Below, one piece after another: positions 1-64,000 of a DNA stretch of 64,000 nucleotides. Under the pieces are notes generated by a model. The model did not search any database. It saw only the letters and a list, made by a program, of their open reading frames with translations, and was not told where the DNA came from. Numbering within the stretch: the stretch's first letter is position 1; each line of letters starts with the position of its first letter. The position numbers were made by a program, and so were the translations under genes. Origin of the DNA: Proteinivorax hydrogeniformans (GTDB lineage Bacteria > Bacillota > Proteinivoracia > Proteinivoracales > Proteinivoracaceae). The DNA is taken from assembly GCF_040515995.1 (NCBI RefSeq), contig NZ_CP159485.1, positions 62,001-126,000 of the forward strand, written 5' to 3'.

Positions 1-2
1 AT

Positions 3-1199
3 AGGAAAATTGGTCTTGGTGTTATGGGTTTTGCAGATTGTTTAATAAAGTTAAAAATACCTTATGATAGCGAAAAAGCTATAAATATGGCAGAAAAGAT
101 TATGGAGTTTATCCAGTATTATTCAAAGGAATGTTCTCAAAAACTAGCACAAGATAGGGGGGCATTTCCTAATTTTGCAGATTCTCTTTATAGTCAAAAG
201 GGTATAGAAATTCGAAACGCCACCACTACAACGATAGCTCCAACGGGAACTATCAGCATTATTTCCGGTGTTTCTAGTGGAGTGGAGCCTTTATTTGCTG
301 TTTGTTATAAAAGAAATGTCTTAGACAATGAAAGCTTAGTAGAAGTTCATCCTTTATTTGAACAAATTGCTAAAGAAAGAGACTTTTATAGCGAAGAATT
401 GATGGAGAAAATTGCACAAAAGGGGTCAGTTGCAGGGGTTCTAGAAGTGCCAGAAGATGTTCAAAAGCTTTTTGTCACAGCTCATGAAATATCGCCTCGA
501 CGACATATTGAAATACAAAGTGCATTCCAGCGACATACAGATAATGCAGTTTCTAAAACAGTAAACTTTAAAAGTGACGCAACAAAGGAAGATATTTCTG
601 AAGTTTTTATACAAAGCTATAAGCTTAAGTGTAAAGGAGTTACTGTATACAGAGATGGCAGTAGAGATGCACAGGTTCTAACTGTTGGCGATAAGAAAAA
701 GTCAGATTCCATGGCAGAGGGAGTTCAGCCGCGACCAAGGCCAAGCACCACCTTCGGAACTACAGTAAAGAAGAAAATCGGTTGCGGCAACCTATATATA
801 AGTGTAAACTCAGACCAGTATGGTATCTGTGAGGTTTTTACTAATACCGGTCGTCAAGGTGGGTGTGCTTCTCAATCAGAGGCAACTAGTAGGTTGGTTT
901 CTATAGCTTTGAGAGCAGGAGTTGATAAGGACACTTTAGTGGAACAGCTTAAAGGAATTAGATGTCCTGCTTGTATCAGGAGAAACGGGATTGAAGTAAC
1001 TTCATGTCCTGATGCCATTGCTAAAGCCATAGACAGTATAGGCACTACTTTAAAGAATCAAGGCTCGATTGAAGAGGTGACCGCTGGCGAAGCAAACGAG
1101 AATAAGATTGTGGACAAGTGCCCTGAATGCGGAAAAAAGGTAAGATTTGAAAGTGGATGCAATATATGCCCGCACTGTGGGTATTCTAAGTGTGGATAG
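3..1199 (+). CDS. nrdJ: Vitamin B12-dependent (class II) ribonucleotide reductase, 3' part
   Basis: C-terminal part of adenosylcobalamin-dependent ribonucleotide reductase, which makes deoxyribonucleotides for DNA synthesis in the cytoplasm without oxygen. The reading frame is open from the first bases of the window and encodes RKIGLGVMGFADCL, typical of the interior of NrdJ, so the gene starts upstream and is cut by the window edge. The loop NATTTTIAPTGTIS (about nt 216-258) is the conserved substrate-site segment of the family. The tail carries cysteine pairs (CPAC, CPECGKK, CPHCGYSKCG), matching the C-terminal zinc-ribbon and redox-active cysteines that regenerate the enzyme. A strong terminator follows at once. 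About 398 codons are visible. Family assignment is firm; the upstream extent is unknown. Confidence 0.95.
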   Translation, partial: RKIGLGVMGFADCLIKLKIPYDSEKAINMAEKIMEFIQYYSKECSQKLAQDRGAFPNFADSLYSQKGIEIRNATTTTIAPTGTISIISGVSSGVEPLFAVCYKRNVLDNESLVEVHPLFEQIAKERDFYSEELMEKIAQKGSVAGVLEVPEDVQKLFVTAHEISPRRHIEIQSAFQRHTDNAVSKTVNFKSDATKEDISEVFIQSYKLKCKGVTVYRDGSRDAQVLTVGDKKKSDSMAEGVQPRPRPSTTFGTTVKKKIGCGNLYISVNSDQYGICEVFTNTGRQGGCASQSEATSRLVSIALRAGVDKDTLVEQLKGIRCPACIRRNGIEVTSCPDAIAKAIDSIGTTLKNQGSIEEVTAGEANENKIVDKCPECGKKVRFESGCNICPHCGYSKCG

Positions 1200-1200
1200 C

Positions 1201-1241
1201 ACAAAAGCTGTTAAGAAGAAATTCTTAACAGCTTTTGTTTT
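1201..1241 (+). terminator. Intrinsic terminator of nrdJ
   Basis: A perfect 17-bp inverted repeat (1201-1217 and 1222-1238) with a GAAA loop ends in a short T tract directly after the nrdJ stop codon. It separates nrdJ from the cyanophycin genes. Confidence 0.9.
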
Positions 1242-1326
1242 GCAATAAGCTAAAAAACTCTCCTGCATATTACCATAAATTAGGGTAAATACTATTATTA
1301 ACTAATAATAGGGAGTGAACTGCACT

Positions 1327-2133
1327 TTGGAAAAAATAGAAGGAAATCTCCTGATTATAGGAGGTGCTGAAGATAAAGAAAAGGGTTGTACTATACTAAA
1401 GGAGTTTGTGAAGCTGGCAGAAGAAGGGCGGGAAGCTAAGATAGTTATTATGCCAACTGCAGCTGAAAAGTCCGACAGTGTGGGTAGAATGTACAGCGAT
1501 ATCTTTAAGGATCTAGGTATTAGAGATGTGGAGGTCCTGAAAATAGACAGTAGGGCGGATGGCTTCAGTAAAGTAGCCCAAAGGACTATCGAAGAAGCTA
1601 CAGGCATATTTTTCACTGGGGGCGACCAGCTCAAAATAACCTCATTACTTGGTGGAACTCCAGTTGATTTCAGTTTACAAAAGGCTTATAAAAAAGGTGT
1701 AGTAATTGCAGGAACCAGCGCTGGAGCTGCAGCTATGAGTGCAACGATGATTATCGGAGGAAATGGTGATTCCACTCCCCAAATGGATATCTTAAATATG
1801 GCTCCAGGAATGGGGTTAGTCAATCAAGTAGTCATTGATCAGCACTTTGCTCAAAGAGGTAGATTGGGACGACTTATTTCAGCGGTAGCGCAAAACCCTT
1901 ATATTTTAGGGATTGGAATAGATGAGGACACAGCCATCTTAGTTGATGCGCAAGCAAATTTAAAGGTTATAGGTTCTCAAACAGTTACCATAGTGGATGG
2001 TTTTAACTCAACCTATACCAACGTTTCAGAGCTTAAGCCAAAGCAAGCCTTGGCGATAACGGACATGGTAGTACATATTCTGCCCCATGGCTACAGGTTT
2101 GACCTAAAAAATAGAAAGCCTATAACTGATTAG
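1327..2133 (+). CDS. cphB: Cyanophycinase
   Basis: Serine exopeptidase of family S51 that cuts cyanophycin (multi-L-arginyl-poly-L-aspartate) into beta-Asp-Arg dipeptides. The sequence starts with the family pattern LLIIGGAEDKEKG, and the nucleophile motif GTSAGAAAMS sits near residue 135. TTG 1327 is chosen because GGGAGTG lies 9 nt upstream; an in-frame GTG at 1315 would add four residues but has no spaced ribosome site. The product is 268 aa, normal for the family. The cyanophycin synthetase gene begins 12 bp after the stop, so the two are almost certainly one operon for making and remobilising an arginine/aspartate reserve. The cleavage product would need an isoaspartyl dipeptidase, not seen here. 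Confidence 0.93.
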   Translation: MEKIEGNLLIIGGAEDKEKGCTILKEFVKLAEEGREAKIVIMPTAAEKSDSVGRMYSDIFKDLGIRDVEVLKIDSRADGFSKVAQRTIEEATGIFFTGGDQLKITSLLGGTPVDFSLQKAYKKGVVIAGTSAGAAAMSATMIIGGNGDSTPQMDILNMAPGMGLVNQVVIDQHFAQRGRLGRLISAVAQNPYILGIGIDEDTAILVDAQANLKVIGSQTVTIVDGFNSTYTNVSELKPKQALAITDMVVHILPHGYRFDLKNRKPITD

Positions 2134-2145
2134 AGGAGGTAAACG

Positions 2146-4782
2146 ATGGAAATCTTAGAAATAAGAGAATTTCCAGGTAGAAACATTTACTGTCACAGAC
2201 CAGCTGTTAAAATGACACTGGACTTAGGAAAATATGGTGGGATAGAGAGCCGGGAAATTCCTCACTTTAATCAAGACTTAAAGAAAATCTTACCTACCAT
2301 AGTGGAACATGGGTGTGGTATTGCAGAGGTAAATGGGTTTGGAATTAGGTTAGATGAAGGGACTTACTTTGGCCATATAATTGAGCACATAGCCATAGAA
2401 CTGCAAAATAAAGTTGGGTACGAAGTAAACTATGGAAAAACTAGGCTGTATGAAAAACCTTCCTGTTATTATGTGATAACAGAATGTAAAAACACCAATG
2501 TAGGAAGAGAAGCATTAAAAATCGCTGTAGAGATGGCCCAATCGATTATAAACAATGAGCAAACAACTGGTGAATATTGGTTAGCAAAAATGGATGAGGT
2601 TAAGAGTACGTATGGTCTAGGACCAAGCACCGAATCTATATATTCTGCTGCTCAAAAAAGAAATATACCTGTTAAGCGTTTAGATGACAACAGCAGTATG
2701 CTTCAGTTAGGATTAGGTAAGTATTTAAAAAGGGTGGAAGCAACAATTACTGGGGATACAAGCTGTGTTGCTGTAGATATAGCATCTGATAAAACTTTAA
2801 CAAAGAGAATATTAGAAAAAAGTGGAATACCCGTACCTTACGGTAAAATAGCTAGTAACGAAGATGAAGCTGTGGACTTGGCAAAAAAAGTAGGAGTTCC
2901 TGTGGTACTTAAGCCTTGTGACGGCAACCAAGGAAAAGGTGTAGCCTTAGGTTTAAGCACAGAAACCGAAATAAGAAGTGCCTATAAAGTTGCTGAAAAT
3001 TACAGCGATAGAGTCATTGTTGAAAAGCATGTCAATGGAAAACATTATAGAGTACTAGTAATTAATGATGAAGTAGTGGCTGTGTCCGAAAGGTTGCCGG
3101 CACATGTAACAGGTGATGGTATTCATACCATCAAAGAGCTTATTGAAAAAGAAAACCTTAATCCTTTAAGGGGAGAGGACCATGATAAGCCATTGACAAA
3201 AATAAAAGTTGACCCAGTGGTATTTATGGCGTTAGCTAGACAAAACCTTACTATGAACTACACCCCCAAAGATAAAGAGGTAGTTTATCTAAGAGAGAAT
3301 GCCAATATCAGCACTGGTGGCATAGCCATAGATGTTACTGAAGAAATACATCCAGATAACATCCGATTAGCAAAGAGATTAGCTAAAATTATAGGATTAG
3401 ACATTGCGGGAATTGATATAGTGGTAGATGATATAGCGAATCCCATGACAAAAGAAAATGGTGCAATTATTGAAGTTAATGCAGCACCCGGGATAAGGAT
3501 GCATCTTCACCCAAGCCATGGCAAACCAATAAAAGTAGGTGAAAAAATAGTAAACTACCTATTTCCTAAAAACGCAAACCATACCATACCAATTGTGTCA
3601 ATAACCGGGACAAATGGGAAAACAACCACTACAAGGCTTATTTCACATACTTTAAGGGGAAAAAACATAAATGTAGGAATGACGACAACAGATGGAATAT
3701 ACGTAAATGACACCCTTATTGAAAAAGGAGATACCACCGGGCCTTTTAGCGCTGCTGTAGTTTTGGACGACCCAACTACAGACGTTGCAGTGCTGGAAAC
3801 AGCGCGGGGAGGTATTGTAAAGAGAGGACTAGGATACGACTTAGCTGACGTTGCCGTTATTACCAACTTATCTGAGGACCATATTGGGCAGGACGGTGTC
3901 AATAGCTTAGAAGACCTATTTTTTGTTAAATCATTAGTGGCTGAAGCAGTAAAACCTAGTGGGAGTCTAGTGTTAAATGCAGACGATCCATATGTAGTAA
4001 GGATGGCGGATAGGAATAAAAAGGCTAAAGTTATTTACTTTTCTATTCAGCCTACTGAAAACCAAGTTTTTAAAAGGCATATAGCGGCAGGAGGAAAAGG
4101 GATTTTTATTAAAAATAACAACATAATTATTGCAGAAGGAAATAAAAATACTATAACTTTGCCGTTAGAAAAGATTCCAATAACCCTCAAAGGGCAAGCG
4201 CTTCATAACGTTAAAAATGTAATGGCAGCTATTGGAGCAAATCTAGCATTAAACAATTCTTTAGAAAAGGTTAAAGAAAAGTTATGTAACTTTGACGGGC
4301 AAAAGCATAACCCGGGAAGGTGTAATGTTTTTGAAGCAGAGGGTATAACTGTAGTTGTGGACTATGGACACAACAAGGATGGATATATAGAGACGTTTAA
4401 GTTTGCCAAAGGGTTAAAACCCAACAGGCTACTCTCGGTGTTGGGAGTTCCAGGAGATCGTGTGGATGATGATATAGTAGAAATGGGAGCGATAGCCGCT
4501 AAAACGTGCCAGTTCTTAATACTTAAAGAAGACAAAGAGCTTAGAGGCAGGAAAAGAGGCGAGGTAGCAGACTTATTTGAACAAGGATTAATTAGAGAAG
4601 GAACCTCTAAGAACAGTTATAAGACTGTCCTGCCCGAAGATGAAGCTATTAGGGAAGCTTTAAACATGTGTCAAAAAGGAGATGTCCTAGTGATTTTTTA
4701 TGAAGATTTAGAGCTTACTGGTAAAGTGGTTGAGGAATGCTTAGCTAACAAGGGTAAAAACAAGGTTGCAAGCATGGGTTAA
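2146..4782 (+). CDS. cphA: Cyanophycin synthetase
   Basis: Cytoplasmic enzyme that builds cyanophycin by ATP-dependent, alternating addition of aspartate to the backbone and arginine to the side chain. The 878-aa length and domain order match CphA1: an N-terminal domain (about 1-160, with GHIIEHIAIELQ near 70), an ATP-grasp domain (about 210-480, with VVLKPCDGNQGKGV), and a Mur-ligase-like domain with P-loop GTNGKTTTT at about 488 and LETARGGI near 550. Some CphA1 N domains also cut polymer to make primers; the HIIEH stretch is suggestive but I cannot assign that activity. GAGGAGGT precedes the ATG. It is paired with cphB. The enzyme is best known from cyanobacteria but occurs in diverse bacteria, including Firmicutes. 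Confidence 0.95.
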   Translation: MEILEIREFPGRNIYCHRPAVKMTLDLGKYGGIESREIPHFNQDLKKILPTIVEHGCGIAEVNGFGIRLDEGTYFGHIIEHIAIELQNKVGYEVNYGKTRLYEKPSCYYVITECKNTNVGREALKIAVEMAQSIINNEQTTGEYWLAKMDEVKSTYGLGPSTESIYSAAQKRNIPVKRLDDNSSMLQLGLGKYLKRVEATITGDTSCVAVDIASDKTLTKRILEKSGIPVPYGKIASNEDEAVDLAKKVGVPVVLKPCDGNQGKGVALGLSTETEIRSAYKVAENYSDRVIVEKHVNGKHYRVLVINDEVVAVSERLPAHVTGDGIHTIKELIEKENLNPLRGEDHDKPLTKIKVDPVVFMALARQNLTMNYTPKDKEVVYLRENANISTGGIAIDVTEEIHPDNIRLAKRLAKIIGLDIAGIDIVVDDIANPMTKENGAIIEVNAAPGIRMHLHPSHGKPIKVGEKIVNYLFPKNANHTIPIVSITGTNGKTTTTRLISHTLRGKNINVGMTTTDGIYVNDTLIEKGDTTGPFSAAVVLDDPTTDVAVLETARGGIVKRGLGYDLADVAVITNLSEDHIGQDGVNSLEDLFFVKSLVAEAVKPSGSLVLNADDPYVVRMADRNKKAKVIYFSIQPTENQVFKRHIAAGGKGIFIKNNNIIIAEGNKNTITLPLEKIPITLKGQALHNVKNVMAAIGANLALNNSLEKVKEKLCNFDGQKHNPGRCNVFEAEGITVVVDYGHNKDGYIETFKFAKGLKPNRLLSVLGVPGDRVDDDIVEMGAIAAKTCQFLILKEDKELRGRKRGEVADLFEQGLIREGTSKNSYKTVLPEDEAIREALNMCQKGDVLVIFYEDLELTGKVVEECLANKGKNKVASMG

Positions 4783-4835
4783 AAGAATTTTTTGATTTCA
4801 ACAAAAAAAGTCTAGAGTGATAGTCTAGTTTCTAG

Positions 4836-4841
4836 TATAAT
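4836..4841 (+). promoter_or_regulatory. Possible -10 element upstream of ispE
   Basis: A consensus TATAAT lies in the 114-bp gap between cphA and ispE. No good -35 element is seen at the usual distance, only a weak TAGAGT 17 bp upstream, so this is a tentative promoter. Confidence 0.35.
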
Positions 4842-4896
4842 AAGAAAATAGATTATATATTAAGTATTTAAGGGGGGAAGGTTTTAAGCCTATATA

Positions 4897-5736
4897 ATGA
4901 AGCTAAAATCAAGAGCGAAAATCAATCTAACTCTAGACGTTTTATATAAAAGAGAAGACGGATACCATGAAGTAAAAATGATAATGCAGGAAATAGAGTT
5001 GGCAGACAATATATATTTCCGGAAGTGCGATCAGCTAAAGGTAAACTGTTTACACCCGTTTGTCCCTAATGGTAGCAGTAATTTAGTATATAAAGCTGTA
5101 GAGCTTGTGAAGCGAAAAACTGGTGTTAACAAAGGGATATCTATTGAGATAGAAAAGAAGATACCTGTTGCTGCAGGTTTAGGCGGCGGTAGTAGCAATG
5201 CCGCTACCACTATACTAGGGCTAAATAAACTTTGGAATTTAGGCTTAAATGTAAAGCAGATGGAAAGTATAGCAGGAGAACTGGGCGCTGATGTTCCGTT
5301 TTTCATTCAAGGTGGTACACAGTTGGCAACAGGGACTGGTAAAGATTTAACAATAATAAATAAAGCTCCTGCATTGTGGGTGGTGCTAGCTAAACCTAAT
5401 CTCGGTGTTTCCACAAAAGAAGTTTATCAAAACTTAAGTATAGGCAATATTTCAAACCATCCGGACACTTCAAACATGTTAAATGCGATAAGACAACAAG
5501 ATAAAAAAGGGATATGTACTTATCTAGGCAATGTGTTAGAATTAGTTACTTTGCATAGATATAGTAATGTAAAAATACTAAAAAACAAAATTTGTGAAAT
5601 GGGAGCTAATGGAGCACTAATGTCTGGAAGCGGACCTACAGTGTTTGGGTTATGCGAGGAGTATGAAAAAGCTATACAAATAGCTAAAGGGCTAGGACCA
5701 CTATCTGAAGAAGTTTTTGTAACAAAATTCGTCTAA
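4897..5736 (+). CDS. ispE: 4-diphosphocytidyl-2-C-methyl-D-erythritol kinase
   Basis: GHMP-family kinase of the non-mevalonate (MEP) isoprenoid pathway; it phosphorylates CDP-methylerythritol at the 2-hydroxyl. The 279-aa product begins KSRAKINLTLDVLYKREDGYHE, the usual IspE start, carries the ATP-binding glycine loop PVAAGLGGGSSNAA near residue 90, and has the late GHMP motif MSGSGPTVFGL near 245. The G-rich stretch at 4871-4880 lies further from the ATG than is typical, but no better start exists. It opens the conserved ispE-purR-spoVG-glmU block; a nucleotidyltransferase gene follows 18 bp later. Confidence 0.95.
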   Translation: MKLKSRAKINLTLDVLYKREDGYHEVKMIMQEIELADNIYFRKCDQLKVNCLHPFVPNGSSNLVYKAVELVKRKTGVNKGISIEIEKKIPVAAGLGGGSSNAATTILGLNKLWNLGLNVKQMESIAGELGADVPFFIQGGTQLATGTGKDLTIINKAPALWVVLAKPNLGVSTKEVYQNLSIGNISNHPDTSNMLNAIRQQDKKGICTYLGNVLELVTLHRYSNVKILKNKICEMGANGALMSGSGPTVFGLCEEYEKAIQIAKGLGPLSEEVFVTKFV

Positions 5737-5754
5737 TTAAAAGAGGTGGAGTAG

Positions 5755-6531
5755 GTGCAAAAAATAAGAGCGGTAATACTAGCTGGTGACGAAAGACAAA
5801 CACAGCATATGAGTGATAAAAGTGAAAAAATACAAAACAAAGCTTTTATGAAAATAAACGGCAAATTTATGCTGCAATATGTCTTAGAAGTAATTTGTTC
5901 ACTAGAGGGCATAGAGGAAATCTTAGTGGTAGGACCCAAACAACCACTAGAAAAACTACAAGCTAGTTACGACTTTAAAGTGGTTCAACAAAAAGGAGAT
6001 ATCGTCGATAATGTTAAAGCTTGTACTAGAGGGTGGTCTGGTGAAAAGTTGCTAATAGTGACCTCAGATATACCTATGATTACCCGCCAATCAGTAAGGG
6101 ACTTTTTAAAAAAAGCTAGTATGCACACCGCGGACATCTACTATCCTATAATTGATAAGAGAAGCAATGAAGAAATGTTTCCTAAAGTTAAGAGAACCTA
6201 TGTTAAAATTAAGGAAGGTACGTTTACTGGAGGAAATATTGCTTTAATTGATACAGATTGTGTTGTAAAATGTGAGCAGATTGGCAAAAAGTTGGTTGCT
6301 ATGAGAAAGTCGCCAATAAAGTTGGCTAAGCTTTTAGGGTTTAGATTTTTAGCCAAACTTGTAGCTAACAACCTCACCATCGAAGAACTAGAACAAAAAC
6401 TAGGGTCTTTACTAGATTCTGAAGTTAAGGCTATTAGATCTTCATACCCACAGCTAGGTACCGACATCGACAAAGAGGAAGACCTTAAAATAGCAGAGAC
6501 ATCCTTGCAAAAGCTAAAAGTCGGCAACTAA
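5755..6531 (+). CDS. MobA-like nucleotidyltransferase of unknown substrate
   Basis: A 258-aa GT-A-fold nucleotidyltransferase (NTP_transf_3/MobA-like). The N-terminus VILAGDERQTQ is a degenerate form of the LAGGxGxR nucleotide loop, followed by KAFMKINGKFMLQYVLE, where the lysine matches the family KPLxxxxGKPM element, and by TSDIPMIT near residue 103, the metal-binding aspartate region. The C-terminal LGTDIDKEEDL is the usual end of such domains. GTG start with AGAGGTGG upstream. Similar genes sit between ispE and purR in other Clostridia as I recall, but the substrate is not established. The altered glycine loop could mean altered nucleotide binding. Confidence 0.75.
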   Translation: MQKIRAVILAGDERQTQHMSDKSEKIQNKAFMKINGKFMLQYVLEVICSLEGIEEILVVGPKQPLEKLQASYDFKVVQQKGDIVDNVKACTRGWSGEKLLIVTSDIPMITRQSVRDFLKKASMHTADIYYPIIDKRSNEEMFPKVKRTYVKIKEGTFTGGNIALIDTDCVVKCEQIGKKLVAMRKSPIKLAKLLGFRFLAKLVANNLTIEELEQKLGSLLDSEVKAIRSSYPQLGTDIDKEEDLKIAETSLQKLKVGN

Positions 6532-6574
6532 TCAACCTTAACCGGTTGATTTAGTTATGCGATAAAATTCGCCA

Positions 6575-6617
6575 AAACACGAACGCATAACAGCAAAATG
6601 CTAAAAAATGTTCGGAA
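6575..6617 (+). promoter_or_regulatory. Candidate PurR operator (paired PurBox-like sites)
   Basis: A CGAAC core (6580-6584) faces an inverted TGTTCGGAA (6609-6617); the second reads CCGAACA on the minus strand and fits the Bacillus PurBox core. The spacing between CGAA and TTCG (27 nt) is slightly longer than the 24-25 nt expected. An 8-bp inverted repeat GTTATGCG/CGCATAAC (6554-6561 and 6584-6591) overlaps. It lies just before purR, suggesting autoregulation. Confidence 0.5.
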
Positions 6618-6629
6618 GGAGTGGAAGGT

Positions 6630-7433
6630 GTGGGGAAATATAAGCGAAGTGAAAGAACGATTTTGCTAAGTAAAAAACTTTTGGAAAATCCAAATAGAGT
6701 ATATCCTTTGAGAGAGTTTGCTTTAGAGTTAGATGTGGCAAAATCCAGTATGAGTGAGGATATAAAGTTAATTAGCAAGTTGTTTAAGGAAAAAGAGTTT
6801 GGCGACGTTGAGACTACCCATGGGGCAGCTGGGGGTGTGAAGTTTACCCCCTATAGCAGCGAGAACAAAAAAGATGAAGTTTTGAACAATTTAAAGGAAA
6901 TACTGTCAAACTCAGATAGGGTTTTGCCAGGTGGCTATCTTTATTATTCGGACGTAATTTATCATCCTAGGATTTGTGATGACCTTGGCCTGTTGTTTGC
7001 AACGAAGTATAAAGATGAAAAAATTGATTACGTCCTAACAATTGAGACAAAAGGAATTCCTATAGCTATGGCAGCTGCAAAGTATTTAGACGCAGAAGTA
7101 GTGGTAGCTAGAAGAGAAAATAGAGTTACAGAAGGACCTGTAATGACAATAAATTATATTTCTGGATCTAACAGAAGGATTCAGACCATGTCCCTAAATA
7201 AGAGGGCTATGCAACCTGCAAAAAATGTGTTAGTGCTTGATGACTTTATGAAAGCAGGTGGCACAGCAAAAGGGTTGTCAGAGTTAGTTAAGGAGTATAA
7301 TTGCAATCTTAAAGGAATAGGTGTTATTATCGACACCGAAAAACCTAGAAAAAAGCTAGTTGATGAATATTATTATCTGTTAAAACTGAAGAATATAAAT
7401 GAACTTAAAAGAGAAATTGTAATAGGGAGGTAG
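6630..7433 (+). CDS. purR: Pur operon repressor
   Basis: Firmicute purine repressor: an N-terminal winged helix fused to a phosphoribosyltransferase-like domain that senses PRPP. The start MGKYKRSERTILLSKKLL, the segment AKSSMSEDI and PGAAGG-like HGAAGGVKF match B. subtilis PurR, and VLVLDDFMKAGGTAKGL near residue 205 is the PRPP-binding loop. GTG 6630 is chosen over GTG 6621 because AAGGAG (6616-6621) is 8 nt upstream and the shorter N-terminus matches the family. About 267 aa. PurBox-like sequences upstream suggest it represses itself. Confidence 0.93.
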   Translation: MGKYKRSERTILLSKKLLENPNRVYPLREFALELDVAKSSMSEDIKLISKLFKEKEFGDVETTHGAAGGVKFTPYSSENKKDEVLNNLKEILSNSDRVLPGGYLYYSDVIYHPRICDDLGLLFATKYKDEKIDYVLTIETKGIPIAMAAAKYLDAEVVVARRENRVTEGPVMTINYISGSNRRIQTMSLNKRAMQPAKNVLVLDDFMKAGGTAKGLSELVKEYNCNLKGIGVIIDTEKPRKKLVDEYYYLLKLKNINELKREIVIGR

Positions 7434-7469
7434 GGTTTTATCTAGATAATAATATAGGGAGGCAATCCT

Positions 7470-8684
7470 TTGAAAGTAACATTAGAAGATGTTAAAAAAG
7501 CTCAGCACAACATATCATCAATAATTAAAGAAACTAACCTAGAACCTTCAAAAACCTTGACTGATCTATGTGGCACCCCTATTTACCTTAAGACAGAAAA
7601 CTTACAAAAGACAGGATCTTTTAAAATTAGAGGTGCTGCTAATAAAATAAGTCAACTTTATAAGGAAAAGAGTGCTTATGGTGTCGTCGCAGCGTCAGCG
7701 GGGAATCATGCCCAAGGTGTAGCATATGCTTCTGAAAAGCATGGGATGTCCTCCGTCATTGTAATGCCTGAAGGAGCCCCAATAATTAAAGCGACAGCCA
7801 CCAGTCAGTATGGAGCAAACGTAATCTTAAAAGGAAAAAATTATGACCAGTGCTATCAAATAGCGAAAGAAATTTCTCAAAACGAAAATCGCCCATATGT
7901 GCACGCGTTTGATGACCCCCATATCATAGCAGGTCAAGGCACTATAGGATTAGAGCTGCTAAAACAGTTACCCACCATCGAAAACGTCCTCCTACCCATG
8001 GGGGGAGGAGGACTTATTGCTGGAGCTCTTTTAGCAATAAAGGAGCAAAACCCAAAAGTTAGAATAATAGGAGTGCAAAGTGAAGCTGCCACTCCCATTT
8101 ATAGCAAGTTAAAGAAAATCAAAAATTCAAAGTTTGCCGCAAAATCTATGGCTGACGGGATTTTAGTTAAAGAGCCAGGTGAGTTGCCAATGGTGATAAT
8201 TGAAAAGTATTTAGACGAAGCTGTTACTGTTTCTGAAGAAGAAATAGCTAGAGCTATATTGTTTGTTTTAGAGCGCTGTAAGCTTGTAGTTGAGGGAGCA
8301 GCAGCAACAACTGTAGCTGCGCTTTTGTATAACAAAGTGCAGAATCTAAAGGGCAATACAGTAGCAGTTCTTACTGGTGGAAATATTGACATTAACGTTA
8401 TTTCTTCAATTATACGAAGAGGGTTAGTTAAAGCTGACCGAATTGCCTTTTTGGAGGTAGCTATAGAAGACAACCCTGGAGAGCTAAACAAGCTGTTAAC
8501 TATATTTGCCCAAAACGGTGTTAATATTATAAACATAAACCACAACCGTCTATCTCCTGATGTACCCATAAATTTTGCCAAAGTTGACGTATGCCTTGAA
8601 ACAAGGGGGCAGTCCCACCTAAACAAAGTTTTAAAATCACTTCAAAAAGAACTTATTTCGGTAAAATTTAAAAATAATATTTAA
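7470..8684 (+). CDS. Threonine ammonia-lyase (threonine dehydratase)
   Basis: PLP enzyme that deaminates threonine to 2-oxobutanoate (and usually serine to pyruvate). The PLP lysine is in TGSFKIRGA near residue 50, and the phosphate-binding glycine loop is PMGGGGLIAG near 175. A C-terminal ACT-type domain (about 330-400, FLEVAIEDNPGELNKLL) suggests amino-acid regulation. The 404-aa size and single ACT domain fit the TdcB/short IlvA group used for either catabolism or isoleucine synthesis; without ilv neighbours I cannot choose. The TTG start has GGGAGG 8 nt upstream. It occupies the place where B. subtilis carries ridA (yabJ) between purR and spoVG. Confidence 0.9.
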   Translation: MKVTLEDVKKAQHNISSIIKETNLEPSKTLTDLCGTPIYLKTENLQKTGSFKIRGAANKISQLYKEKSAYGVVAASAGNHAQGVAYASEKHGMSSVIVMPEGAPIIKATATSQYGANVILKGKNYDQCYQIAKEISQNENRPYVHAFDDPHIIAGQGTIGLELLKQLPTIENVLLPMGGGGLIAGALLAIKEQNPKVRIIGVQSEAATPIYSKLKKIKNSKFAAKSMADGILVKEPGELPMVIIEKYLDEAVTVSEEEIARAILFVLERCKLVVEGAAATTVAALLYNKVQNLKGNTVAVLTGGNIDINVISSIIRRGLVKADRIAFLEVAIEDNPGELNKLLTIFAQNGVNIININHNRLSPDVPINFAKVDVCLETRGQSHLNKVLKSLQKELISVKFKNNI

Positions 8685-8699
8685 AAAAGTACAAAAATT

Positions 8700-8726
8700 G
8701 CAGGAATTTGCCATTTTTTATTGAAT
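8700..8726 (+). promoter_or_regulatory. Sigma-H promoter of spoVG
   Basis: GCAGGAATT (8700-8708), 11 bp, then ATTGAAT (8720-8726) fits the sigma-H consensus RnAGGAWWW-N11/12-RnnGAAT at every fixed position. The B. subtilis spoVG gene is a classic sigma-H target, which supports the call. Confidence 0.85.
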
Positions 8727-8769
8727 AAGGTGATAAGTGAAAAATCACATAAGAAGGTGGGTGCAAACT

Positions 8770-9042
8770 TTGAAAGTAACAGACATTCGCATCAGAAGGG
8801 TCAACCGGGAAGGCAAAATGAAGGCAATTGTTTCTGTAACCTTTGATGATCAGTTTGTGGTACACGACATCAGAGTTATAGAAGGTACAAACGGGTTCTT
8901 TGTAGCAATGCCAAGCAGAAAGGGTAATGATGGGGAACATAGGGATATCGCACACCCTATTAGAACCGAAACGCGAAGCATGATACAAGAAGCTGTATTA
9001 GAAGCGTATAACAATTATAAGGAAGAAGAAACAGAAAGTTAA
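8770..9042 (+). CDS. spoVG: Septation/sporulation regulator SpoVG
   Basis: Small RNA/DNA-binding regulator linked to septum formation and sporulation in Firmicutes. The 90-aa product [11 protein letters not shown]...[20 protein letters not shown]...RDIAHPI is a near match to the family through its whole length. TTG 8770 is preferred to the upstream GTG at 8737 because AAGGTGG lies 10 nt before it and the family begins M(K/E)VTD. A sigma-H promoter lies upstream and a terminator follows at the stop codon, so it is a single-gene transcript. Confidence 0.95.
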
Positions 9043-9070
9043 GGGGGCATTTCCATGCTCCCTTAAATTT
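9039..9070 (+). terminator. Terminator of spoVG
   Basis: TTAAGGG-G-GCA pairs with TGC-T-CCCTTAA around a short loop and is followed by a T-rich run. The stem includes the spoVG stop codon. Confidence 0.8.
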
Positions 9071-9079
9071 TTGCATTTC

Positions 9080-9108
9080 TTGACCTTGTATTATTTATAA
9101 GTTATAGT
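9080..9108 (+). promoter_or_regulatory. Sigma-A promoter of glmU
   Basis: TTGACC (9080-9085), 17 bp, TATAGT (9103-9108); it sits about 40 bp before glmU and after the spoVG terminator. Confidence 0.75.
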
Positions 9109-9147
9109 TAATGATATATAATAATGCAATTTTTTGGGGGGAAAAGT

Positions 9148-10509
9148 ATGGATAAGTCTGTTGCAGCAGTTGTGCTAGCTGCAGGTAAAGGAACTAGGAT
9201 GAAAAGCAAAAAATCGAAGGTTTTACATACAATACTGGACAAACCTATGTTAGAATACATATATGATGCTTTAGACGGCATAAAAACCAAAAAGGTAGTT
9301 ACAGTAGTGGGGCACCAAAAAGACCAGATTATTGATAGATTCGACAACAGAAGTGACTTTGTCACTCAGGATGAACAACTTGGGACGGGGCATGCTGTAA
9401 TGCAGGCTGAGGGAAAACTAAAAGATTTTCCTGGGCATGTACTGATTTTGTGTGGTGACACACCGCTATTGACTTCAAAGACTTTAAAAAAGCTGACAGA
9501 TTATCATTTAGATGGGGGATATGAAGGAACTATTTTAACAGCCCACCAACAAGACCCTTCCGGGTATGGGAGGGTGATAAGAGGAGAACAAAACAATGTA
9601 ACCTCGGTGGTAGAGCAAAAAGATGCTACAGAAAGCCAAAAGAAAATTAAAGAAGTTAATACAGGAATTTTTATATTTAAAGCCAAGACATTGTTTAAGC
9701 TATTGAAAAATGTGGAGAACAACAATGCCCAAGGCGAGTATTATCTCCCTGATGTATTAAAAATAATGATTGAGAATCAAATGGATGTTGGGGCTATGCA
9801 GATGGAAGATTCCACAGAAATGATAGGTATAAACGATAGAGTGATGCTGCAGCATGCCCAAAAAGTTATGCAAAACAAAATCAATCTGGAATTAATGCAA
9901 GAAGGGGTTACTATTATAGACCCCGAAAGCACATACATAAGTCCAGAGTGCCGGATCGCTCAAGACGTGACTGTCTATCCAATGACATTTTTAAAGGGAA
10001 ACACAATGATTGAAGAAGGAGCTGTAATAGGCCCTAATGCGACCGTTGTAAACTCTAAAATAGGTAGGAACACTGTGGTAGTTCAATCTCAAGTCCAAGA
10101 TTCAGAAGTTAGAGATGACGTTCAAGTTGGACCCTTTACCCACATACGTCCAAAGTGTGTTGTATCCAACAAAGTGAAGTTAGGGAACTTTGTAGAAATC
10201 AAAAACGCAAAGGTGGGAGAAGGCAGCAAAGCTTCTCACTTGAGTTATCTGGGTGACTGTACAGTGGAAGAGGGCGTTAACATCGGCTGTGGTACAATTA
10301 CAGTAAACTATGATGGCAGAAACAAACATCATACCCTAATTAAAAAAGGTGCTTTTATAGGTAGCAACTCCAACTTAATAGCCCCAATAACTGTGGGAGA
10401 AGATGGATTTGTTGCTGCTGGTTCAACAGTCAGCAAAGATGTGCCTTCTGAGAGCTTAGTGATTGCTAGAGGTAGGGAAACAGTGAAGAAAAATTGGAGA
10501 AAAAAATAG
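9148..10509 (+). CDS. glmU: Bifunctional GlmU: UDP-GlcNAc pyrophosphorylase / GlcN-1-P acetyltransferase
   Basis: Makes UDP-N-acetylglucosamine for peptidoglycan. The N-terminal uridyltransferase domain (about 1-230) begins AAVVLAAGKGTRMKS, with CGDTPLLT near 100. The C-terminal left-handed beta-helix (about 250-450) has hexapeptide repeats and the acetyltransferase segment GNFVEIKNAKVGEGSKASHL. ATG 9148 is chosen since GGGGGGA precedes it by 7 nt; the upstream ATG 9124 has no ribosome site and would add eight residues that do not fit the family. About 453 aa, full length. It has its own sigma-A promoter; prs follows 36 bp later and is probably cotranscribed. Confidence 0.95.
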   Translation: MDKSVAAVVLAAGKGTRMKSKKSKVLHTILDKPMLEYIYDALDGIKTKKVVTVVGHQKDQIIDRFDNRSDFVTQDEQLGTGHAVMQAEGKLKDFPGHVLILCGDTPLLTSKTLKKLTDYHLDGGYEGTILTAHQQDPSGYGRVIRGEQNNVTSVVEQKDATESQKKIKEVNTGIFIFKAKTLFKLLKNVENNNAQGEYYLPDVLKIMIENQMDVGAMQMEDSTEMIGINDRVMLQHAQKVMQNKINLELMQEGVTIIDPESTYISPECRIAQDVTVYPMTFLKGNTMIEEGAVIGPNATVVNSKIGRNTVVVQSQVQDSEVRDDVQVGPFTHIRPKCVVSNKVKLGNFVEIKNAKVGEGSKASHLSYLGDCTVEEGVNIGCGTITVNYDGRNKHHTLIKKGAFIGSNSNLIAPITVGEDGFVAAGSTVSKDVPSESLVIARGRETVKKNWRKK

Positions 10510-10545
10510 AAAGTTATTAAAACGTAAAGGGAGGATTTATAATAA

Positions 10546-11496
10546 ATGAATTTACTAGACCAAAAACCTAAGTTTTTTTCATGTTCAGCGAATAAAGAGT
10601 TAGCTGAAAAGATAGCTGCTTCATGCGGCTGCTCTCTAAGTAATGGCGAAGTATATAGATTTAGTGACGGTGAAGCTACAGTTCGTATTGAAGAAAGTGT
10701 ACGTGGAGCTGACTGCTTCATTGTGCAACCAACTTCAGCACCAGCTAATGAGAATTTAATGGAACTTCTGATTATGATTGACGCTATAAAGAGGGCCTCG
10801 GCTTCTCGAATCACAGCAGTAATACCGTATTACGGTTATGCAAGACAGGAAAGAAAGGCTAGAGCTAGAGAGCCAATTACAGCAAAGTTAGTTGCTGATC
10901 TGCTTACCACAGCGGGAGCGGACAGGGTGCTAACATTAGACTTGCATGCACCGCCAATCCAAGGTTTTTTTGACACCCCTGTGGACCATTTAACCGCTAT
11001 CCCCTTGCTTGCTAACTATTATAAAGAAAACAGAAACTTAGAAAATGTGACAGTTGTTTCACCTGACATGGGTGGAGTTACAAGGGCAAGAGATCTAGCT
11101 GAAAGACTGGGAGTTCCCCTTGCAATCATGGATAAGCGTAGGCCAGAGGCTAATGTGGCAGAGATACTGCACATAATTGGAGATATTAAAGATAGAGATA
11201 TTATTTTAGTAGATGACATTATAGATACAGCGGGGACGATCTCACAGGGATCGCAAGCGCTGCTTGACAAAGGAGCAAAAAGCGTAGCCGCTTGTTGTAC
11301 CCACCCTGTTTTCTCCGGGGCTGCCATGGAGAGGCTTCAGAAATCTCCTTTAGAAGAGATAGTGGTTACAAACTCAATCAAACTGCCAAAAGAGAAACAA
11401 CTTGAAAAGATTAAGATTCTTTCCCTAGCAGAACTCTTTGGCAATGCAATAACACGGATTCATGAAAATCTGTCAATTAGCGAAATATTTGACTAA
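10546..11496 (+). CDS. prs: Ribose-phosphate pyrophosphokinase (PRPP synthetase)
   Basis: Transfers pyrophosphate from ATP to ribose 5-phosphate, giving PRPP for nucleotide, histidine and NAD synthesis. The 316-aa class I enzyme shows [13 protein letters not shown] near residue 95, [16 protein letters not shown] near 170, and the PRPP-binding loop [14 protein letters not shown] near 222. GGGAGG lies about 11 nt upstream of the ATG. It follows glmU closely, as in Bacillus, where the pair is cotranscribed. The PRPP made here is also the ligand sensed by PurR upstream. Confidence 0.96.
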
Positions 11497-11498
11497 GT

Positions 11499-11527
11499 TT
11501 GACTAAATCATTATTAGCTTGTATAAT
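11499..11527 (+). promoter_or_regulatory. Sigma-A-type promoter of ctc/rplY
   Basis: TTGACT (11499-11504), 17 bp, TATAAT (11522-11527), directly after prs. In B. subtilis ctc is driven by sigma-B; here the visible promoter is of sigma-A type. Confidence 0.75.
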
Positions 11528-11571
11528 CTTCAATAAGATTTAGAATATGAACCTTACAAGGAGGAATTTTC

Positions 11572-12195
11572 ATGGCTTTTAAATTGAGAGGACAAACTAG
11601 AGAAAGCTCTGTAAAAGGTGTAAACTCGAAGTTAAGGGCAGAAGGTAAGATACCGGGGATTTTATATGGTAAGAATATAGATAGTCAACCTGTGGCTATA
11701 GATTTTAAAGACTTTAATTCCCTAATGAATGCAGGTTTAGGTGCTAACTCAGTAATAACTTTTGAATTAGGTGACAAAAATCACTCTGTCATGGTTAGAG
11801 AGTTACAGCGAGATCAAATAAAGGGAGATATTTTACATATCGACCTACAAAGGGTATCTATGACTGATGAAATGGTTGCAACAGTTCCTATTTGGCTTGT
11901 AGGTGAGGAAGAAGCAAATAAAAATGGTATAGTTCAAACACAGATCAAAGAAATTGAAGTAAAGGGTCTTCCAAATGACCTGCCAGACCATGTTCAGGTA
12001 GATGTTTCTAGCTTAGAACTAGGTGATGCTTTATATGTTAAAGATGTTAACCTACCCGAAAAGCTTGAACTTTTAACTGAAGAGGAAGAGCTTGTAGTGT
12101 CCATAGTATCTGCCCAAGAGGAAAGCGAAGAGGCAGAAGAACAAGAGATTACAGAGCCCGAAGTCATCGGTAAAGGAAAAGAAGAGGAAGAATAA
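11572..12195 (+). CDS. rplY: Ribosomal protein bL25 / general stress protein Ctc
   Basis: 5S rRNA-binding large-subunit protein of the long CTC type. The N-terminal L25 domain (about 1-95, KLRGQTRESSVKGVNSKLRAEGKIPGILYG) is followed by a TL5-type beta domain and a very acidic tail of Glu-rich residues. 207 aa, usual for the long form. Strong GGAGG upstream of the ATG and its own promoter. It is followed by a terminator and then pth, the same order as in Bacillus (prs-ctc-pth). Confidence 0.93.
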   Translation: MAFKLRGQTRESSVKGVNSKLRAEGKIPGILYGKNIDSQPVAIDFKDFNSLMNAGLGANSVITFELGDKNHSVMVRELQRDQIKGDILHIDLQRVSMTDEMVATVPIWLVGEEEANKNGIVQTQIKEIEVKGLPNDLPDHVQVDVSSLELGDALYVKDVNLPEKLELLTEEEELVVSIVSAQEESEEAEEQEITEPEVIGKGKEEEE

Positions 12196-12204
12196 ATTTA
12201 TATA

Positions 12205-12238
12205 AAAAAAGTGGCGCAACCATATGCGTCACTTTTTT
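12205..12238 (+). terminator. Terminator after ctc
   Basis: AAAAAAGTG-G-CGCA pairs with TGCG-T-CACTTTTTT, a symmetrical A/T-flanked hairpin. Confidence 0.8.
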
Positions 12239-12254
12239 AAGCAAGGAGGAAAGC

Positions 12255-12824
12255 ATGAAAGTAGTTGTGGGATTAGGTAACCCAGAACCAAAATATCAGC
12301 TTAACCGTCATAACGTTGGGTTTATGGCGGTAGATAATTTGGCTGATAAAATGGGGTTACAATTTACAAAAGAGAGAAAATTTCATAGTCTTTGCGCCCA
12401 AACAAACCTAAAAGGTGAAAAAATAATGCTGGTAAAACCTCTCACTTATATGAATTTAAGTGGAGAGTCGGTCAGCAAGATAGCAAACTATTTTAACCTG
12501 AATTTTGAAGACGTTATTGTTATATACGATGATCTAGATACTGAGGTCGGCAAATTCAAAATTAAGGCTAAAGGTGGATCAGGTGGGCAGAAAGGTCTCC
12601 AATCCATAATAGACCACTTAGGATGTAAAGAAATTCCAAGGATTAAAGTAGGTATAGGGAAACCCCAAAATGGCAAGGACGTTACCGCCCATGTCTTGGG
12701 CAATTTCACCAAAGAAGAGTGCGAAGAAATTTCTCAAGTCCTTGTACAAGTGAAGAAGAGTTTAGAAGATTTCTGTAATGGAATAGGAATAGAACAATTG
12801 ATGAGTACATATAATAAAAAATAG
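12255..12824 (+). CDS. pth: Peptidyl-tRNA hydrolase
   Basis: Releases tRNA from peptidyl-tRNA dropped by stalled ribosomes (called spoVC in Bacillus). The 189-aa product shows VVGLGNPEPKYQLNRHNVGF with the catalytic His at about 20, KPLTYMNLSG near 62 and the IYDDLD aspartate near 92. AAGGAGG precedes the ATG. The last base of its TAG stop is the first base of the fluoride aptamer, so the riboswitch is transcribed through pth or from a promoter inside it. The gene order ctc-pth-mfd is the Firmicute norm, with the fluoride unit inserted before mfd. Confidence 0.95.
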   Translation: MKVVVGLGNPEPKYQLNRHNVGFMAVDNLADKMGLQFTKERKFHSLCAQTNLKGEKIMLVKPLTYMNLSGESVSKIANYFNLNFEDVIVIYDDLDTEVGKFKIKAKGGSGGQKGLQSIIDHLGCKEIPRIKVGIGKPQNGKDVTAHVLGNFTKEECEEISQVLVQVKKSLEDFCNGIGIEQLMSTYNKK

Positions 12825-12907
12825 GTGATGGAGCTCACCTTGATTTTATATCTAAATTGCTAAAAAAGCTGATGGCTCCTGTCCCCAAGGGACAGGTGTC
12901 TTTTTTT
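12824..12907 (+). ncRNA. Fluoride riboswitch (crcB motif) with terminator platform
   Basis: The aptamer shows the crcB-motif landmarks: a GGTG/CACC stem enclosing ATGGAGCT (12824-12839), a linker, a small GCT/AGC hairpin, and the conserved 3' segment CTGATGGCTCCT (12869-12880) whose GCTCC can pair with GGAGC of the first loop. An intrinsic terminator follows immediately (CCTGTCCC/GGGACAGG, 12878-12896, then T7), overlapping the end of the aptamer. Known fluoride riboswitches of this layout turn transcription on when fluoride is bound. The gene behind it is an ion antiporter, one of the classes reported downstream of this riboswitch. Confidence 0.9.
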
Positions 12908-12946
12908 GTCTTTGTGGGCAGAATACATAAAAAGGAGGAAAAGAAA

Positions 12947-14131
12947 ATGCTTCTAAGTCTAATTATTATCATCACTTTAGGCATAATATCAAAGAGAATA
13001 ACTAAAAGGATAGGTCTTCCACACATAATTGGATTAATTTTTCTAGGCTGGGTGATTGGTCCTTTTAGCATGGACTTAATTGTAGAGGAAATCAACGCTC
13101 TTTCTGAAGAAATTAGAATGCTAGCCTTAATCATAATATTAGTTAGGGCTGGTATTGGTCTTAACATTTCCACGCTGAAAAAAGTGGGGAAAACTGCAAC
13201 TCTTTTAAGCTTCATACCCTGTATATTTGAGGGTTTAACGGTAACCGTTTTGGCTATGTTACTGTTTGACTTAGATTTTGCCATAGCAGGCGTGCTGGGG
13301 TTCGTTTTAGCAGCTGTTTCTCCAGCTGTAATAGTGCCTTCTATGTTAAAGCTAAAGGAAAGGGGTTGGGGCATGGATAAAGGAGTTCCCGTCCTTGTGT
13401 TAGCAGCAGCGTCGGTAGATGATGTAGTTGCGATTACACTTCTTACCTCTTTTTTGTCCATGGCAGCTCAAGGTGGAAGCTTTCAGTTAGTAAACTTAGG
13501 ACGAATTCCTTATGAAATAGTAGTTGCGCTCATATTAGGTGCAATAGTTGCTCTAGCTTTAAACTGGGTTTTGAAAAAAATTGATATAAAGGGCAATGAC
13601 TATATAGGGTTTGTTTTTACAGCTGCTATCGCAATCTATCTTTTAGGTCAGGTGATGAATATAGCAGGTCTTTTAGGAATAATGTCCTTTGCTTTTGTGC
13701 TGAAGGAAAAAGCAGGCCAAAGCGATAATCAGAAAATAAAAGATAGTTTTGCCTCACTTTGGTATGTAGGCGAAATATTTTTGTTTATTTTAATAGGAGC
13801 GCAGGTGGATATTAGTGTTATAGCAGATGCGTCAATTTTAGGACTGTTGTTAATTTTTGGCGGGGTGCTTGCAAGAGGTTTAGGAGTCATGCTTGCCACT
13901 ATCTACAGTGATTTAAATATCAAGGAAAGATTGTTTATAGTATTGGCTTTCGTACCTAAAGCTACTGTTCAAGCAGCAGTAGGTGGGATGGCCCTTTCTA
14001 TGGGATTAGCATTTGGTGAAGAAATTTTGGCAATTGCTGTTTTATCAATTATAGTTACAGCTCCGTTAGGTGCTTGGCTTATTAACACCTTTGCGCCTAA
14101 ACTTCTAATCCAACAAAAAAACACAGATTAA
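12947..14131 (+). CDS. Cation/proton antiporter (CPA2 type), fluoride-riboswitch controlled
   Basis: Polytopic membrane antiporter with about 12 hydrophobic segments. The start MLLSLIIIITLGIISKRI and the paired aspartates in ASVDDVVAI (about residues 157-158) are typical of CPA2 sodium/proton exchangers of the NapA kind, where two Asp give electrogenic transport. ATG 12947 has AAAAGGAGG about 8 nt upstream; a longer frame from 12857 would run through the riboswitch and its terminator, so it is rejected. 394 aa, full length. Its place behind a fluoride riboswitch suggests a role in fluoride or acid stress; whether it moves fluoride itself is unknown. No crcB/fluC or EriC-F gene is visible. Confidence 0.87.
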   Translation: MLLSLIIIITLGIISKRITKRIGLPHIIGLIFLGWVIGPFSMDLIVEEINALSEEIRMLALIIILVRAGIGLNISTLKKVGKTATLLSFIPCIFEGLTVTVLAMLLFDLDFAIAGVLGFVLAAVSPAVIVPSMLKLKERGWGMDKGVPVLVLAAASVDDVVAITLLTSFLSMAAQGGSFQLVNLGRIPYEIVVALILGAIVALALNWVLKKIDIKGNDYIGFVFTAAIAIYLLGQVMNIAGLLGIMSFAFVLKEKAGQSDNQKIKDSFASLWYVGEIFLFILIGAQVDISVIADASILGLLLIFGGVLARGLGVMLATIYSDLNIKERLFIVLAFVPKATVQAAVGGMALSMGLAFGEEILAIAVLSIIVTAPLGAWLINTFAPKLLIQQKNTD

Positions 14132-14207
14132 AGGAAATTTATTTACTTTAATAGAATACAATAAAAAGAAGAGTTTTTTTATTGTATGACGATAGGAGGG
14201 AAAGGCA

Positions 14208-14654
14208 GTGTTGATAAAGGATGTAGTTAGGGAAATTGTCTTTACTATAAATTATCGAGCGACTTTAAAAGATGCAGCATACCTACTTGCGGTAAATGGT
14301 GTCGACAGTCTAACTGTTGTAGATAATGAACAAAAAGTTTTGGGAATAATAACAGAGCAAGAGATATTTAAACCTAAAGAACAAATGGAGATGGACAACG
14401 ACTTGCTATTAGGGAGCTTGATAAACCTAAGAAATCCACAGCGCTTTATCAATGAGTTAGCAGAGAGTGCTGACCTGCCGGTTACTTCTGCTATGGTTTC
14501 TAACCCTGCAATTTTAAAGGAAAGTCAGAACATAAAAGACGCTATGCAAACTATATATAAATCCCGTTTATCCACGATACCAGTTGTGGATGAAAGCGAT
14601 AGGTTGGTGGGTATAATTTATCAACAAGACATCATTAAACTTATGGAGAGGTAG
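14208..14654 (+). CDS. CBS-domain pair protein
   Basis: A 148-aa soluble protein made of two CBS motifs (about 8-55 and 95-145: AYLLAVNGVDSLTVVDNEQKV, STIPVVDESDRLVGIIYQ), the module that binds adenosine nucleotides. GTG start with TAGGAGGG 7 nt upstream. It lies 76 bp after the antiporter; a 12-bp AT-rich hairpin in that gap (14156-14167 with 14176-14187) lacks a T tail and probably does not end transcription. Standing between an antiporter and a small membrane protein, it may regulate transport according to energy state, but that is inference. Confidence 0.8.
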   Translation: MLIKDVVREIVFTINYRATLKDAAYLLAVNGVDSLTVVDNEQKVLGIITEQEIFKPKEQMEMDNDLLLGSLINLRNPQRFINELAESADLPVTSAMVSNPAILKESQNIKDAMQTIYKSRLSTIPVVDESDRLVGIIYQQDIIKLMER

Positions 14655-14660
14655 GTAGAT

Positions 14661-15065
14661 TTGATAACAATTCTAACTTTTATTTTAATCACTGTTATAG
14701 TAACCACAACTGCTTATTTCATAAATACATTTGTTTATGCTAAAAGCAAAGACTATTCTGTCATTGCTGCCGCTGTAGTAGAGGAAACCCTCAAGACCAT
14801 AGGGGGGCTAATAGCAGGGAGTATTTTATACCTACATATAACATTCGGAGTAATAGAAGCTTTGACAGAAATAAAAATAAAAGAAAGAGTTTCTGTTTTA
14901 CCTGCTATTTTTTCTATTTTAGGTCATACAGCTTTTGGTTATATAACCATTACAGTTTACAGACTAACAGGAAATGTTTTTTATGGTATATTAAGTGGGA
15001 TTTTTAGCCACATTATTTATAACTCACTAGTTATAGGGCTGGTAAACAGCATAAAAAAGCCTTGA
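14661..15065 (+). CDS. Small membrane protein, PrsW-like
   Basis: A 134-aa protein with about four membrane segments. It carries a PrsW-type set of polar residues in hydrophobic context: VVEETLKTIGG near 36, FGVIEALTEI near 62, LGHTAFGYI near 85 and FSHIIYNSL near 117, resembling the Glu-Glu, Glu, His and His/Asn motifs of PrsW (M82) membrane proteases. It is shorter than PrsW. TTG start with GAGAGGTAGG upstream, 6 bp after the CBS gene; a terminator at 15053 overlaps its end. It is probably the last gene of the fluoride-controlled unit. Protease activity is unproven. Confidence 0.6.
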   Translation: MITILTFILITVIVTTTAYFINTFVYAKSKDYSVIAAAVVEETLKTIGGLIAGSILYLHITFGVIEALTEIKIKERVSVLPAIFSILGHTAFGYITITVYRLTGNVFYGILSGIFSHIIYNSLVIGLVNSIKKP

Positions 15066-15082
15066 CCTATCAAGGCTTTTTT
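15053..15082 (+). terminator. Terminator ending the antiporter unit
   Basis: AAAAAAGCCTTGA pairs with TCAAGGCTTTTTT around a 5-nt loop; the left arm includes the stop codon region of the upstream gene. Confidence 0.9.
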
Positions 15083-15105
15083 ATTGGTTGTAGAGGGGGA
15101 TTAAC

Positions 15106-18100
15106 ATGTTAAACCTTTTAAGCGGTAACGCAGAATATAAAAAAATAATAGAGAACATCACAAAAAACAAAAGTCAGCTAGTTTATGGTTTGTCAGGTGG
15201 GCAGAAAGGATTTGTTTTAGCTAACATAATAAAGGAAGAAAAATGCAAGCTTCTAATACTTGTAAACGACAAAGCAAACCTAGAAAAATTAAGAAGTCAA
15301 TTGCAGGGGTACATAAATGAGGAGTCAATAGTGGTATTTCCGCAAAACCCTATGCTGCCAGGAGAGGTGGATCATAGTAGTAAAGACATTGAACTTCAAA
15401 GGATAAAAACGTTGGCTAAAATAGCCAACGAAGAAGTTTCTGCGGTCATAGCTACAGCAACTTCTGCTTTGGAATTTTTGCCAAACATTGATTTTCTTAA
15501 AAGCAAGCAAGTGCTGTTTGAGACTGATAAAGAGTACGATTTTGAAAAAATCAGCACCAAACTGACACAAAGCGGTTACAAAAAAGTAGATGTGGTAGAA
15601 AACAAGGGGCAATACACCATCAGAGGAGACATTTTAGACGTTTACCCTGTAACAAAAGAAGCTCCCCTAAGGTTGGAGTTTTTCGGTGAGCAGCTTGAGA
15701 CCATCAAATATTTCGATATCTCAAGTCAAAGATCACAAAAAAAGGTGGAGAAAGTTCAGATTTTCCCCGCAACACTGACTGTACTAGATGAAGAAGGCCA
15801 GACAAACTTATTAAAACAGTTAGAAGACAAACTTAGAACGATAAAAGATATAACCTTGCGGGATAAAATAAGCGGAGATATTGAAAAAGTTCAAAATAAA
15901 GTTCAGTTTAACGAACTTAATCAATATAACTATCTTGTTTATAAAAACCCACAAAGTTTGGTGGATATTCTGTCTCACTATGTGGTTGCCTTAGATGAGA
16001 CGATGATTATAAGAAAAGAGCTTAAAGAATGGGAACAAGATGCAAAGCTGAGAATAAAAAGCCTTATAGAAAGCGGCAAGTTGATTGCAGATATTCCTTT
16101 ATACTTTGAAAGTGAAGATTTTTGGCGTAAATTAAGGCAAAAAACTGCGCTTCACTTTACTTTACTTTTGCGGAGTATGGAGGGTGTTAAGTTAGATCAA
16201 TCCATATCACTCCCATTTAGACAGACTCCGGTTTTTGCTGGACAAGTGAACATGTTTTTTTCGGAAGTTAAAGACATGCTTAAGCAGGGATTTAAGGTTT
16301 ATATTAGCTATACTACAGATAGCAACAAACAAAAGATTTTAAAAGGGCTTGAGGAATATAACATAAGCACAAAAGTTTTGGATAACAAGCTTGTTTTTCA
16401 CCATGGCGATATCGAGGAAGGTTTTATTTATGATGGCGGTCAGGTGGCTGTATTTACTGAAAACCAGATCTTTAAAACAAGCTACCAAGCCAACAAAAGA
16501 AAACCTAAACAATCTAAACTACAGGTAACAGATGTATCAAAGCTACAGATAGGGGATTATGTTGTACACACCTCTCATGGAATTGGGATTTTTAAAGGTG
16601 TAAAAACCCTTGAAGTAGCTGGGGGTAAAAAAGACTATATACACCTTCAATATGCCAAGCAAGACAAACTATATGTGCCTTTAGACCAACTAGAGCCATT
16701 GCAAAAATATATAGGAAGCGAAGGAAAAGAGCCAAAAGTAAATAGCCTGTCAGGTGGCGAATGGAGCAAGATAACCTCTAAAACTAAGAAATCAGTGGAA
16801 GAGATGGCAGAAAAGCTTATAGAACTTTATGCTAAAAGAAAGTCTAGTCAAGGCCACAAGTTTAGTGCCGATTCAACCTTTCAAAATCAGTTTGAAGAAT
16901 CGTTTCCGTATAAAGAAACGAAAGATCAACATAGCGCTATCAAAGATACTAAAGCGGATATGATGTCTTCTTTTCCCATGGAGAGATTGCTTTGTGGTGA
17001 TGTGGGATATGGGAAAACGGAAGTTGCCTTAAGGGCAGCGATGAAAGCTGTTTTAGAGTCTAAGCAAGTCGTGGTATTAGTGCCCACAACTGTGTTAGCT
17101 CAACAACACTATAAAACCTTTATCGAGAGGTTTTCCGACTTCCCTGTAAATGTTGAGGTATTTAGTAGATTCCGTAGTAAAAAACAAATACAAGAAGGGT
17201 TAGTAAAGCTTGCAACAGGCGAGGTAGATATAGCTATAGGAACTCATCGGCTTTTACAAAAGGACGTTGATTTTAAAGATTTAGGACTAATGATAATAGA
17301 TGAGGAACAACGCTTTGGAGTTACTCATAAAGAAAAACTAAAGCAAATGAAAGAAAATATAGATGTTCTCATGCTCTCTGCTACACCCATCCCTAGAACC
17401 TTACATATGTCCATGTTAGGAATTAAAGACTTAAGCGTAATAGAAACACCTCCTGAGGACAGGTTTCCAGTACAGACATATGTCCTAGAGTATAATAAAG
17501 AGGCTATAAGGGCTGCAATTAAGAGGGAGTTAAACCGAGGGGGACAAGTTTACTTTGTTTACAATAAGGTTTCCACTATAAGTAAAATGGCTAATGATCT
17601 TCAGCAAATGATTCCAGATGCCCGTATAGCCATTGGTCATGGACAAATGTCTGAAACGAAACTAGAAAAAACAATGCTAGAATTTTTAGAGGGTAAGCAC
17701 GATATTTTGCTAAGCACGACAATCATCGAGACAGGTCTAGATATTCCAAATGTGAATACCCTAATCATATATGATGCTGATAAATTTGGCCTGTCACAGC
17801 TATATCAGATTCGCGGCAGGGTAGGAAGAAGTAAACGATTAGCGTACTGCTATTTGACATATCAAAAAGACAAGGTGCTAACAGAAATTGCTCAAAAAAG
17901 ACTTCAAGCAATAAAAGAATTTACCGAGCTAGGGTCTGGCTTTAAAATTGCTATGCGAGATTTAGAACTCAGAGGAGCAGGAAACATTTTAGGGGCGGAG
18001 CAGCATGGTTTTATGGTAAAAGTAGGCTTTGACTTATATTGTCAAATGCTTGAGGATGCAGTGGATAAACTTAAAGGAAAACCTGTAAAGGAAAGACCGT

Positions 18101-18573
18101 TGGAAGTGTCGCTAGAGTTTCCTTTGCCTAGCTATATACCTGATAAGTTGATGAACGATTCATTAAAAGTGTCATTTTATAGAAGAATATCACAATGCCA
18201 GACTTTTACATGTGTAGAGGTTATTGAAGACGAGCTAATGGATAGGTTTGGTAGATTGACAGAACCGGTAGAAAACCTACTTCACATTGCTAGGCTTAAG
18301 GTGTTAGCGCAAAAGCTAAAAATTAAAAGGATTAAGTGTAAAAGCCTAGGATATATAAACACTGCTGGCAATGAATACAGTATTGAAATAAAGTTTTATG
18401 AGGATAAAGTAGATATAGATGGTAGAAGTTTGCTAGAACTTAAACAAAAAAATCGCAAACTAGAGTTTTCTACAGTAGGTGGCCTAACAGTGGGGTTAAA
18501 GAAAATAAAAAAAGCTGATGTTCTGCATAAAACTGAAGAACTTTTGCACAGCTTAACTTCTTGTGAAAATTAA
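15106..18573 (+). CDS. mfd: Transcription-repair coupling factor Mfd
   Basis: SF2 DNA translocase that removes RNA polymerase stalled at DNA damage and recruits UvrA. The 1155-aa protein has an N-terminal UvrB-like region (about 1-330), a CarD/RID polymerase-binding domain near 470-550 (LQIGDYVVHTSHGIGIFKG), RecG-like helicase lobes with Walker A GDVGYGKTEVALRAA near 632 and IIDEEQRFGV near 730, QIRGRVGR near 905, and a C-terminal TRCF domain. AGAGGGGG before the ATG. It starts after a terminator; no clear promoter was found in the short gap. Full length, ordinary member. Confidence 0.97.
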   Translation: MLNLLSGNAEYKKIIENITKNKSQLVYGLSGGQKGFVLANIIKEEKCKLLILVNDKANLEKLRSQLQGYINEESIVVFPQNPMLPGEVDHSSKDIELQRIKTLAKIANEEVSAVIATATSALEFLPNIDFLKSKQVLFETDKEYDFEKISTKLTQSGYKKVDVVENKGQYTIRGDILDVYPVTKEAPLRLEFFGEQLETIKYFDISSQRSQKKVEKVQIFPATLTVLDEEGQTNLLKQLEDKLRTIKDITLRDKISGDIEKVQNKVQFNELNQYNYLVYKNPQSLVDILSHYVVALDETMIIRKELKEWEQDAKLRIKSLIESGKLIADIPLYFESEDFWRKLRQKTALHFTLLLRSMEGVKLDQSISLPFRQTPVFAGQVNMFFSEVKDMLKQGFKVYISYTTDSNKQKILKGLEEYNISTKVLDNKLVFHHGDIEEGFIYDGGQVAVFTENQIFKTSYQANKRKPKQSKLQVTDVSKLQIGDYVVHTSHGIGIFKGVKTLEVAGGKKDYIHLQYAKQDKLYVPLDQLEPLQKYIGSEGKEPKVNSLSGGEWSKITSKTKKSVEEMAEKLIELYAKRKSSQGHKFSADSTFQNQFEESFPYKETKDQHSAIKDTKADMMSSFPMERLLCGDVGYGKTEVALRAAMKAVLESKQVVVLVPTTVLAQQHYKTFIERFSDFPVNVEVFSRFRSKKQIQEGLVKLATGEVDIAIGTHRLLQKDVDFKDLGLMIIDEEQRFGVTHKEKLKQMKENIDVLMLSATPIPRTLHMSMLGIKDLSVIETPPEDRFPVQTYVLEYNKEAIRAAIKRELNRGGQVYFVYNKVSTISKMANDLQQMIPDARIAIGHGQMSETKLEKTMLEFLEGKHDILLSTTIIETGLDIPNVNTLIIYDADKFGLSQLYQIRGRVGRSKRLAYCYLTYQKDKVLTEIAQKRLQAIKEFTELGSGFKIAMRDLELRGAGNILGAEQHGFMVKVGFDLYCQMLEDAVDKLKGKPVKERPLEVSLEFPLPSYIPDKLMNDSLKVSFYRRISQCQTFTCVEVIEDELMDRFGRLTEPVENLLHIARLKVLAQKLKIKRIKCKSLGYINTAGNEYSIEIKFYEDKVDIDGRSLLELKQKNRKLEFSTVGGLTVGLKKIKKADVLHKTEELLHSLTSCEN

Positions 18574-18582
18574 TCAATATGC

Positions 18583-18611
18583 TTGTTTAACTTTCATTAC
18601 TTTGGTAAAAT
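18583..18611 (+). promoter_or_regulatory. Possible promoter of the PrsA-like gene
   Basis: TTGTTT (18583-18588), 17 bp, TAAAAT (18606-18611), in the 70-bp gap after mfd. Confidence 0.45.
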
Positions 18612-18643
18612 TAATACAACTTTAAAATGGGGAGTGGTATAAA

Positions 18644-19585
18644 TTGCTGAGAAAAAAAATCACAGCTATGACAGCGTTAGTATTGACAGTTATTATGCTA
18701 GCTGGATGTTTTAGTGGGGATGGTAATGTTGTAGCTGTTGTCGGTGATATGGAAATAACAAGGGAGGAACTAGAAAGAGAGATTGCCCTTCGTTATAAAA
18801 TATTTGGGCAACAGCAGGGTTTGCCTAAAGATGCTAAAGCGGACTTTTTAGAGCAGTTGATCAATCAAGAGCTATTATACCAAGAGGCGTTAAACCAGGG
18901 TGTAACACCTGACAAAGAAGATGTAATTAAAAGGTATGAGATGATTGAAAATGATTTAATAAATCAAATTTATGAAAGTGAGTCAGCGTTTATCAGGACC
19001 TTAGAAGAGTATGGAGCGACAACATCTGACTTTAAAGAGGTAATAGAGAAAATAGTAACCGTGGAAGGGTTGATTTCTAAGACAGATGGGGAGTTAGAGC
19101 GTGTGACAAGCGAAGAAATAGAGGAGTTTTATAATCAGAACATTCAAGCTTTTGCCGAAAGTGATAAGCGAAAAATAAGGCATATACTTGTGGGAAGCGA
19201 AAGTCAGGCAAATGCTATAATTACTAGAATCACGGAGCGAGAGGAAGATTTTGAAGAGTTGGCAATGGAGTTTTCCACCTGTCCTAGCGGTGAGAATGGC
19301 GGCAACCTTGGTCTTATTCCGCCTGATGGTTTAGATGGAGAATTTGCAGATGCCGCCTTTTCTATGGAAGTAGGTACTCTCAATGAAAGCCCTGTTAATT
19401 CAAGCTTTGGCTGGCACATTATTGAGGTGTTAGATGAAGAAAAAGGTTACGTCAGAGAGTTAGATGGTGAAGTGAAAAACCAAATAACAAACCATATAAT
19501 GCAACAAAGATCTAAGCAAGCAGAGGCAGATTTAATAAACAGGTTAAGACAAGAAGTAGATGTAAAAAATAGATTAAATGACTAA
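18644..19585 (+). CDS. PrsA-like lipoprotein, PpiC-type peptidyl-prolyl isomerase
   Basis: Secreted foldase anchored outside the membrane by a lipid. The signal peptide ends in lipobox LAGC (Cys at about 22). A SurA-like N-terminal helical region (about 30-150) precedes a parvulin/PpiC rotamase domain (about 178-270, KIRHILVGS, GENGGNLGLIP, FGWHIIEVL). 313 aa, as in PrsA. TTG start preceded by GGGGAGTGG. It sits between mfd and spoVT, a place where Clostridia often carry such a gene. It likely helps exported proteins to fold at the membrane-wall interface. Confidence 0.9.
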   Translation: MLRKKITAMTALVLTVIMLAGCFSGDGNVVAVVGDMEITREELEREIALRYKIFGQQQGLPKDAKADFLEQLINQELLYQEALNQGVTPDKEDVIKRYEMIENDLINQIYESESAFIRTLEEYGATTSDFKEVIEKIVTVEGLISKTDGELERVTSEEIEEFYNQNIQAFAESDKRKIRHILVGSESQANAIITRITEREEDFEELAMEFSTCPSGENGGNLGLIPPDGLDGEFADAAFSMEVGTLNESPVNSSFGWHIIEVLDEEKGYVRELDGEVKNQITNHIMQQRSKQAEADLINRLRQEVDVKNRLND

Positions 19586-19608
19586 ATTTTAACCTAGTGG
19601 TAAAAAAT

Positions 19609-19638
19609 GAATAAACTCCCTCTTTATGATAAATACTA
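19609..19638 (+). promoter_or_regulatory. Candidate sigma-G/sigma-F promoter of spoVT
   Basis: GAATA (19609-19613), 18 bp, AATACTA (19632-19638) differs from the forespore consensus GHATR-N18-CATWHTA at one position. B. subtilis spoVT is a sigma-G gene. Confidence 0.6.
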
Positions 19639-19671
19639 GCATTAGACTAGACTTACAGAGGAGGGAATAAT

Positions 19672-20217
19672 TTGAAGGCTACAGGTATTGTTAGGCGAAT
19701 TGATGATTTGGGTAGAGTTGTGATACCTAAAGAAATAAGGCGAACTTTAAAGATTAGAGAAGGAGATCCCTTAGAAATATTTGTTGATCGAGATGGAGAG
19801 GTAATATTAAAAAAATATTCGCCAATTGGTGAGCTAGGTGACTTTGCTAAAGAATACTCAGAATCGTTGTTTGAAACCTTAGGACATATTTGCGCAATAT
19901 CCGATAGAGATGCAATTATTTCAGTATCTGGTGGCTCTAAAAAAGAGTTTATGAACAAAAGCGTTGGAGACGCAGTTGAAAGGGCCATGGAAGAGAGAAG
20001 GACAGTTAAAACTAATACAGCTCCAGATAAAGGTTTAAATGTCTTAGAAGATGATAATATTGAGTTCTCAGACCAATTAGTAGCACCAATTATAGCAAAT
20101 GGCGACCCTATAGGATCAGTGATAATTTGTAGTAAAGAAGATAATATTATTTTTAAAGAAATAGAAGGAAAAATGGCAGAAGTAGCCGCAAGTTTTTTAG
20201 CAAAACAAATGGCTTAA
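19672..20217 (+). CDS. spoVT: Stage V sporulation protein T
   Basis: Forespore transcription regulator. The N-terminal AbrB-type swapped-hairpin DNA-binding domain (about 1-50, MKATGIVRRIDDLGRVVIPK) is joined to a GAF-like domain (about 55-178), the SpoVT architecture rather than the short AbrB. 181 aa, full length. TTG start with GAGGAGGG upstream. A forespore-type promoter precedes it and a strong terminator follows, so it is monocistronic. In B. subtilis SpoVT tunes the sigma-G regulon late in spore formation. Confidence 0.94.
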   Translation: MKATGIVRRIDDLGRVVIPKEIRRTLKIREGDPLEIFVDRDGEVILKKYSPIGELGDFAKEYSESLFETLGHICAISDRDAIISVSGGSKKEFMNKSVGDAVERAMEERRTVKTNTAPDKGLNVLEDDNIEFSDQLVAPIIANGDPIGSVIICSKEDNIIFKEIEGKMAEVAASFLAKQMA

Positions 20218-20244
20218 AAGGTGGTTATTACCACCTTTTTTGTT
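20216..20244 (+). terminator. Terminator of spoVT
   Basis: AAAAGGTGGT/ACCACCTTTTT with a TATT loop and T tail directly after the stop codon. Confidence 0.9.
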
Positions 20245-20316
20245 TAATTACATAAATTGTTGCAATTGGTCTATAATTAAGGTTAATGGAAAAGATTTAT
20301 TTAGGAGAGGGACGAA

Positions 20317-21951
20317 TTGAACAAAGAAAATGCATTGTTTGTAAAAGGAACTGCGATTTTGGCTTCGGCAGGCTTATTTGCAAGACTCATGGGGGCCGTT
20401 TATAGAATACCGCTTTTTGAGATACTTGGGGACGAGGGGATGGGATACTACCAAATGGCATATCCTGTTTACTCCTCTTTAATAGCAATTTCAACTGCAG
20501 GTATCCCTATAGCTATCTCTAAGCTGGTGTCCGAAAGGGTTACCCAAAAAGATCCCAGAGGAGCTGCCCAAATACTAAGGGTTGCTACTACACTTTTAAT
20601 TATTACAGGACTTTTTTTTTCAATTATTCTTTTCTTAGGTGCCGACTATTACGCTGAAAATATCTTAATGACACCTAAGGCTGTCTACTCCCTAAAAAGC
20701 ATCGCACCGGCTATTTTTCTAGCTGTTCTGATGTCGGCCTTTAGAGGTTTTTTTCAAGGCACTCAGAATATGGTCCCAACAGCCTTATCTCAAGTAGTAG
20801 AACAAATAGTTAGGGTAGTTACGATATTTATTTTAGCTGTGGCCTTTGTACCTATGGGGGTTGAATACGGTGCTGCTGGCGCTACTTTTGGTGCAGTTAT
20901 GGGCATGCTAGCAGCTTTATGTGTCATGATAGTTTTAGTTTACAGAAACAGAAGAAAACTTACCCAGATTCCTTCTAGAAACTTAGTGATACAGTACCGA
21001 AATAGGGACGTGTTAGGTCAAATAGTTAAGCTCGCCCTCCCTATAAGTATAGCTAGCATGGTTCTTCCCATAATACAATTAACCGATGCAACCTTAGTTC
21101 CAAGGAGGCTTGTAGCAGCAGGGTTTTCCAGGTCAGAAGCGGCTGCTTTATATGGGGTATTTACAGGAGCCGCTATGGTTTTGGTAAACGTCCCCACCCT
21201 TTTTACAACTGCCATGGCTAAAAGCTTAGTGCCTTCTATTTCTGAAGCTAACGCAGCCCAAAACTTAGGCGCCGTGAAAAGTAGAGCTGGCCTGGCTATA
21301 AGGTTGACTTTGTTGCTTGGGTTTCCATCAGCGTTGGGGCTGTTCATACTAGCTGAACCTATAGGGGTAATGTTATTTGACACCGCAGATGTAGCCATAA
21401 CCTTATCTATCGTCTGCTTTAGCATAATTTTTTTAACCCTTCACCAAACTACAGGTGCAATTCTTCAGGGGATGGGGAAAACATATATACCAGTTACAAA
21501 CCTATTTATAGGCGCTCTTTTAAAGATAATCTTAAACTATACCCTAACCGCTATACCAAGCTTAAATATTCGAGGTCCAGCAATAGGTACGGTTATATGC
21601 TACCTTATTAGCTCTAGCCTAAATCTATATATGGTTTACAAGGTTACAGGGGTTAAATTAACAGTGCGTGAATATATCTATAAGCCGGTTCTCACAAGTG
21701 TTATTATGGGACTTGTTGTTTGGGGAACCTATCAACTTGTGTCGGCAATCGGGTTATTTGAGTTTATAAGTAAGGTACATATGAGATTGCAGGTGACAGC
21801 TGAAACTTTATTTTCTATAACTGTGGGTATGCTCGCTTATGGGTTGTTACTATTGGTATTTAACGCTATAACGCAAAAGGAAATAGAATCAGTTCCTTTA
21901 ATAGGAAAAAGAGTGATACCATATCTTAAAAAGCTTAACTTACTTAAGTAA
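20317..21951 (+). CDS. MVF/MATE-type flippase, SpoVB/YabM family
   Basis: Membrane transporter of the MOP superfamily (PST/SpoVB/MurJ-like), 544 aa with about 14 hydrophobic segments. The start KGTAILASAGLFARLMGAVYRIPL and DEGMGYYQMAYPVYS are the conserved first helices of SpoVB/YabM proteins. Family members flip lipid-linked sugars for wall, cortex or exopolysaccharide. Position between spoVT and mazG is that of B. subtilis yabM. TTG start with AGGAGAGGG. A TATAAT at 20272 with a weak TTACAT 18 bp upstream may be its promoter. The exact lipid substrate is not evident. Confidence 0.88.
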   Translation: MNKENALFVKGTAILASAGLFARLMGAVYRIPLFEILGDEGMGYYQMAYPVYSSLIAISTAGIPIAISKLVSERVTQKDPRGAAQILRVATTLLIITGLFFSIILFLGADYYAENILMTPKAVYSLKSIAPAIFLAVLMSAFRGFFQGTQNMVPTALSQVVEQIVRVVTIFILAVAFVPMGVEYGAAGATFGAVMGMLAALCVMIVLVYRNRRKLTQIPSRNLVIQYRNRDVLGQIVKLALPISIASMVLPIIQLTDATLVPRRLVAAGFSRSEAAALYGVFTGAAMVLVNVPTLFTTAMAKSLVPSISEANAAQNLGAVKSRAGLAIRLTLLLGFPSALGLFILAEPIGVMLFDTADVAITLSIVCFSIIFLTLHQTTGAILQGMGKTYIPVTNLFIGALLKIILNYTLTAIPSLNIRGPAIGTVICYLISSSLNLYMVYKVTGVKLTVREYIYKPVLTSVIMGLVVWGTYQLVSAIGLFEFISKVHMRLQVTAETLFSITVGMLAYGLLLLVFNAITQKEIESVPLIGKRVIPYLKKLNLLK

Positions 21952-21962
21952 GGAGGGAAGCT

Positions 21963-22592
21963 ATGTCACAAATAAACGAACTTCTTGACGTTATACACCT
22001 GTTGCGCAGTGAAAACGGCTGCCCATGGGACAAAAAACAGACCCATACAAGCCTAATAAACTATGTTATAGAGGAAAGTTATGAAGTGAAAGATGCTATT
22101 TTATCAGGCGACATGAATAAAATAGAGGAAGAGTTGGGAGACTTATTATTACAGGTGGTACTTCACTGTCAGATTGCAAAGGAAAACGATGACTTCGACT
22201 TTGATAGTTGTTCAAAAAAAATTAAGGACAAACTAATCTTTAGACATCCACATATATTTAGAGATCAACATAAGGGCCCTATATCAGAGCAGGAAGTAGA
22301 AGCAATATGGAAAAGACAAAAGAAAAAAGAAAGCAAGGATTTTAACAACTTACAGGGATTACCCGCTCTTTTAAAAGCAGATAAATTTTTTAACACTGAA
22401 AGAGGTAAAAACGACATAGAAAAATACACACCACCTCAAAAAATATCCAAAATATCGGAAGATTTTAGGCAAGAAAGGGAAGAAGATATCTTAGAAATTG
22501 CCACTTATTTAATATATTTGTGCAAACAAAATGGTCATAGCTTAAACTATATTATGGAAAAAAGTGTAAATAATTTAACCGAAAATGACTAA
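21963..22592 (+). CDS. mazG: MazG-family nucleoside triphosphate pyrophosphohydrolase
   Basis: Hydrolyses (d)NTPs to monophosphate, acting as a house-cleaning enzyme. The start LLDVIHLLRSENGCPWDKKQTH and the metal-binding EESYE and EEELGDLLLQ are the MazG core (about 10-115). At 209 aa it lacks the N-terminal tetrapyrrole-methylase-like domain of B. subtilis YabN, so it is the MazG half alone, with a degenerate second repeat (NNLQGLPALLKADK onward). It begins 11 bp after the flippase gene and is likely cotranscribed. No S4-domain gene (rqcP/yabO) follows it, unlike in Bacillus. Confidence 0.92.
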   Translation: MSQINELLDVIHLLRSENGCPWDKKQTHTSLINYVIEESYEVKDAILSGDMNKIEEELGDLLLQVVLHCQIAKENDDFDFDSCSKKIKDKLIFRHPHIFRDQHKGPISEQEVEAIWKRQKKKESKDFNNLQGLPALLKADKFFNTERGKNDIEKYTPPQKISKISEDFRQEREEDILEIATYLIYLCKQNGHSLNYIMEKSVNNLTEND

Positions 22593-22647
22593 AATACCGT
22601 AAAAATAGCCTTTTTTAGTAAACTTTTTAAAAAAAACCTTTATTTTT

Positions 22648-22674
22648 GCAGGAATTACGGGAATAATCGAGAAT
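22648..22674 (+). promoter_or_regulatory. Candidate sigma-H promoter of the HU gene
   Basis: GCAGGAATT (22648-22656), 11 bp, CGAGAAT (22668-22674). It has the same -35 as the spoVG promoter and differs from the sigma-H consensus only at the purine of the -10 element. Confidence 0.6.
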
Positions 22675-22716
22675 AGGTAGTATGAAAATTTATATTTAAC
22701 CAGGAGGTAATGTTCT

Positions 22717-22989
22717 GTGAACAAAACTGAATTAATCCAAGGTGTAGCTGAAAAAAGTGGTTTAACTAAAAAGGATAGTGAAAAAGCTGCAAATGCAATG
22801 CTTGAAACTATTATCGAAGCTGTTAGCGCAGGTGACAAAGTACAGCTTATCGGTTTTGGAACATTTGAAGCAAGAGAAAGAGCAGCTAGAGAAGGTAGAA
22901 ACCCAAGTACTGGAGAAACTATTCAAATTCCAGCAACTAAGGTTCCTGCATTTAAAGCTGGTAAAGCATTCAAAGATACTGTTAAATAA
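22717..22989 (+). CDS. hup: DNA-binding protein HU
   Basis: Nucleoid protein that bends DNA non-specifically as a dimer. The 90-aa sequence [38 protein letters not shown] and [17 protein letters not shown] matches HU from end to end, including the beta-arm RNPxTG. GTG start with AGGAGGT. A strong terminator follows. In Bacillus this slot (after mazG) holds the S4-domain gene yabO; HU in this place is common in Clostridia. The candidate sigma-H promoter upstream would raise it on entry to sporulation. Confidence 0.95.
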
Positions 22990-23020
22990 AAAAAGTCGGG
23001 CTTTTAGCCCGACTTTTTTT
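22988..23020 (+). terminator. Terminator of the HU gene
   Basis: AAAAAAAGTCGGGC pairs with GCCCGACTTTTTTT, a strong GC stem with a T7 tail. Confidence 0.93.
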
Positions 23021-23091
23021 ATTTAACCAGTAAAAGTATTTTTTATCCTCCCAAAAGCAATAATAAAAATAAAAGGGAGGACTTGTTTAAA

Positions 23092-24120
23092 ATGAAAAGA
23101 ACATTAAAATCCATTTTTATAGCCGTCACAGTTTTTATTTTAGTATTTGCTATGGTAGGCTGTAGAATACTTCAAAGACCCGAAGAAGCAGACCCTGTGC
23201 CAGAATCAGACAGTCCAGAAGAACAGGCGGTGTTGCCAGAAGTCTTAGACGCTGAAGAAGGACAAGAGCCATCGCTAGAAGTTTATTTGCATGAGGAGAA
23301 CCGTGTGGAGACCATGCAGATGGAGGAATATATAGAAGGGGTAGTAGCGGCAGAGATGAGGCCTAATTGGGATGAAGAAGCCTTAGCAGCTCAAGCGATA
23401 ATCGCTCGAACCTTTACTCTTCAAAAAATAGAAGCTGAAGGAGGGGTACAAGAAAGGAATGCTCATGCATCGACAGACATCCAAGAGTTTCAGGCCTATA
23501 ACCGTGATGCGGTAAATGAACAAGTACAGGCTGCTGTTGAAAGAACAAGAGGTGAAGTGGCTGTCTATGGAGGACAGTTTATTAGAGCGTGGTTCCATGC
23601 CTACTGTGGAGGAACAACCGCGACTGCTAAAGAAGGTTTAAACTATGCCGATGAAGAACCACCGTATATTCACCGTGTGGACTGCCCGTGTTATGAAGAA
23701 ATTGATGAAGAAGAAAGAGAGTTCGAGGTTAGCTTTAGTACTTCCCAGGTAAGAAATGCAGTACAGGAAATAACCGGTGAAGATCCAGGACAATTTCAAA
23801 GTGTAGAAATAGCTGAAGAATCGGAAGGTAGAGCTATTACACTAAATGTAGGAGATGTAGAAGTTAATGCTTCAGAACTTCGGATCAACCTAGGGAGTAC
23901 TGAGCTTAGGGCGACAGTAATTGAAGATATTACAGTGGCTGGAAACGAAGTAACCTTCACAGGTAGAGGATATGGTCATGGGGTAGGGATGTGTCAATGG
24001 GGTGCCTTCATTTTTGCCAGAGATGACGAAAAAAACGAAGGAGAAGTGGAAGATAAAAACGCAGAAGAAATAGTGGATTACTACTTTAAAGATGTAAGTA
24101 TTCAGAAGCTTTGGGATTAG
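23092..24120 (+). CDS. SpoIID/LytB-domain lipoprotein
   Basis: Cell-wall-linked lipoprotein with a SpoIID domain, the fold of SpoIID lytic transglycosylase and of the amidase enhancer LytB. Signal peptide with lipobox MVGC (Cys at about 24), an acidic linker (about 30-65), then the SpoIID domain (about 66-340) with VVAAEMRPNWDEEALAAQAI and the C-terminal GYGHGVGMCQWGA. ATG 23092 fits better than TTG 23083, which is only 2 nt from the GGGAGG. The wall-acting role is inferred from the family; as a lipoprotein it may be a vegetative or sporulation peptidoglycan enzyme. The ribosome site can pair with TCCTCCC at 23046-23052. Confidence 0.85.
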   Translation: MKRTLKSIFIAVTVFILVFAMVGCRILQRPEEADPVPESDSPEEQAVLPEVLDAEEGQEPSLEVYLHEENRVETMQMEEYIEGVVAAEMRPNWDEEALAAQAIIARTFTLQKIEAEGGVQERNAHASTDIQEFQAYNRDAVNEQVQAAVERTRGEVAVYGGQFIRAWFHAYCGGTTATAKEGLNYADEEPPYIHRVDCPCYEEIDEEEREFEVSFSTSQVRNAVQEITGEDPGQFQSVEIAEESEGRAITLNVGDVEVNASELRINLGSTELRATVIEDITVAGNEVTFTGRGYGHGVGMCQWGAFIFARDDEKNEGEVEDKNAEEIVDYYFKDVSIQKLWD

Positions 24121-24150
24121 CAAAGCTTATCTAGATTCTTTAAGATTCTT

Positions 24151-24200
24151 AAGTTTATGAGTATCGTTTGTACTCGTAAAACTTGAGATTCTTTTTTTTT
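24151..24200 (+). terminator. Terminator after the SpoIID-like gene
   Basis: AAGTTT..GAGTA pairs with TACTC..AAACTT around a small loop (24151-24184), followed after a few bases by a T10 run. Confidence 0.65.
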
Positions 24201-24286
24201 GAAAGCCTAACACTTCTAATTTTTGTGGTTATAAAAATGTGGTCAAAATCATATTTGATATAAAGAGAAAAAAGGAGGGGAATTAT

Positions 24287-24577
24287 TTGATTATCGAAAA
24301 AGAAGATATTAAACAACATAAGCTTGTGCTAATCAATCAAGAAGAGCTTGAAATAACAGGAATTGAAGATGTAGAAAGTTTTAATGAAGAGGAGGTAGTA
24401 CTAATAACTCAAAAGGGTAACCTTTTAGCAATTAGAGGTGAAGAGCTAAGCATAAAGCAGCTTAGCATTGAATCTGGCAAAGTGTCAGTAGAAGGTATAA
24501 TTTATGAGATAGCTTATTCTGGAGAGACAGGCTACGATAGCAAAAAAAGAGGAGTTTTTGATAAACTGTTTCGCTAA
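24287..24577 (+). CDS. yabP: Sporulation protein YabP
   Basis: Small sporulation protein of the YabP/YqfC family, needed for normal spore formation in B. subtilis; its biochemistry is unknown. Hallmarks are HKLVLINQEELEITGIEDV, then FNEEEVVLITQKGNLLAIRGEEL and VEGIIYEIAYS near the end. TTG 24287 is selected: AAGGAGGGG is about 8 nt upstream and the resulting 96 aa agrees with the family, whereas GTG 24239 has no ribosome site. yabQ starts 11 bp downstream, the conserved yabP-yabQ-divIC order. Confidence 0.9.
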   Translation: MIIEKEDIKQHKLVLINQEELEITGIEDVESFNEEEVVLITQKGNLLAIRGEELSIKQLSIESGKVSVEGIIYEIAYSGETGYDSKKRGVFDKLFR

Positions 24578-24588
24578 GAGGTGAACAA

Positions 24589-25104
24589 ATGGATAGCTTA
24601 GCATTGCAAGGTTATATTTTTTTGGTCATGGTAGCCCTTGGCATTTTATTAGGGATTCTTTTCGACGTTTATAGGTTCATAAAAGGGAGAACTGGACTAA
24701 AAGGGCTGCCACTTTACTTATGTGATGGGATATTTTGGGTAATAATAACAGCGATAGCTTTTTTCGTGTTGTTACTTAGTAACTGGGCTCAACTTAGAGT
24801 ATATATTTTTTTGAGTATATTTGCTGGCTTTATTTTCCACATAATGGTCATAAGCAAATCTTTTATCAAAGTGTTGATTAAAATAGAAAAAATCCTAATC
24901 TACATATGGAAAATAATCAGGAAGATAGCAAAAGTAATCTACAACATAGTAGCTTCTATATTCAAAGTGATTGCAAAAGTAATTAGTATCATATTATGGC
25001 CTATCACTTATCCAGTAAAAACTTTATGCTCATTTGCCTATAAGAAGTCAAAGTCCACTTCAGTTATCACTAAAATAATTCAGAAATTAAGCAGGAGAAA
25101 ATAA
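24589..25104 (+). CDS. yabQ: Spore cortex biosynthesis protein YabQ
   Basis: Membrane protein of the YabQ family, localised to the outer forespore membrane and required for cortex formation in B. subtilis. Four hydrophobic segments (about 5-25, 42-63, 70-92 and 115-145), a short loop with FDVYRFIKGRTGLKG and a basic tail. 171 aa. AGAGGTG upstream of the ATG, 11 bp after yabP. Assignment rests on topology plus position between yabP and divIC. Confidence 0.85.
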   Translation: MDSLALQGYIFLVMVALGILLGILFDVYRFIKGRTGLKGLPLYLCDGIFWVIITAIAFFVLLLSNWAQLRVYIFLSIFAGFIFHIMVISKSFIKVLIKIEKILIYIWKIIRKIAKVIYNIVASIFKVIAKVISIILWPITYPVKTLCSFAYKKSKSTSVITKIIQKLSRRK

Positions 25105-25153
25105 AATAATACAGAAAATAATATTAAGTACAATAAAAGATAGGAGTTTGGCT

Positions 25154-25447
25154 ATGGCAAAAGTTAAAAAGGTCAAAACTAAAGGCGGCAAGATACGCAA
25201 ATGGATTTTCATACTATTTTCAGCATATGTCGTATTTACTCTAGTGAATCAACAAGTTACAATGTGGAAGCTTAAGGATCAAAAAGCACACTATATCCAA
25301 GAAATAGATAAGCTTAAAGAGGAAGGCGATAAGCTTCAGCAAAAAGTAGAGTTATATAATGACTACGACTATATTGAAATGAAAGCACGTAAAAAATTAG
25401 GGTTCATAGGTGAGGATGAAGAGGTGTATATATTTCCTAATAATTGA
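25154..25447 (+). CDS. divIC: Septum formation initiator DivIC/FtsB family
   Basis: Bitopic division protein. A basic cytoplasmic N-terminus (KVKKVKTKGGK), one membrane helix (about 19-38) and an outside coiled coil (about 40-75, LKDQKAHYIQEIDKLKEEGDKLQQ) followed by EMKARKKLGFIGEDEEVY, the DivIC signature. About 97 aa. ATG 25154 has GGAG 7 nt upstream; an in-frame TTG at 25148 would put the start next to that site. It likely bridges FtsL and other divisome proteins. Last gene of the yabP-yabQ-divIC run; a new promoter follows. Confidence 0.9.
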   Translation: MAKVKKVKTKGGKIRKWIFILFSAYVVFTLVNQQVTMWKLKDQKAHYIQEIDKLKEEGDKLQQKVELYNDYDYIEMKARKKLGFIGEDEEVYIFPNN

Positions 25448-25453
25448 ACAAAA

Positions 25454-25482
25454 TTGACATTCCCGATTTATTTCAGTATAAT
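25454..25482 (+). promoter_or_regulatory. Full-consensus sigma-A promoter
   Basis: TTGACA (25454-25459), exactly 17 bp, TATAAT (25477-25482): a perfect consensus promoter ahead of the S1-domain gene, so that gene should be highly transcribed. Confidence 0.92.
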
Positions 25483-25519
25483 TAAGTCATATATATTTTA
25501 GGGGAGGAATTTTTGTATA

Positions 25520-25909
25520 ATGTCATTAGAAGCAGGTAACATTGTTACAGGGACGGTAACCGGTATAACAAACTTTGGGGCTTTTGTTAAGCTTCCTGAA
25601 GGAGAGACTGGCTTAGTCCATATTTCAGAAGTAGCGGACACTTATGTAAAGGATATCAACAACTTTTTAAAGGTAGACCAAGAGGTGAAAGTTAAAGTAA
25701 TATCAGTAGATGAAAAAGGAAAAATAGGTTTATCTATCAGACAGGCAAACCCTAAACCAAAACCTAAGGATAAGCCGAGGTCTAAACCTAAAAAGGCTAC
25801 CGGTCCGTCTTTTGAAGATAAGCTATCTAAATTTTTAAAAGACAGTGATGAGAGGCAACAGATTCTAAAAAGAAGTGTGGAATCAAAAAGAGGTGGCAGA
25901 GGAGCTTAA
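25520..25909 (+). CDS. S1-domain RNA-binding protein (YabR/CvfD type)
   Basis: 129-aa protein with one S1 OB-fold (about 4-72: GNIVTGTVTGITNFGAFVKL, GLVHISEVADTYVKDI, KVISVDEKGKIGLSIRQ) and a Lys/Pro-rich linker followed by a short C-terminal helix region (FEDKLSKFLKDSDERQ). It matches YabR of B. subtilis (CvfD in streptococci), linked to ribosome binding and post-transcriptional control. Preceded by a perfect sigma-A promoter and GGGGAGG; ends in a terminator, so it forms its own transcript. Position after divIC is conserved. Confidence 0.92.
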   Translation: MSLEAGNIVTGTVTGITNFGAFVKLPEGETGLVHISEVADTYVKDINNFLKVDQEVKVKVISVDEKGKIGLSIRQANPKPKPKDKPRSKPKKATGPSFEDKLSKFLKDSDERQQILKRSVESKRGGRGA

Positions 25910-25938
25910 AGCATCTTTATTATAAAGATGCTTTTTTT
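25908..25938 (+). terminator. Terminator of the S1-domain gene
   Basis: AAAGCATCTTTA/TAAAGATGCTTT with a 3-nt loop and T tail, beginning inside the stop codon. Confidence 0.9.
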
Positions 25939-25963
25939 GGTGCCAACGCTAGGAGGATGAAAA

Positions 25964-26878
25964 GTGATAGCAGTAATCGATATAGGTAGTAACTCTATAA
26001 GGCTGCTAATAGCAGAAGTTAAAGATGGCCAGATAATAAATGTTAGCACTGATAGAGTCGTTACTAGGCTGGGACAAAGTAAAGTTTTAAACACTTTAGA
26101 TCGTGCAAAAATGCAAAAAACTTTTAAAGCTTTAAAGCGGTTTAAAGACCAATGTAAAAGTCGTGGAATTAAAAGAATTTACAGTTTTGCTACAAGCGCT
26201 GTTCGTGAGGCGGACAATAGAGAACAGTTTGTCAGCGAGGTTAGAAATATGGGGATACCATGTCAGGTAATTTCAGGTCAAAGGGAAGCAAAGCTAAGCT
26301 TTAAAGGGGCAGCTCTTGCCCTTAAAACAGAAGACTTTGTAATGATGGATTTAGGTGGAGGCAGCTTAGAACTTTGTTATAAAAATAATAAAGGTGAAAT
26401 TTTTGGACGTAGCTATAAAATAGGAGCAGTCAGATACACCCAAAAGTTTATTAAATCGGATCCGCCCCAAAAAGAAGAAATATCGTTATTAAAATCTAAC
26501 CTGGCAGAAGAGATTAAAAAGATCAAAAAAAACATCGGTGGCGATGTTACTAGAAAAGGACTTCCTTTGGTGGCTGTAGGAGGCACAGCCTTTGCTTTAG
26601 CAGCTGTATATCAGAAAGTTCAGCATGACAGGAAACAGCAAGAAAAAATTGTAAACACGAAAATGCCGATTTCCTTCCTAAAAGAATTGACAACAAAATT
26701 AGAAAGTGGTACTATATTAGAGCGCGAGAAAATACTAGGGTTACACCGACAACGTGCTGAGATAATTGTTGCCGGAGCAAATATACTCTTGACAACAGCT
26801 AGCAAGTTAGGGTATAATATATTACTAGTGACAGATGGTGACTTGCGCCAAGGATTTATAAGTGAAATAGCAAATTGA
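25964..26878 (+). CDS. Ppx/GppA-family phosphatase
   Basis: ASKHA-fold phosphatase acting on polyphosphate or pppGpp. N-terminal phosphate loop DIGSNSIRLLIAE (about 4-16), ATSAVREADNREQF near 80, the second loop MMDLGGGSLEL near 127, and late AVGGTAFALA. At 304 aa it has the two-domain catalytic core but no HD/C-terminal extension, like short clostridial Ppx proteins. Substrate preference cannot be told from this. GTG start with AGGAGGAT. Its stop codon directly touches the first base of a tRNA-fMet gene, so the tRNA must be cut out of, or initiated within, this transcript. Confidence 0.9.
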   Translation: MIAVIDIGSNSIRLLIAEVKDGQIINVSTDRVVTRLGQSKVLNTLDRAKMQKTFKALKRFKDQCKSRGIKRIYSFATSAVREADNREQFVSEVRNMGIPCQVISGQREAKLSFKGAALALKTEDFVMMDLGGGSLELCYKNNKGEIFGRSYKIGAVRYTQKFIKSDPPQKEEISLLKSNLAEEIKKIKKNIGGDVTRKGLPLVAVGGTAFALAAVYQKVQHDRKQQEKIVNTKMPISFLKELTTKLESGTILEREKILGLHRQRAEIIVAGANILLTTASKLGYNILLVTDGDLRQGFISEIAN

Positions 26879-26955
26879 CGCGGGGTGGAGCAGTCAGGCA
26901 GCTCGTCGGGCTCATAACCCGGAGGTCGTAGGTTCAAATCCTGCCCCCGCAACCA
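26879..26955 (+). tRNA. tRNA-fMet (CAT), copy 1
   Basis: Cloverleaf with encoded CCA, anticodon CAT in CTCATAA. The acceptor has a C1-A72 mismatch and the anticodon stem has three G-C pairs (GGG/CCC), both marks of the initiator tRNA. It starts at the base after the upstream stop codon. Confidence 0.96.
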
Positions 26956-26965
26956 AAAAATTTTT

Positions 26966-27041
26966 GGGCGAATAGCTCAGTTGGGAGAGCACCTGCCTTA
27001 CAAGCAGGGGGTCACAGGTTCGAGCCCTGTTTCGCCCACCA
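26966..27041 (+). tRNA. tRNA-Val (TAC), copy 1
   Basis: 76-nt cloverleaf, GGGCGAA/TTCGCCC acceptor, anticodon loop CTTACAA, encoded CCA. Same sequence as the copy at 27263. Confidence 0.96.
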
Positions 27042-27059
27042 TAAAATTTTTAAAAGCTA

Positions 27060-27088
27060 TTGACACACAAAGAAGATTGTATTATAAT
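27060..27088 (+). promoter_or_regulatory. Full-consensus promoter of the second tRNA group
   Basis: TTGACA (27060-27065), 17 bp, TATAAT (27083-27088), 12 bp before the second tRNA-fMet. Confidence 0.9.
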
Positions 27089-27100
27089 AAATATTGTCGT

Positions 27101-27177
27101 CGCGGGGTGGAGCAGTCAGGCAGCTCGTCGGGCTCATAACCCGGAGGTCGTAGGTTCAAATCCTGCCCCCGCAACCA
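27101..27177 (+). tRNA. tRNA-fMet (CAT), copy 2
   Basis: Identical to copy 1, with the initiator features C1-A72 and GGG/CCC anticodon stem pairs; encoded CCA. Confidence 0.96.
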
Positions 27178-27181
27178 ACAT

Positions 27182-27256
27182 GGCCCCTTGGTCAAGCGGT
27201 TAAGACACCGCCCTTTCACGGCGGTAACAGGGGTTCGAGTCCCCTAGGGGTCACCA
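27182..27256 (+). tRNA. tRNA-Glu (TTC)
   Basis: 75-nt cloverleaf with GGCCCCT acceptor, CCGCC/GGCGG anticodon stem around CTTTCAC (anticodon TTC) and encoded CCA. Confidence 0.95.
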
Positions 27257-27262
27257 TTTTTC

Positions 27263-27338
27263 GGGCGAATAGCTCAGTTGGGAGAGCACCTGCCTTACAA
27301 GCAGGGGGTCACAGGTTCGAGCCCTGTTTCGCCCACCA
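27263..27338 (+). tRNA. tRNA-Val (TAC), copy 2
   Basis: Identical to copy 1 (anticodon TAC, encoded CCA). A terminator follows. Confidence 0.96.
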
Positions 27339-27348
27339 TTTAAAAACT

Positions 27349-27374
27349 AACACACCAATTGGTGTGTTTTTTTT
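27349..27374 (+). terminator. Terminator of the tRNA cluster
   Basis: ACACACCAATTGGTGTGT self-complementary stem followed by T8. Confidence 0.88.
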
Positions 27375-27403
27375 GTTAAATTAGAAAAACAAAAAACATC
27401 CTC

Positions 27404-27534
27404 TTTTGACATAGTTTAAAACACTATTTTGTCAAAAAATATGTTTGTAGTAAAAATCAGTACGGTAAATGTCGATAAGTTTTTTTGGGGGGCTCCACGT
27501 TATGACAACCTTTGCAGGTTCTTTGATTTATAAT
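27404..27534 (+). promoter_or_regulatory. Spo0A-type promoter region of spoIIE
   Basis: ATGACA (27502-27507) and TATAAT (27529-27534) are 21 bp apart, the abnormal spacing of Spo0A-activated sigma-A promoters such as B. subtilis spoIIE. Upstream are three 0A-box-like TGTCRAW sequences: TTTTGACA (27404-27411, minus orientation), TGTCAAAA (27430-27437) and TGTCGATA (27470-27477). The first two are arms of an inverted repeat. Confidence 0.7.
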
Positions 27535-27568
27535 AGTTGATACCAATTACTTGTGAAGGAGTGTTAAT

Positions 27569-29947
27569 ATGATTAACAAGGAGACTTACCGATGGGCAGA
27601 AGTAAAAGAGTCAGATCAAAAAAGTTATAGAACTTTTTTAAAAAGGTTTTTTAAGAAAGAATTTCTTTTGTTTAATATAACAGCTGTTCTTTTAGCTCAA
27701 GTATTTATACTTCAAGGAGTTGCGCCCTTTGTGCTACCATTTCTTGCAGTGATACCTATTGTTAATTACCCTACCGTTTTTTTGCTGGTGCTACTTTCTG
27801 AAATAGCATCACAAAGTACTGCAGTGTTTCTAACTGCTGCATCAGGGCTTATAATATGGTTTTTAAGAAGGAAGTTTCCGGATAAAAGCTACGTTAAATA
27901 TGCCGCACTTCCGCCTCTAATAGCATTTTGTTTCTCACCCACTTTATTTAGCTCACAGATTTTGTCATTTGACTTAATGGTTCTTGGTCTGCAGATTTCA
28001 ATGGGGCTGGCAGCAGCTTATATTTTTAAGCAAGGAATAGAGGCATTTACACAAGACAGTTTATGCAACCTTTCGATAGAGCAGAAAGTATGTGCAGTGA
28101 TTCTAGGGTCTATCGCTTTAAGTTCTTTAGCTGATGTTTATTTGTTTGGAAGCCTAAGTGTTTTAAATATAGTGACAAAATATTTGCTTTTGCTAGCAGC
28201 GCTAAAGGTTGATCTTTATAAAGTAGCATCGTTAGGATTGGTGCTAGGGTTAATATCTAACTTTAGCAACCCCTATGTAATTTACTATATAGCATACTAT
28301 GGGTTTGTCGGTTTAACTAGTGGTCTTTTAACTCAATGGAAAAAGTTCGGGATCGTTTTTGGGTTTATATGTGGAACCTTTACCATGATGATTTACACTA
28401 TTGAGTTTTTTGATTTAAACTTTATTATGGGCGAGGGTTTACTAGCAATAGCTCTTTTTGCAGTTACCCCAGTTAATCTGTTAGGTAAAGTTTATCCAGA
28501 CAAAAAAGAAACAAAAAAGCAAGAGCAGCAGCAAATTAAAACTGCAGCAATCAGGAAGATATACCAATTCTCTTCTGTCTTTAAGGAGCTTTCGGTAGGT
28601 TTTTCAAGTCCTGCCGCAGCAACGTATAAAGATAACCAAGAAGAAATAGCAGAAATTATGGAAGGAATCTGCGAAAGAGTTTGTAAAGGCTGCAGTAGAT
28701 ATAGTCGCTGCTGGGAAGACAAGTTTAATAGAACATATAGGGAGTTTTTTTCACTAATAGAAGCAACTGAAGGTGGTATCGAAGAGATTAACAATTGCAA
28801 ATCTGACATCTTAACTTATTGCAAAAATAAAGGTAGACTTATAGAAGCATCAGTTAACATTTACAAGCTTTTTGAAATAAATTATAAATGGAAATCTAAG
28901 TTTAATGAGAGTCGTGGTATGGTGGCTAATCAGCTAGACGGAATAGCGAAGGTTATGGAGCAATTAGCGTTGGACATAAACTTAGATGTTGGGCCAAGAA
29001 GTCAGATAGAAGAAGGATTGTATGATCAGCTTGAAGATGTGGATGTTTTATGTGATGAAATTAAAATAACAGGTTCAGAAATTAACAGGCCGGAAGTGCA
29101 CGTTAGCTTTAATGGTTGTAGCGGCGGCGAAATGAAATGCCAAAGCTGTATTTTAGACACGGTTCAAAAAAACTTTAGCGTGCCGATGACTTTGGCAAAG
29201 AACCAGTGTGTACAACAAGGAAATTCTAAATGTAAGATCTCCTATATGCCACAAAAAAAGTACACGATGTCGGTATCGTTAAATCAAAAAAGCAATAAGA
29301 CAAAGGAAAAGTGTGGAGACTCGTTTTTAGATTTCTCCTTAAGTAACGGAAAGCATGTGTTGATCCTTAGCGATGGCATGGGCAAGGGAGATGAAGCTCA
29401 AAAAGAGAGCAAAAGAATTATCGGATTAATTAAAAGGCTTATGCTCATAGGCTTTGAGCCTGAGAAAGCTATAAAATCAGTAAACTCCATCTTAGCGTTA
29501 CGGGGAGAAAACGAAAGGTTTGGCACGCTAGATATAGCGGTTGTGGACCTTTATACCGGTAAGACAGAAATGTATAAAAATGGTGCGGTCTCGTCATATA
29601 TAAAACGTGAAGACAAAGTTGACACAATTGAAGGAGGAGACTTGCCTATTGGAGTAGTGGAAGAGGTGGAAGCTAGTACATCTGCCACCTACTTAAGAGA
29701 AGGTGATTTTTTGGTAATGATAAGTGATGGATTACTAACGGGCTTAGCCAAAGAAGGAGAAGATAGGTGGCTAAGAAGACTACTGAAAAATGTAAACCCA
29801 AATATAAATTCCAACCGTTTAGCGGAACTAATTTTAAACAAGAGCAAAAGTAAGCTTAATGGGGCAGATCCAGATGATATGTCGGTAGCTGTGATAAAGA
29901 TCAAAAACAATGACCAAAAAACTTTTATGGGTCGTTGGGTTGTTTAA
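27569..29947 (+). CDS. spoIIE: Stage II sporulation protein E (SpoIIE phosphatase)
   Basis: Membrane PP2C-type phosphatase that dephosphorylates SpoIIAA and so activates sigma-F in the forespore. The 792-aa protein has about ten N-terminal membrane helices (about 35-300), a central regulatory region with cysteine-rich CERVCKGCSRYSRCW near 370, and a C-terminal PP2C domain (about 560-785) with ILSDGMGKGDEAQKES, where the first Asp is a metal ligand, MISDGLL and DPDDMSVAVI. GAAGGAG before the ATG. Position before tilS-hpt-ftsH is the Firmicute norm, and the upstream DNA looks Spo0A-controlled. Confidence 0.96.
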   Translation: MINKETYRWAEVKESDQKSYRTFLKRFFKKEFLLFNITAVLLAQVFILQGVAPFVLPFLAVIPIVNYPTVFLLVLLSEIASQSTAVFLTAASGLIIWFLRRKFPDKSYVKYAALPPLIAFCFSPTLFSSQILSFDLMVLGLQISMGLAAAYIFKQGIEAFTQDSLCNLSIEQKVCAVILGSIALSSLADVYLFGSLSVLNIVTKYLLLLAALKVDLYKVASLGLVLGLISNFSNPYVIYYIAYYGFVGLTSGLLTQWKKFGIVFGFICGTFTMMIYTIEFFDLNFIMGEGLLAIALFAVTPVNLLGKVYPDKKETKKQEQQQIKTAAIRKIYQFSSVFKELSVGFSSPAAATYKDNQEEIAEIMEGICERVCKGCSRYSRCWEDKFNRTYREFFSLIEATEGGIEEINNCKSDILTYCKNKGRLIEASVNIYKLFEINYKWKSKFNESRGMVANQLDGIAKVMEQLALDINLDVGPRSQIEEGLYDQLEDVDVLCDEIKITGSEINRPEVHVSFNGCSGGEMKCQSCILDTVQKNFSVPMTLAKNQCVQQGNSKCKISYMPQKKYTMSVSLNQKSNKTKEKCGDSFLDFSLSNGKHVLILSDGMGKGDEAQKESKRIIGLIKRLMLIGFEPEKAIKSVNSILALRGENERFGTLDIAVVDLYTGKTEMYKNGAVSSYIKREDKVDTIEGGDLPIGVVEEVEASTSATYLREGDFLVMISDGLLTGLAKEGEDRWLRRLLKNVNPNINSNRLAELILNKSKSKLNGADPDDMSVAVIKIKNNDQKTFMGRWVV

Positions 29948-29965
29948 AACATAACTTTATAGCAT

Positions 29966-30026
29966 AAACATCCTCCCCTTAGGAATAATAAAGTAATTAA
30001 GAAGGTATTCCTAGGGGGGGATGTTT
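29966..30026 (+). promoter_or_regulatory. Long hairpin covering the ribosome site of the next gene
   Basis: The left arm (29966-29987) pairs with the right arm (30006-30026) over 21 bp with one G-T wobble and one bulged T; the loop is 18 nt. The right arm contains the G7 ribosome site. No T tract follows, so it looks more like translational control than a terminator. Confidence 0.7.
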
Positions 30027-30470
30027 GTGTTTAACAAAAGAGTTTTGGTGATTTCCCAAAAAGTAAGTAAAGCGATGGTAGATAGGTTAACACGGTTTAA
30101 CAAAGATTTGCTAATGCAGTGCGTAAGCTTAGAAACAATGTCAACTATATATATTGGCAAAGAAACAACTAGGTGGGGTCAAAATAAAAACTTACTGTTG
30201 CTATATGGTGAAAGATTTGACGGAAGATACTCTAGTAAGTTGAACTTACTACTTGGTAAGATACATTTAAATCACCAAGTATACCCTCGTAATATGTGGA
30301 GTGTAGCGTATAGAGGGAGCGCAAAAGACCCTCTTAAGATAGCTATGCCATTCACTAAGTTTGAACACATTCCAAAAGGCATTAAAAAGGTCGATTTTGG
30401 TTCTGCGGGTATAATCGATATTTATAGGCAAATACCAGATGTTTATAGCGGGGAAATTCTAGTTAAATAA
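30027..30470 (+). CDS. Unknown protein, hairpin-occluded start
   Basis: I do not recognise this 147-aa protein. It is basic, with no clear membrane helix; a possible nucleic-acid or ligand-binding fold is not evident. Landmarks are RVLVISQKVSKAMVDRLTRF, LLLLYGERFDGRYSSKL and the C-terminal GSAGIIDIYRQIPD. GTG 30027 is chosen because the G7 stretch (30014-30020) ends 6 nt before it; the in-frame ATG at 30021 touches that stretch directly. Codon use is like its neighbours. It lies alone between spoIIE and tilS, a place where B. subtilis has other small genes. The hairpin over its start suggests conditional translation. Confidence 0.65.
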   Translation: MFNKRVLVISQKVSKAMVDRLTRFNKDLLMQCVSLETMSTIYIGKETTRWGQNKNLLLLYGERFDGRYSSKLNLLLGKIHLNHQVYPRNMWSVAYRGSAKDPLKIAMPFTKFEHIPKGIKKVDFGSAGIIDIYRQIPDVYSGEILVK

Positions 30471-30641
30471 AGTGTAACTTTATCAGTGAGTTTTTTTCCC
30501 TCGCTAACAACTCTTGGATTATACTCGAATTGCTTAGGTGGGGTCTTACAACTAGCTAACCTGCGATAAAAATTATTCTCATGAATATATGAAAAATAGG
30601 GAAACTATAAAATTATTCTTTATTAAAGTCTCTTTTTCTTA

Positions 30642-30647
30642 TATAAT
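30642..30647 (+). promoter_or_regulatory. Possible -10 element of tilS
   Basis: TATAAT 30 bp before tilS within a 207-bp AT-rich gap (30471-30677). A -35 is weak (TTTATT, 17 bp upstream). The rest of the gap shows only a short 6-bp hairpin near 30492-30512. Confidence 0.4.
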
Positions 30648-30677
30648 ATAGGTTAAGTCGCATAAAGGAGCAAGAGA

Positions 30678-32039
30678 ATGTTACAGGTTATAGATAGATT
30701 TTTAGATAATAATAACATCTCAAGAAAAAAGGTTGTGGTAGCAGTATCTGGTGGGCCGGACTCCATAGCGCTTCTTTATCTTTTAAATGAATTAAAAGAT
30801 AAGCACAACCTAAAATTACATATAGCCCACCTAGATCACAGTCTGAGAGAAGAGGCTGTTAAAGACAGTCTTTTTGTAAAAGATGTTGCGCAAAGCTTAG
30901 ATTTGCCTTATACTATTGAAAAAAGATTCGTTTGCCAAAAAGGTTCAATACAGCAGAGTGCTCGCCAGGAGCGTTTTGAATTTTTAAAAGATGTATGTGC
31001 TCAAAACGGCAGTGATACTGTATTTTTAGGGCAGCACAAAGATGACCAATTAGAAACCATAATGATGAACTTTTTTAGGGGGTCTAGCCTCTGGGGTCTA
31101 GGAGGTATTAGGCCGGTGAATAATTATGGTCAAATAAAGCTAATTAGGCCTTTACTTGATTTTACAAAACGAGAAATTCTTAGCTATTTAAGAAAACATT
31201 CTATATCTTTTAGAGAAGATGAAAGTAACAAGTCCACCAAATATAAAAGAAATAAATTTAGGCTAGAAATTATTCCTTTTATAGAAAAGCAAGTCGGTCC
31301 ACACGTAAAAAATGTGGTTACGGAAAATAGTAGACAATGGCAGCTTGAAGGAGCTTATTTTAAAAAAAAGGCGGAAGAAATTATATATAAGGCACATGTT
31401 AAGCATGATTTTTTCCCGATAAACCTCGATGTCAGCGTGATAAGAGGTAATGATAAGGCACTATGGAGTTGGGTGCTAGTGTCCGCATTAGAAAGACTGT
31501 TAGGTCAAATACAAGATTACAGTTTTAGTCATCTTAATGAATTGGCAAACCTCATAAGCTACGATAGAGCCACTTCACTACAGCTTCCCAACAAGGTGAC
31601 CGCTATAAGGTGGGATAACTACATATCATTAATCAAAGATGAAAAACTTCCTCAGAGCATGGGCATTATAAAAGTAGAAGAGAATCTGGGCGAGGCAGTG
31701 CTTCCTTTATTTAATAAAAAAGTTGAAATAAGCAAAACTTTTAAGGGTAAGCCTGAGCATCAACTAGATGGGAGTTTAGTAAAAGCGCCTTTGTTTATAA
31801 GAACACGTAAAAAGGGAGATTACTTTTACTTAAATAAGCAAGGTGGAAAGAAAAAAGTTAAAGATTTCATGATAGACGAAAAAATCCCTAAAATTTTAAG
31901 AGATTTAATACCGATACTAGTAGATGCTGATGACAATATATTGGCTATACTTGGGAAAAGAACTAACGGTAGATTCAAATCAGATAGTAACTGTAAAAAC
32001 AAATTAAATATATATATCAAAGGAATGGAGGAACAATAA
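30678..32039 (+). CDS. tilS: tRNA(Ile)-lysidine synthetase
   Basis: Modifies C34 of the CAT-anticodon tRNA-Ile to lysidine so that it reads AUA; an essential enzyme. The ATP-pyrophosphatase P-loop is VAVSGGPDSIALLYLL (about residues 20-35), with IAHLDHSLR near 52, GQHKDDQLETIMMNF near 120 and RNKFRLEIIP near 190. The C-terminal TilS substrate domain spans about 375-450 (PLFIRTRKKGDYF). 453 aa, full length. It is 2 bp from hpt, and both are followed by ftsH, the conserved tilS-hpt-ftsH operon. Confidence 0.95.
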   Translation: MLQVIDRFLDNNNISRKKVVVAVSGGPDSIALLYLLNELKDKHNLKLHIAHLDHSLREEAVKDSLFVKDVAQSLDLPYTIEKRFVCQKGSIQQSARQERFEFLKDVCAQNGSDTVFLGQHKDDQLETIMMNFFRGSSLWGLGGIRPVNNYGQIKLIRPLLDFTKREILSYLRKHSISFREDESNKSTKYKRNKFRLEIIPFIEKQVGPHVKNVVTENSRQWQLEGAYFKKKAEEIIYKAHVKHDFFPINLDVSVIRGNDKALWSWVLVSALERLLGQIQDYSFSHLNELANLISYDRATSLQLPNKVTAIRWDNYISLIKDEKLPQSMGIIKVEENLGEAVLPLFNKKVEISKTFKGKPEHQLDGSLVKAPLFIRTRKKGDYFYLNKQGGKKKVKDFMIDEKIPKILRDLIPILVDADDNILAILGKRTNGRFKSDSNCKNKLNIYIKGMEEQ

Positions 32040-32041
32040 TA

Positions 32042-32596
32042 ATGGTAGATGGTGTAGTTGATAAAGTACTGTTTTCAGAAAAAGATCTCGCTGAAAAAGT
32101 GTCAGAATTGGGTAAACAGATTGCCGAAGATTATAAGGATAAAGATCTATTGCTAGTTTGTGTTCTTAAGGGAGGTATTTTGTTTATGAGTGACCTTTCT
32201 AAGAAAATAGATATTCCTTTAAAAATGGACTTTATTGCGGTATCGTCCTATGGAGATTCCACTACTACTTCAGGTGTTGTTCAAATTTTAAAGGATTTAG
32301 ATACCTCTATAGAAGGAAAACATGTGTTAATAGTAGAAGATATAATAGATAGCGGTTTAACCTTAAAATATCTGCTGGGTAATTTAAAAACTAGAAAACC
32401 AGCCTCGCTGAAAGTTTGTACCCTTTTAGATAAGCCAGAAAGAAGAACTGTAGATCTAAAACCCGACTACTGCGGGTTTTCCATAGAAAACCACTTTGTG
32501 GTAGGCTATGGATTGGATTTTATGCAAATGTTTCGTAATGTTCCATACATTTTTATACCAAAACAAGAATATGTTGAAAACATGCAATCCTCCTAA
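32042..32596 (+). CDS. hpt: Hypoxanthine phosphoribosyltransferase
   Basis: Purine salvage enzyme that joins hypoxanthine or guanine to PRPP. 184 aa with VCVLKGGILFMSDL near 41, FIAVSSYGDSTTTSG near 67 (flexible catalytic loop), and the PRPP motif VLIVEDIIDSGLTL near 98. Translation is probably coupled to tilS because only two bases separate stop and start; GGAGG lies in the end of tilS. Confidence 0.95.
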   Translation: MVDGVVDKVLFSEKDLAEKVSELGKQIAEDYKDKDLLLVCVLKGGILFMSDLSKKIDIPLKMDFIAVSSYGDSTTTSGVVQILKDLDTSIEGKHVLIVEDIIDSGLTLKYLLGNLKTRKPASLKVCTLLDKPERRTVDLKPDYCGFSIENHFVVGYGLDFMQMFRNVPYIFIPKQEYVENMQSS

Positions 32597-32641
32597 ATAT
32601 CATTAAAAGGAAGGATTTAATCTCTTGAGAGGAGGAAACAA

Positions 32642-34471
32642 ATGAATCACAGGAAGGTAACGATTTGGGTTTTAATTTTTCTAATTGGTATAGCGCTCTT
32701 TAGGGGTGGTTTGCCATTAGGTGAAGTGCCAGATGAAATAAGTTATAAAGAATTTCTTACATTGATAGAAAATGAACAAATTGGTGACACAGTCACCATA
32801 CAAGAAAGAAGAATTACGGGAGCTAGAGCAGAAGAAGGTGAGTTTGTTACACTAGTACCGACAGAAGGTAAGTTAGATGAAGTTGTAGATGCCCTGATAG
32901 CTTTGGAAGTTGATATAAACGTAACTGAGCCCGAGGGTCCTAGCTTAATACTACAAATGCTAACTTGGGTGCTGCCTTTTGTCCTGCTAATGGTTATATT
33001 TTTCTTTTTTATGCAACAGTCCCAAGGTGGCGGGAGCAGAGTCATGAACTTTGGTAAAAGTAAAGCAAAGCTTCACGACTCCTCCGATAAAGATGTGACC
33101 TTTAAAGATGTTGCTGGGGTAGAGGAAGCAAAAGAAGATTTAGAAGAGGTTGTACACTTTTTAAAGGAACCGAAAAAGTTTAACGAATTAGGAGCTAGGA
33201 TACCCAAAGGAGTTCTATTATTTGGGCCTCCAGGCACTGGTAAAACTTTGCTAGCAAAAGCAGTAGCTGGAGAAGCAGGAGTGCCGTTTTTCAGCATAAG
33301 TGGTTCTGACTTTGTGGAAATGTTTGTCGGTGTTGGTGCTTCTAGAGTTAGAGACCTGTTTGAAAATGCCAAGAAAAACTCCCCATGCATTATATTTATA
33401 GACGAAATTGATGCTGTGGGTAGACAAAGAGGAGCTGGACTAGGCGGAGGTCATGATGAGAGAGAGCAAACCTTAAACCAACTACTAGTTGAGATGGATG
33501 GCTTTGGTCCAAACGAGGGAATTATCGTAATGGCAGCTACTAACAGGCCAGATATTTTAGATAACGCTTTACTACGTCCTGGAAGGTTTGATAGACAGGT
33601 TACTGTTGATTCGCCCGATGTTAAAGGCAGAGAGCAAATCCTAAACGTTCACTCTGATGGAAAACCTCTAGATGACGATGTTAAGCTTGAAGTACTAGCT
33701 AGGCGTACACCAGGGTTTACCGGTGCTGATCTAGAGAACTTAGTTAACGAGGGCGCATTATTGGCCGCTAGAAGAGATAGCAAGACAATATCCATGGATG
33801 ATCTAGAAAATGCCATTGATAGGGTTATAGCTGGTCCGGAAAAGAAATCTAGAGTTATGAATGAAAAGGAAAGAAAAATATTGGCATACCACGAAGCTGG
33901 GCACGCAGTAGTGAGTCACTTTTTAGAACATGCGGATCCAGTTCATAAAGTCACAATAGTACCAAGAGGAAGAGCGGGAGGGTATACGCTTTCTCTTCCT
34001 AAAGAAGATAGATTCTTATTAACCAGATCTGAAATTTTGGCTAAGCTATCCGTCTTACTAGGTGGTAGGGTAGCCGAAGATATAGTTTTAGGAGAAATAA
34101 GCACTGGTGCACAAAATGATATAGAGCGAGTAACTTCCTTAACTAGAAAACTTATCATGGAATATGGTATGAGTGATAAGCTTGGACCTCTTACCTTTGG
34201 ACAGAAGCAAGACCAGGTGTTTTTAGGTAGAGACATAAACAGGGATAGAGACTATAGTGAGGAAGTGGCATCTGCAATTGATAAAGAAATAAAAAATATT
34301 GTAAACAGCAGTTATCAAGAAGCTGTTGATATCCTAACAGAGAAAAGAGATAGATTAGATAGTTTAGCTGACTCGTTATTGGATAAAGAAACAATAAATG
34401 TTGATCAGTTCAATGAACTTATGGACGGCTCTACAGATGAGACGCCATCTGACCATGAAGAACAAGAGTAA
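32642..34471 (+). CDS. ftsH: ATP-dependent zinc metalloprotease FtsH
   Basis: Membrane-bound AAA+ protease for quality control of membrane and regulatory proteins. Two membrane helices (about 5-22 and 103-125) flank a small outside domain; then the AAA domain with Walker [10 protein letters not shown] (about 195-202) and Walker [13 protein letters not shown], the SRH segment [19 protein letters not shown], and the zinc site HEAGH (about 417-421). 609 aa, full length. GAGAGGAGG before the ATG. Closes the tilS-hpt-ftsH operon with a strong hairpin terminator. coaX, its usual neighbour in Bacillus, is found 14 kb further on. Confidence 0.97.
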
Positions 34472-34492
34472 GTTAATAAATAATTCTCTTAG

Positions 34493-34540
34493 AAAGGAGG
34501 GTAGTTATTTCATTTTCATGAAATACTACCCTCCTTTTCA
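34493..34540 (+). terminator. Strong hairpin between ftsH and hutH (terminator or attenuator)
   Basis: GGAGGGTAGT-T-ATTTCAT pairs with ATGAAATACTACCCTCC (one bulge) and ends in TTTTC. Only 33 bp remain to the hutH start, with no clear promoter in between, so the hairpin may act as an attenuator of the hut operon. Confidence 0.8.
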
Positions 34541-34573
34541 TTGTTCTTGACTACGCTAAAGGGGGAAAGAATC

Positions 34574-36094
34574 TTGGGAAAAATCAGACTAGACGGACAG
34601 TCGCTTACAGTGGAAGATGTTATGAAGGTGATTTCAGAAAGTAGACCAGTTGAGTTATCTGAAGAGGGTAAAAAGCAAGTTATCCAAAGTAGGGAGTATG
34701 TAGAGAAACTAATAAAGGAAGAAAAAGTGGTATATGGCATAACTACAGGATTTGGTAAGTTTAGCGATACCTTTATTAAGCAAGAGGATACAGGGAAGCT
34801 ACAGCATAACTTAATAGTAAGTCATGCTTGTGGGGTTGGTAAGCCTTTCAGTTTAGAAGTTGTAAAAGCAATGATGCTGTTAAGAGCGAACTCTTTATCA
34901 GGAGGATACTCAGGTGTTCACCTAGATACATTAACCTTGTTAATAGAAATGATTAACAGAGGGGTAATACCACAAGTTCCATCTCAAGGTTCTTTAGGTG
35001 CAAGTGGGGACTTAGTGCCTCTTGCGCATATGGCGCTAGTGCTGTTAGGAAAAGGCAAAGCGTATTTAGATGGCGAGCTTTTAGATGGAGCTGTTGCACT
35101 TAATAAGGTAGGGCTTAAACCAATACAGCTTAGAGCCAAAGAAGGGTTAGCTCTTATCAATGGAACGCAAGCTATGACTAGTTGCGGCGTTTTAGCCACC
35201 TATAGCACAAACCAAATTAAAAAGTTGGCAGATGTTATATCAGCTATGACTTTAGAAGCTTATGGAGGAATTATTGATGCTTTTGACGAAAAAGTAGGTA
35301 AAATCAGAAAACATCAAGGTCAAAAGGAAAGTGCAAAAAACATTAGGAATATTTTAAAAGACAGTAACTTAGTAACGAGGCAAGGGGAGTTAAGAGTACA
35401 GGATCCATATACGTTAAGGTGCATAGCCCAGGTGCATGGTGGTAGTAGAGAGGCGATAAGGTATGTTGAAAGTGTGGTGTCAAACGAGGTTAACGCTGTT
35501 ACTGATAACCCACTGATTTTTTGTAAAGAAAATCAAGTTATCTCTGGGGGAAACTTTCATGGCCAGCCTATGGCTATTGCTATGGATACTTTAGCTATCG
35601 CCGCCTCGGAGCTTGCTAACATATCTGAAAGAAGAATAGAAAGGCTTGTTAATCCCCAGCTTAGTGGACTACCTGCATTTTTAACAAAACGTGGGGGGTT
35701 AAATTCTGGGTTTATGATACCACAGTATACTGCAGCGAGTTTAGTTTCTGAAAACAAGGTGCTTTGTCACCCTGCATCAGTGGATTCCATACCTTCTTCT
35801 GCAAATCAAGAAGATCACGTAAGTATGGGGACAACTGCAGCTCGCAAAGCTCTTCAGGTGGTAGAGAACACATACAATGTTTTGGCAATCGAGCTTATGT
35901 CTGCAGTCCAAGCTTTAGATTTTAGGGACATAGAAAAAATGAGTAAAGTTACAAGAGAAGTTTATGACCTTGTTAGAAGTGAAGTTCCAATGTTAGAAGA
36001 AGATAGAGAACTTCATAAAGACATGAATAAGGTATCAAACCTGCTAAAGGAAAGGATCTTAAGGCGGGTAGAAAAAAATATAAACTTAAAATAA
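34574..36094 (+). CDS. hutH: Histidine ammonia-lyase
   Basis: First step of histidine breakdown: removes ammonia to give urocanate. The MIO cofactor forms from Ala-Ser-Gly in GSLGASGDLVPLAH (about residues 143-145); YGITTGFGKF near 55 and NPLIFCKENQVISGGNFHGQ near 315 are further active-site segments. TTG 34574 is preferred because GGGGGAAAG lies just upstream and the resulting 506 aa fits the family; an in-frame TTG at 34541 is within the terminator tail. It heads hutH-hutU-ftcD-hutI. No hut regulator gene is visible in the window. Confidence 0.95.
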   Translation: MGKIRLDGQSLTVEDVMKVISESRPVELSEEGKKQVIQSREYVEKLIKEEKVVYGITTGFGKFSDTFIKQEDTGKLQHNLIVSHACGVGKPFSLEVVKAMMLLRANSLSGGYSGVHLDTLTLLIEMINRGVIPQVPSQGSLGASGDLVPLAHMALVLLGKGKAYLDGELLDGAVALNKVGLKPIQLRAKEGLALINGTQAMTSCGVLATYSTNQIKKLADVISAMTLEAYGGIIDAFDEKVGKIRKHQGQKESAKNIRNILKDSNLVTRQGELRVQDPYTLRCIAQVHGGSREAIRYVESVVSNEVNAVTDNPLIFCKENQVISGGNFHGQPMAIAMDTLAIAASELANISERRIERLVNPQLSGLPAFLTKRGGLNSGFMIPQYTAASLVSENKVLCHPASVDSIPSSANQEDHVSMGTTAARKALQVVENTYNVLAIELMSAVQALDFRDIEKMSKVTREVYDLVRSEVPMLEEDRELHKDMNKVSNLLKERILRRVEKNINLK

Positions 36095-36106
36095 GGGGGA
36101 ATTGAC

Positions 36107-37753
36107 ATGGAATTTAAAGCTCCTAGAGGACAAAAGCTAAGTTGTAAAGGATGGCAGCAAGAAGCGGTGCTCAGAATGCTGCTTAACAATCTAGATTCAG
36201 AGGTGGCAGAAAAGCCAGAAGAACTGATAGTTTATGGGGGAACAGGAAAAGCAGCGAGAAATCTAGAGTCATTTGATGCCCTAGTTTCTACATTAAAGGA
36301 ATTAGAAGATGATGAAACAATGCTTGTACAGTCAGGCAAGCCGGTAGCAGTATTTAAAACCCATACCTTCGCTCCTCGAGTTTTGCTTGCAAACTCACTG
36401 CTAGTTCCAGCATGGGCTGATTGGGAAAACTTTTGGGATTTAGAGAAAAAAGGACTTACTATGTATGGGCAGATGACAGCAGGTAGCTGGATCTATATTG
36501 GTACCCAAGGAATCTTACAAGGAACTTATGAAACTTTCGCAGAAGCGGCTAAACAGCACTTCGGTAACGACTTAACGGGCAAAATTGTTTTAACCGCAGG
36601 AGTCGGTGGAATGGGAGGAGCCCAACCATTAGCAGTTACGATGAATAATGGTGTGGCTATAGCAGTGGATGTTGATGAAGAAAGAATTAAAAGGAGAGTT
36701 TCCAACCGTTATTGTGATCGAATAACTCATGACTTAGAAGAGTGTTTAAGCTGGGCAAAAGAATATGCCGAAAAAGGTGAACCGCTTTCCATAGGTTTAG
36801 TTGGTAATGCAGCAGAGCTTTATCCGAAAATAATAGAAAAAGGAATCACCCCCGACATAGTAACTGATCAAACTTCTGCACATGACCCATTAGGCGGTTA
36901 TGTTCCTGCGGGGATGCCTTTAAAACAAGCTGAAGAGCTAAGACAAAATGATCCGGAAAAATATATCCATCTTTCAAAGACCAGTATGGCTGAGCATGTA
37001 AAAGCTATGTTAAAAATGCAAGAAAAAGGGGCAGTTGTATTTGACTATGGCAATAACATAAGACAATTTGCCCAAGAATATGGCGTAAAAAATGCCTTCG
37101 ATTTCCCAGGATTTGTACCGGCATACATCAGACCACAGTTCTGCGAAGGAAGAGGTCCATTTAGATGGGTGGCTTTATCTGGCGATCCAAAAGATATAGA
37201 GAAAACAGATGAATTAGTAAAAGAAATGTTCCCAGAGCAAGAAAGGCTTATACGTTGGATAGAGATGGCCTCAGAAATGGTAGAGTTTCAAGGGCTACCT
37301 TCTAGAATCTGCTGGCTAGGATATGGAGAAAGAGCTAAGCTAGGGTTGGCATTTAATGAGCTTGTAAGGGAAGGGAAGGTTAAAGGCCCCATAGTCATTG
37401 GAAGAGACCACCTAGACTGTGGATCCGTTGCATCTCCAAACAGAGAAACAGAAGGCATGAAAGATGGCAGTGACGCTATAGCAGACTGGCCTATATTAAA
37501 CGCTTTAATTAATAGTGTTTCAGGTGCCAGCTGGGTATCTGTCCACCATGGTGGGGGAGTTGGAATCGGCTACTCCATGCATGCAGGCATGGTTGTTGTA
37601 GCGGACGGAACGGATGAGGCTAAAAAGAGGTTAGAGACAGTACTGACAACTGACCCTGGCATGGGTGTGGTTAGACATGCAGATGCAGGGTATAAAAAAG
37701 CTATAGACCATGCTGAAAAACATGGGGTTAAAATACCTATGTTAAAAAAATAA
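36107..37753 (+). CDS. hutU: Urocanate hydratase
   Basis: Converts urocanate to imidazolonepropionate with a tightly bound NAD+ that acts as electrophile. The start [23 protein letters not shown], then [10 protein letters not shown] near 45, [16 protein letters not shown] near 127, [16 protein letters not shown] near 163 (NAD-binding glycine loop), [13 protein letters not shown] near 345 and [12 protein letters not shown] near 475 are family hallmarks. 548 aa, full length. GGGGG before the ATG, 12 bp after hutH: same operon. Confidence 0.96.
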
Positions 37754-37773
37754 ATTTAGGGAGGTTTTCAAAT

Positions 37774-38670
37774 ATGTCAATCATTCAGTGTGTACCTAAT
37801 TTTAGTGAAGGTAAGGATGAAAGTATCATAAAAGAAATTGTGACGGCTATAAGTTCAGTAGAGGGTGTAAAGGTCTTAGATTATTCTTTAGACGCTGATC
37901 ATAATCGCTCGGTAGTCACTTTTGTAGGTAGCAAGGACTCAGTTTTAGAAGGAGCCTTTAATGGAGCCAAAAAAGCTAGTGAACTAATTGACATGACAAA
38001 GCATAGCGGCGAACACCCAAGGATGGGAGCTACCGATGTTATACCGTTTATTCCCATTAAAAATGTCACCATGGAAGAGTGTGTTCAAATAGCAGAATCT
38101 CTAGGAAAGAAAATTGGAAATGAGCTAGATATACCAGTTTTCCTTTATGAAAATGCCGCAAGTGCCAGTCACAGAAAAAACCTTGCTAAAGTTAGAAAAG
38201 GTGAGTATGAAGGTTTAGAGGAAAAAATGCAACAATCGAAGTGGCAACCTGATTTTGGTCCACAAAAACCAAATCTAAAGTCAGGGGCCACAGCGGTTAG
38301 CGCGAGAATGCCCCTGATAGCATTTAACGTTAACCTAAACACAAATGATCTCTCTATAGCTAAGAAAATAGCCAAAAATGTTCGACTTGGTGGTGGAGGC
38401 TTACACAGTGTCAAAGCTATGGGAGTAGAGCTAAAAGAAAGAAATATAGTTCAAGTTTCTATGAACATGGTAAACTTCAAAAAAACCCCACTGTACAGGG
38501 CAGTTGAACTAATCAGAGCAGAAGCTAAAAGGTATGGGGTTTCTGTTGTGGGTACAGAGGTAATTGGGCTAGTACCTCAAGAAGCGCTGATAGATTCTTT
38601 AGAGTACTATATGGGCATTGAAGAGTTTAAGCATGATCAAATTTTAGAAAACAGGCTTTACCAGGACTAG
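37774..38670 (+). CDS. ftcD: Glutamate formimidoyltransferase
   Basis: Transfers the formimino group of N-formiminoglutamate to tetrahydrofolate, giving glutamate and 5-formimino-THF. 298 aa equals the transferase half of animal FTCD; the cyclodeaminase half is absent. Motifs are VPNFSEG near 6, VTFVGSKDSVLEGAF near 49, and HSGEHPRMGATDVIPFIP near 76, which contains the catalytic His. GGGAGG before the ATG. Being downstream of hutU it replaces the HutG/HutF hydrolytic routes, so histidine carbon passes to the folate pool. The cyclodeaminase (FchA) must come from elsewhere. Confidence 0.94.
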   Translation: MSIIQCVPNFSEGKDESIIKEIVTAISSVEGVKVLDYSLDADHNRSVVTFVGSKDSVLEGAFNGAKKASELIDMTKHSGEHPRMGATDVIPFIPIKNVTMEECVQIAESLGKKIGNELDIPVFLYENAASASHRKNLAKVRKGEYEGLEEKMQQSKWQPDFGPQKPNLKSGATAVSARMPLIAFNVNLNTNDLSIAKKIAKNVRLGGGGLHSVKAMGVELKERNIVQVSMNMVNFKKTPLYRAVELIRAEAKRYGVSVVGTEVIGLVPQEALIDSLEYYMGIEEFKHDQILENRLYQD

Positions 38671-38680
38671 GGTGATTTAA

Positions 38681-39916
38681 ATGGAAAAAATAGTAATCAA
38701 AAATGGTAATATAGTGACCATGGCTGGTTTCAGCCATGGTCCACAAAAAGGGGAAGAGTTCGGAAAGCTTGGCCTTATTGAAGATGGCGCTATAGTAATT
38801 AGCGACGGGGTTATAGAAGAGGTTGGGCCAACTAAAGATATTGAGATACCTAACGGAGCTAAAGTTTTTGATGTTAAGGGACGTTTAGTAACACCAGGTT
38901 TAATAGACCCACACACCCATTTAGCTCACTTTGGAAGCAGAGAAAAGGAATACACCTGGAGAATTGAAGGCATGCCTTATATAGAAATATTAAAAAATGG
39001 CGGAGGAATCTTAGAAACTGTAAGGCAAAATAGAATAGCTAGCGAAGGGGAGATTTTTAATCAATCTCTCGAAAACTTAAGTAGAATGATAAGCTTTGGA
39101 GTAACTACTGTTGAAAGCAAGAGTGGATATGGTCTGGATTGGGAAACAGAGCTTAAACAACTTAAGACCAATAAAAGATTGGAACAAGAAACTAATATAG
39201 ATGTGGTTTCTACCTTTTTAGGTGCCCATGCAATACCCACTGAGTTTAAAGAAGATCCTGAGGAATTTGTACAGAAAGTTATAGAAATGTTACCGAAGGC
39301 CAAGGAATACGCTACTTACTGTGATGTTTTCTGTGAGGAGGGTGTATTCACACCAGATCAATCAGAGAGAATTTTACTAGAAGCTAAAAAGCTCGGCTAT
39401 AAAGTTAAGCTTCACGCAGATGAAATAGTGGCAACAGGAGGTGCACAGCTAGCTGCAAAACTAGGGGCAGATAGTGCAGATCATCTATTATGTGTAGATG
39501 ATGAAGGTATGAATATGATGGCAGAAAAAGAAGTGGTGGCAGTACTTTTACCCGGAACTAGTTTTAATCTAATGTCCGATAAGTATGCTCCAGCCCAAAG
39601 CATGATAGAAAAGCAAGTGCCTATAGCATTAGCCACTGATTTTAACCCTGGCAGCTGTCCGACAGAAAATCCACAGCTTGTTATGACTTTAGCTTGTTTA
39701 AACTTAAAACTAACACCTTCTCAGGCCCTAGCTGCCTTTACTATCAACGCCGCTCATAGCGTAGGGATGGGTGAGAAGGTTGGTAGCATTGAGGAAGGGA
39801 AACAAGGCGATGTTGTGGTGTTCGACTGTCCTAATGTAGATTATATCCCTTACAGATTTGGGATTAACCATACGCACAGTGTGTTTAAAAAAGGAAAGCT
39901 AATTTGGCAGAAATAA
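38681..39916 (+). CDS. hutI: Imidazolonepropionase
   Basis: Zinc-dependent amidohydrolase that opens imidazolonepropionate to N-formiminoglutamate. 411 aa with a TIM-barrel core: metal ligands in DPHTHLAHFG (about 82-90), KLHADEIVATGGA near 246, and ATDFNPGSCPT near 322. It begins 10 bp after ftcD and ends the hut operon; order is hutH, hutU, ftcD, hutI although the reaction order is H-U-I-F. Confidence 0.96.
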   Translation: MEKIVIKNGNIVTMAGFSHGPQKGEEFGKLGLIEDGAIVISDGVIEEVGPTKDIEIPNGAKVFDVKGRLVTPGLIDPHTHLAHFGSREKEYTWRIEGMPYIEILKNGGGILETVRQNRIASEGEIFNQSLENLSRMISFGVTTVESKSGYGLDWETELKQLKTNKRLEQETNIDVVSTFLGAHAIPTEFKEDPEEFVQKVIEMLPKAKEYATYCDVFCEEGVFTPDQSERILLEAKKLGYKVKLHADEIVATGGAQLAAKLGADSADHLLCVDDEGMNMMAEKEVVAVLLPGTSFNLMSDKYAPAQSMIEKQVPIALATDFNPGSCPTENPQLVMTLACLNLKLTPSQALAAFTINAAHSVGMGEKVGSIEEGKQGDVVVFDCPNVDYIPYRFGINHTHSVFKKGKLIWQK

Positions 39917-39938
39917 AAGTTGTGAATTTTTATCCAAT

Positions 39939-39974
39939 ATAGGAGTTGACATATCCTATGTAGAATACTGTTAT
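39939..39974 (+). promoter_or_regulatory. Promoter of fhs with an overlapping inverted repeat
   Basis: TTGACA (39946-39951), 17 bp, TGTTAT (39969-39974). ATAGGA (39939-39944) and TCCTAT (39954-39959) form a 6-bp inverted repeat across the -35 element, a possible operator. Confidence 0.6.
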
Positions 39975-40002
39975 ATCACTAAATATATACTGGAGGTTTG
40001 TT

Positions 40003-41673
40003 ATGAAAACTGATATTCAAATTGCTCAGGAAGCCAAAATGAAGCCGATTACTGAAGTGGCAGAAAGTATAGGGCTAAGGTCAGAAGAAGTAGAACAGCA
40101 TGGAAATACAAAAGCTAAGATCTCCTTAAAAGTATGGGACAGAGTAAAAGATAATCCTGATGGCAAGCTGGTGTTAGTAACGGCCATAAACCCCACCCCT
40201 GCAGGAGAGGGGAAATCCACAACAACTGTGGGCTTAGGTCAGGCTCTATCTAAACTAGACAAAAATGCTATGATCGCTCTAAGAGAACCCTCCTTAGGAC
40301 CTTGCATGGGAGTAAAAGGAGGAGCTTGTGGCGGTGGATATGCCCAGGTAGTGCCTATGGAGGATATTAATCTTCATTTCACAGGAGATTTACATGCTAT
40401 AACTACTGCCCACAACTTGTTGGCGGCGATGCTAGACAATCATATCCATAGAGGTAATGATCTAAACATCGACCCTCGTCGAATCGTGTTAAAAAGAGTG
40501 ATGGATATGAATGAAAGAGCGCTAAGGAATACAGTTATCGGCCTAGGAGGTAGGGCACAGGGAGTGCCTCGAGAGGATGGGTTCGACATTACAGTTGCCT
40601 CGGAAGTTATGGCGATACTATGTCTTGCTAAAGATATTACTGACCTAAAAGACAGGTTAGGAAAAATTATCGTAGCTTATACCTATGACAAACAACCTGT
40701 AACTGCTAAGCAGCTTAAAGCTAACGGCGCTATGGCCCTTTTATTAAAGGAGGCAATAAAACCTAACCTGGTTCAAACCTTAGAAAACACTCCTGCATTT
40801 ATTCACGGAGGACCATTTGCCAACATTGCACATGGCTGCAACAGCGTAACTGCTACAAAGTTAGGTCTTAAACTTTCTGACTACCTGGTAACTGAAGCTG
40901 GCTTTGGTGCTGATTTGGGGGCTGAGAAATTTTTTGATATTAAGTGTAGGTTTGCTGACTTAAAACCCGATGCTGTAGTTTTAGTTGCTACAATCAGAGC
41001 GTTAAAGATGCATGGCGGGGTAGAAAAAACTCAGCTTGCTGAAGAGAACTTAGAAGCGTTATCTGATGGGATAACTAACTTAGAAAAACAAATTGAAAAC
41101 ATCAAAAAGTTTGGCACACCACTTGTGGTAGCTGTTAATAAATTCCCAACTGATACAGATAAAGAAGTAGACTATGTTATCAAAAAATGCGAAGAAATGG
41201 GTGTAGAAGTTTCACTTTCAGATGTCTGGGCTAAAGGCTCAGAAGGTGGCCTAGACCTAGCCCAAAAAGTTGTTGACACAATAGAGAAAAAACCTAGTAA
41301 ATTTAAAGTTTTATATGATGAAAACAAAAGTATCAAAGAAAAGATTGAGGCTATTGCAAAAGAAATCTATGGCGCTGATGGTGTAGAGTTTACCTCCGCC
41401 GCAAAAAGTAATATCAAGCAGCTTGAAAAGCTAGACCTAGATAAAATGCCGATTTGCATGGCCAAAACACAATACTCACTATCAGATAATCCAAAACTAC
41501 TAGGACGACCAGAAGGTTTTAATATTACAGTAAGAGAAATAAAAGTCTCTGCCGGTGCAGGCTTTTTAGTTGCCTTGACAGGAGATGTAATGACAATGCC
41601 GGGCCTACCAAAGTTGCCTGCAGCAGCGAAAATGGATATTGATGAAAAAGGAACAATTTCCGGCTTGTTTTAA
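40003..41673 (+). CDS. fhs: Formate-tetrahydrofolate ligase
   Basis: Makes 10-formyl-THF from formate, THF and ATP; in reverse it yields ATP and formate from amino-acid fermentation. 556 aa, with P-loop [17 protein letters not shown] near 65-82, [20 protein letters not shown] near 97, [19 protein letters not shown] near 126 and the C-terminal [15 protein letters not shown] before the ATG. It directly follows the histidine operon but has its own promoter. This position suggests recovery of energy from the formimino group of histidine. The left end of an IS element lies 11 bp after the stop. Confidence 0.96.
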
Positions 41674-41685
41674 AGTATAAAGAAG

Positions 41686-41730
41686 GGGCTGTCTCAAAAG
41701 GATTTTTTCCTTAGGAGACAGCCCTCTTTT
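41686..41730 (+). terminator. Terminator of fhs formed by the IS left end
   Basis: GGGCTGTCTC-AA-AAGGA pairs with TCCTT-AG-GAGACAGCCC, followed by TCTTTTGTTT. It lies 12 bp after the fhs stop. Confidence 0.8.
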
Positions 41731-41841
41731 GTTTATCAAAAAAAGTTTGAATAATTTAAAAGGCAGCCTCAAAAAAGAGACCACCTTTTGGTATAATTAA
41801 GTTACCACACAAAAACTATACCATAAGGAGATTGTACAACA

Positions 41842-43404
41842 ATGGCAAAAATTTATCAATTATCACTTCCATTAAATACAGCGGTCTTAATACCAGATGA
41901 TTCTCCCGTAAGAACACTGGCAGAGGTTTTAAACCAACTAGATTATACTCCCATCTACCAAGATATCAATAGAAACGGGCGTCCGCCTTATGATCCTCAA
42001 ACGTTAGTTAAGGTAATCATATACGGTTATATGAATCAAATTTATTCCTCAAGAAAAATTGAAGAAGCCTGCAAAAGAGACCTCCACTTCATATGGCTAC
42101 TGGAAGGACGTAATGCTCCAGACCATAATACAATTAGCCGGTTTAGACAAAAACTTGAAGATTTTATTGAAGAATTATTTTTTCAGTTTGTTGTAAAGTT
42201 AGGGCAGATGGGAGAAATTTCATATGAGAATTTATTTGTTGATGGTTCTAAATTAGAAGCAAATGCTAACAAATACACCTTTGTATGGCGTAAAGCAGTA
42301 ACAAAACATGAACAACGACTTCAGATAAAAATCAAAGAGTTCATTAATAATATCAATCAAAGTTATGGCTTTCAGTACTCATGTGAACAGGAGAAAGTCA
42401 CTGTAGAGCAACTCAAAAATATTAAGCGCAGTTTGATGGAAGTAAAAAGATGTGAAAATATAGAGTATGTCTATGGCAAAGGCAAAAGGAAAACATCACT
42501 ACAAAAAGATGCTGAATTATTAGATGAGTATCTAGAAAAACAGCAAAAATATGATGACTTTAAATCTACTTTTAAGGGCAGAAATAGTTTTTCAAAAACT
42601 GACAAAGATGCTACCTTTATGAGGATGAAAGATGATCATATGAAAAATGCTCAGCTAAAACCAGGGTATAATGCTCAACTTGCAGTAGAAGGTGAATATA
42701 TCGTAGGAGCTGATATATCTAGTGAACGTTCAGACCAGCTGACCTTTGTACCGTTTATGGAAAAATTAAAATCAAATTTGCCTCAAAAACACAAAAATAT
42801 TGTTGCAGATTCAGGATACGAAAGCGAAGAAAACTATACATACTTAGAGTCTGAGAATCAAAATGCTTATATAAAGCCTACCACTTACAATCAAATAAAC
42901 AAAAAACGGTTTAAGGACCAAATTGGGCGTAGAGAGAATATGCTATATGATGAGGAGCTAGACCAGTATATTTGTCAAAATGGAAAGGTTTTAAGCCCTT
43001 TAACAACCACAAGTAGAAAATCTAAATCAGGATATACATCAAAAGTGCAAATTTATGAAAGTGAAAACTGTAGCGGCTGTAAACTAAAAGATAAATGTAA
43101 AAAATCAAAAGGGGACAAGCGTCTTTATGTAGCAAAAGATTTTCTTAGACAACGAGAAAAATCCCTTAAAAACATCCAAACTCCTTTAGGTAAAAAACTG
43201 AGAATGAATCGTTCAATTCAAGTAGAGGGAGCCTTTGGTATTATTAAAGAAGACTATGGTTTTAGAAAATTTTTATCCCGTGGAGAAAAAAATGTAAAAA
43301 CTGAATTTCTTCTGCTCTGTTTTGGGTTTAATCTAAATAAACTTAACAGAAAAGGACTTAGAAAGAAGAAAGGCGTAACACTACACGAGCTTAAAAGCGC
43401 ATAA
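41842..43404 (+). CDS. IS1182-type transposase
   Basis: DDE transposase of 520 aa. The N-terminal DUF772-like region has DINRNGRPPYDPQTLVKVIIYGY and SRKIEEACKRDLHFIWL near 65; the catalytic part starts at LFVDGSKLEANANKYTF near 133 (first Asp), with VADSGYESEENY near 323 (second Asp) and the conserved end VEGAFGIIKEDYGFRKFL containing the Glu. A cysteine set (CSGCKLKDKCKKS) lies near 415. The frame is intact from ATG to stop, so the element may still be active. A TATAAT at 41792 and AAGGAG upstream drive it. Confidence 0.93.
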   Translation: MAKIYQLSLPLNTAVLIPDDSPVRTLAEVLNQLDYTPIYQDINRNGRPPYDPQTLVKVIIYGYMNQIYSSRKIEEACKRDLHFIWLLEGRNAPDHNTISRFRQKLEDFIEELFFQFVVKLGQMGEISYENLFVDGSKLEANANKYTFVWRKAVTKHEQRLQIKIKEFINNINQSYGFQYSCEQEKVTVEQLKNIKRSLMEVKRCENIEYVYGKGKRKTSLQKDAELLDEYLEKQQKYDDFKSTFKGRNSFSKTDKDATFMRMKDDHMKNAQLKPGYNAQLAVEGEYIVGADISSERSDQLTFVPFMEKLKSNLPQKHKNIVADSGYESEENYTYLESENQNAYIKPTTYNQINKKRFKDQIGRRENMLYDEELDQYICQNGKVLSPLTTTSRKSKSGYTSKVQIYESENCSGCKLKDKCKKSKGDKRLYVAKDFLRQREKSLKNIQTPLGKKLRMNRSIQVEGAFGIIKEDYGFRKFLSRGEKNVKTEFLLLCFGFNLNKLNRKGLRKKKGVTLHELKSA

Positions 43405-43428
43405 AAAAGAACATAACTTATAATTCTA

Positions 43429-43457
43429 AAGGAGAAAAACATGCTCCTTATTTTGTC
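43429..43457 (+). terminator. Possible transposase terminator
   Basis: AAGGAG/CTCCTT stem followed by ATTTTGT, 25 bp after the transposase stop; weak T tail. Confidence 0.4.
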
Positions 43458-43532
43458 ATGCTTAAAATTAAGAAACTATTAAAGTTACGGGGCGGGAATT
43501 TAGTTTTGCACTTCTAATGCTTAATGAATTTA

Positions 43533-43582
43533 CAAAAAGGGCTGCTCAAAATTATCTTTTAGATAATTTTGAGACAGCCCCT
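43533..43582 (-). terminator. Terminator of the minus-strand membrane gene at the IS right end
   Basis: On the minus strand GGGCTGTCTCAAAATTATC pairs with GATAATTTTGAG-CAGCCC (one base bulged), followed by TTTTTGT. It starts 10 bp after the stop of the minus-strand gene and includes the IS inverted repeat. Confidence 0.8.
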
Positions 43583-43591
43583 TCTTTTGTT

Positions 43592-44983
43592 TTAGAAAAA
43601 CGTGCCGGTGATAGCGGCAATCAAAGTTGATAAAATAGTAGGAGTTATGATGTTTTTCGTTTTATGCTGACTAAAAGAAATGAGTAAAACCAAACAAAAA
43701 CTAGATAAAATAAAGGTAAATACATCGGTGTTTAAAGAGCTATAATAAAATGAGATTACAGGAAAAGGAAGGATTAGCAGCGAGGTGATTACTACTGCCC
43801 CAAGCCCTCCGATAATCGAATCTAAAGAAGCCTGTATAAACCCTCTAAAAATTAGTTGCTTTATAGAAACCAAGACGCAAATTATGAAAATATCTTCAAA
43901 GTATGTGAAATTTTCAAGCCGTGGTATAATTTCTAAACTGGTAACCACAAACCAAATATAAAATATTACCAGAGCTAAAATCAAAGACTTATAAATATTT
44001 GTCAAAGTGATACCAAGAAAACTTATCGGCACCTTTGCCATAACCATAGTATACGCAATATAAATAAGCGGGATAAGATAAAGTATAGCTAGTAAGTAAG
44101 GGCTTAGATTATAATATATATATAACCAGTAACTCAGATAGGTAGTTAGGGATATAGCTACCAAACTCACTGCTGTCGGTATCTTGTCTAAATAAAAAGG
44201 CAAATTCGTTTTTTTATTAGTGATATCTGTTGTTAAAAAACCCACTAAACCCCAAAAGGCCGCTAACAACAAAATACTATACCCTGCCATTGCAATATTC
44301 ACGTTGGGAGGTGGGTAACTTTGAGTTCTAAAAGGATGTTTAAACCTGATTTCCCCAAGTTGTCCACTTTTAAAAGTTACATACTTATCTTCCATATAAC
44401 GAGCGGTGCCATAAGTCTCGGTAGTTAACTCAGCTATTTTAGCCATTTCAGTGGGCGGAATAATTTTATTAAAGCCTAGTATATTACCTTGATATAACAA
44501 ACTATGTGAATCATCTATGCGGTCCTGAATATATGAGTCAGGAAAGGGGAGAGTTTCCTCTTCAAAAAAGATAGTGTCTCTTTTTAACCTATCATAGTCT
44601 TCGTGGTGCACGGGAATAAGCATTTCGGTAACCCTGTCTTTTACGGGAAAGGCGATTTCTGAAGCTTTGGAAAAAGAATCTGGTGAGTGCAAAGTTAGCT
44701 TGCCATCACCTATAATAAGCAAGGTTGCCACTCTATCGTTTTGATAGCCTGGAACCACATATCCCCCATCTTTAAAATCTACAGTAAGATAATCGAGGTT
44801 AATCACCCAGTCATCAAACGAATAGGTGGTTCTTACTCTATAATCGAAGCTAGTTCGTCCTAGGTTGTCGGAAAAAGAGATAAAATAGATTAATGCAGAG
44901 ATTCCAAACACTACAGCAAACAATAAATAAATAAAAGTTTTGCCTACAGGGTTGTTATAAATTTCCTTCACAGCGCTCTTCAT
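43592..44983 (-). CDS. Membrane protein with a degenerate CPBP-protease-like domain
   Basis: 463-aa membrane protein: one N-terminal helix (about 15-37), a large outside domain (about 40-225) and seven or eight C-terminal helices. The C-terminal half has IKQLIFRGFIQASLDSIIGG, which aligns with the CPBP (Abi/CAAX-protease) motif EExxFRG, but the two catalytic glutamates are Lys and Gln. The final HKTKNIITPTILSTLIA resembles the third CPBP motif without its His. It is therefore likely non-proteolytic. TAGGAGGA precedes the ATG on the minus strand. It is the only minus-strand gene here and stands alone, divergent from nadA. The outside domain is not recognised. Confidence 0.7.
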   Translation of the reverse strand: MKSAVKEIYNNPVGKTFIYLLFAVVFGISALIYFISFSDNLGRTSFDYRVRTTYSFDDWVINLDYLTVDFKDGGYVVPGYQNDRVATLLIIGDGKLTLHSPDSFSKASEIAFPVKDRVTEMLIPVHHEDYDRLKRDTIFFEEETLPFPDSYIQDRIDDSHSLLYQGNILGFNKIIPPTEMAKIAELTTETYGTARYMEDKYVTFKSGQLGEIRFKHPFRTQSYPPPNVNIAMAGYSILLLAAFWGLVGFLTTDITNKKTNLPFYLDKIPTAVSLVAISLTTYLSYWLYIYYNLSPYLLAILYLIPLIYIAYTMVMAKVPISFLGITLTNIYKSLILALVIFYIWFVVTSLEIIPRLENFTYFEDIFIICVLVSIKQLIFRGFIQASLDSIIGGLGAVVITSLLILPFPVISFYYSSLNTDVFTFILSSFCLVLLISFSQHKTKNIITPTILSTLIAAITGTFF

Positions 44984-45020
44984 AATATAATCCTCCTACG
45001 CGGCAACTAGCGAGTTACCC

Positions 45021-45060
45021 TTATGTTAGAATATAAACTGTTGTTTCTATTCTAACATAA
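45021..45060. repeat. 13-bp perfect inverted repeat between divergent genes
   Basis: TTATGTTAGAATA (45021-45033) and TATTCTAACATAA (45048-45060) with a 14-bp spacer, centred between the minus-strand gene and nadA. It could be an operator or a leader hairpin; it has no T tail. Confidence 0.75.
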
Positions 45061-45083
45061 TATTAACCTTCTTCTTCATTAAA

Positions 45084-45112
45084 TTGACAACAAAAGAGGT
45101 AAAGTATAAAAT
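45084..45112 (+). promoter_or_regulatory. Promoter of the nadA-nadB-nadC operon
   Basis: TTGACA (45084-45089), 17 bp, TAAAAT (45107-45112), 41 bp before nadA. Confidence 0.75.
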
Positions 45113-45153
45113 TAAAGTAATTTGCAAACTGTATTATAAAGGGGTGGCATTTT

Positions 45154-46071
45154 ATGGTGAATAGTAATGTTAAAAGTATCCAAGAGGAAATCCATAGATT
45201 GAAGAAAGAAAAAAACGCAATTATACTAGGTCATTTTTATCAAAGGCCGGAAATCCAAGAGGTTGCTGACTTTGTTGGAGATTCTTTTGGCTTAAGCCAA
45301 CAGGCACAACAAACTGATGCCGATGTTATTGTGTTTTGTGGTGTGCATTTTATGGCAGAAAGTGCAAAAATCTTATCGCCAGATAAAAAAGTGATACTGC
45401 CAGAGCCAGAAGCTGGATGCCCAATGGCGGATATGGCAGATGTAAAGCAGTTAAAGGAGATGAAAAAACAACATCCTGACGCTGCAGTTGTAGCTTATGT
45501 AAATACAACTGCAGCTGTAAAGGCGCATGCAGATGTTTGTTGTACCTCTGCTAATGTATTAAAGGTAGTTCAGTCATTGCCGCAGGAGAAGATAATATAC
45601 CTTCCTGACAGAAATATGGCGGATTATCTTGCCAAGAAGACTGACAAAACAATTATTAGATGGCCTGGTTACTGTTATACACATAATTGGTTAACTGCTG
45701 ATGATGTTAAAAAAGCAAAAGAAGAGCATCCTGATGCTAAAATAGTTGTTCATCCTGAATGCTCTGATGAGGTAGTAAGCATGGCAGATAAGGTTACAGG
45801 CACTAGTGGCATAATTAAATATGCTGGGGAAAGTGATGCAAAAACATTTATAGTAGGGACAGAAATGGGACTAAACGCCGCTCTTAAAAAAGAGCATCCT
45901 AACAAGAGTTTTGTATTCCCAAGCAAAAAGTTAATATGCGCTCAAATGAAAGCAAATACAATAGAAAAGGTATATGAATCTTTAAAAACACTTTCGCCTG
46001 AAGTTTTTGTGTCAGAAGAAATAAGAATTTCAGCAATAAAAGCTTTAGATAAAATGTTGCAGGTTAAATAA
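45154..46071 (+). CDS. nadA: Quinolinate synthase
   Basis: 4Fe-4S enzyme that condenses iminoaspartate with dihydroxyacetone phosphate to quinolinate, in de novo NAD synthesis. 305 aa with ILGHFYQRPEIQEVADFVGD near 26, FCGVHFMAESAKIL near 80 (first cluster Cys), VNTTAAVKAHADVCCTSANV near 122 (second), HPECSDEVV near 195, GTEMGL near 228 and KLICAQMKANT near 253 (third). AAGGGGTGG before the ATG. Heads nadA-nadB-nadC. The cluster is oxygen-sensitive, fitting an anaerobe. Confidence 0.96.
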   Translation: MVNSNVKSIQEEIHRLKKEKNAIILGHFYQRPEIQEVADFVGDSFGLSQQAQQTDADVIVFCGVHFMAESAKILSPDKKVILPEPEAGCPMADMADVKQLKEMKKQHPDAAVVAYVNTTAAVKAHADVCCTSANVLKVVQSLPQEKIIYLPDRNMADYLAKKTDKTIIRWPGYCYTHNWLTADDVKKAKEEHPDAKIVVHPECSDEVVSMADKVTGTSGIIKYAGESDAKTFIVGTEMGLNAALKKEHPNKSFVFPSKKLICAQMKANTIEKVYESLKTLSPEVFVSEEIRISAIKALDKMLQVK

Positions 46072-46103
46072 TGATTTTAAAATTGGAGGGGAGGTTTTGA
46101 GCT

Positions 46104-47690
46104 TTGACTATACGCTACACTTATGATTACTCTAGTTTACACAGTCAGCTCGATGCTGATGTAGTTATTGTAGGTTCTGGTCTAGCAGGGCTTTATACAG
46201 CTCTACAGCTTGATCCAAGCCTGAACATAATTATGTTAACTAAAGCCTCCTTATCGGAAAGTAATACCGAATATGCCCAAGGCGGGATAGCCGCCGCTAT
46301 TTGCAGCGAAGACTCCCCAAGCCTGCATAGAGATGACACCATAAATGCTGGCCATGGGCTTTGTGAAAAAGATGCTGTAGATATGGTTGTATCAAAAGGA
46401 CCTAGTTGCATCCAAGATTTGCTTGATTTCGGTGTAAAATTTGACCAAAGTGCAGGTGAGATTTCGCTAACAAGAGAAGGAGCCCATAGTCGAAGAAGAG
46501 TATTGCATGCCAAAGGTGATGGCACAGGTAAAGTGATTAGGGAGACTTTAACTGAGCGGCTTTTAGAAAGGCCAAACATAAGAGCTTTAGAGCAAACATT
46601 TGCTATAGATATCGTAACAGAAGAAGATAAGGTAACCGGTGTGACATACCTAGACAATGAAGATAGGTGCAGTCTGATAAAAGCTCCATATGTGATTGTT
46701 GCTAGTGGGGGCGCAAGTCAGCTTTATTCTTATACCACTAACCCTGAAGTTTCAACTGGAGATGGCATAGCTATGGCCTATCGGGCTGGGGCGATCCTTA
46801 GGGATATGGAGTTTGTACAGTTTCATCCTACAGCGCTTTATCTAAAAGACACTCCCCGTTTCCTTATATCTGAAGCTGTCCGTGGAGAAGGCGCAGTACT
46901 GAAGAACCCAGATGGGGAGAAGTTTATGGGTAGGTACCATTTAGCACTTAAAGATCTTGCGCCTAGAGATGTAGTGTCTAGGGCTATGGCTGAAGAAATG
47001 GAAAAATTTAAATCACAGCATCTATACCTAGATGTTTCCCACTTAGCAAAAGAGAAGGTCGCAAAAAGATTTCCTACCATATACAAAACTTGCCAAGAAT
47101 ATGGGTTAGATCTTCCCAAAGATTTAATCCCCGTTGCTCCTGCAGCCCATTATTTTATGGGGGGCATAGCCATTGATTTTTATGGTAGGACCAACATTAA
47201 GGGGCTACTATCTTGCGGGGAAGCTACCAGTAGTGGATTACATGGAGCAAATAGACTTGCGAGCAACTCACTTTTAGAAGCCATTGTATATGGAGATAAT
47301 ATTGCCACATACATAAAAGAAAATCCTTTAGATAGGGGTGATTTAGATACCAAAAAACTCCTATCTACTAAAGAGCAGGCAACAAGTTTAAGCTTAGACA
47401 AAAAAACATTAACTCAACAAATGTGGGACTTTGTAGGGATTAAGAGAAATAAAGCAAGCTTAACAAAACTAAATGATTATCTTAAACATAAAAACGAAGC
47501 AGTTGTTAAAGGCAGAGAGGAATTAGAACTAAACAACATGCTAACTATCGCAAAGCTTGTGTGTAAGGCAGCGTTATTGAGAGAGGAAAGTCGCGGTGGG
47601 CATTATAGAGAGGACTTTCCCCAAACTGACAAAAAGTTTAAAGGACACATAAACTTTAACCAACAAAAAAATTGGTTTAGTCCTTTGTAA
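46104..47690 (+). CDS. nadB: L-aspartate oxidase
   Basis: Flavoprotein that oxidises aspartate to iminoaspartate, using fumarate as likely electron acceptor without oxygen. The FAD loop ADVVIVGSGLAGLYTALQL is at about 18-36; EYAQGGIAAAI near 58, FHPTALY near 240, REDFP-type ending RGGHYREDFPQTD near 495 are family marks of the succinate dehydrogenase/fumarate reductase-like flavoproteins. 528 aa. TTG start with GGAGGGGAGG upstream. Lies 32 bp after nadA; its product is unstable and passed to NadA. Confidence 0.94.
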   Translation: MTIRYTYDYSSLHSQLDADVVIVGSGLAGLYTALQLDPSLNIIMLTKASLSESNTEYAQGGIAAAICSEDSPSLHRDDTINAGHGLCEKDAVDMVVSKGPSCIQDLLDFGVKFDQSAGEISLTREGAHSRRRVLHAKGDGTGKVIRETLTERLLERPNIRALEQTFAIDIVTEEDKVTGVTYLDNEDRCSLIKAPYVIVASGGASQLYSYTTNPEVSTGDGIAMAYRAGAILRDMEFVQFHPTALYLKDTPRFLISEAVRGEGAVLKNPDGEKFMGRYHLALKDLAPRDVVSRAMAEEMEKFKSQHLYLDVSHLAKEKVAKRFPTIYKTCQEYGLDLPKDLIPVAPAAHYFMGGIAIDFYGRTNIKGLLSCGEATSSGLHGANRLASNSLLEAIVYGDNIATYIKENPLDRGDLDTKKLLSTKEQATSLSLDKKTLTQQMWDFVGIKRNKASLTKLNDYLKHKNEAVVKGREELELNNMLTIAKLVCKAALLREESRGGHYREDFPQTDKKFKGHINFNQQKNWFSPL

Positions 47691-47704
47691 GGGAGATATC
47701 ATAA

Positions 47705-48547
47705 ATGGAAAGAATCTTAATTACAGAAAAACTAAGAAGGTTTCTAAAAGAAGATTTGGGACATGGAGATCTAACTACAAACAGCCTAGTGCCTTCAGAT
47801 CAGTTGGCAACAGGAATAATACACGCAAAAGAAAGTGGGGTAGTATCGGGCATAGATGTAGCTGAAGAAGTATTTGCTATCCTTGACACTCAAACAAAAT
47901 GGGAAGCTGAGAAACAAGATGGTGAAAAAGTAAAAAAAGGTGATATTATAGCTAGGGTTTACGGCAGAGCTGGTGTTGTTCTAAAAGGAGAACGCTTAGC
48001 CTTAAATCTTATGCAGAGAATGTCCGGTATAGCTACTCTAACCTCACGATATGTATCACAAATTAAAAGTGATAAATGCAAGGTAGTGGATACCCGAAAA
48101 ACCACCCCAGGACTTAGGGAGTTTGAAAAGTTTGCGGTAAAGTGTGGGGGTGGAAGTAACCACCGCTTTGCACTATATGATGCTGTCATGATCAAGGATA
48201 ACCACATAAAGCTAGCAGGCTCAATTAAGTCTGCAGTAAAAAAAGCTAGAGCAAACATCCCTCATACAGCTAAGATCGAGGTAGAAGTAGAGTCTAAAGA
48301 CCAGGTTATACAAGCTGTTGAAAGCAAAGCTGATATAATTATGCTCGACAATATGAGCTTAATGGAAATGGAAGAGGCAGTAACTATAGTTGGTGGCAAG
48401 TCAATCACCGAAGCTTCAGGTGGAATCACATTAGAAACTATAGGTGACGTCTCGTCAACGGGAGTTGATTATATATCTGTAGGAGCTTTAACTCACTCTG
48501 TAAAGGCTTTAGATATAAGTCTTGATATCAACTTTAAAAAAGAATAA
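47705..48547 (+). CDS. nadC: Nicotinate-nucleotide pyrophosphorylase (carboxylating)
   Basis: Decarboxylating phosphoribosyltransferase: quinolinate plus PRPP to nicotinate mononucleotide. 280 aa with DLGHGDLTTNSLVP near 17, ERLALNLMQRMSGIAT near 98, DTRKTTPGLREFEKFAVKCGG near 133 and IMLDNMS near 215. It completes the de novo quinolinate branch. Starts 14 bp after nadB and ends 13 bp before coaX, so the NAD and CoA genes are probably one transcript. Confidence 0.95.
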   Translation: MERILITEKLRRFLKEDLGHGDLTTNSLVPSDQLATGIIHAKESGVVSGIDVAEEVFAILDTQTKWEAEKQDGEKVKKGDIIARVYGRAGVVLKGERLALNLMQRMSGIATLTSRYVSQIKSDKCKVVDTRKTTPGLREFEKFAVKCGGGSNHRFALYDAVMIKDNHIKLAGSIKSAVKKARANIPHTAKIEVEVESKDQVIQAVESKADIIMLDNMSLMEMEEAVTIVGGKSITEASGGITLETIGDVSSTGVDYISVGALTHSVKALDISLDINFKKE

Positions 48548-48560
48548 AGGGGAAAGAGAA

Positions 48561-49325
48561 ATGTTATTAGCAGTAGATGTAGGCAACTCTAACATTGTTG
48601 TTGGGTTATATGATGGGGAAAATCTTAAGGAAAACTGGAGAATTTCCACTATAAAGGATAGGACCGCCGATGAATATGGTGTAATTTTAAAAAATCTCTT
48701 CAAATATTCAGAGGTAGATATAAAGGTAAGTGGTATAATTATTTCTTCCGTAGTTCCACCTGTAATGCCTGCTTTAAGGGAGATGTCAAAGAAATATTTT
48801 GATATTGAACCTGTGGTAATAGGTCCTGGTATAAAGACTAAAATGCCGATAAAGTATGAAAATCCCCGGGAAGTCGGAGCTGATAGGATAGTCAACGCTG
48901 TAGCTGCTTACGATAAATATGGTGGGCCTGTAATTGTAGTTGACTATGGAACTGCTACTACTTTTTGTGCAGTTTCAGAGCAGGGGGAGTATTTAGGTGG
49001 CTGTATAGCTCCGGGGGTAGGAATATCTACAGAAGCTTTATTTAACAAAGCTGCAAAACTTCCAAGAATTCAAATAGAAAAACCTCCAAATGTAATAGGA
49101 AGAAATACTGTACAAAGCATGCAAAGCGGAATATATTATGGATTCATAGGTCAATTAGACGGAATGGTCTTACAAATAAAAAAAGAGCTAGGACACTCCA
49201 CAAAGGTTGTAGCAACTGGAGGTATAGCAAGCTTGATTGCTCCTGATAGTAGAGAAGTAGACATTGTTGACCCTCTTCTGACGCTGGAGGGATTGAGGAT
49301 AATATTTAAAGCTAACCGGGGTTAG
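48561..49325 (+). CDS. coaX: Type III pantothenate kinase
   Basis: First step of CoA synthesis, insensitive to CoA feedback. ASKHA fold of 254 aa: MLLAVDVGNSNIVVGLYDG (phosphate loop, about 1-19), RTADEYG near 34, VGADRIVNAVAAY near 104, VVDYGTATTFCAV near 126 and GGCIAPGVGIS near 146. ATG 48561 with AAAGGGGA upstream is chosen; an earlier frame start at 48522 lies inside nadC and lacks a ribosome site. In Bacillus coaX follows ftsH directly; here hut, fhs, an IS and nad genes lie between. Confidence 0.95.
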   Translation: MLLAVDVGNSNIVVGLYDGENLKENWRISTIKDRTADEYGVILKNLFKYSEVDIKVSGIIISSVVPPVMPALREMSKKYFDIEPVVIGPGIKTKMPIKYENPREVGADRIVNAVAAYDKYGGPVIVVDYGTATTFCAVSEQGEYLGGCIAPGVGISTEALFNKAAKLPRIQIEKPPNVIGRNTVQSMQSGIYYGFIGQLDGMVLQIKKELGHSTKVVATGGIASLIAPDSREVDIVDPLLTLEGLRIIFKANRG

Positions 49326-49336
49326 GAGGTTTTAAA

Positions 49337-49765
49337 GTGGATAGCAGCAAAACTAAAGAAAAAAATAGGATATTCATTAAAACAGTCTTGCTTTTGCTTT
49401 TGCCAGCTTTAGTATTACTTGTTGTGGGGATATTACTTTTGCCTAAGGACTTAGGAGGGCATTATTTAAAAATAAGTGGACAAGAAGCTGAAATTTTACT
49501 AGATGTGGAAGATACAAATATTATCGACATGAGGCCCAAAGAGCAATTTGAACAAAACCGTATACCCCAGTCTATAAATGTGTCTTTTGATGAGCTCAAA
49601 GAACGTTACCACACCTTAGACACAAGAAAAGTGACGGTGCTGGTTCCACAGTCAGATTCAGAAGGTGAAGAAATGGCTAAGTTCTTAGTGGAGCAGGGGT
49701 TTTCTGAAGTTTACATTATTAAAGGTGGCATAGACAGCTGGACAGGGGAGCTAGGCGACGAATAG
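49337..49765 (+). CDS. Membrane-anchored rhodanese-like protein without catalytic cysteine
   Basis: 142 aa with one N-terminal membrane helix (about 12-32) and a rhodanese fold outside or inside the membrane (about 42-138): NIIDMRPKEQFEQNRIPQSINVSF is the CH2A-like region. At the active-site position the usual Cys-containing loop is replaced by VLVPQSDSEGEEMAKFL, so there is no sulfur-carrying Cys; the protein cannot be a standard sulfurtransferase. GTG start with TAGGAGG. It is 11 bp after coaX, perhaps cotranscribed. Such dead domains often act as binding modules. Confidence 0.8.
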   Translation: MDSSKTKEKNRIFIKTVLLLLLPALVLLVVGILLLPKDLGGHYLKISGQEAEILLDVEDTNIIDMRPKEQFEQNRIPQSINVSFDELKERYHTLDTRKVTVLVPQSDSEGEEMAKFLVEQGFSEVYIIKGGIDSWTGELGDE

Positions 49766-49799
49766 TGCTTTGACTTTTCTAGTCTTAATCATAGAAAAA

Positions 49800-49848
49800 A
49801 GGCTGTAGTTGGAGATTAGATAGCACTTTAACTACAGCCTAAAGTTTT
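49800..49848 (+). terminator. Terminator after the rhodanese-like gene
   Basis: AGGCTGTAGTT (49800-49810) pairs with AACTACAGCCT (49830-49840), then AAAGTTTTAG. The A-rich left flank may make it work in both directions. Confidence 0.65.
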
Positions 49849-49903
49849 AGTAAAAACACAAAATTGCTAGCTTTTAATTTTTTATAGCATAAGGGGGAGT
49901 AAC

Positions 49904-51487
49904 ATGAAACTATTGAAATGTTATTGTGCCTTAACCTTTTTTATTATTCTTTCAGTGGCCGTTTATTACGACTTAAAAATTATAGATTTTTATAAGCAAG
50001 CTAACACCTGGATTTGGATTTTAGGGTTAAACGGAGCTATATTATTAGCTGGCAGTTTTTTAAAAAAACACAGTTACTCTTTGTTTAAGCAGTTTGTCTT
50101 ACTTATAACTTTAGCGTACTGTACTGCTTTTGTAACGCTAGTTCAAAGTACAGCCTCGCTAGTGTTCTTTTTGATTTTTATAGCGATAACATTATTAGCT
50201 TATGGGCTACATGGCGGCTTTGTTAGCTACTTAATCACCCTTCCTATTACATATGGGTTTTATTTAAAAATTGATTCAATGGATTTTTTGGCAGGTGTGC
50301 TTATTTTGTCCGTAGGCAATGTACTGTTAATGATAGCTTATCATAGCATCACTAACGATAGTCTGCTAAAAGAGAAGTGGCTGGAAAATTTACATAAGAA
50401 AATAAACGAGTTGTCCTTATTAAAGGAAATAAATATCTTTCTTCAACATTCTAAAAGCTTACAAAAGACCACAAAAATTTTTCTTACTGCGGTAACAGCT
50501 GGTTATGGCCTGGGATTTAATAGAGCGATTTTATTTATGGTTGACTCACAAGATGGCAACGCTTGTTTAAGGGCTGATATGGCTATCGGACCGCTTACTA
50601 CTAATCAGGCATATAAGATTTGGGGAAGCTTAGTGCGAGAACATACGAAGCTAAATGACGTGATTGCTATAGAGGATCATGTAGACTTAACTTTAAACGA
50701 ATACATAAAAGATATATCAATCCCTTTTGATGAAGAAAATGATGCTTTAATAAGGTGTGTTAAAGAAAAAAGACCTTATAATATAAAAAACAATAATTTA
50801 GAAACATTACATACAAAGCTTAAAAAGCTTGGGTTTATAAACTATGCCGCTGTCCCATTAACCTCAAAGAATGAAGTTTTAGGAGTTGTGTTGGTGGATA
50901 ATAAGTTTAATAACAAACCCATACTAGAAGAAGATGTAGAAAGTTTAGTGGCGTTTTCTAACCAAGCTGCTTTGGGAATAGATAATTTAAAAATGTATCA
51001 GCAAATAAAAAACTTGGCAAACATGGATGGGCTGACAGGATTATATAATCATCGGTTCTTCAAAACCATGCTAGAGGAAAAAAGCAATAAAAATGAGCCA
51101 TACTCTCTTTTGGTAATTGATGTAGATGATTTTAAACAGTTTAATGAAGACTACGGTCATGCATGCGGGGACTTGGTGTTGAAGAAAGTGGCACAAGTAC
51201 TAAACAATATAATCGGTGATAAGGGAATTGCATCCCGGTATGGGGGAGATGAGTTTACCATCATTCTTCCTTCAGTTTCTAAGGTGAATGGAAGATCTAT
51301 AGCTTATAGCATAAAGAAAGCGATTAAGCCCTTACCTAAAGAACTACAAATAGAGACGGAGATATCTTTAAGTATTGGAGTGGCTGAATTTCCTGTAGAT
51401 GCTACAGATTTTAAGGAAATTTTTGATGTTGCTGACAGCAACCTGCTTGCCTCAAAGCATACGGGCAAGGATAAAATAACATATTAG
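49904..51487 (+). CDS. GAF-GGDEF diguanylate cyclase
   Basis: 527-aa membrane sensor making cyclic di-GMP. About six N-terminal helices (about 5-150) resemble a ligand- or redox-sensing membrane module, followed by a GAF domain (about 172-345) and a GGDEF domain (about 365-525) with MDGLTGLYNHRFF, IDVDDFKQFNEDYGHACGD (metal Asp) and the intact active site RYGGDEFTII near 446. The inhibitory RxxD site is not seen upstream of GGDEF, so product inhibition may be weak. ATG with AAGGGGGAG. The sensed signal is unknown. Confidence 0.9.
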   Translation: MKLLKCYCALTFFIILSVAVYYDLKIIDFYKQANTWIWILGLNGAILLAGSFLKKHSYSLFKQFVLLITLAYCTAFVTLVQSTASLVFFLIFIAITLLAYGLHGGFVSYLITLPITYGFYLKIDSMDFLAGVLILSVGNVLLMIAYHSITNDSLLKEKWLENLHKKINELSLLKEINIFLQHSKSLQKTTKIFLTAVTAGYGLGFNRAILFMVDSQDGNACLRADMAIGPLTTNQAYKIWGSLVREHTKLNDVIAIEDHVDLTLNEYIKDISIPFDEENDALIRCVKEKRPYNIKNNNLETLHTKLKKLGFINYAAVPLTSKNEVLGVVLVDNKFNNKPILEEDVESLVAFSNQAALGIDNLKMYQQIKNLANMDGLTGLYNHRFFKTMLEEKSNKNEPYSLLVIDVDDFKQFNEDYGHACGDLVLKKVAQVLNNIIGDKGIASRYGGDEFTIILPSVSKVNGRSIAYSIKKAIKPLPKELQIETEISLSIGVAEFPVDATDFKEIFDVADSNLLASKHTGKDKITY

Positions 51488-51519
51488 TTTAACGTCAGCG
51501 TAAAACGGGGGGATGAAAT

Positions 51520-51999
51520 GTGGTTGTTTTAATGGTATGCTTTGTACTATTGTTGGCTTTACTGTTAAGAAACCCAAATTTTACTCATAAAACCAACCTA
51601 AAGTTTTTTACAAAAGCAAGCTATGACATATCCCTAGAGGAAATGTCTTTTTCCTACGAAAGAATAGTGTATTACACTTCTATACCAAACCTCAATATAA
51701 AACCAACACTATCAACTTTAAAAGAAAAATATGTAAAGGCAGGTTTTTTAGACCCTGAAGTTATAGCCATTCAAATTTATCATAAAGAGGGGGACAATGA
51801 AAAATTAGTAGCGGAACTGCTACAAAAGAGGTTCGATGTACCCACTCTTGACAGCTTGCTAGGAGAAGGTCAGATAACACAAAAGGAAATGGAAAGACTA
51901 AAAAAGATTAAGTTTTACCATAAAACTACTATAGATATGTTAAAAAAAGAAGTGTTAAACAGGATAACCAACGAGCAAGAAATTAGATTAAATGCCTAA
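51520..51999 (+). CDS. Unknown protein with one N-terminal membrane helix
   Basis: I do not recognise this 159-aa protein. It has a membrane helix at about 1-16 (VVLMVCFVLLLALLL), a short linker with SYDISLEEMSFSYERIVYYTS, and a helical, charged C-terminal part (about 65-155) with LVAELLQKRFDVPTLDSLLGEG and TQKEMERLKKIKFYHKTT. No cysteine cluster or catalytic motif is apparent. GTG 51520 has CGGGGGGATG just upstream. It lies between the GGDEF gene (32 bp before) and dusB (14 bp after), so it is probably cotranscribed with dusB. Confidence 0.7.
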   Translation: MVVLMVCFVLLLALLLRNPNFTHKTNLKFFTKASYDISLEEMSFSYERIVYYTSIPNLNIKPTLSTLKEKYVKAGFLDPEVIAIQIYHKEGDNEKLVAELLQKRFDVPTLDSLLGEGQITQKEMERLKKIKFYHKTTIDMLKKEVLNRITNEQEIRLNA

Positions 52000-52013
52000 G
52001 GAATGATGAATCT

Positions 52014-52982
52014 ATGGACTTTCGCGCCACATTTAGTAAAAACCCACTGGTGTTAGCACCGATGGCAGGTGTGACAGATTATGTATATAGAAATATAGTA
52101 AAGCAACATAACTGTGGATTAATGTATACCGAAATGGTTAGTTTAAAAGGTTTGATATATGATAATAAAAAAACAAAAAAAATTCTTGACTTTACCGACC
52201 AACAGCGCCCCATAGTTGCCCAGGTTTTTGGGAGTAAACTATCAGACTTTGAGCGTGGGATACCGATAGTAGAAAGCTCAAAAGTGGATGCAATAGACAT
52301 CAACATGGGTTGCCCCACTCCTAAAATAGTTAAAAATGGAGATGGTGCAGCCCTCTTAAAAGACATTTATTTAGCTGAAAAGATTTTATTGACTACCATT
52401 AGGTCTACCAAATGTCCTGTCACTATAAAAATAAGATTAGGATGGGATGAAAGCAATATTGTAGCTAAGGACTTTGTTAAAATGGCAGAAAATGCAGGTG
52501 CAGCTGCAGTAGCTATCCATGGCAGAACAAGAGAACAATTTTATTCCGGCAGTGCAAACTGGGATAGGATAGCGGAGGCTAAGGCAGACACCTCAATACC
52601 GATATTAGCAAATGGTGATGTTTTTAAACCTGAAGATGTCGTAAAAATAATGGAGTATACCGGGTGCGAAGGAGTTATGATCGGTCGAGGAGCCATGGGA
52701 AATCCTTGGATTTTCAGCAACAGCTTAAATCTACTGGAAAAAGGCCATTATAAACAGCCATCACCCCCAGAGATTATTGAGCAAGCAATTGTCCACCTTC
52801 AAAAGCAGGTCGATTATTTTGGGGAAACTTTGGGTGTAAAGATGATGCGAAAGCACATTGCTTGGTATCTAAAAGGGCTTTCTGGATCAGCAAAAGTTAA
52901 ACGAGAGATACACAGTACAGATAAACTAAAGTGTGCTCTAGAAATCTTAGAAAAACACAAAAAACAATTAGAAAATAGCTAA
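52014..52982 (+). CDS. dusB: tRNA-dihydrouridine synthase
   Basis: FMN enzyme that reduces uridines in the tRNA D-arm. 322 aa TIM barrel plus helical tail: LAPMAGVTDYVYRNIV near 13, GSKLSDF near 78, DINMGCPTPKIVKNGDGAALL near 94 (catalytic Cys in MGCP), KIRLGWD near 140, HGRTREQFYSG near 170 and MIGRGAMGNPWIF near 221. Starts after AAGGAATGATG. Its neighbourhood dusB ... greA-lysS matches the Firmicute order. A terminator follows. Confidence 0.95.
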   Translation: MDFRATFSKNPLVLAPMAGVTDYVYRNIVKQHNCGLMYTEMVSLKGLIYDNKKTKKILDFTDQQRPIVAQVFGSKLSDFERGIPIVESSKVDAIDINMGCPTPKIVKNGDGAALLKDIYLAEKILLTTIRSTKCPVTIKIRLGWDESNIVAKDFVKMAENAGAAAVAIHGRTREQFYSGSANWDRIAEAKADTSIPILANGDVFKPEDVVKIMEYTGCEGVMIGRGAMGNPWIFSNSLNLLEKGHYKQPSPPEIIEQAIVHLQKQVDYFGETLGVKMMRKHIAWYLKGLSGSAKVKREIHSTDKLKCALEILEKHKKQLENS

Positions 52983-53003
52983 AATTAGCTATTTTCTTTT
53001 TTT
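52971..53003 (+). terminator. Terminator of dusB
   Basis: GAAAATAGCT/AGCTATTTTC with a 6-nt loop and a long T run, overlapping the dusB stop. Confidence 0.88.
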
Positions 53004-53049
53004 ATATAGGCATATTTATTGAGATAACAAATAAAATAAAATATAATAA

Positions 53050-53070
53050 TTGTATACAAAAATGTGCACA
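53050..53070 (+). promoter_or_regulatory. Twin palindromes, candidate operator
   Basis: TTGTATACAA (53050-53059) and TGTGCACA (53063-53070) are perfect palindromes 3 bp apart, 20 bp before the HTH gene start. They may be the binding site of that regulator. Confidence 0.45.
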
Positions 53071-53090
53071 ATAGAATAGGAGGAAAGCAA

Positions 53091-53612
53091 TTGGAGCTTT
53101 ATAGGATAAATGATAAAACCGTAAGTAAGCAGAAGATAGTAGAATATGTGGGTGCTATACTGGACTTAAGGGCCAAGGGCCTATCTCAAACAGAAGTATC
53201 TAATAAGCTTAGCTTAGACAGAATCTTCATATCAAGGCTAGAAAAGCTTGGAGAGCTGCGAAAGGGCAAGAATGTTGCTGTTATAGGCTTTCCTATAAAG
53301 AATGTCCAACAAGTTCAAAAGCTTTCCAATAAGTTTGGTGTAAACTTTACTCTATTGTTAAGCGAAAAGCAAAGGTGGAGCTTTGTTGACAACAAAGAAG
53401 GGGTTGACCTGTTTAACCAGATTTTAAAACTAGTTAGCGAACTAAAAAGCTTTGATGTAGTAATTGTCATTGCCTCTGATAAAAGAATCCGTCAAATTTC
53501 TGCCTTGTTAGATCAAAAAATAATACCTTACCCTATTGGAAGCTCTCCTATCAAAGAGGATATAGTGGTTGACATTAAGAGGTTAGAAGGGTTGCTTGCT
53601 ACACTATGCTAA
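53091..53612 (+). CDS. HTH transcriptional regulator of the AAR-like cassette
   Basis: 173-aa protein with an N-terminal helix-turn-helix (about 10-55: YVGAILDLRAKGLSQTEVSNKLSLDRIFISRLEKLG) and a C-terminal alpha/beta domain (about 60-170) starting VAVIGFPIKNVQQVQKL that may bind a ligand. TTG 53091 has AGGAGG 7 nt upstream; an earlier ATG at 53064 would translate across the second palindrome and has no ribosome site. The next gene starts 17 bp after. I recall this regulator next to 'quinate 5-dehydrogenase' genes in other Clostridia. It probably controls this cassette. Confidence 0.78.
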   Translation: MELYRINDKTVSKQKIVEYVGAILDLRAKGLSQTEVSNKLSLDRIFISRLEKLGELRKGKNVAVIGFPIKNVQQVQKLSNKFGVNFTLLLSEKQRWSFVDNKEGVDLFNQILKLVSELKSFDVVIVIASDKRIRQISALLDQKIIPYPIGSSPIKEDIVVDIKRLEGLLATLC

Positions 53613-53628
53613 AAAGGAGTTGGCTATT

Positions 53629-54549
53629 TTGAAAAAGGTTGTAAGCGTAAGTTTAGGCTCAGCAGCAAGAGACCATAAGGTTTATACAGAGATATGTGGT
53701 CAAAAAGTTTCTATCGAAAGAGTAGGTACAAATGGAAACGTTGAACAAATGATAGAAATTATTAAGGATTTAGATGGTAAGGTAGATGCTTTTGGATTAG
53801 GAGGAATGGATTTATTTCTGATGGCTAATGGGAAAAAGTACATACTAAAGGATGCTGAAAAAGTTATCAAGCACGCTAGAAAAACACCTATAGTTGATGG
53901 ATCTGGTTTAAAAGGGACTTTAGAAAAGCAAACTCTTAGATACCTAAATAAGAATGGGTTTAGTTTTGAGGATAAAAAAGTGCTATTAGTTTGTGCATTA
54001 GATCGGTTTGGTATGGCTGAGGAATTACTTGACATGGGAGCTAAAACGATATATGGCGATTTGATGTTTAGTTTAGGGATTCCAGTAAAAATAACATCAT
54101 TAAAAACTCTTTCAAAAATTGCAAATGTAGCATTGCCTGTTGTACGGCATTTGCCCTTTAAAATGCTATACCCAACGGGTGACAAACAAGAGCTTAGTTC
54201 TGAAAGGTATAGCGAAGTTTTTAAGTGGGCTGAAGTCATAGCCGGAGATTTTCACTTTATTAAAAAGCACCTTCCCTCCAATCTTAAAGATAAAACAATT
54301 ATTACAAATACAGTTACTTCTGAAGATATAGAACTGTTAAGACAGCGAAAATTAGACACATTAGTAACTACCACTCCAGAACTCAATGGCCGCTCTTTTG
54401 GTACAAACGTTATGGAAGGAGTTTTGGTTGCGCTAGACAATAGAAAAAACCAAAACTACAGCAGCCTGTTAAAAGAAGTTGGTTTTAAGCCAAGGGTAGT
54501 CCGGCTAAGTCAGCATTACAAAGGTTACAGGGGGTTATCTCATGGATAA
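53629..54549 (+). CDS. 'Quinate 5-dehydrogenase'-type protein of unknown activity
   Basis: 306-aa cytosolic protein of a clostridial family usually named quinate 5-dehydrogenase, a name I regard as unproven. Conserved-looking blocks are VSVSLGSAARDHKV near 3, VDAFGLGGMDLFL near 52, KTPIVDGSGLKGTLEKQTLRY near 85, LLVCALDRFGMAEELLDMGA near 122, YGDLMFSLGIPV near 143 and PFKMLYPTGDKQE near 183. No classical GxGxxG NAD loop is obvious. TTG 53629 has AAAAAGGAG 9 nt before it; an ORF start at 53596 would overlap the regulator. It overlaps the next gene by 8 bp, so the two are translationally coupled. Confidence 0.72.
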   Translation: MKKVVSVSLGSAARDHKVYTEICGQKVSIERVGTNGNVEQMIEIIKDLDGKVDAFGLGGMDLFLMANGKKYILKDAEKVIKHARKTPIVDGSGLKGTLEKQTLRYLNKNGFSFEDKKVLLVCALDRFGMAEELLDMGAKTIYGDLMFSLGIPVKITSLKTLSKIANVALPVVRHLPFKMLYPTGDKQELSSERYSEVFKWAEVIAGDFHFIKKHLPSNLKDKTIITNTVTSEDIELLRQRKLDTLVTTTPELNGRSFGTNVMEGVLVALDNRKNQNYSSLLKEVGFKPRVVRLSQHYKGYRGLSHG

Positions 54550-55645
54550 TAAGTTTGCCTTTATAATTCACCCCATAGATGTAGCTGACATGTCAAGAAA
54601 ATTTAAATTTTTAAAGAAGTTGCCAAAAAGCGCTGTGGAAAAGGGAATTAAACACTTGCCGCCAATAAAAGTATCTGATATAGAAGGTGTGGAATCAAGA
54701 TACAACAAACTAGAAGGAAACTTTGTTGCTTGTACGTTAACATCGAACCAAATAGCATCTTTACCCACCAAGTTTGTACTAAAAAAAATAATTAAAGCTG
54801 GAAGGTTATCAGAAAAAATGGGGGCTAAAATATTGGGACTAGGTGCTATGACATCAGTAGTTGGCGACGCTGGAATAACAATTTCAAAAAACTTGAATAT
54901 TCCTGTTACAACTGGCAATAGTTATACTGTAGCCTCAGCTATCGAAGGAACTAAAAAAGCAGCTAGCTTAATGGGCCATAGTCTAAATAGTTGCGAGATT
55001 ACTATTGTAGGAGCTACTGGGTCAATAGGGTCAGTGACGGCCAGGATTTTGGCTAGGGAAGCAAGAAGTCTAAACCTTATTGCTAGAAATCAAAGAAGAT
55101 TAGAAAGGTTAGCTAAAATAATACTGCAGGAAACTGGGACTCCAATTAAAATACCGACAACGTCTAAGGAAGGCATAAAAAAAGCTGATATAATCATATC
55201 GGTTTCTGGTTCAGTAGATTGTGTAATTAATCCAGAAGATATAAAATCAGGAGCTGTTGTTTGCGACGTTGCTAGACCCCGAGACGTATCTCAAAAGGTA
55301 CAGGCAGTACGCAATGATGTGTTTGTGTTTGAAGGCGGTTTAATCAATGTGCCTGGAGATGTGGATTTTAACTTTAACTTTGGTTTCCCTCCAAAAACAG
55401 CTTATGCGTGTATGGCCGAGACAATGATTTTAGCTTTAGAGAATCGTTTTGAATCCTATACACTAGGAAGAGACTTATCAGTAGGGCAAGTGGATGAAAT
55501 AAATAAACTAGCAAAAAAACATGGATTCACCCTAGGAGGGTTTAGAAGCTTTGAAAAGGCGGTAGATGAAAGCGAGATTGAAGAAATAAAAAGAAATGCG
55601 TTGGTAAATTCACTAAATTTGAAAAAATCTATTGCTAAGGTTTGA
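54542..55645 (+). CDS. Acyl-ACP-reductase-like (AAR/COG5322-type) dehydrogenase
   Basis: 367-aa NAD(P)-dependent enzyme resembling cyanobacterial long-chain acyl-ACP reductase over its whole length: ILGLGAMTSVVGDAGITIS near 98, VTTGNSYTVASA near 120, Rossmann loop IVGATGSIGSVTARIL near 155, IARNQRRLERL near 180, PGDVDFNFNFGFP near 276, and YACMAETMILALE near 293, whose Cys aligns with the thioester-forming Cys of AAR; GRDLSVGQVDEINKLAKKHGF follows near 315. This suggests reduction of an acyl- or aminoacyl-thioester to aldehyde. The substrate is unknown. It overlaps the preceding gene and ends where the greA promoter begins. Shikimate-dehydrogenase-like naming of homologues is an alternative. 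Confidence 0.75.
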   Translation: MDNKFAFIIHPIDVADMSRKFKFLKKLPKSAVEKGIKHLPPIKVSDIEGVESRYNKLEGNFVACTLTSNQIASLPTKFVLKKIIKAGRLSEKMGAKILGLGAMTSVVGDAGITISKNLNIPVTTGNSYTVASAIEGTKKAASLMGHSLNSCEITIVGATGSIGSVTARILAREARSLNLIARNQRRLERLAKIILQETGTPIKIPTTSKEGIKKADIIISVSGSVDCVINPEDIKSGAVVCDVARPRDVSQKVQAVRNDVFVFEGGLINVPGDVDFNFNFGFPPKTAYACMAETMILALENRFESYTLGRDLSVGQVDEINKLAKKHGFTLGGFRSFEKAVDESEIEEIKRNALVNSLNLKKSIAKV

Positions 55646-55670
55646 CAAAATATATCCTGTCGATTATAAT
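55642..55670 (+). promoter_or_regulatory. Full-consensus promoter of greA
   Basis: TTGACA (55642-55647), 17 bp, TATAAT (55665-55670), starting at the end of the upstream gene. The greA start lies about 145 nt downstream, so the mRNA has a long leader with hairpin AAGCACT/AGTGCTT (55677-55683 and 55699-55705). Confidence 0.92.
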
Positions 55671-55820
55671 ATTTGCAAGCACTGAAGGGTATCTCTTTAG
55701 TGCTTGTTATTGTATTCGTTGTGGTAAAAGTTGTCACCAATAGAAAGTGTATAATTATTGCCGCTTTTACATATCATTGTTTAACAGAGACAATTTTTAC
55801 TGATAAAGGAGAGACTTATA

Positions 55821-56297
55821 ATGGAAAACGGAAAAGAAGTAATATTAACACCTAGTGGGTTACAAAAGCTAGAAGAAGAACTAGAGTACCTTAAATCTAC
55901 GAAAAGAAGAGAAGTAGCAGATAGGATAAAGGTTGCTATAAGTTACGGAGACATCAGCGAAAACTCTGAGTATGAGGATGCAAAAAATGAGCAAGCTTTC
56001 GTAGAAGGGCGTATATTGACTGTTGAAAAAATGCTACGGAACGCAACTGTGATAGACGAAGAAGAAGTAAATAAAGAAGTTGTTAACGTTGGATGTACTG
56101 TCGTGCTTAAAGACTTAGAGTTCGATGAAGAATTAGAGTACACCATTGTAGGATCAGCAGAAGCAAATCCCAACGAAAACAAGATATCTAACGAGTCTCC
56201 TGTAGGCAAAGCTATACTCGGCAAACCTATCAACAGCACTGTGGATGTAACAGTACCAGCTGGAAATATAAAATATAAAATATTATCAATTAGTTAA
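55821..56297 (+). CDS. greA: Transcription elongation factor GreA
   Basis: Stimulates RNA cleavage by backtracked RNA polymerase. 158 aa: N-terminal coiled coil (about 1-78, [38 protein letters not shown] with the acidic tip) and C-terminal FKBP-like domain (about 82-158, [18 protein letters not shown]). AAAGGAGAG before the ATG. Driven by a perfect sigma-A promoter and followed after 56 bp by lysS, as in many Firmicutes. Confidence 0.96.
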
Positions 56298-56353
56298 ATC
56301 TTATTAAAAAATTGGCGAACTAATACGTACGGTAATTATCTAGGAGTGATACA

Positions 56354-57820
56354 ATGGAAGAACAACAACTTAATGAACTGCAAAAGATGAGGCGAGAAAA
56401 GTTGAATCATCTTGACGAGCAAGGCATAGAGGCTTATAGCAAAAAAAATCCGCCTAAACATATAACAGAAGATATTAACAATAACTTCGAAGAGTATGAA
56501 GGTAAGACTGTTTCATTAAGTGGAAGAGTCATGGCAAAAAGAGGGCACGGTAAAGCAGGATTTCTTAATTTAAGGGACTTTAAAGGTGAAATCCAAGTTT
56601 ACGGACGAAAAGACCGTTTAGAGGAAGATTATAATTTGTTTTCCTCTTTAGATATAGGAGACATCATTTATATAGAGGGAGAAGTTTTTAAAACAAAGCG
56701 CGGTGAAACTTCAGTAAAAGCTGATAGCATTAAAATGCTTTCTAAATCGCTACAACCCTTACCTGAAAAATGGCATGGCCTTAAAGATGTGGAGCTTCGC
56801 TACAGAAAAAGGTATGTCGATCTAATAGTCAATCCAGAAGTAAAAGATGTGTTTATAAAAAGAAGTAGAATAATAAAAGAAATAAGAAGTTACTTAGATA
56901 ACCTAGATTACTATGAAGTAGAAACACCTATGATGCAAACGATAGCTGGAGGGACAAGTGCCAGACCTTTTGTGACATATCATAACACTTTAGAGCAAGA
57001 ACTTTTTATGCGGATAGCCCCGGAACTTTTCTTAAAAAGGCTTATTGTAGGTGGGTTTGAGAGAGTTTATGAGCTAAATAGAAACTTTAGAAATGAAGGG
57101 ATTTCTACAAAACACAACCCTGAGTTTACAATGCTAGAATTGTATCAAGCGCATGCCGATTATACCGATATGATGGAAATAACAGAAAATATGATTGCAG
57201 AGGTCGCTCAAAAAGTTCTAGGAACAACAAACATAACCTATCAAGGAAAAGAAATAAACCTAGCTCCTCCTTGGAGAAGAGCAACCATGTTAGAACTGGT
57301 TGAAGAGTATACAAAAATAGACTTCTCTCAAAAAAGTGAAGAAGAAGCAAAGCAGATAGCTAAAGAAAAAGGTTTAGATATAACAGAAGGAATTTGGAAC
57401 TGGGGTAAAATAGTCAACCACTTTTTTGAAGAGTATGTTGAAGAGCATCTAATACAGCCTACCTTTGTATATGGACACCCTAAGGATATTTCGCCTTTAG
57501 CAAAGGCGCAAACAGAAGATAAGAGGCTTACAGAAAGATTTGAAGGGTTTATTTTTGCAAGAGAGCTTTGCAATGCATTTTCCGAGCTTAATGACCCTAT
57601 AGATCAAAGACAAAGATTCGAACAGCAAATGGAAGAAAAAGCTGCCGGTGATGATGAAGCTCACGAGATGGATGATGACTTTGTAAATGCCCTTGAGTTT
57701 GGAATGCCACCAACTGGAGGCTTAGGCATTGGAATAGATAGACTGGTGATGCTTTTAACTGATAGCGCTTCCATAAGAGATGTTATTTTATTTCCAACTT
57801 TAAAAGATAAAAACCTTTAA
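56354..57820 (+). CDS. lysS: Lysyl-tRNA synthetase (class II)
   Basis: Charges tRNA-Lys. 488 aa with an N-terminal OB fold that binds the anticodon (about 55-150, SLSGRVMAKRGHGKAGFLNL) and a class II catalytic domain: motif 1 near 185-215 (VETPMMQTIAGGTSARPF), motif 2 FERVYELNRNFRNEGIST near 235, and motif 3 GLGIGIDRLVMLL near 457. TAGGAGTGAT before the ATG. No T-box leader precedes it. A terminator follows, then the rRNA operon promoters. Confidence 0.97.
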   Translation: MEEQQLNELQKMRREKLNHLDEQGIEAYSKKNPPKHITEDINNNFEEYEGKTVSLSGRVMAKRGHGKAGFLNLRDFKGEIQVYGRKDRLEEDYNLFSSLDIGDIIYIEGEVFKTKRGETSVKADSIKMLSKSLQPLPEKWHGLKDVELRYRKRYVDLIVNPEVKDVFIKRSRIIKEIRSYLDNLDYYEVETPMMQTIAGGTSARPFVTYHNTLEQELFMRIAPELFLKRLIVGGFERVYELNRNFRNEGISTKHNPEFTMLELYQAHADYTDMMEITENMIAEVAQKVLGTTNITYQGKEINLAPPWRRATMLELVEEYTKIDFSQKSEEEAKQIAKEKGLDITEGIWNWGKIVNHFFEEYVEEHLIQPTFVYGHPKDISPLAKAQTEDKRLTERFEGFIFARELCNAFSELNDPIDQRQRFEQQMEEKAAGDDEAHEMDDDFVNALEFGMPPTGGLGIGIDRLVMLLTDSASIRDVILFPTLKDKNL

Positions 57821-57822
57821 AA

Positions 57823-57852
57823 AAAAGAGACGCAAATTTTGCGTCTCTTTTC
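57823..57852 (+). terminator. Terminator of lysS
   Basis: AAAGAGACGCAAA pairs with TTGCGTCTCTTT; A-rich left flank and T-rich right flank. Confidence 0.85.
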
Positions 57853-57892
57853 AACATACACAGAGGGTTTCAATAAAAATAACAAAAAAGGC

Positions 57893-57921
57893 TTGTCAAA
57901 GTTATTTTGTTATGGTATATT
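57893..57921 (+). promoter_or_regulatory. rRNA operon promoter P1
   Basis: TTGTCA (57893-57898), 17 bp, TATATT (57916-57921). About 215 bp before 16S. The gap 57853-58135 holds P1, P2 and a GTGCTC/GAGCAC hairpin (57929-57953), nothing that codes. Confidence 0.75.
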
Positions 57922-57975
57922 ATTAATCGTGCTCAGGACACAACACAGAGCACAACAAAAAAATTCAAGTTTATG

Positions 57976-58004
57976 TTGACATCGCTTTAAAAATATGCTA
58001 AGAT
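57976..58004 (+). promoter_or_regulatory. rRNA operon promoter P2
   Basis: TTGACA (57976-57981), 17 bp, TAAGAT (57999-58004), about 130 bp before 16S. Tandem promoters are usual for rrn operons. Confidence 0.82.
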
Positions 58005-58135
58005 ATTTTTTGCGTAGGAAACAAATTAGGTCTTTGAAAATTGAACAGCTAATGCAAAAGCCAGTAAGGTTTAAAGTTAATTTCTTTTTTATTATTTAAG
58101 TAAGTTGAGCTAAATTTTAGCTTTTCATAGATTCT

Positions 58136-59667
<1,532 letters not shown>

Positions 59668-59731
59668 AGCTTTAACCTCAAGGTTAGTAGCATAGCTGTT
59701 TAATTTTGAAAGACCTAGTCTTTCATTGCAA

Positions 59732-59808
59732 GGGCTTATAGCTCAGCTGGTCAGAGCGCACGCCTGATAAGCGTGAGGTCGGTGGTTCGAGTCCACCTAA
59801 GCCCACCA
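59732..59808 (+). tRNA. tRNA-Ile (GAT)
   Basis: 77-nt cloverleaf in the 16S-23S spacer, GGGCTTA/TAAGCCC acceptor, anticodon loop CTGATAA, encoded CCA. Confidence 0.97.
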
Positions 59809-59818
59809 TAAAGAATAT

Positions 59819-59894
59819 GGGGGTGTAGCTCAGTTGGGAGAGCACCTGCCTTGCAAGCAGGGGGTCAGCGGTTCGAATCCGCTCATCTCCACCA
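59819..59894 (+). tRNA. tRNA-Ala (TGC)
   Basis: 76-nt cloverleaf in the spacer, anticodon loop CTTGCAA, encoded CCA. The acceptor GGGGGTG pairs with CATCTCC using two G-U wobbles. Confidence 0.96.
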
Positions 59895-60536
59895 TTTTTT
59901 TTATACCGATCTTTGAAATTACCCATAAGGATAAAACTAAGAAAGTATCAACCCGAGATATAAAAAAGCGTGGTAGATACAATTTCATTATGTTTAAACG
60001 AGAAAAACGAGGTCAAGTTACAAAGGGCGCACGGCGGATGCCTTGGCGCTGGGAGTCGAAGAAGGACGTAGCGAGCTGCGAAAAGCCGCGATTAGCTGCA
60101 AGCAAGCTTTAAGTCGCGGATTTCCCAATGGGGCAACCCACCACAGTTAATACTGTGGTACCACCACCTGAATAAGTAGGGTGGTAGGAGACAACCGGGG
60201 GAACTGAAACATCTAAGTACCCCGAGGAAGAGAAAGAAAACTCGATTCCCTAAGTAGTGGCGAGCGAAAGGGGAAGAGCCTAAACACTTTTAGTGTAAGC
60301 CTGTATGCGTTGCTAAAAGTGGGTTGAGGGAGTTACTTTACAAGTGGATACAGTCACTTGGGATAGTTACAAAATTAAAGTTTAGGCGAATTGGTTGGGA
60401 ACCCAAACGACACAAGGTGAAAGTCCTGTAGCCGAAAAGCTTTAATCTATCCAAGTAGCCACCCGAGTATTGCGGGACACGAGAAACCCCGTAAGAATCT
60501 AGGAGGACCACCTCCAAAGGCTAAATACTACCCAGC

Positions 60537-60582
<46 letters not shown>

Positions 60583-61694
60583 AGGCGGGGGATGAAATAG
60601 AACCTGAAACCGTGTGCCTACAAACAGTCAGAGCCCCATAAGCGGGTGATGGCGTACCTTTTGTATAATGGATCAGCGAGTTACATTTGCAAGCGAGGTT
60701 AAATGGTAAAGCCATGGAGCCGTAGCGAAAGCGAGTCTTAATAGGGCGACTAGTTTGTATGTGTAGACCCGAACCCGAGTGACCTACCCATGGCCAGGGT
60801 GAAGTTTTGGTAACACAAAATGGAGGCCCGAACCCACTAATGTTGAAAAATTAGGGGATGAGCTGTGGGTAGCGGTGAAATGCCAAACGAACTCGGAGAT
60901 AGCTGGTTCTCCCCGAAATAGCTTTAGGGCTAGCCTCAAGGATGAATAGTGGAGGTAGAGCACTGATTGAGCTAGGGGCCTAACCCAGGTTACCGAACTC
61001 AGTCAAACTCCGAATGCCATATATTTTGACCTTGGGAGTCAGACTATGGGTGATAAGGTCCATAGTCGAGAGGGAAACAGCCCAGACCATCTGTTAAGGT
61101 CCCAAAGTGTAAGCTAAGTGGAAAAGGATGTGGGATTGCTTAGACAACCAGGATGTTGGCTTAGAAGCAGCCACCATTTAAAGAGTGCGTAATAGCTCAC
61201 TGGTCAAGTGATCCTGCGCCGAAAATGTCCGGGGCTAAAGCTTACCACCGAAGCAATGGAGTAGTAATACTGGTAGGGGAGCGTTCTAAGTGCGGCGAAG
61301 CTGTACCGTAAGGAGCAGTGGAGCGCTTAGAAGTGAGAATGCTGATATAAGTAACGAAAAGAGATGTGAGAATCATCTCCGCCGAAAACCTAAGGTTTCC
61401 TGAGGAAGGTTCGTCCGCTCAGGGTAAGCCGGGACCTAAGCCGAGGCCGAAAGGCGTAGGCGATGGACAACTGGTAGATATTCCAGTGCCACCAAGCTTT
61501 GTTTGAGTGATGGGGTGACGCAGTAAGGTAGGTTATCGCACTGATGGACTAGTGCGTTCAAGCCAGTAGGGATTAGAGGTAGGCAAATCCGCCTCTATCT
61601 ATTCTGAGAGGTTAAGAGGACCCAATTTAGGGGAACTAACTGATCCTACACTGCCAAGAAAAGCCTCTAACAAGAAGCGCGGTGCCCGTACCGT

Positions 61695-61730
<36 letters not shown>

Positions 61731-61952
61731 CGCTCGGGAGAACCTTCGTTAAGGAACTCGGCAAAATGACCCCGTAACTTCGGGAGAAGGGGTGCCTCGA
61801 TATTGTGAAGTACATCCGTACTGAGCGAGAGGAGGCCGCAGTGAATAGGCCCAAGCGACTGTTTATCAAAAACACAGGTCTCTGCTAAATCGAAAGATGA
61901 AGTATAGGGGCTGACGCCTGCCCGGTGCTGGAAGGTTAAGGGAACGTGTTAT

Positions 61953-62055
61953 CCGGCACTCAACTTAGAGTCTATGCTAATTATTACGCTAGAGTATTTG
62001 AAAACTAGTTAATAAGATAGTATATCTAAAGTATGGATTTTAAGTTGAGTGCCGG
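61953..62055 (+). other. 23S intervening sequence 1 (helix 68 region)
   Basis: 103-nt insertion whose termini CCGGCACTCAACTTA and TAAGTTGAGTGCCGG pair perfectly over 15 bp; with G-U pairs the stem reaches about 25 bp. It replaces the short tip of helix 68 (between ...AACGTGTTAT and AGAAGCTCTGAACCG). Long paired termini are the usual RNase III target for IVS removal. Confidence 0.85.
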
Positions 62056-62078
62056 AGAAGCTCTGAACCGAAGCCCCA

Positions 62079-62157
<79 letters not shown>

Positions 62158-62413
62158 CAACGACTTGGGCGCTGTCTCAACGAAGGACCCGGTGAAATTG
62201 TAGTACCTGTGAAGATGCAGGTTACCCGCGACAAGACGGAAAGACCCCGTGGAGCTTTACTGTAGCCTGATATTGGATTTTGGCATTGACTGTACAGCAT
62301 AGGTGGGAGGCTGAGAATAGAGGACGCTAGTCTTCTAGGAGCCTAAAGTGGGATACCACCCTGTGAATGTTGGAATTCTAACTAGAAACCGTAATCCGGT
62401 TTTAGGACAGTGT

Positions 62414-62446
<33 letters not shown>

Positions 62447-62602
62447 CAAAGAGTAACGGAGGCGCCCCAAGGTCTCCTCAGAATGGTTGGAAATCATTCG
62501 TAGAGTGCAAAGGCATAAGGAGGCTTGACTGCGAGACCTACAAGTCGAGCAGGGACGAAAGTCGGGCTTAGTGACCCGGCGGTACCGAGTGGAAGGGCCG
62601 TC

Positions 62603-62711
<109 letters not shown>

Positions 62712-62715
62712 TAGT

Positions 62716-62798
<83 letters not shown>

Positions 62799-62827
62799 TG
62801 TCGCGGGCGCAGGAAGTTTGAGAGGAT

Positions 62828-62871
<44 letters not shown>

Positions 62872-62911
62872 ACCAGTTGTCACGCCAGTGGCAGTGCTGG
62901 GTAGCTAAGTT

Positions 62912-62950
<39 letters not shown>

Positions 62951-62972
62951 ACCCTCAAGATAAGACTTCCCT

Positions 62973-63075
62973 CCGACACTCAACTTAGAATCTAACTAAG
63001 ACTTGTCACCAAAGTAAGGTGTTAAAAGTCTTATAGATAAAGTATCTATAGTTTAGGTTTTGAGTTGAGTGTCGG
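62973..63075 (+). other. 23S intervening sequence 2 (helix 98 region)
   Basis: 103-nt insertion near the 3' end at the place of helix 98. Termini CCGACACTCAACT and AGTTGAGTGTCGG pair; the stem continues with wobbles to over 20 bp. Its ends match IVS 1 except for a G-C to A-T pair change on both strands of the stem; the centre differs. Confidence 0.85.
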
Positions 63076-63214
63076 ATAAGACTCCAGATAGACTATCTGG
63101 TAGATAGGCCGGAGGTGTACAGGTAGTAATACCTTTAGCTGACCGGTACTAATAAGTCGAGGACTTGACCAACTTAGTTTAGATAATGACTTAGTTTTAT
63201 TCCTTATGGTAATT

Positions 63215-63332
63215 TATCCAGTGACAAAAGCGAAGAGGATCCACCGGTTCCCATCTCGAACACCGCAGTTAAGCTCTTCAGCGCCGATGGTACTTGGGGT
63301 TTACCCCCTGGAAGAGTAGGACGTCGCTGGGT
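63215..63332 (+). rRNA. 5S ribosomal RNA
   Basis: About 118 nt; ATCCAGTGAC pairs with GTCGCTGGGT at the ends; contains AGCGAAGAGG, CCCATCTCGAACAC and AAGCTCTTCAGCGCCGATGG. Ends approximate. Confidence 0.95.
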
Positions 63333-63340
63333 TAAAATGT

Positions 63341-63415
63341 TCCTCAGTAGCTCAACGGTGGAGCAACCGGCTGTTAACCGGTAGGTTGTAGGTTCAAATC
63401 CTACCTGAGGAGCCA
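63341..63415 (+). tRNA. tRNA-Asn (GTT)
   Basis: 75-nt cloverleaf, TCCTCAG/CTGAGGA acceptor, anticodon loop CTGTTAA, encoded CCA; eight bases after 5S, cotranscribed with the rRNA operon. Confidence 0.97.
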
Positions 63416-63425
63416 AAAGTTTAAT

Positions 63426-63462
63426 AAAAATCTTATGGATATAACATCCATAAGATTTTTTT
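63426..63462 (+). terminator. Terminator of the rRNA operon
   Basis: AAAAATCTTATGGAT pairs with ATCCATAAGATTTTT around a 5-nt loop, followed by T. Confidence 0.93.
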
Positions 63463-63565
63463 GTTATATATAGCTGTATATTAACAACACTTTGATAAAT
63501 AATAAAAGAAGTCTAAAACTAGTTTTTTATAGGGATAACCTTTTAAAAAAATAGGAGTGAAAAAG

Positions 63566-64000
63566 GTGTTTACATATAAAATTGACGATAATATTCACTT
63601 AGAGCTACTTCAGCAAGTTCATTTCGATGGTTTACTCAATGTGCTAAAGAGAAACCAAAAAGACCTTGGAAAGTGGATGTCGTGGATTGGCACCACTTGT
63701 AGTATTGGGGATTACCAAAAGTTTATGAACAGGATGCTTTCTCGGAACGTTAAGGGATTAGATATACATAGTATAATTTTCTATAATAACATAATTGTAG
63801 GCGGAATTTGTTTAACTGACATTGATAAAACTAATAAAAAAGCAGATGCCGGGTACTGGCTAGATTTTGCCTACAGAAAAAGAGGTGTTATTACAAAAGT
63901 TTTACCACACATGATCGAGTACGCCTTTTTTAGTTTAAAACTAAATAGAGTAAATATAGTTTGCTCTGTAGTAAACAGCGATAGTAACAAAGTTCCACAA
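63566..64000 (+). CDS. GNAT N-acetyltransferase (RimJ/RimL type), 5' part
   Basis: Open from GTG 63566 to the window end (145 codons, no stop). AGGAG lies 8 nt upstream. The protein resembles RimJ/RimL acetyltransferases: DNIHLELLQQVHFDGLLNVL then DLGKWMSWIGTTCSIGDYQKFM, and a core with IIVGGICLTDIDKTNKKADAGYWL, where the beta strands precede the acetyl-CoA loop, written here as RKRGVITKVLPHMIEYAF, and LNRVNIVCSVVNSDS near the end. Acceptor could be a ribosomal protein or a small amine. Cut off by the window edge. Confidence 0.85.
   Translation, partial: MFTYKIDDNIHLELLQQVHFDGLLNVLKRNQKDLGKWMSWIGTTCSIGDYQKFMNRMLSRNVKGLDIHSIIFYNNIIVGGICLTDIDKTNKKADAGYWLDFAYRKRGVITKVLPHMIEYAFFSLKLNRVNIVCSVVNSDSNKVPQ

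Follow-up and report, generated by a model that had tools for sequence, protein, structure and literature searches.

A putative self-regulated operon for fatty-acyl-thioester off-take in Proteinivorax hydrogeniformans and its anaerobic relatives

In our study, the window (the whole stretch of 64,000 nucleotides of Proteinivorax hydrogeniformans that was analysed) was found to contain a cassette of three genes, encoding a probable helix-turn-helix regulator (REG), a conserved protein that is a 'quinate 5-dehydrogenase' in name only (QDH) and an acyl-thioester reductase (AAR). As far as sequence and models tell, the cassette is fairly likely to be a self-regulated off-take of fatty-acyl thioesters. 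The regulator, its operator, the regulon and the QDH family appear to be new, whereas there is precedent for the conversion of acyl-ACP, through an aldehyde, into an amine.

Organization of the locus

The cassette lies between dusB and greA and contains the following features.

52014-52982: dusB, the gene 5' of the cassette
52970-52997, + strand: terminator-like hairpin 3' of dusB, a 12-pair stem followed by TTTTTTATAT
53019-53047, + strand: putative sigma-70-type promoter TTGAGA-N17-TATAAT (11/12 consensus), just 5' of the operator
53051-53070: candidate operator TGTATACAAAAATGTGCACA, a tandem pair of palindromes 12 bp apart, located 3 bp after the -10 box, at the promoter +1
53078-53083, + strand: ribosome-binding site AGGAGG for REG, read directly from the sequence
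53091-53612, + strand: REG, putative HTH regulator with a C-terminal alpha/beta-like domain, 173 aa, TTG start
53629-54549, + strand: QDH, conserved protein of 306 aa, TTG start
54542-54549, + strand: overlap of the QDH stop and the AAR start, exactly 8 bp
54542-55645, + strand: AAR, acyl-thioester reductase of the AAR/PigE N-terminal-domain family, 367 aa, ATG start
55010-55030, + strand: NADP(H)-binding loop G157-ATGSI-G163 (GATGSIG; GxxGxxG) of AAR, by alignment to 6jzq
55409-55411, + strand: codon of Cys290, the predicted acyl-accepting nucleophile of AAR, by alignment to 6jzq and 4ppm
55821-56297: greA, the gene 3' of the cassette

The tight packing of three + strand genes, the last two overlapping, had been described in an earlier sequence-only reading and was borne out. 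The overlap is likely to couple the translation of QDH and AAR, and an overlap or a short gap between these genes was also found in most relatives. The automatic ORF call for REG begins at the GTG of 53064, within the operator; the TTG behind AGGAGG was taken as the start. Because the terminator-like hairpin closes dusB, the cassette is separate from it, and these signals make REG-QDH-AAR a single transcription unit that has a promoter of its own. The greA promoter (12/12 consensus) begins at the last AAR codons (55642-55670). No RNA element was found in the Rfam search.

Conservation of the cassette

A sample of 398 genomes of the phylum was surveyed, in which E below 1e-55 was taken as a strong AAR match and E below 1e-11 as an AAR-family protein of any kind. 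By raw counts that ignore kinship, QDH was present in 186 of the 188 genomes with a strong AAR, the two exceptions being 78% and 84% complete; an AAR-family protein was present in about 236 of the 290 QDH genomes versus 6 of the 108 others (again raw counts, kinship ignored). For the adjacency count, 29 relatives were picked on the AAR score alone. AAR adjoined QDH in 26 of these loci, and the other three genomes (G128, G059, G131) carried QDH elsewhere. The conserved co-occurrence of the three genes that the earlier reading had called for was thus found, and judged by gene arrangement REG-QDH-AAR is a real operon across most anaerobic relatives of Proteinivorax hydrogeniformans. QDH and AAR are both missing from G039 and G386; since these two fragmented assemblies keep the dedicated aminotransferase described below, the missing genes are probably assembly gaps, and this co-loss was not used as evidence. 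A contig scan for relatives turned up only five.

The three genes could also be housekeeping passengers of the dusB-greA-lysS region with no common function, as the dusB/coaX/greA/lysS neighbourhood is itself conserved; we regard this as highly improbable, given that the cassette has its own promoter and terminator, that QDH-AAR or REG-AAR pairs also occur away from dusB-greA (L084, L164), and that the operator is common to unlinked AAR fusions.

The acyl-thioester reductase

The best NCBIfam match of AAR was PigE, to whose N-terminal part residues 4-353 were matched (7.7e-61, 206.5 bits); the cut-off of the PigE equivalog NF053554 (two-domain with aminotransferase, >850 bits) was missed at this score. 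The match to the acyl-ACP reductase family TIGR04058 (4.3e-33) reached 115.1 bits and fell short of the curated cut-off of 449.7 bits. A sequence search of the PDB returned 4ppm (PigE) and 6jzq, 6jzu and 6jzz (cyanobacterial AAR). The AlphaFold model of AAR (pLDDT 89, pTM 0.89) matched 6jzq first in the PDB structure search, over the full-length fold (TM 0.74-0.75, E 5.8e-23), followed by the TAD of the carmabin pathway (TM 0.73), after which the matches fell to about 0.3-0.4.

Cys290, in the ACMAETM sequence (C-(M/F)-A-E context), was aligned with the nucleophile Cys294 of cyanobacterial AAR and with the Cys of PigE, and was retained in 50 of 53 AAR orthologues. The GATGSIG loop was aligned with the NADP loop of 6jzq; its G157 and G163 are invariant in the orthologues and G160 is present in 52 of 53. 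The ARNQRRL motif was aligned with ARNQERL of the cyanobacterial enzyme, which uses NADPH; in both, the motif (ARNQxRL) comes after strand two of the NADP domain. The sequence-only reading had recognised an AAR-like reductase with a Rossmann loop and had placed the Cys at the nucleophile position, and both assignments held in the alignment to the solved AAR. Unlike the cyanobacterial enzyme, to which it is about 25% identical, the window AAR lies in an operon with REG and QDH. Alignment and model place AAR firmly among the thioester reductases of the acyl-ACP-reductase/PigE type. Its homology to AAR, PigE and TamH makes it quite likely that it forms an aldehyde from a fatty-acyl thioester, and the earlier proposal of an aldehyde-forming reaction is supported to that extent.

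The QDH protein

QDH was found in 290 of the 398 sampled genomes (about three quarters) at roughly 50% identity, and 45 columns were invariant across 64 sequences. No relatives of QDH were found in Pfam, NCBIfam or the PDB. It did not match Shikimate_DH of Pfam, and in place of the GxGxxG loop, which is absent, it contained CALDRFG; the earlier doubt about the name 'quinate 5-dehydrogenase' was well placed.

The QDH model (pLDDT 88, pTM 0.85) gave, among the PDB matches listed, a best TM of 0.50 to TAD, an AAR-fold domain. In an alignment of QDH and AAR by profile and secondary structure, GLGG56-59 fell on GLGA99-102 and P87..DG91 on P121..TG125, and in the same register G128 fell on G163 and E263 on E293. 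Counting back from E263/E293, Asn260 of QDH occupies the position of Cys290 of AAR; the automatic alignment gaps there. QDH is probably a divergent member of the AAR fold that has neither the Cys nor a classical NAD loop, as the model and the alignment suggest. A common origin with AAR stays at the level of inference, because the sequence-only alignment was insignificant (z about 1.4); hhalign gave no match between the two.

In roughly 50 surveyed genomes, QDH was kept without an AAR-family match, and therefore it is not simply the partner of AAR. The earlier suggestion that the middle protein is the partner enzyme of AAR was revised on this count and on the finding, given below, that the partner is mostly a class-III aminotransferase. 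Three other roles for QDH were considered and set aside. QDH co-occurred with SpoIVA (271/19/65/43), yet SpoIVA was missing from 19 QDH genomes, of which several are at least 90% complete; a sporulation role was not adopted, as the link with SpoIVA is therefore probably one of ancestry. A role as dipicolinate synthase was rejected at the TM of about 0.3 of the Foldseek matches to DpaA, and a role as CRISPR RAMP/Cas7 was rejected on scores far under the cut-offs.

The regulator and its predicted operator

REG matched HTH_3 with an E of 0.0067 (16.9 bits versus a cut-off of 23 bits), and its profile search returned matches among solved HTH regulators. The interval 53050-53070 had been pointed out beforehand as a candidate regulator site, and the comparison across loci strongly supports this role. 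The operator consensus TGTNNACAnnnnTGTNNACA, with 0-1 mismatch, was present 5' of REG in 56 of 72 loci, and the half-site WTGTNNACAW was present upstream of REG in 48 of 72 loci versus 2.2 expected after shuffling. With up to one mismatch, the operator occurred as a single copy in the window, where 0.1 was expected. A stricter form, TGTNNACAnnnnTGTGCACA, was found in 143 of the 398 genomes, and its reversed-pattern control in 0.

Cassettes without REG occurred in 12 genomes, and the strict operator was found in 0 of these 12. No REG was found genome-wide in nine of them; in the remaining three (family f12), REG was located elsewhere with no operator of this form, and in G020 it stood directly before an aminotransferase-AAR fusion (see below). 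The exceptions to this joint pattern are G046, where an operator lies before the fusion, and G334, which is 79% complete; both carry operators and REG was not found in them. From this distribution, REG very probably binds the operator at 53051-53070. REG probably represses the operon until a lipid-related signal frees it. The window genome contained only one perfect operator. Further REG sites in this genome were rejected as near chance, six sites with one mismatch being found versus three in the reversed control. A literature search on the operator word returned nothing on point and no paper describing it.

The third slot and the aminotransferase-AAR fusions

The protein in the third slot was found to be diverged, with loss of the Cys, in some lineages. 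The Cys was substituted by Ser in L085, by Trp in L015, L019 and L020, and by other residues in L086, L087, L103 and L104; in the tree, these Cys-less proteins sit on long branches. The slot was empty in L076, L077 and L080.

When the AAR profile was run on fifteen genomes, most of which have a slot AAR that is weak or diverged, every one proved to carry an aminotransferase-AAR fusion (867-1033 residues in the open frame); in 14 of them the fusion is located away from QDH. Fusions following QDH were found in G352 and G220 (L097, L106) and in G348 (L084), and G155 has a fusion in tandem with a standalone AAR. The fusion reductase domains formed one clade of the tree, separate from the standalone AARs including the decayed slots. 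The lone odd row of the tree, SLOT_L115, represents the truncated end of the fusion in G155.

The repeated appearance of Cys-less slot proteins on long branches would fit a device in which the products of all three genes serve to sense the acyl-ACP/NADPH state, AAR catalysis being secondary or lost; the wider retention of QDH than of AAR, and an operator 5' of fab genes in one family, are consistent with such sensing. We hold it to be quite unlikely, since the well-conserved orthologues retain the Cys and the NADP loop and a decayed slot is often accompanied by a catalytic-looking fusion under the same operator.

The aminotransferase partner

Among the 27 standalone-AAR genomes outside the family of the window organism, 24 encode a dedicated class-III aminotransferase, with 51-66% identity to the G146 enzyme, compared with 2 of 32 AAR-less genomes, as raw counts that ignore kinship. 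The latter two are G039 and G386, fragmented assemblies from AAR-bearing families. In the window's family, the best aminotransferase was about 48% identical, belonged to another clade and scored best as a putrescine aminotransferase; in the window genome, the closest aminotransferase was without an operator.

By these occurrences, AAR is most often partnered by a class-III aminotransferase, which may be fused to it, split from it or encoded remotely, and not by QDH. Transamination of the aldehyde is well supported by the gene content of most relatives, a statement not extended to the window organism. An amine is a reasonably probable product in the relatives. In the window organism it is possible at best, and it is not established there because the aminotransferase is of the putrescine type without an operator and the perfect operator is single.

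The predicted regulon in relatives

Of 14 loci with a remote aminotransferase-AAR fusion, 8 have the operator, with at most one mismatch, no more than 120 bp before the start of the ORF, namely L162, L163, L166, L168, L169, L173, L174 and L175. It was also present 5' of the fusions L237, L240, L245 and L253, before the split aminotransferase and AAR operon (L241, G087) and L242, and before the lone aminotransferase of G146, whose AAR sits in the cassette. In the AAR-less families f52, f64 and f39, the operator precedes an alpha-oxoamine synthase, and likewise in f117/f5, where the slot is decayed. This synthase is closest to serine palmitoyltransferase (1.5e-122, under the cut-off), and a zinc MDR dehydrogenase, threonine dehydrogenase-like, is mostly next after it. 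In four genomes of f31, the operator lies 25-71 bp 5' of fabH in fabH-fabK-fabD. This placement points to a regulated branch of fatty-acid metabolism in the relatives that had not been described before.

The same placement weighs on an alternative in which AAR and QDH form a two-enzyme unit on a non-lipid thioester (aminoacyl or polyketide), like PigE, the fatty-acid link being incidental. The best NCBIfam match of AAR is to PigE rather than AAR, its fold includes the carmabin TAD, annotated in an amino acid adenylation protein, and its Rossmann part resembled glutamyl-tRNA reductase in the NCBIfam search. We consider this alternative unlikely, as the operator stands at fabH-fabK-fabD and at the serine-palmitoyltransferase-like gene, the neighbourhoods examined contained no recognisable NRPS/PKS genes next to the cassette, and the cassette is spread through most of the phylum, which sets it apart from a secondary-metabolite gene.

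Proposed pathway

Under fatty-acyl off-take, REG bound to the tandem palindrome would cover the promoter start point and repress the operon, and a lipid-related signal would release it. A fatty-acyl chain carried by ACP or CoA would be transferred to Cys290 of AAR, which would use NADPH to reduce it to a fatty aldehyde. In most relatives, the class-III aminotransferase would convert the aldehyde to a long-chain amine. The window's family is without this dedicated enzyme, so its aldehyde may be passed to a general putrescine-type aminotransferase or elsewhere. In AAR-less lineages, the operator would drive the serine-palmitoyltransferase-like enzyme and the dehydrogenase, which would likewise use up an acyl thioester; in one family, fabH-fabK-fabD would be under the operator. 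QDH, as a core gene in nearly all arrangements, may act at a common step or signal.

More tentatively, REG, QDH and AAR might be the core of a new, regulated pathway of anaerobic Bacillota, spread across the phylum, from fatty-acyl-ACP to long-chain amines or sphingoid-like bases. REG would then be the first of a new group of regulators responsive to lipids, and QDH would represent a new class of AAR-fold enzymes with Asn260 replacing the nucleophile.

Comparison with known systems

Cyanobacterial AAR works with an oxygen-dependent enzyme, aldehyde-deformylating oxygenase; none was recognised beside the cassette. The nearest sequence family of AAR is that of the PigE/PtTamH/TmFusion fusions, and the fusions of relatives stand under the same operator; the window AAR differs in having no aminotransferase domain, and the standalone AARs are a separate clade. 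PtTamH, a fused aminotransferase/thioester reductase, converts acyl-ACP to a C12 aldehyde and then a C12 amine with NADH and L-Glu (PMC9594044), and in PigE the reduction of a thioester precedes transamination (PMC8341465). The thermophilic TmFusion, TsFusion and TfFusion are known as aminotransferases, the reductase half being unassayed in that work (PMC10829540). The sections of these three papers that were consulted make no mention of QDH, REG or the operator. The 'undescribed route' of the sequence-only reading accordingly stands in part: the steps from acyl-ACP through aldehyde to amine are known from PtTamH/PigE, and the regulator, operator, regulon and QDH appear to be undescribed. Literature searches for 'quinate 5-dehydrogenase' with AAR, and for AAR in Firmicutes, returned nothing on point.

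The carmabin TAD (9e4u, 9e4s, 9e50) has the AAR fold, with a TM of 0.73 to the AAR model and of 0.50 to the QDH model; it is annotated within an adenylation-domain protein, and the identity is low. The operator target of AAR-less relatives resembles serine palmitoyltransferase with Kbl/Tdh, in that an alpha-oxoamine synthase is paired with a threonine-dehydrogenase-like MDR enzyme. The relatives' proteins scored 409/640 and 145/458 bits versus the NCBIfam cut-offs, and the pair is absent at the window locus. A functional analogy only may be drawn with FapR/FabT, as the REG operator stands before fab genes in one family and before acyl-consuming enzymes in others; to our knowledge, it is unlike operators of the FapR/FabT type.

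QDH, a widely kept family without database relatives, now has a setting in which its role can be tested. Through the operator, one can approach a regulon that would join acyl-thioester reduction and transamination to an alpha-oxoamine synthase and to fatty-acid synthesis. Anaerobic, mostly spore-forming bacteria are predicted to form fatty aldehydes and long-chain amines with no part played by aldehyde-deformylating oxygenase, and the literature search found no paper on such a pathway in these bacteria. COG5322 provided the link to the fusion literature.

The acyl-thioester reductase (AAR) in the third position of the cassette contained serine or tryptophan instead of the nucleophilic cysteine at L085 (genome G018), L073, L074 and L109, and the adjacent MAETM/MAETL residues were conserved. 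These AARs are possibly pseudoenzymes. In G155, one perfect operator preceded two tandem genes, the first encoding an aminotransferase-AAR fusion and the second a standalone AAR (L173:7183-10987).

Outside the dusB-greA interval, the gene named quinate 5-dehydrogenase (QDH) was found near genes that appeared glutamate mutase-like (cobalamin-binding subunit and partners) at L177, L178 (G059) and L184 (G128). G059 contained a second, diverged QDH copy.

In the window, the gene at 51520-51999, flanked by a GAF-GGDEF protein gene and dusB, encoded a 159-aa protein with no Pfam or NCBIfam family. In three different lineages, the interval between dusB and the regulator gene REG contained a member of a 320-aa protein family for which no Pfam match was clear:

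Members of the 320-aa family between dusB and REG
L042:1516-2475, family member
L043:4381-5349, family member
L090:10465-11427, family member

Upstream of greA, a sigma-70 promoter (12/12 consensus) began on the last codons of the window AAR, followed directly by a terminator-like hairpin (55675-55707); promoter and hairpin together span 55642-55707, and greA may be subject to attenuation.
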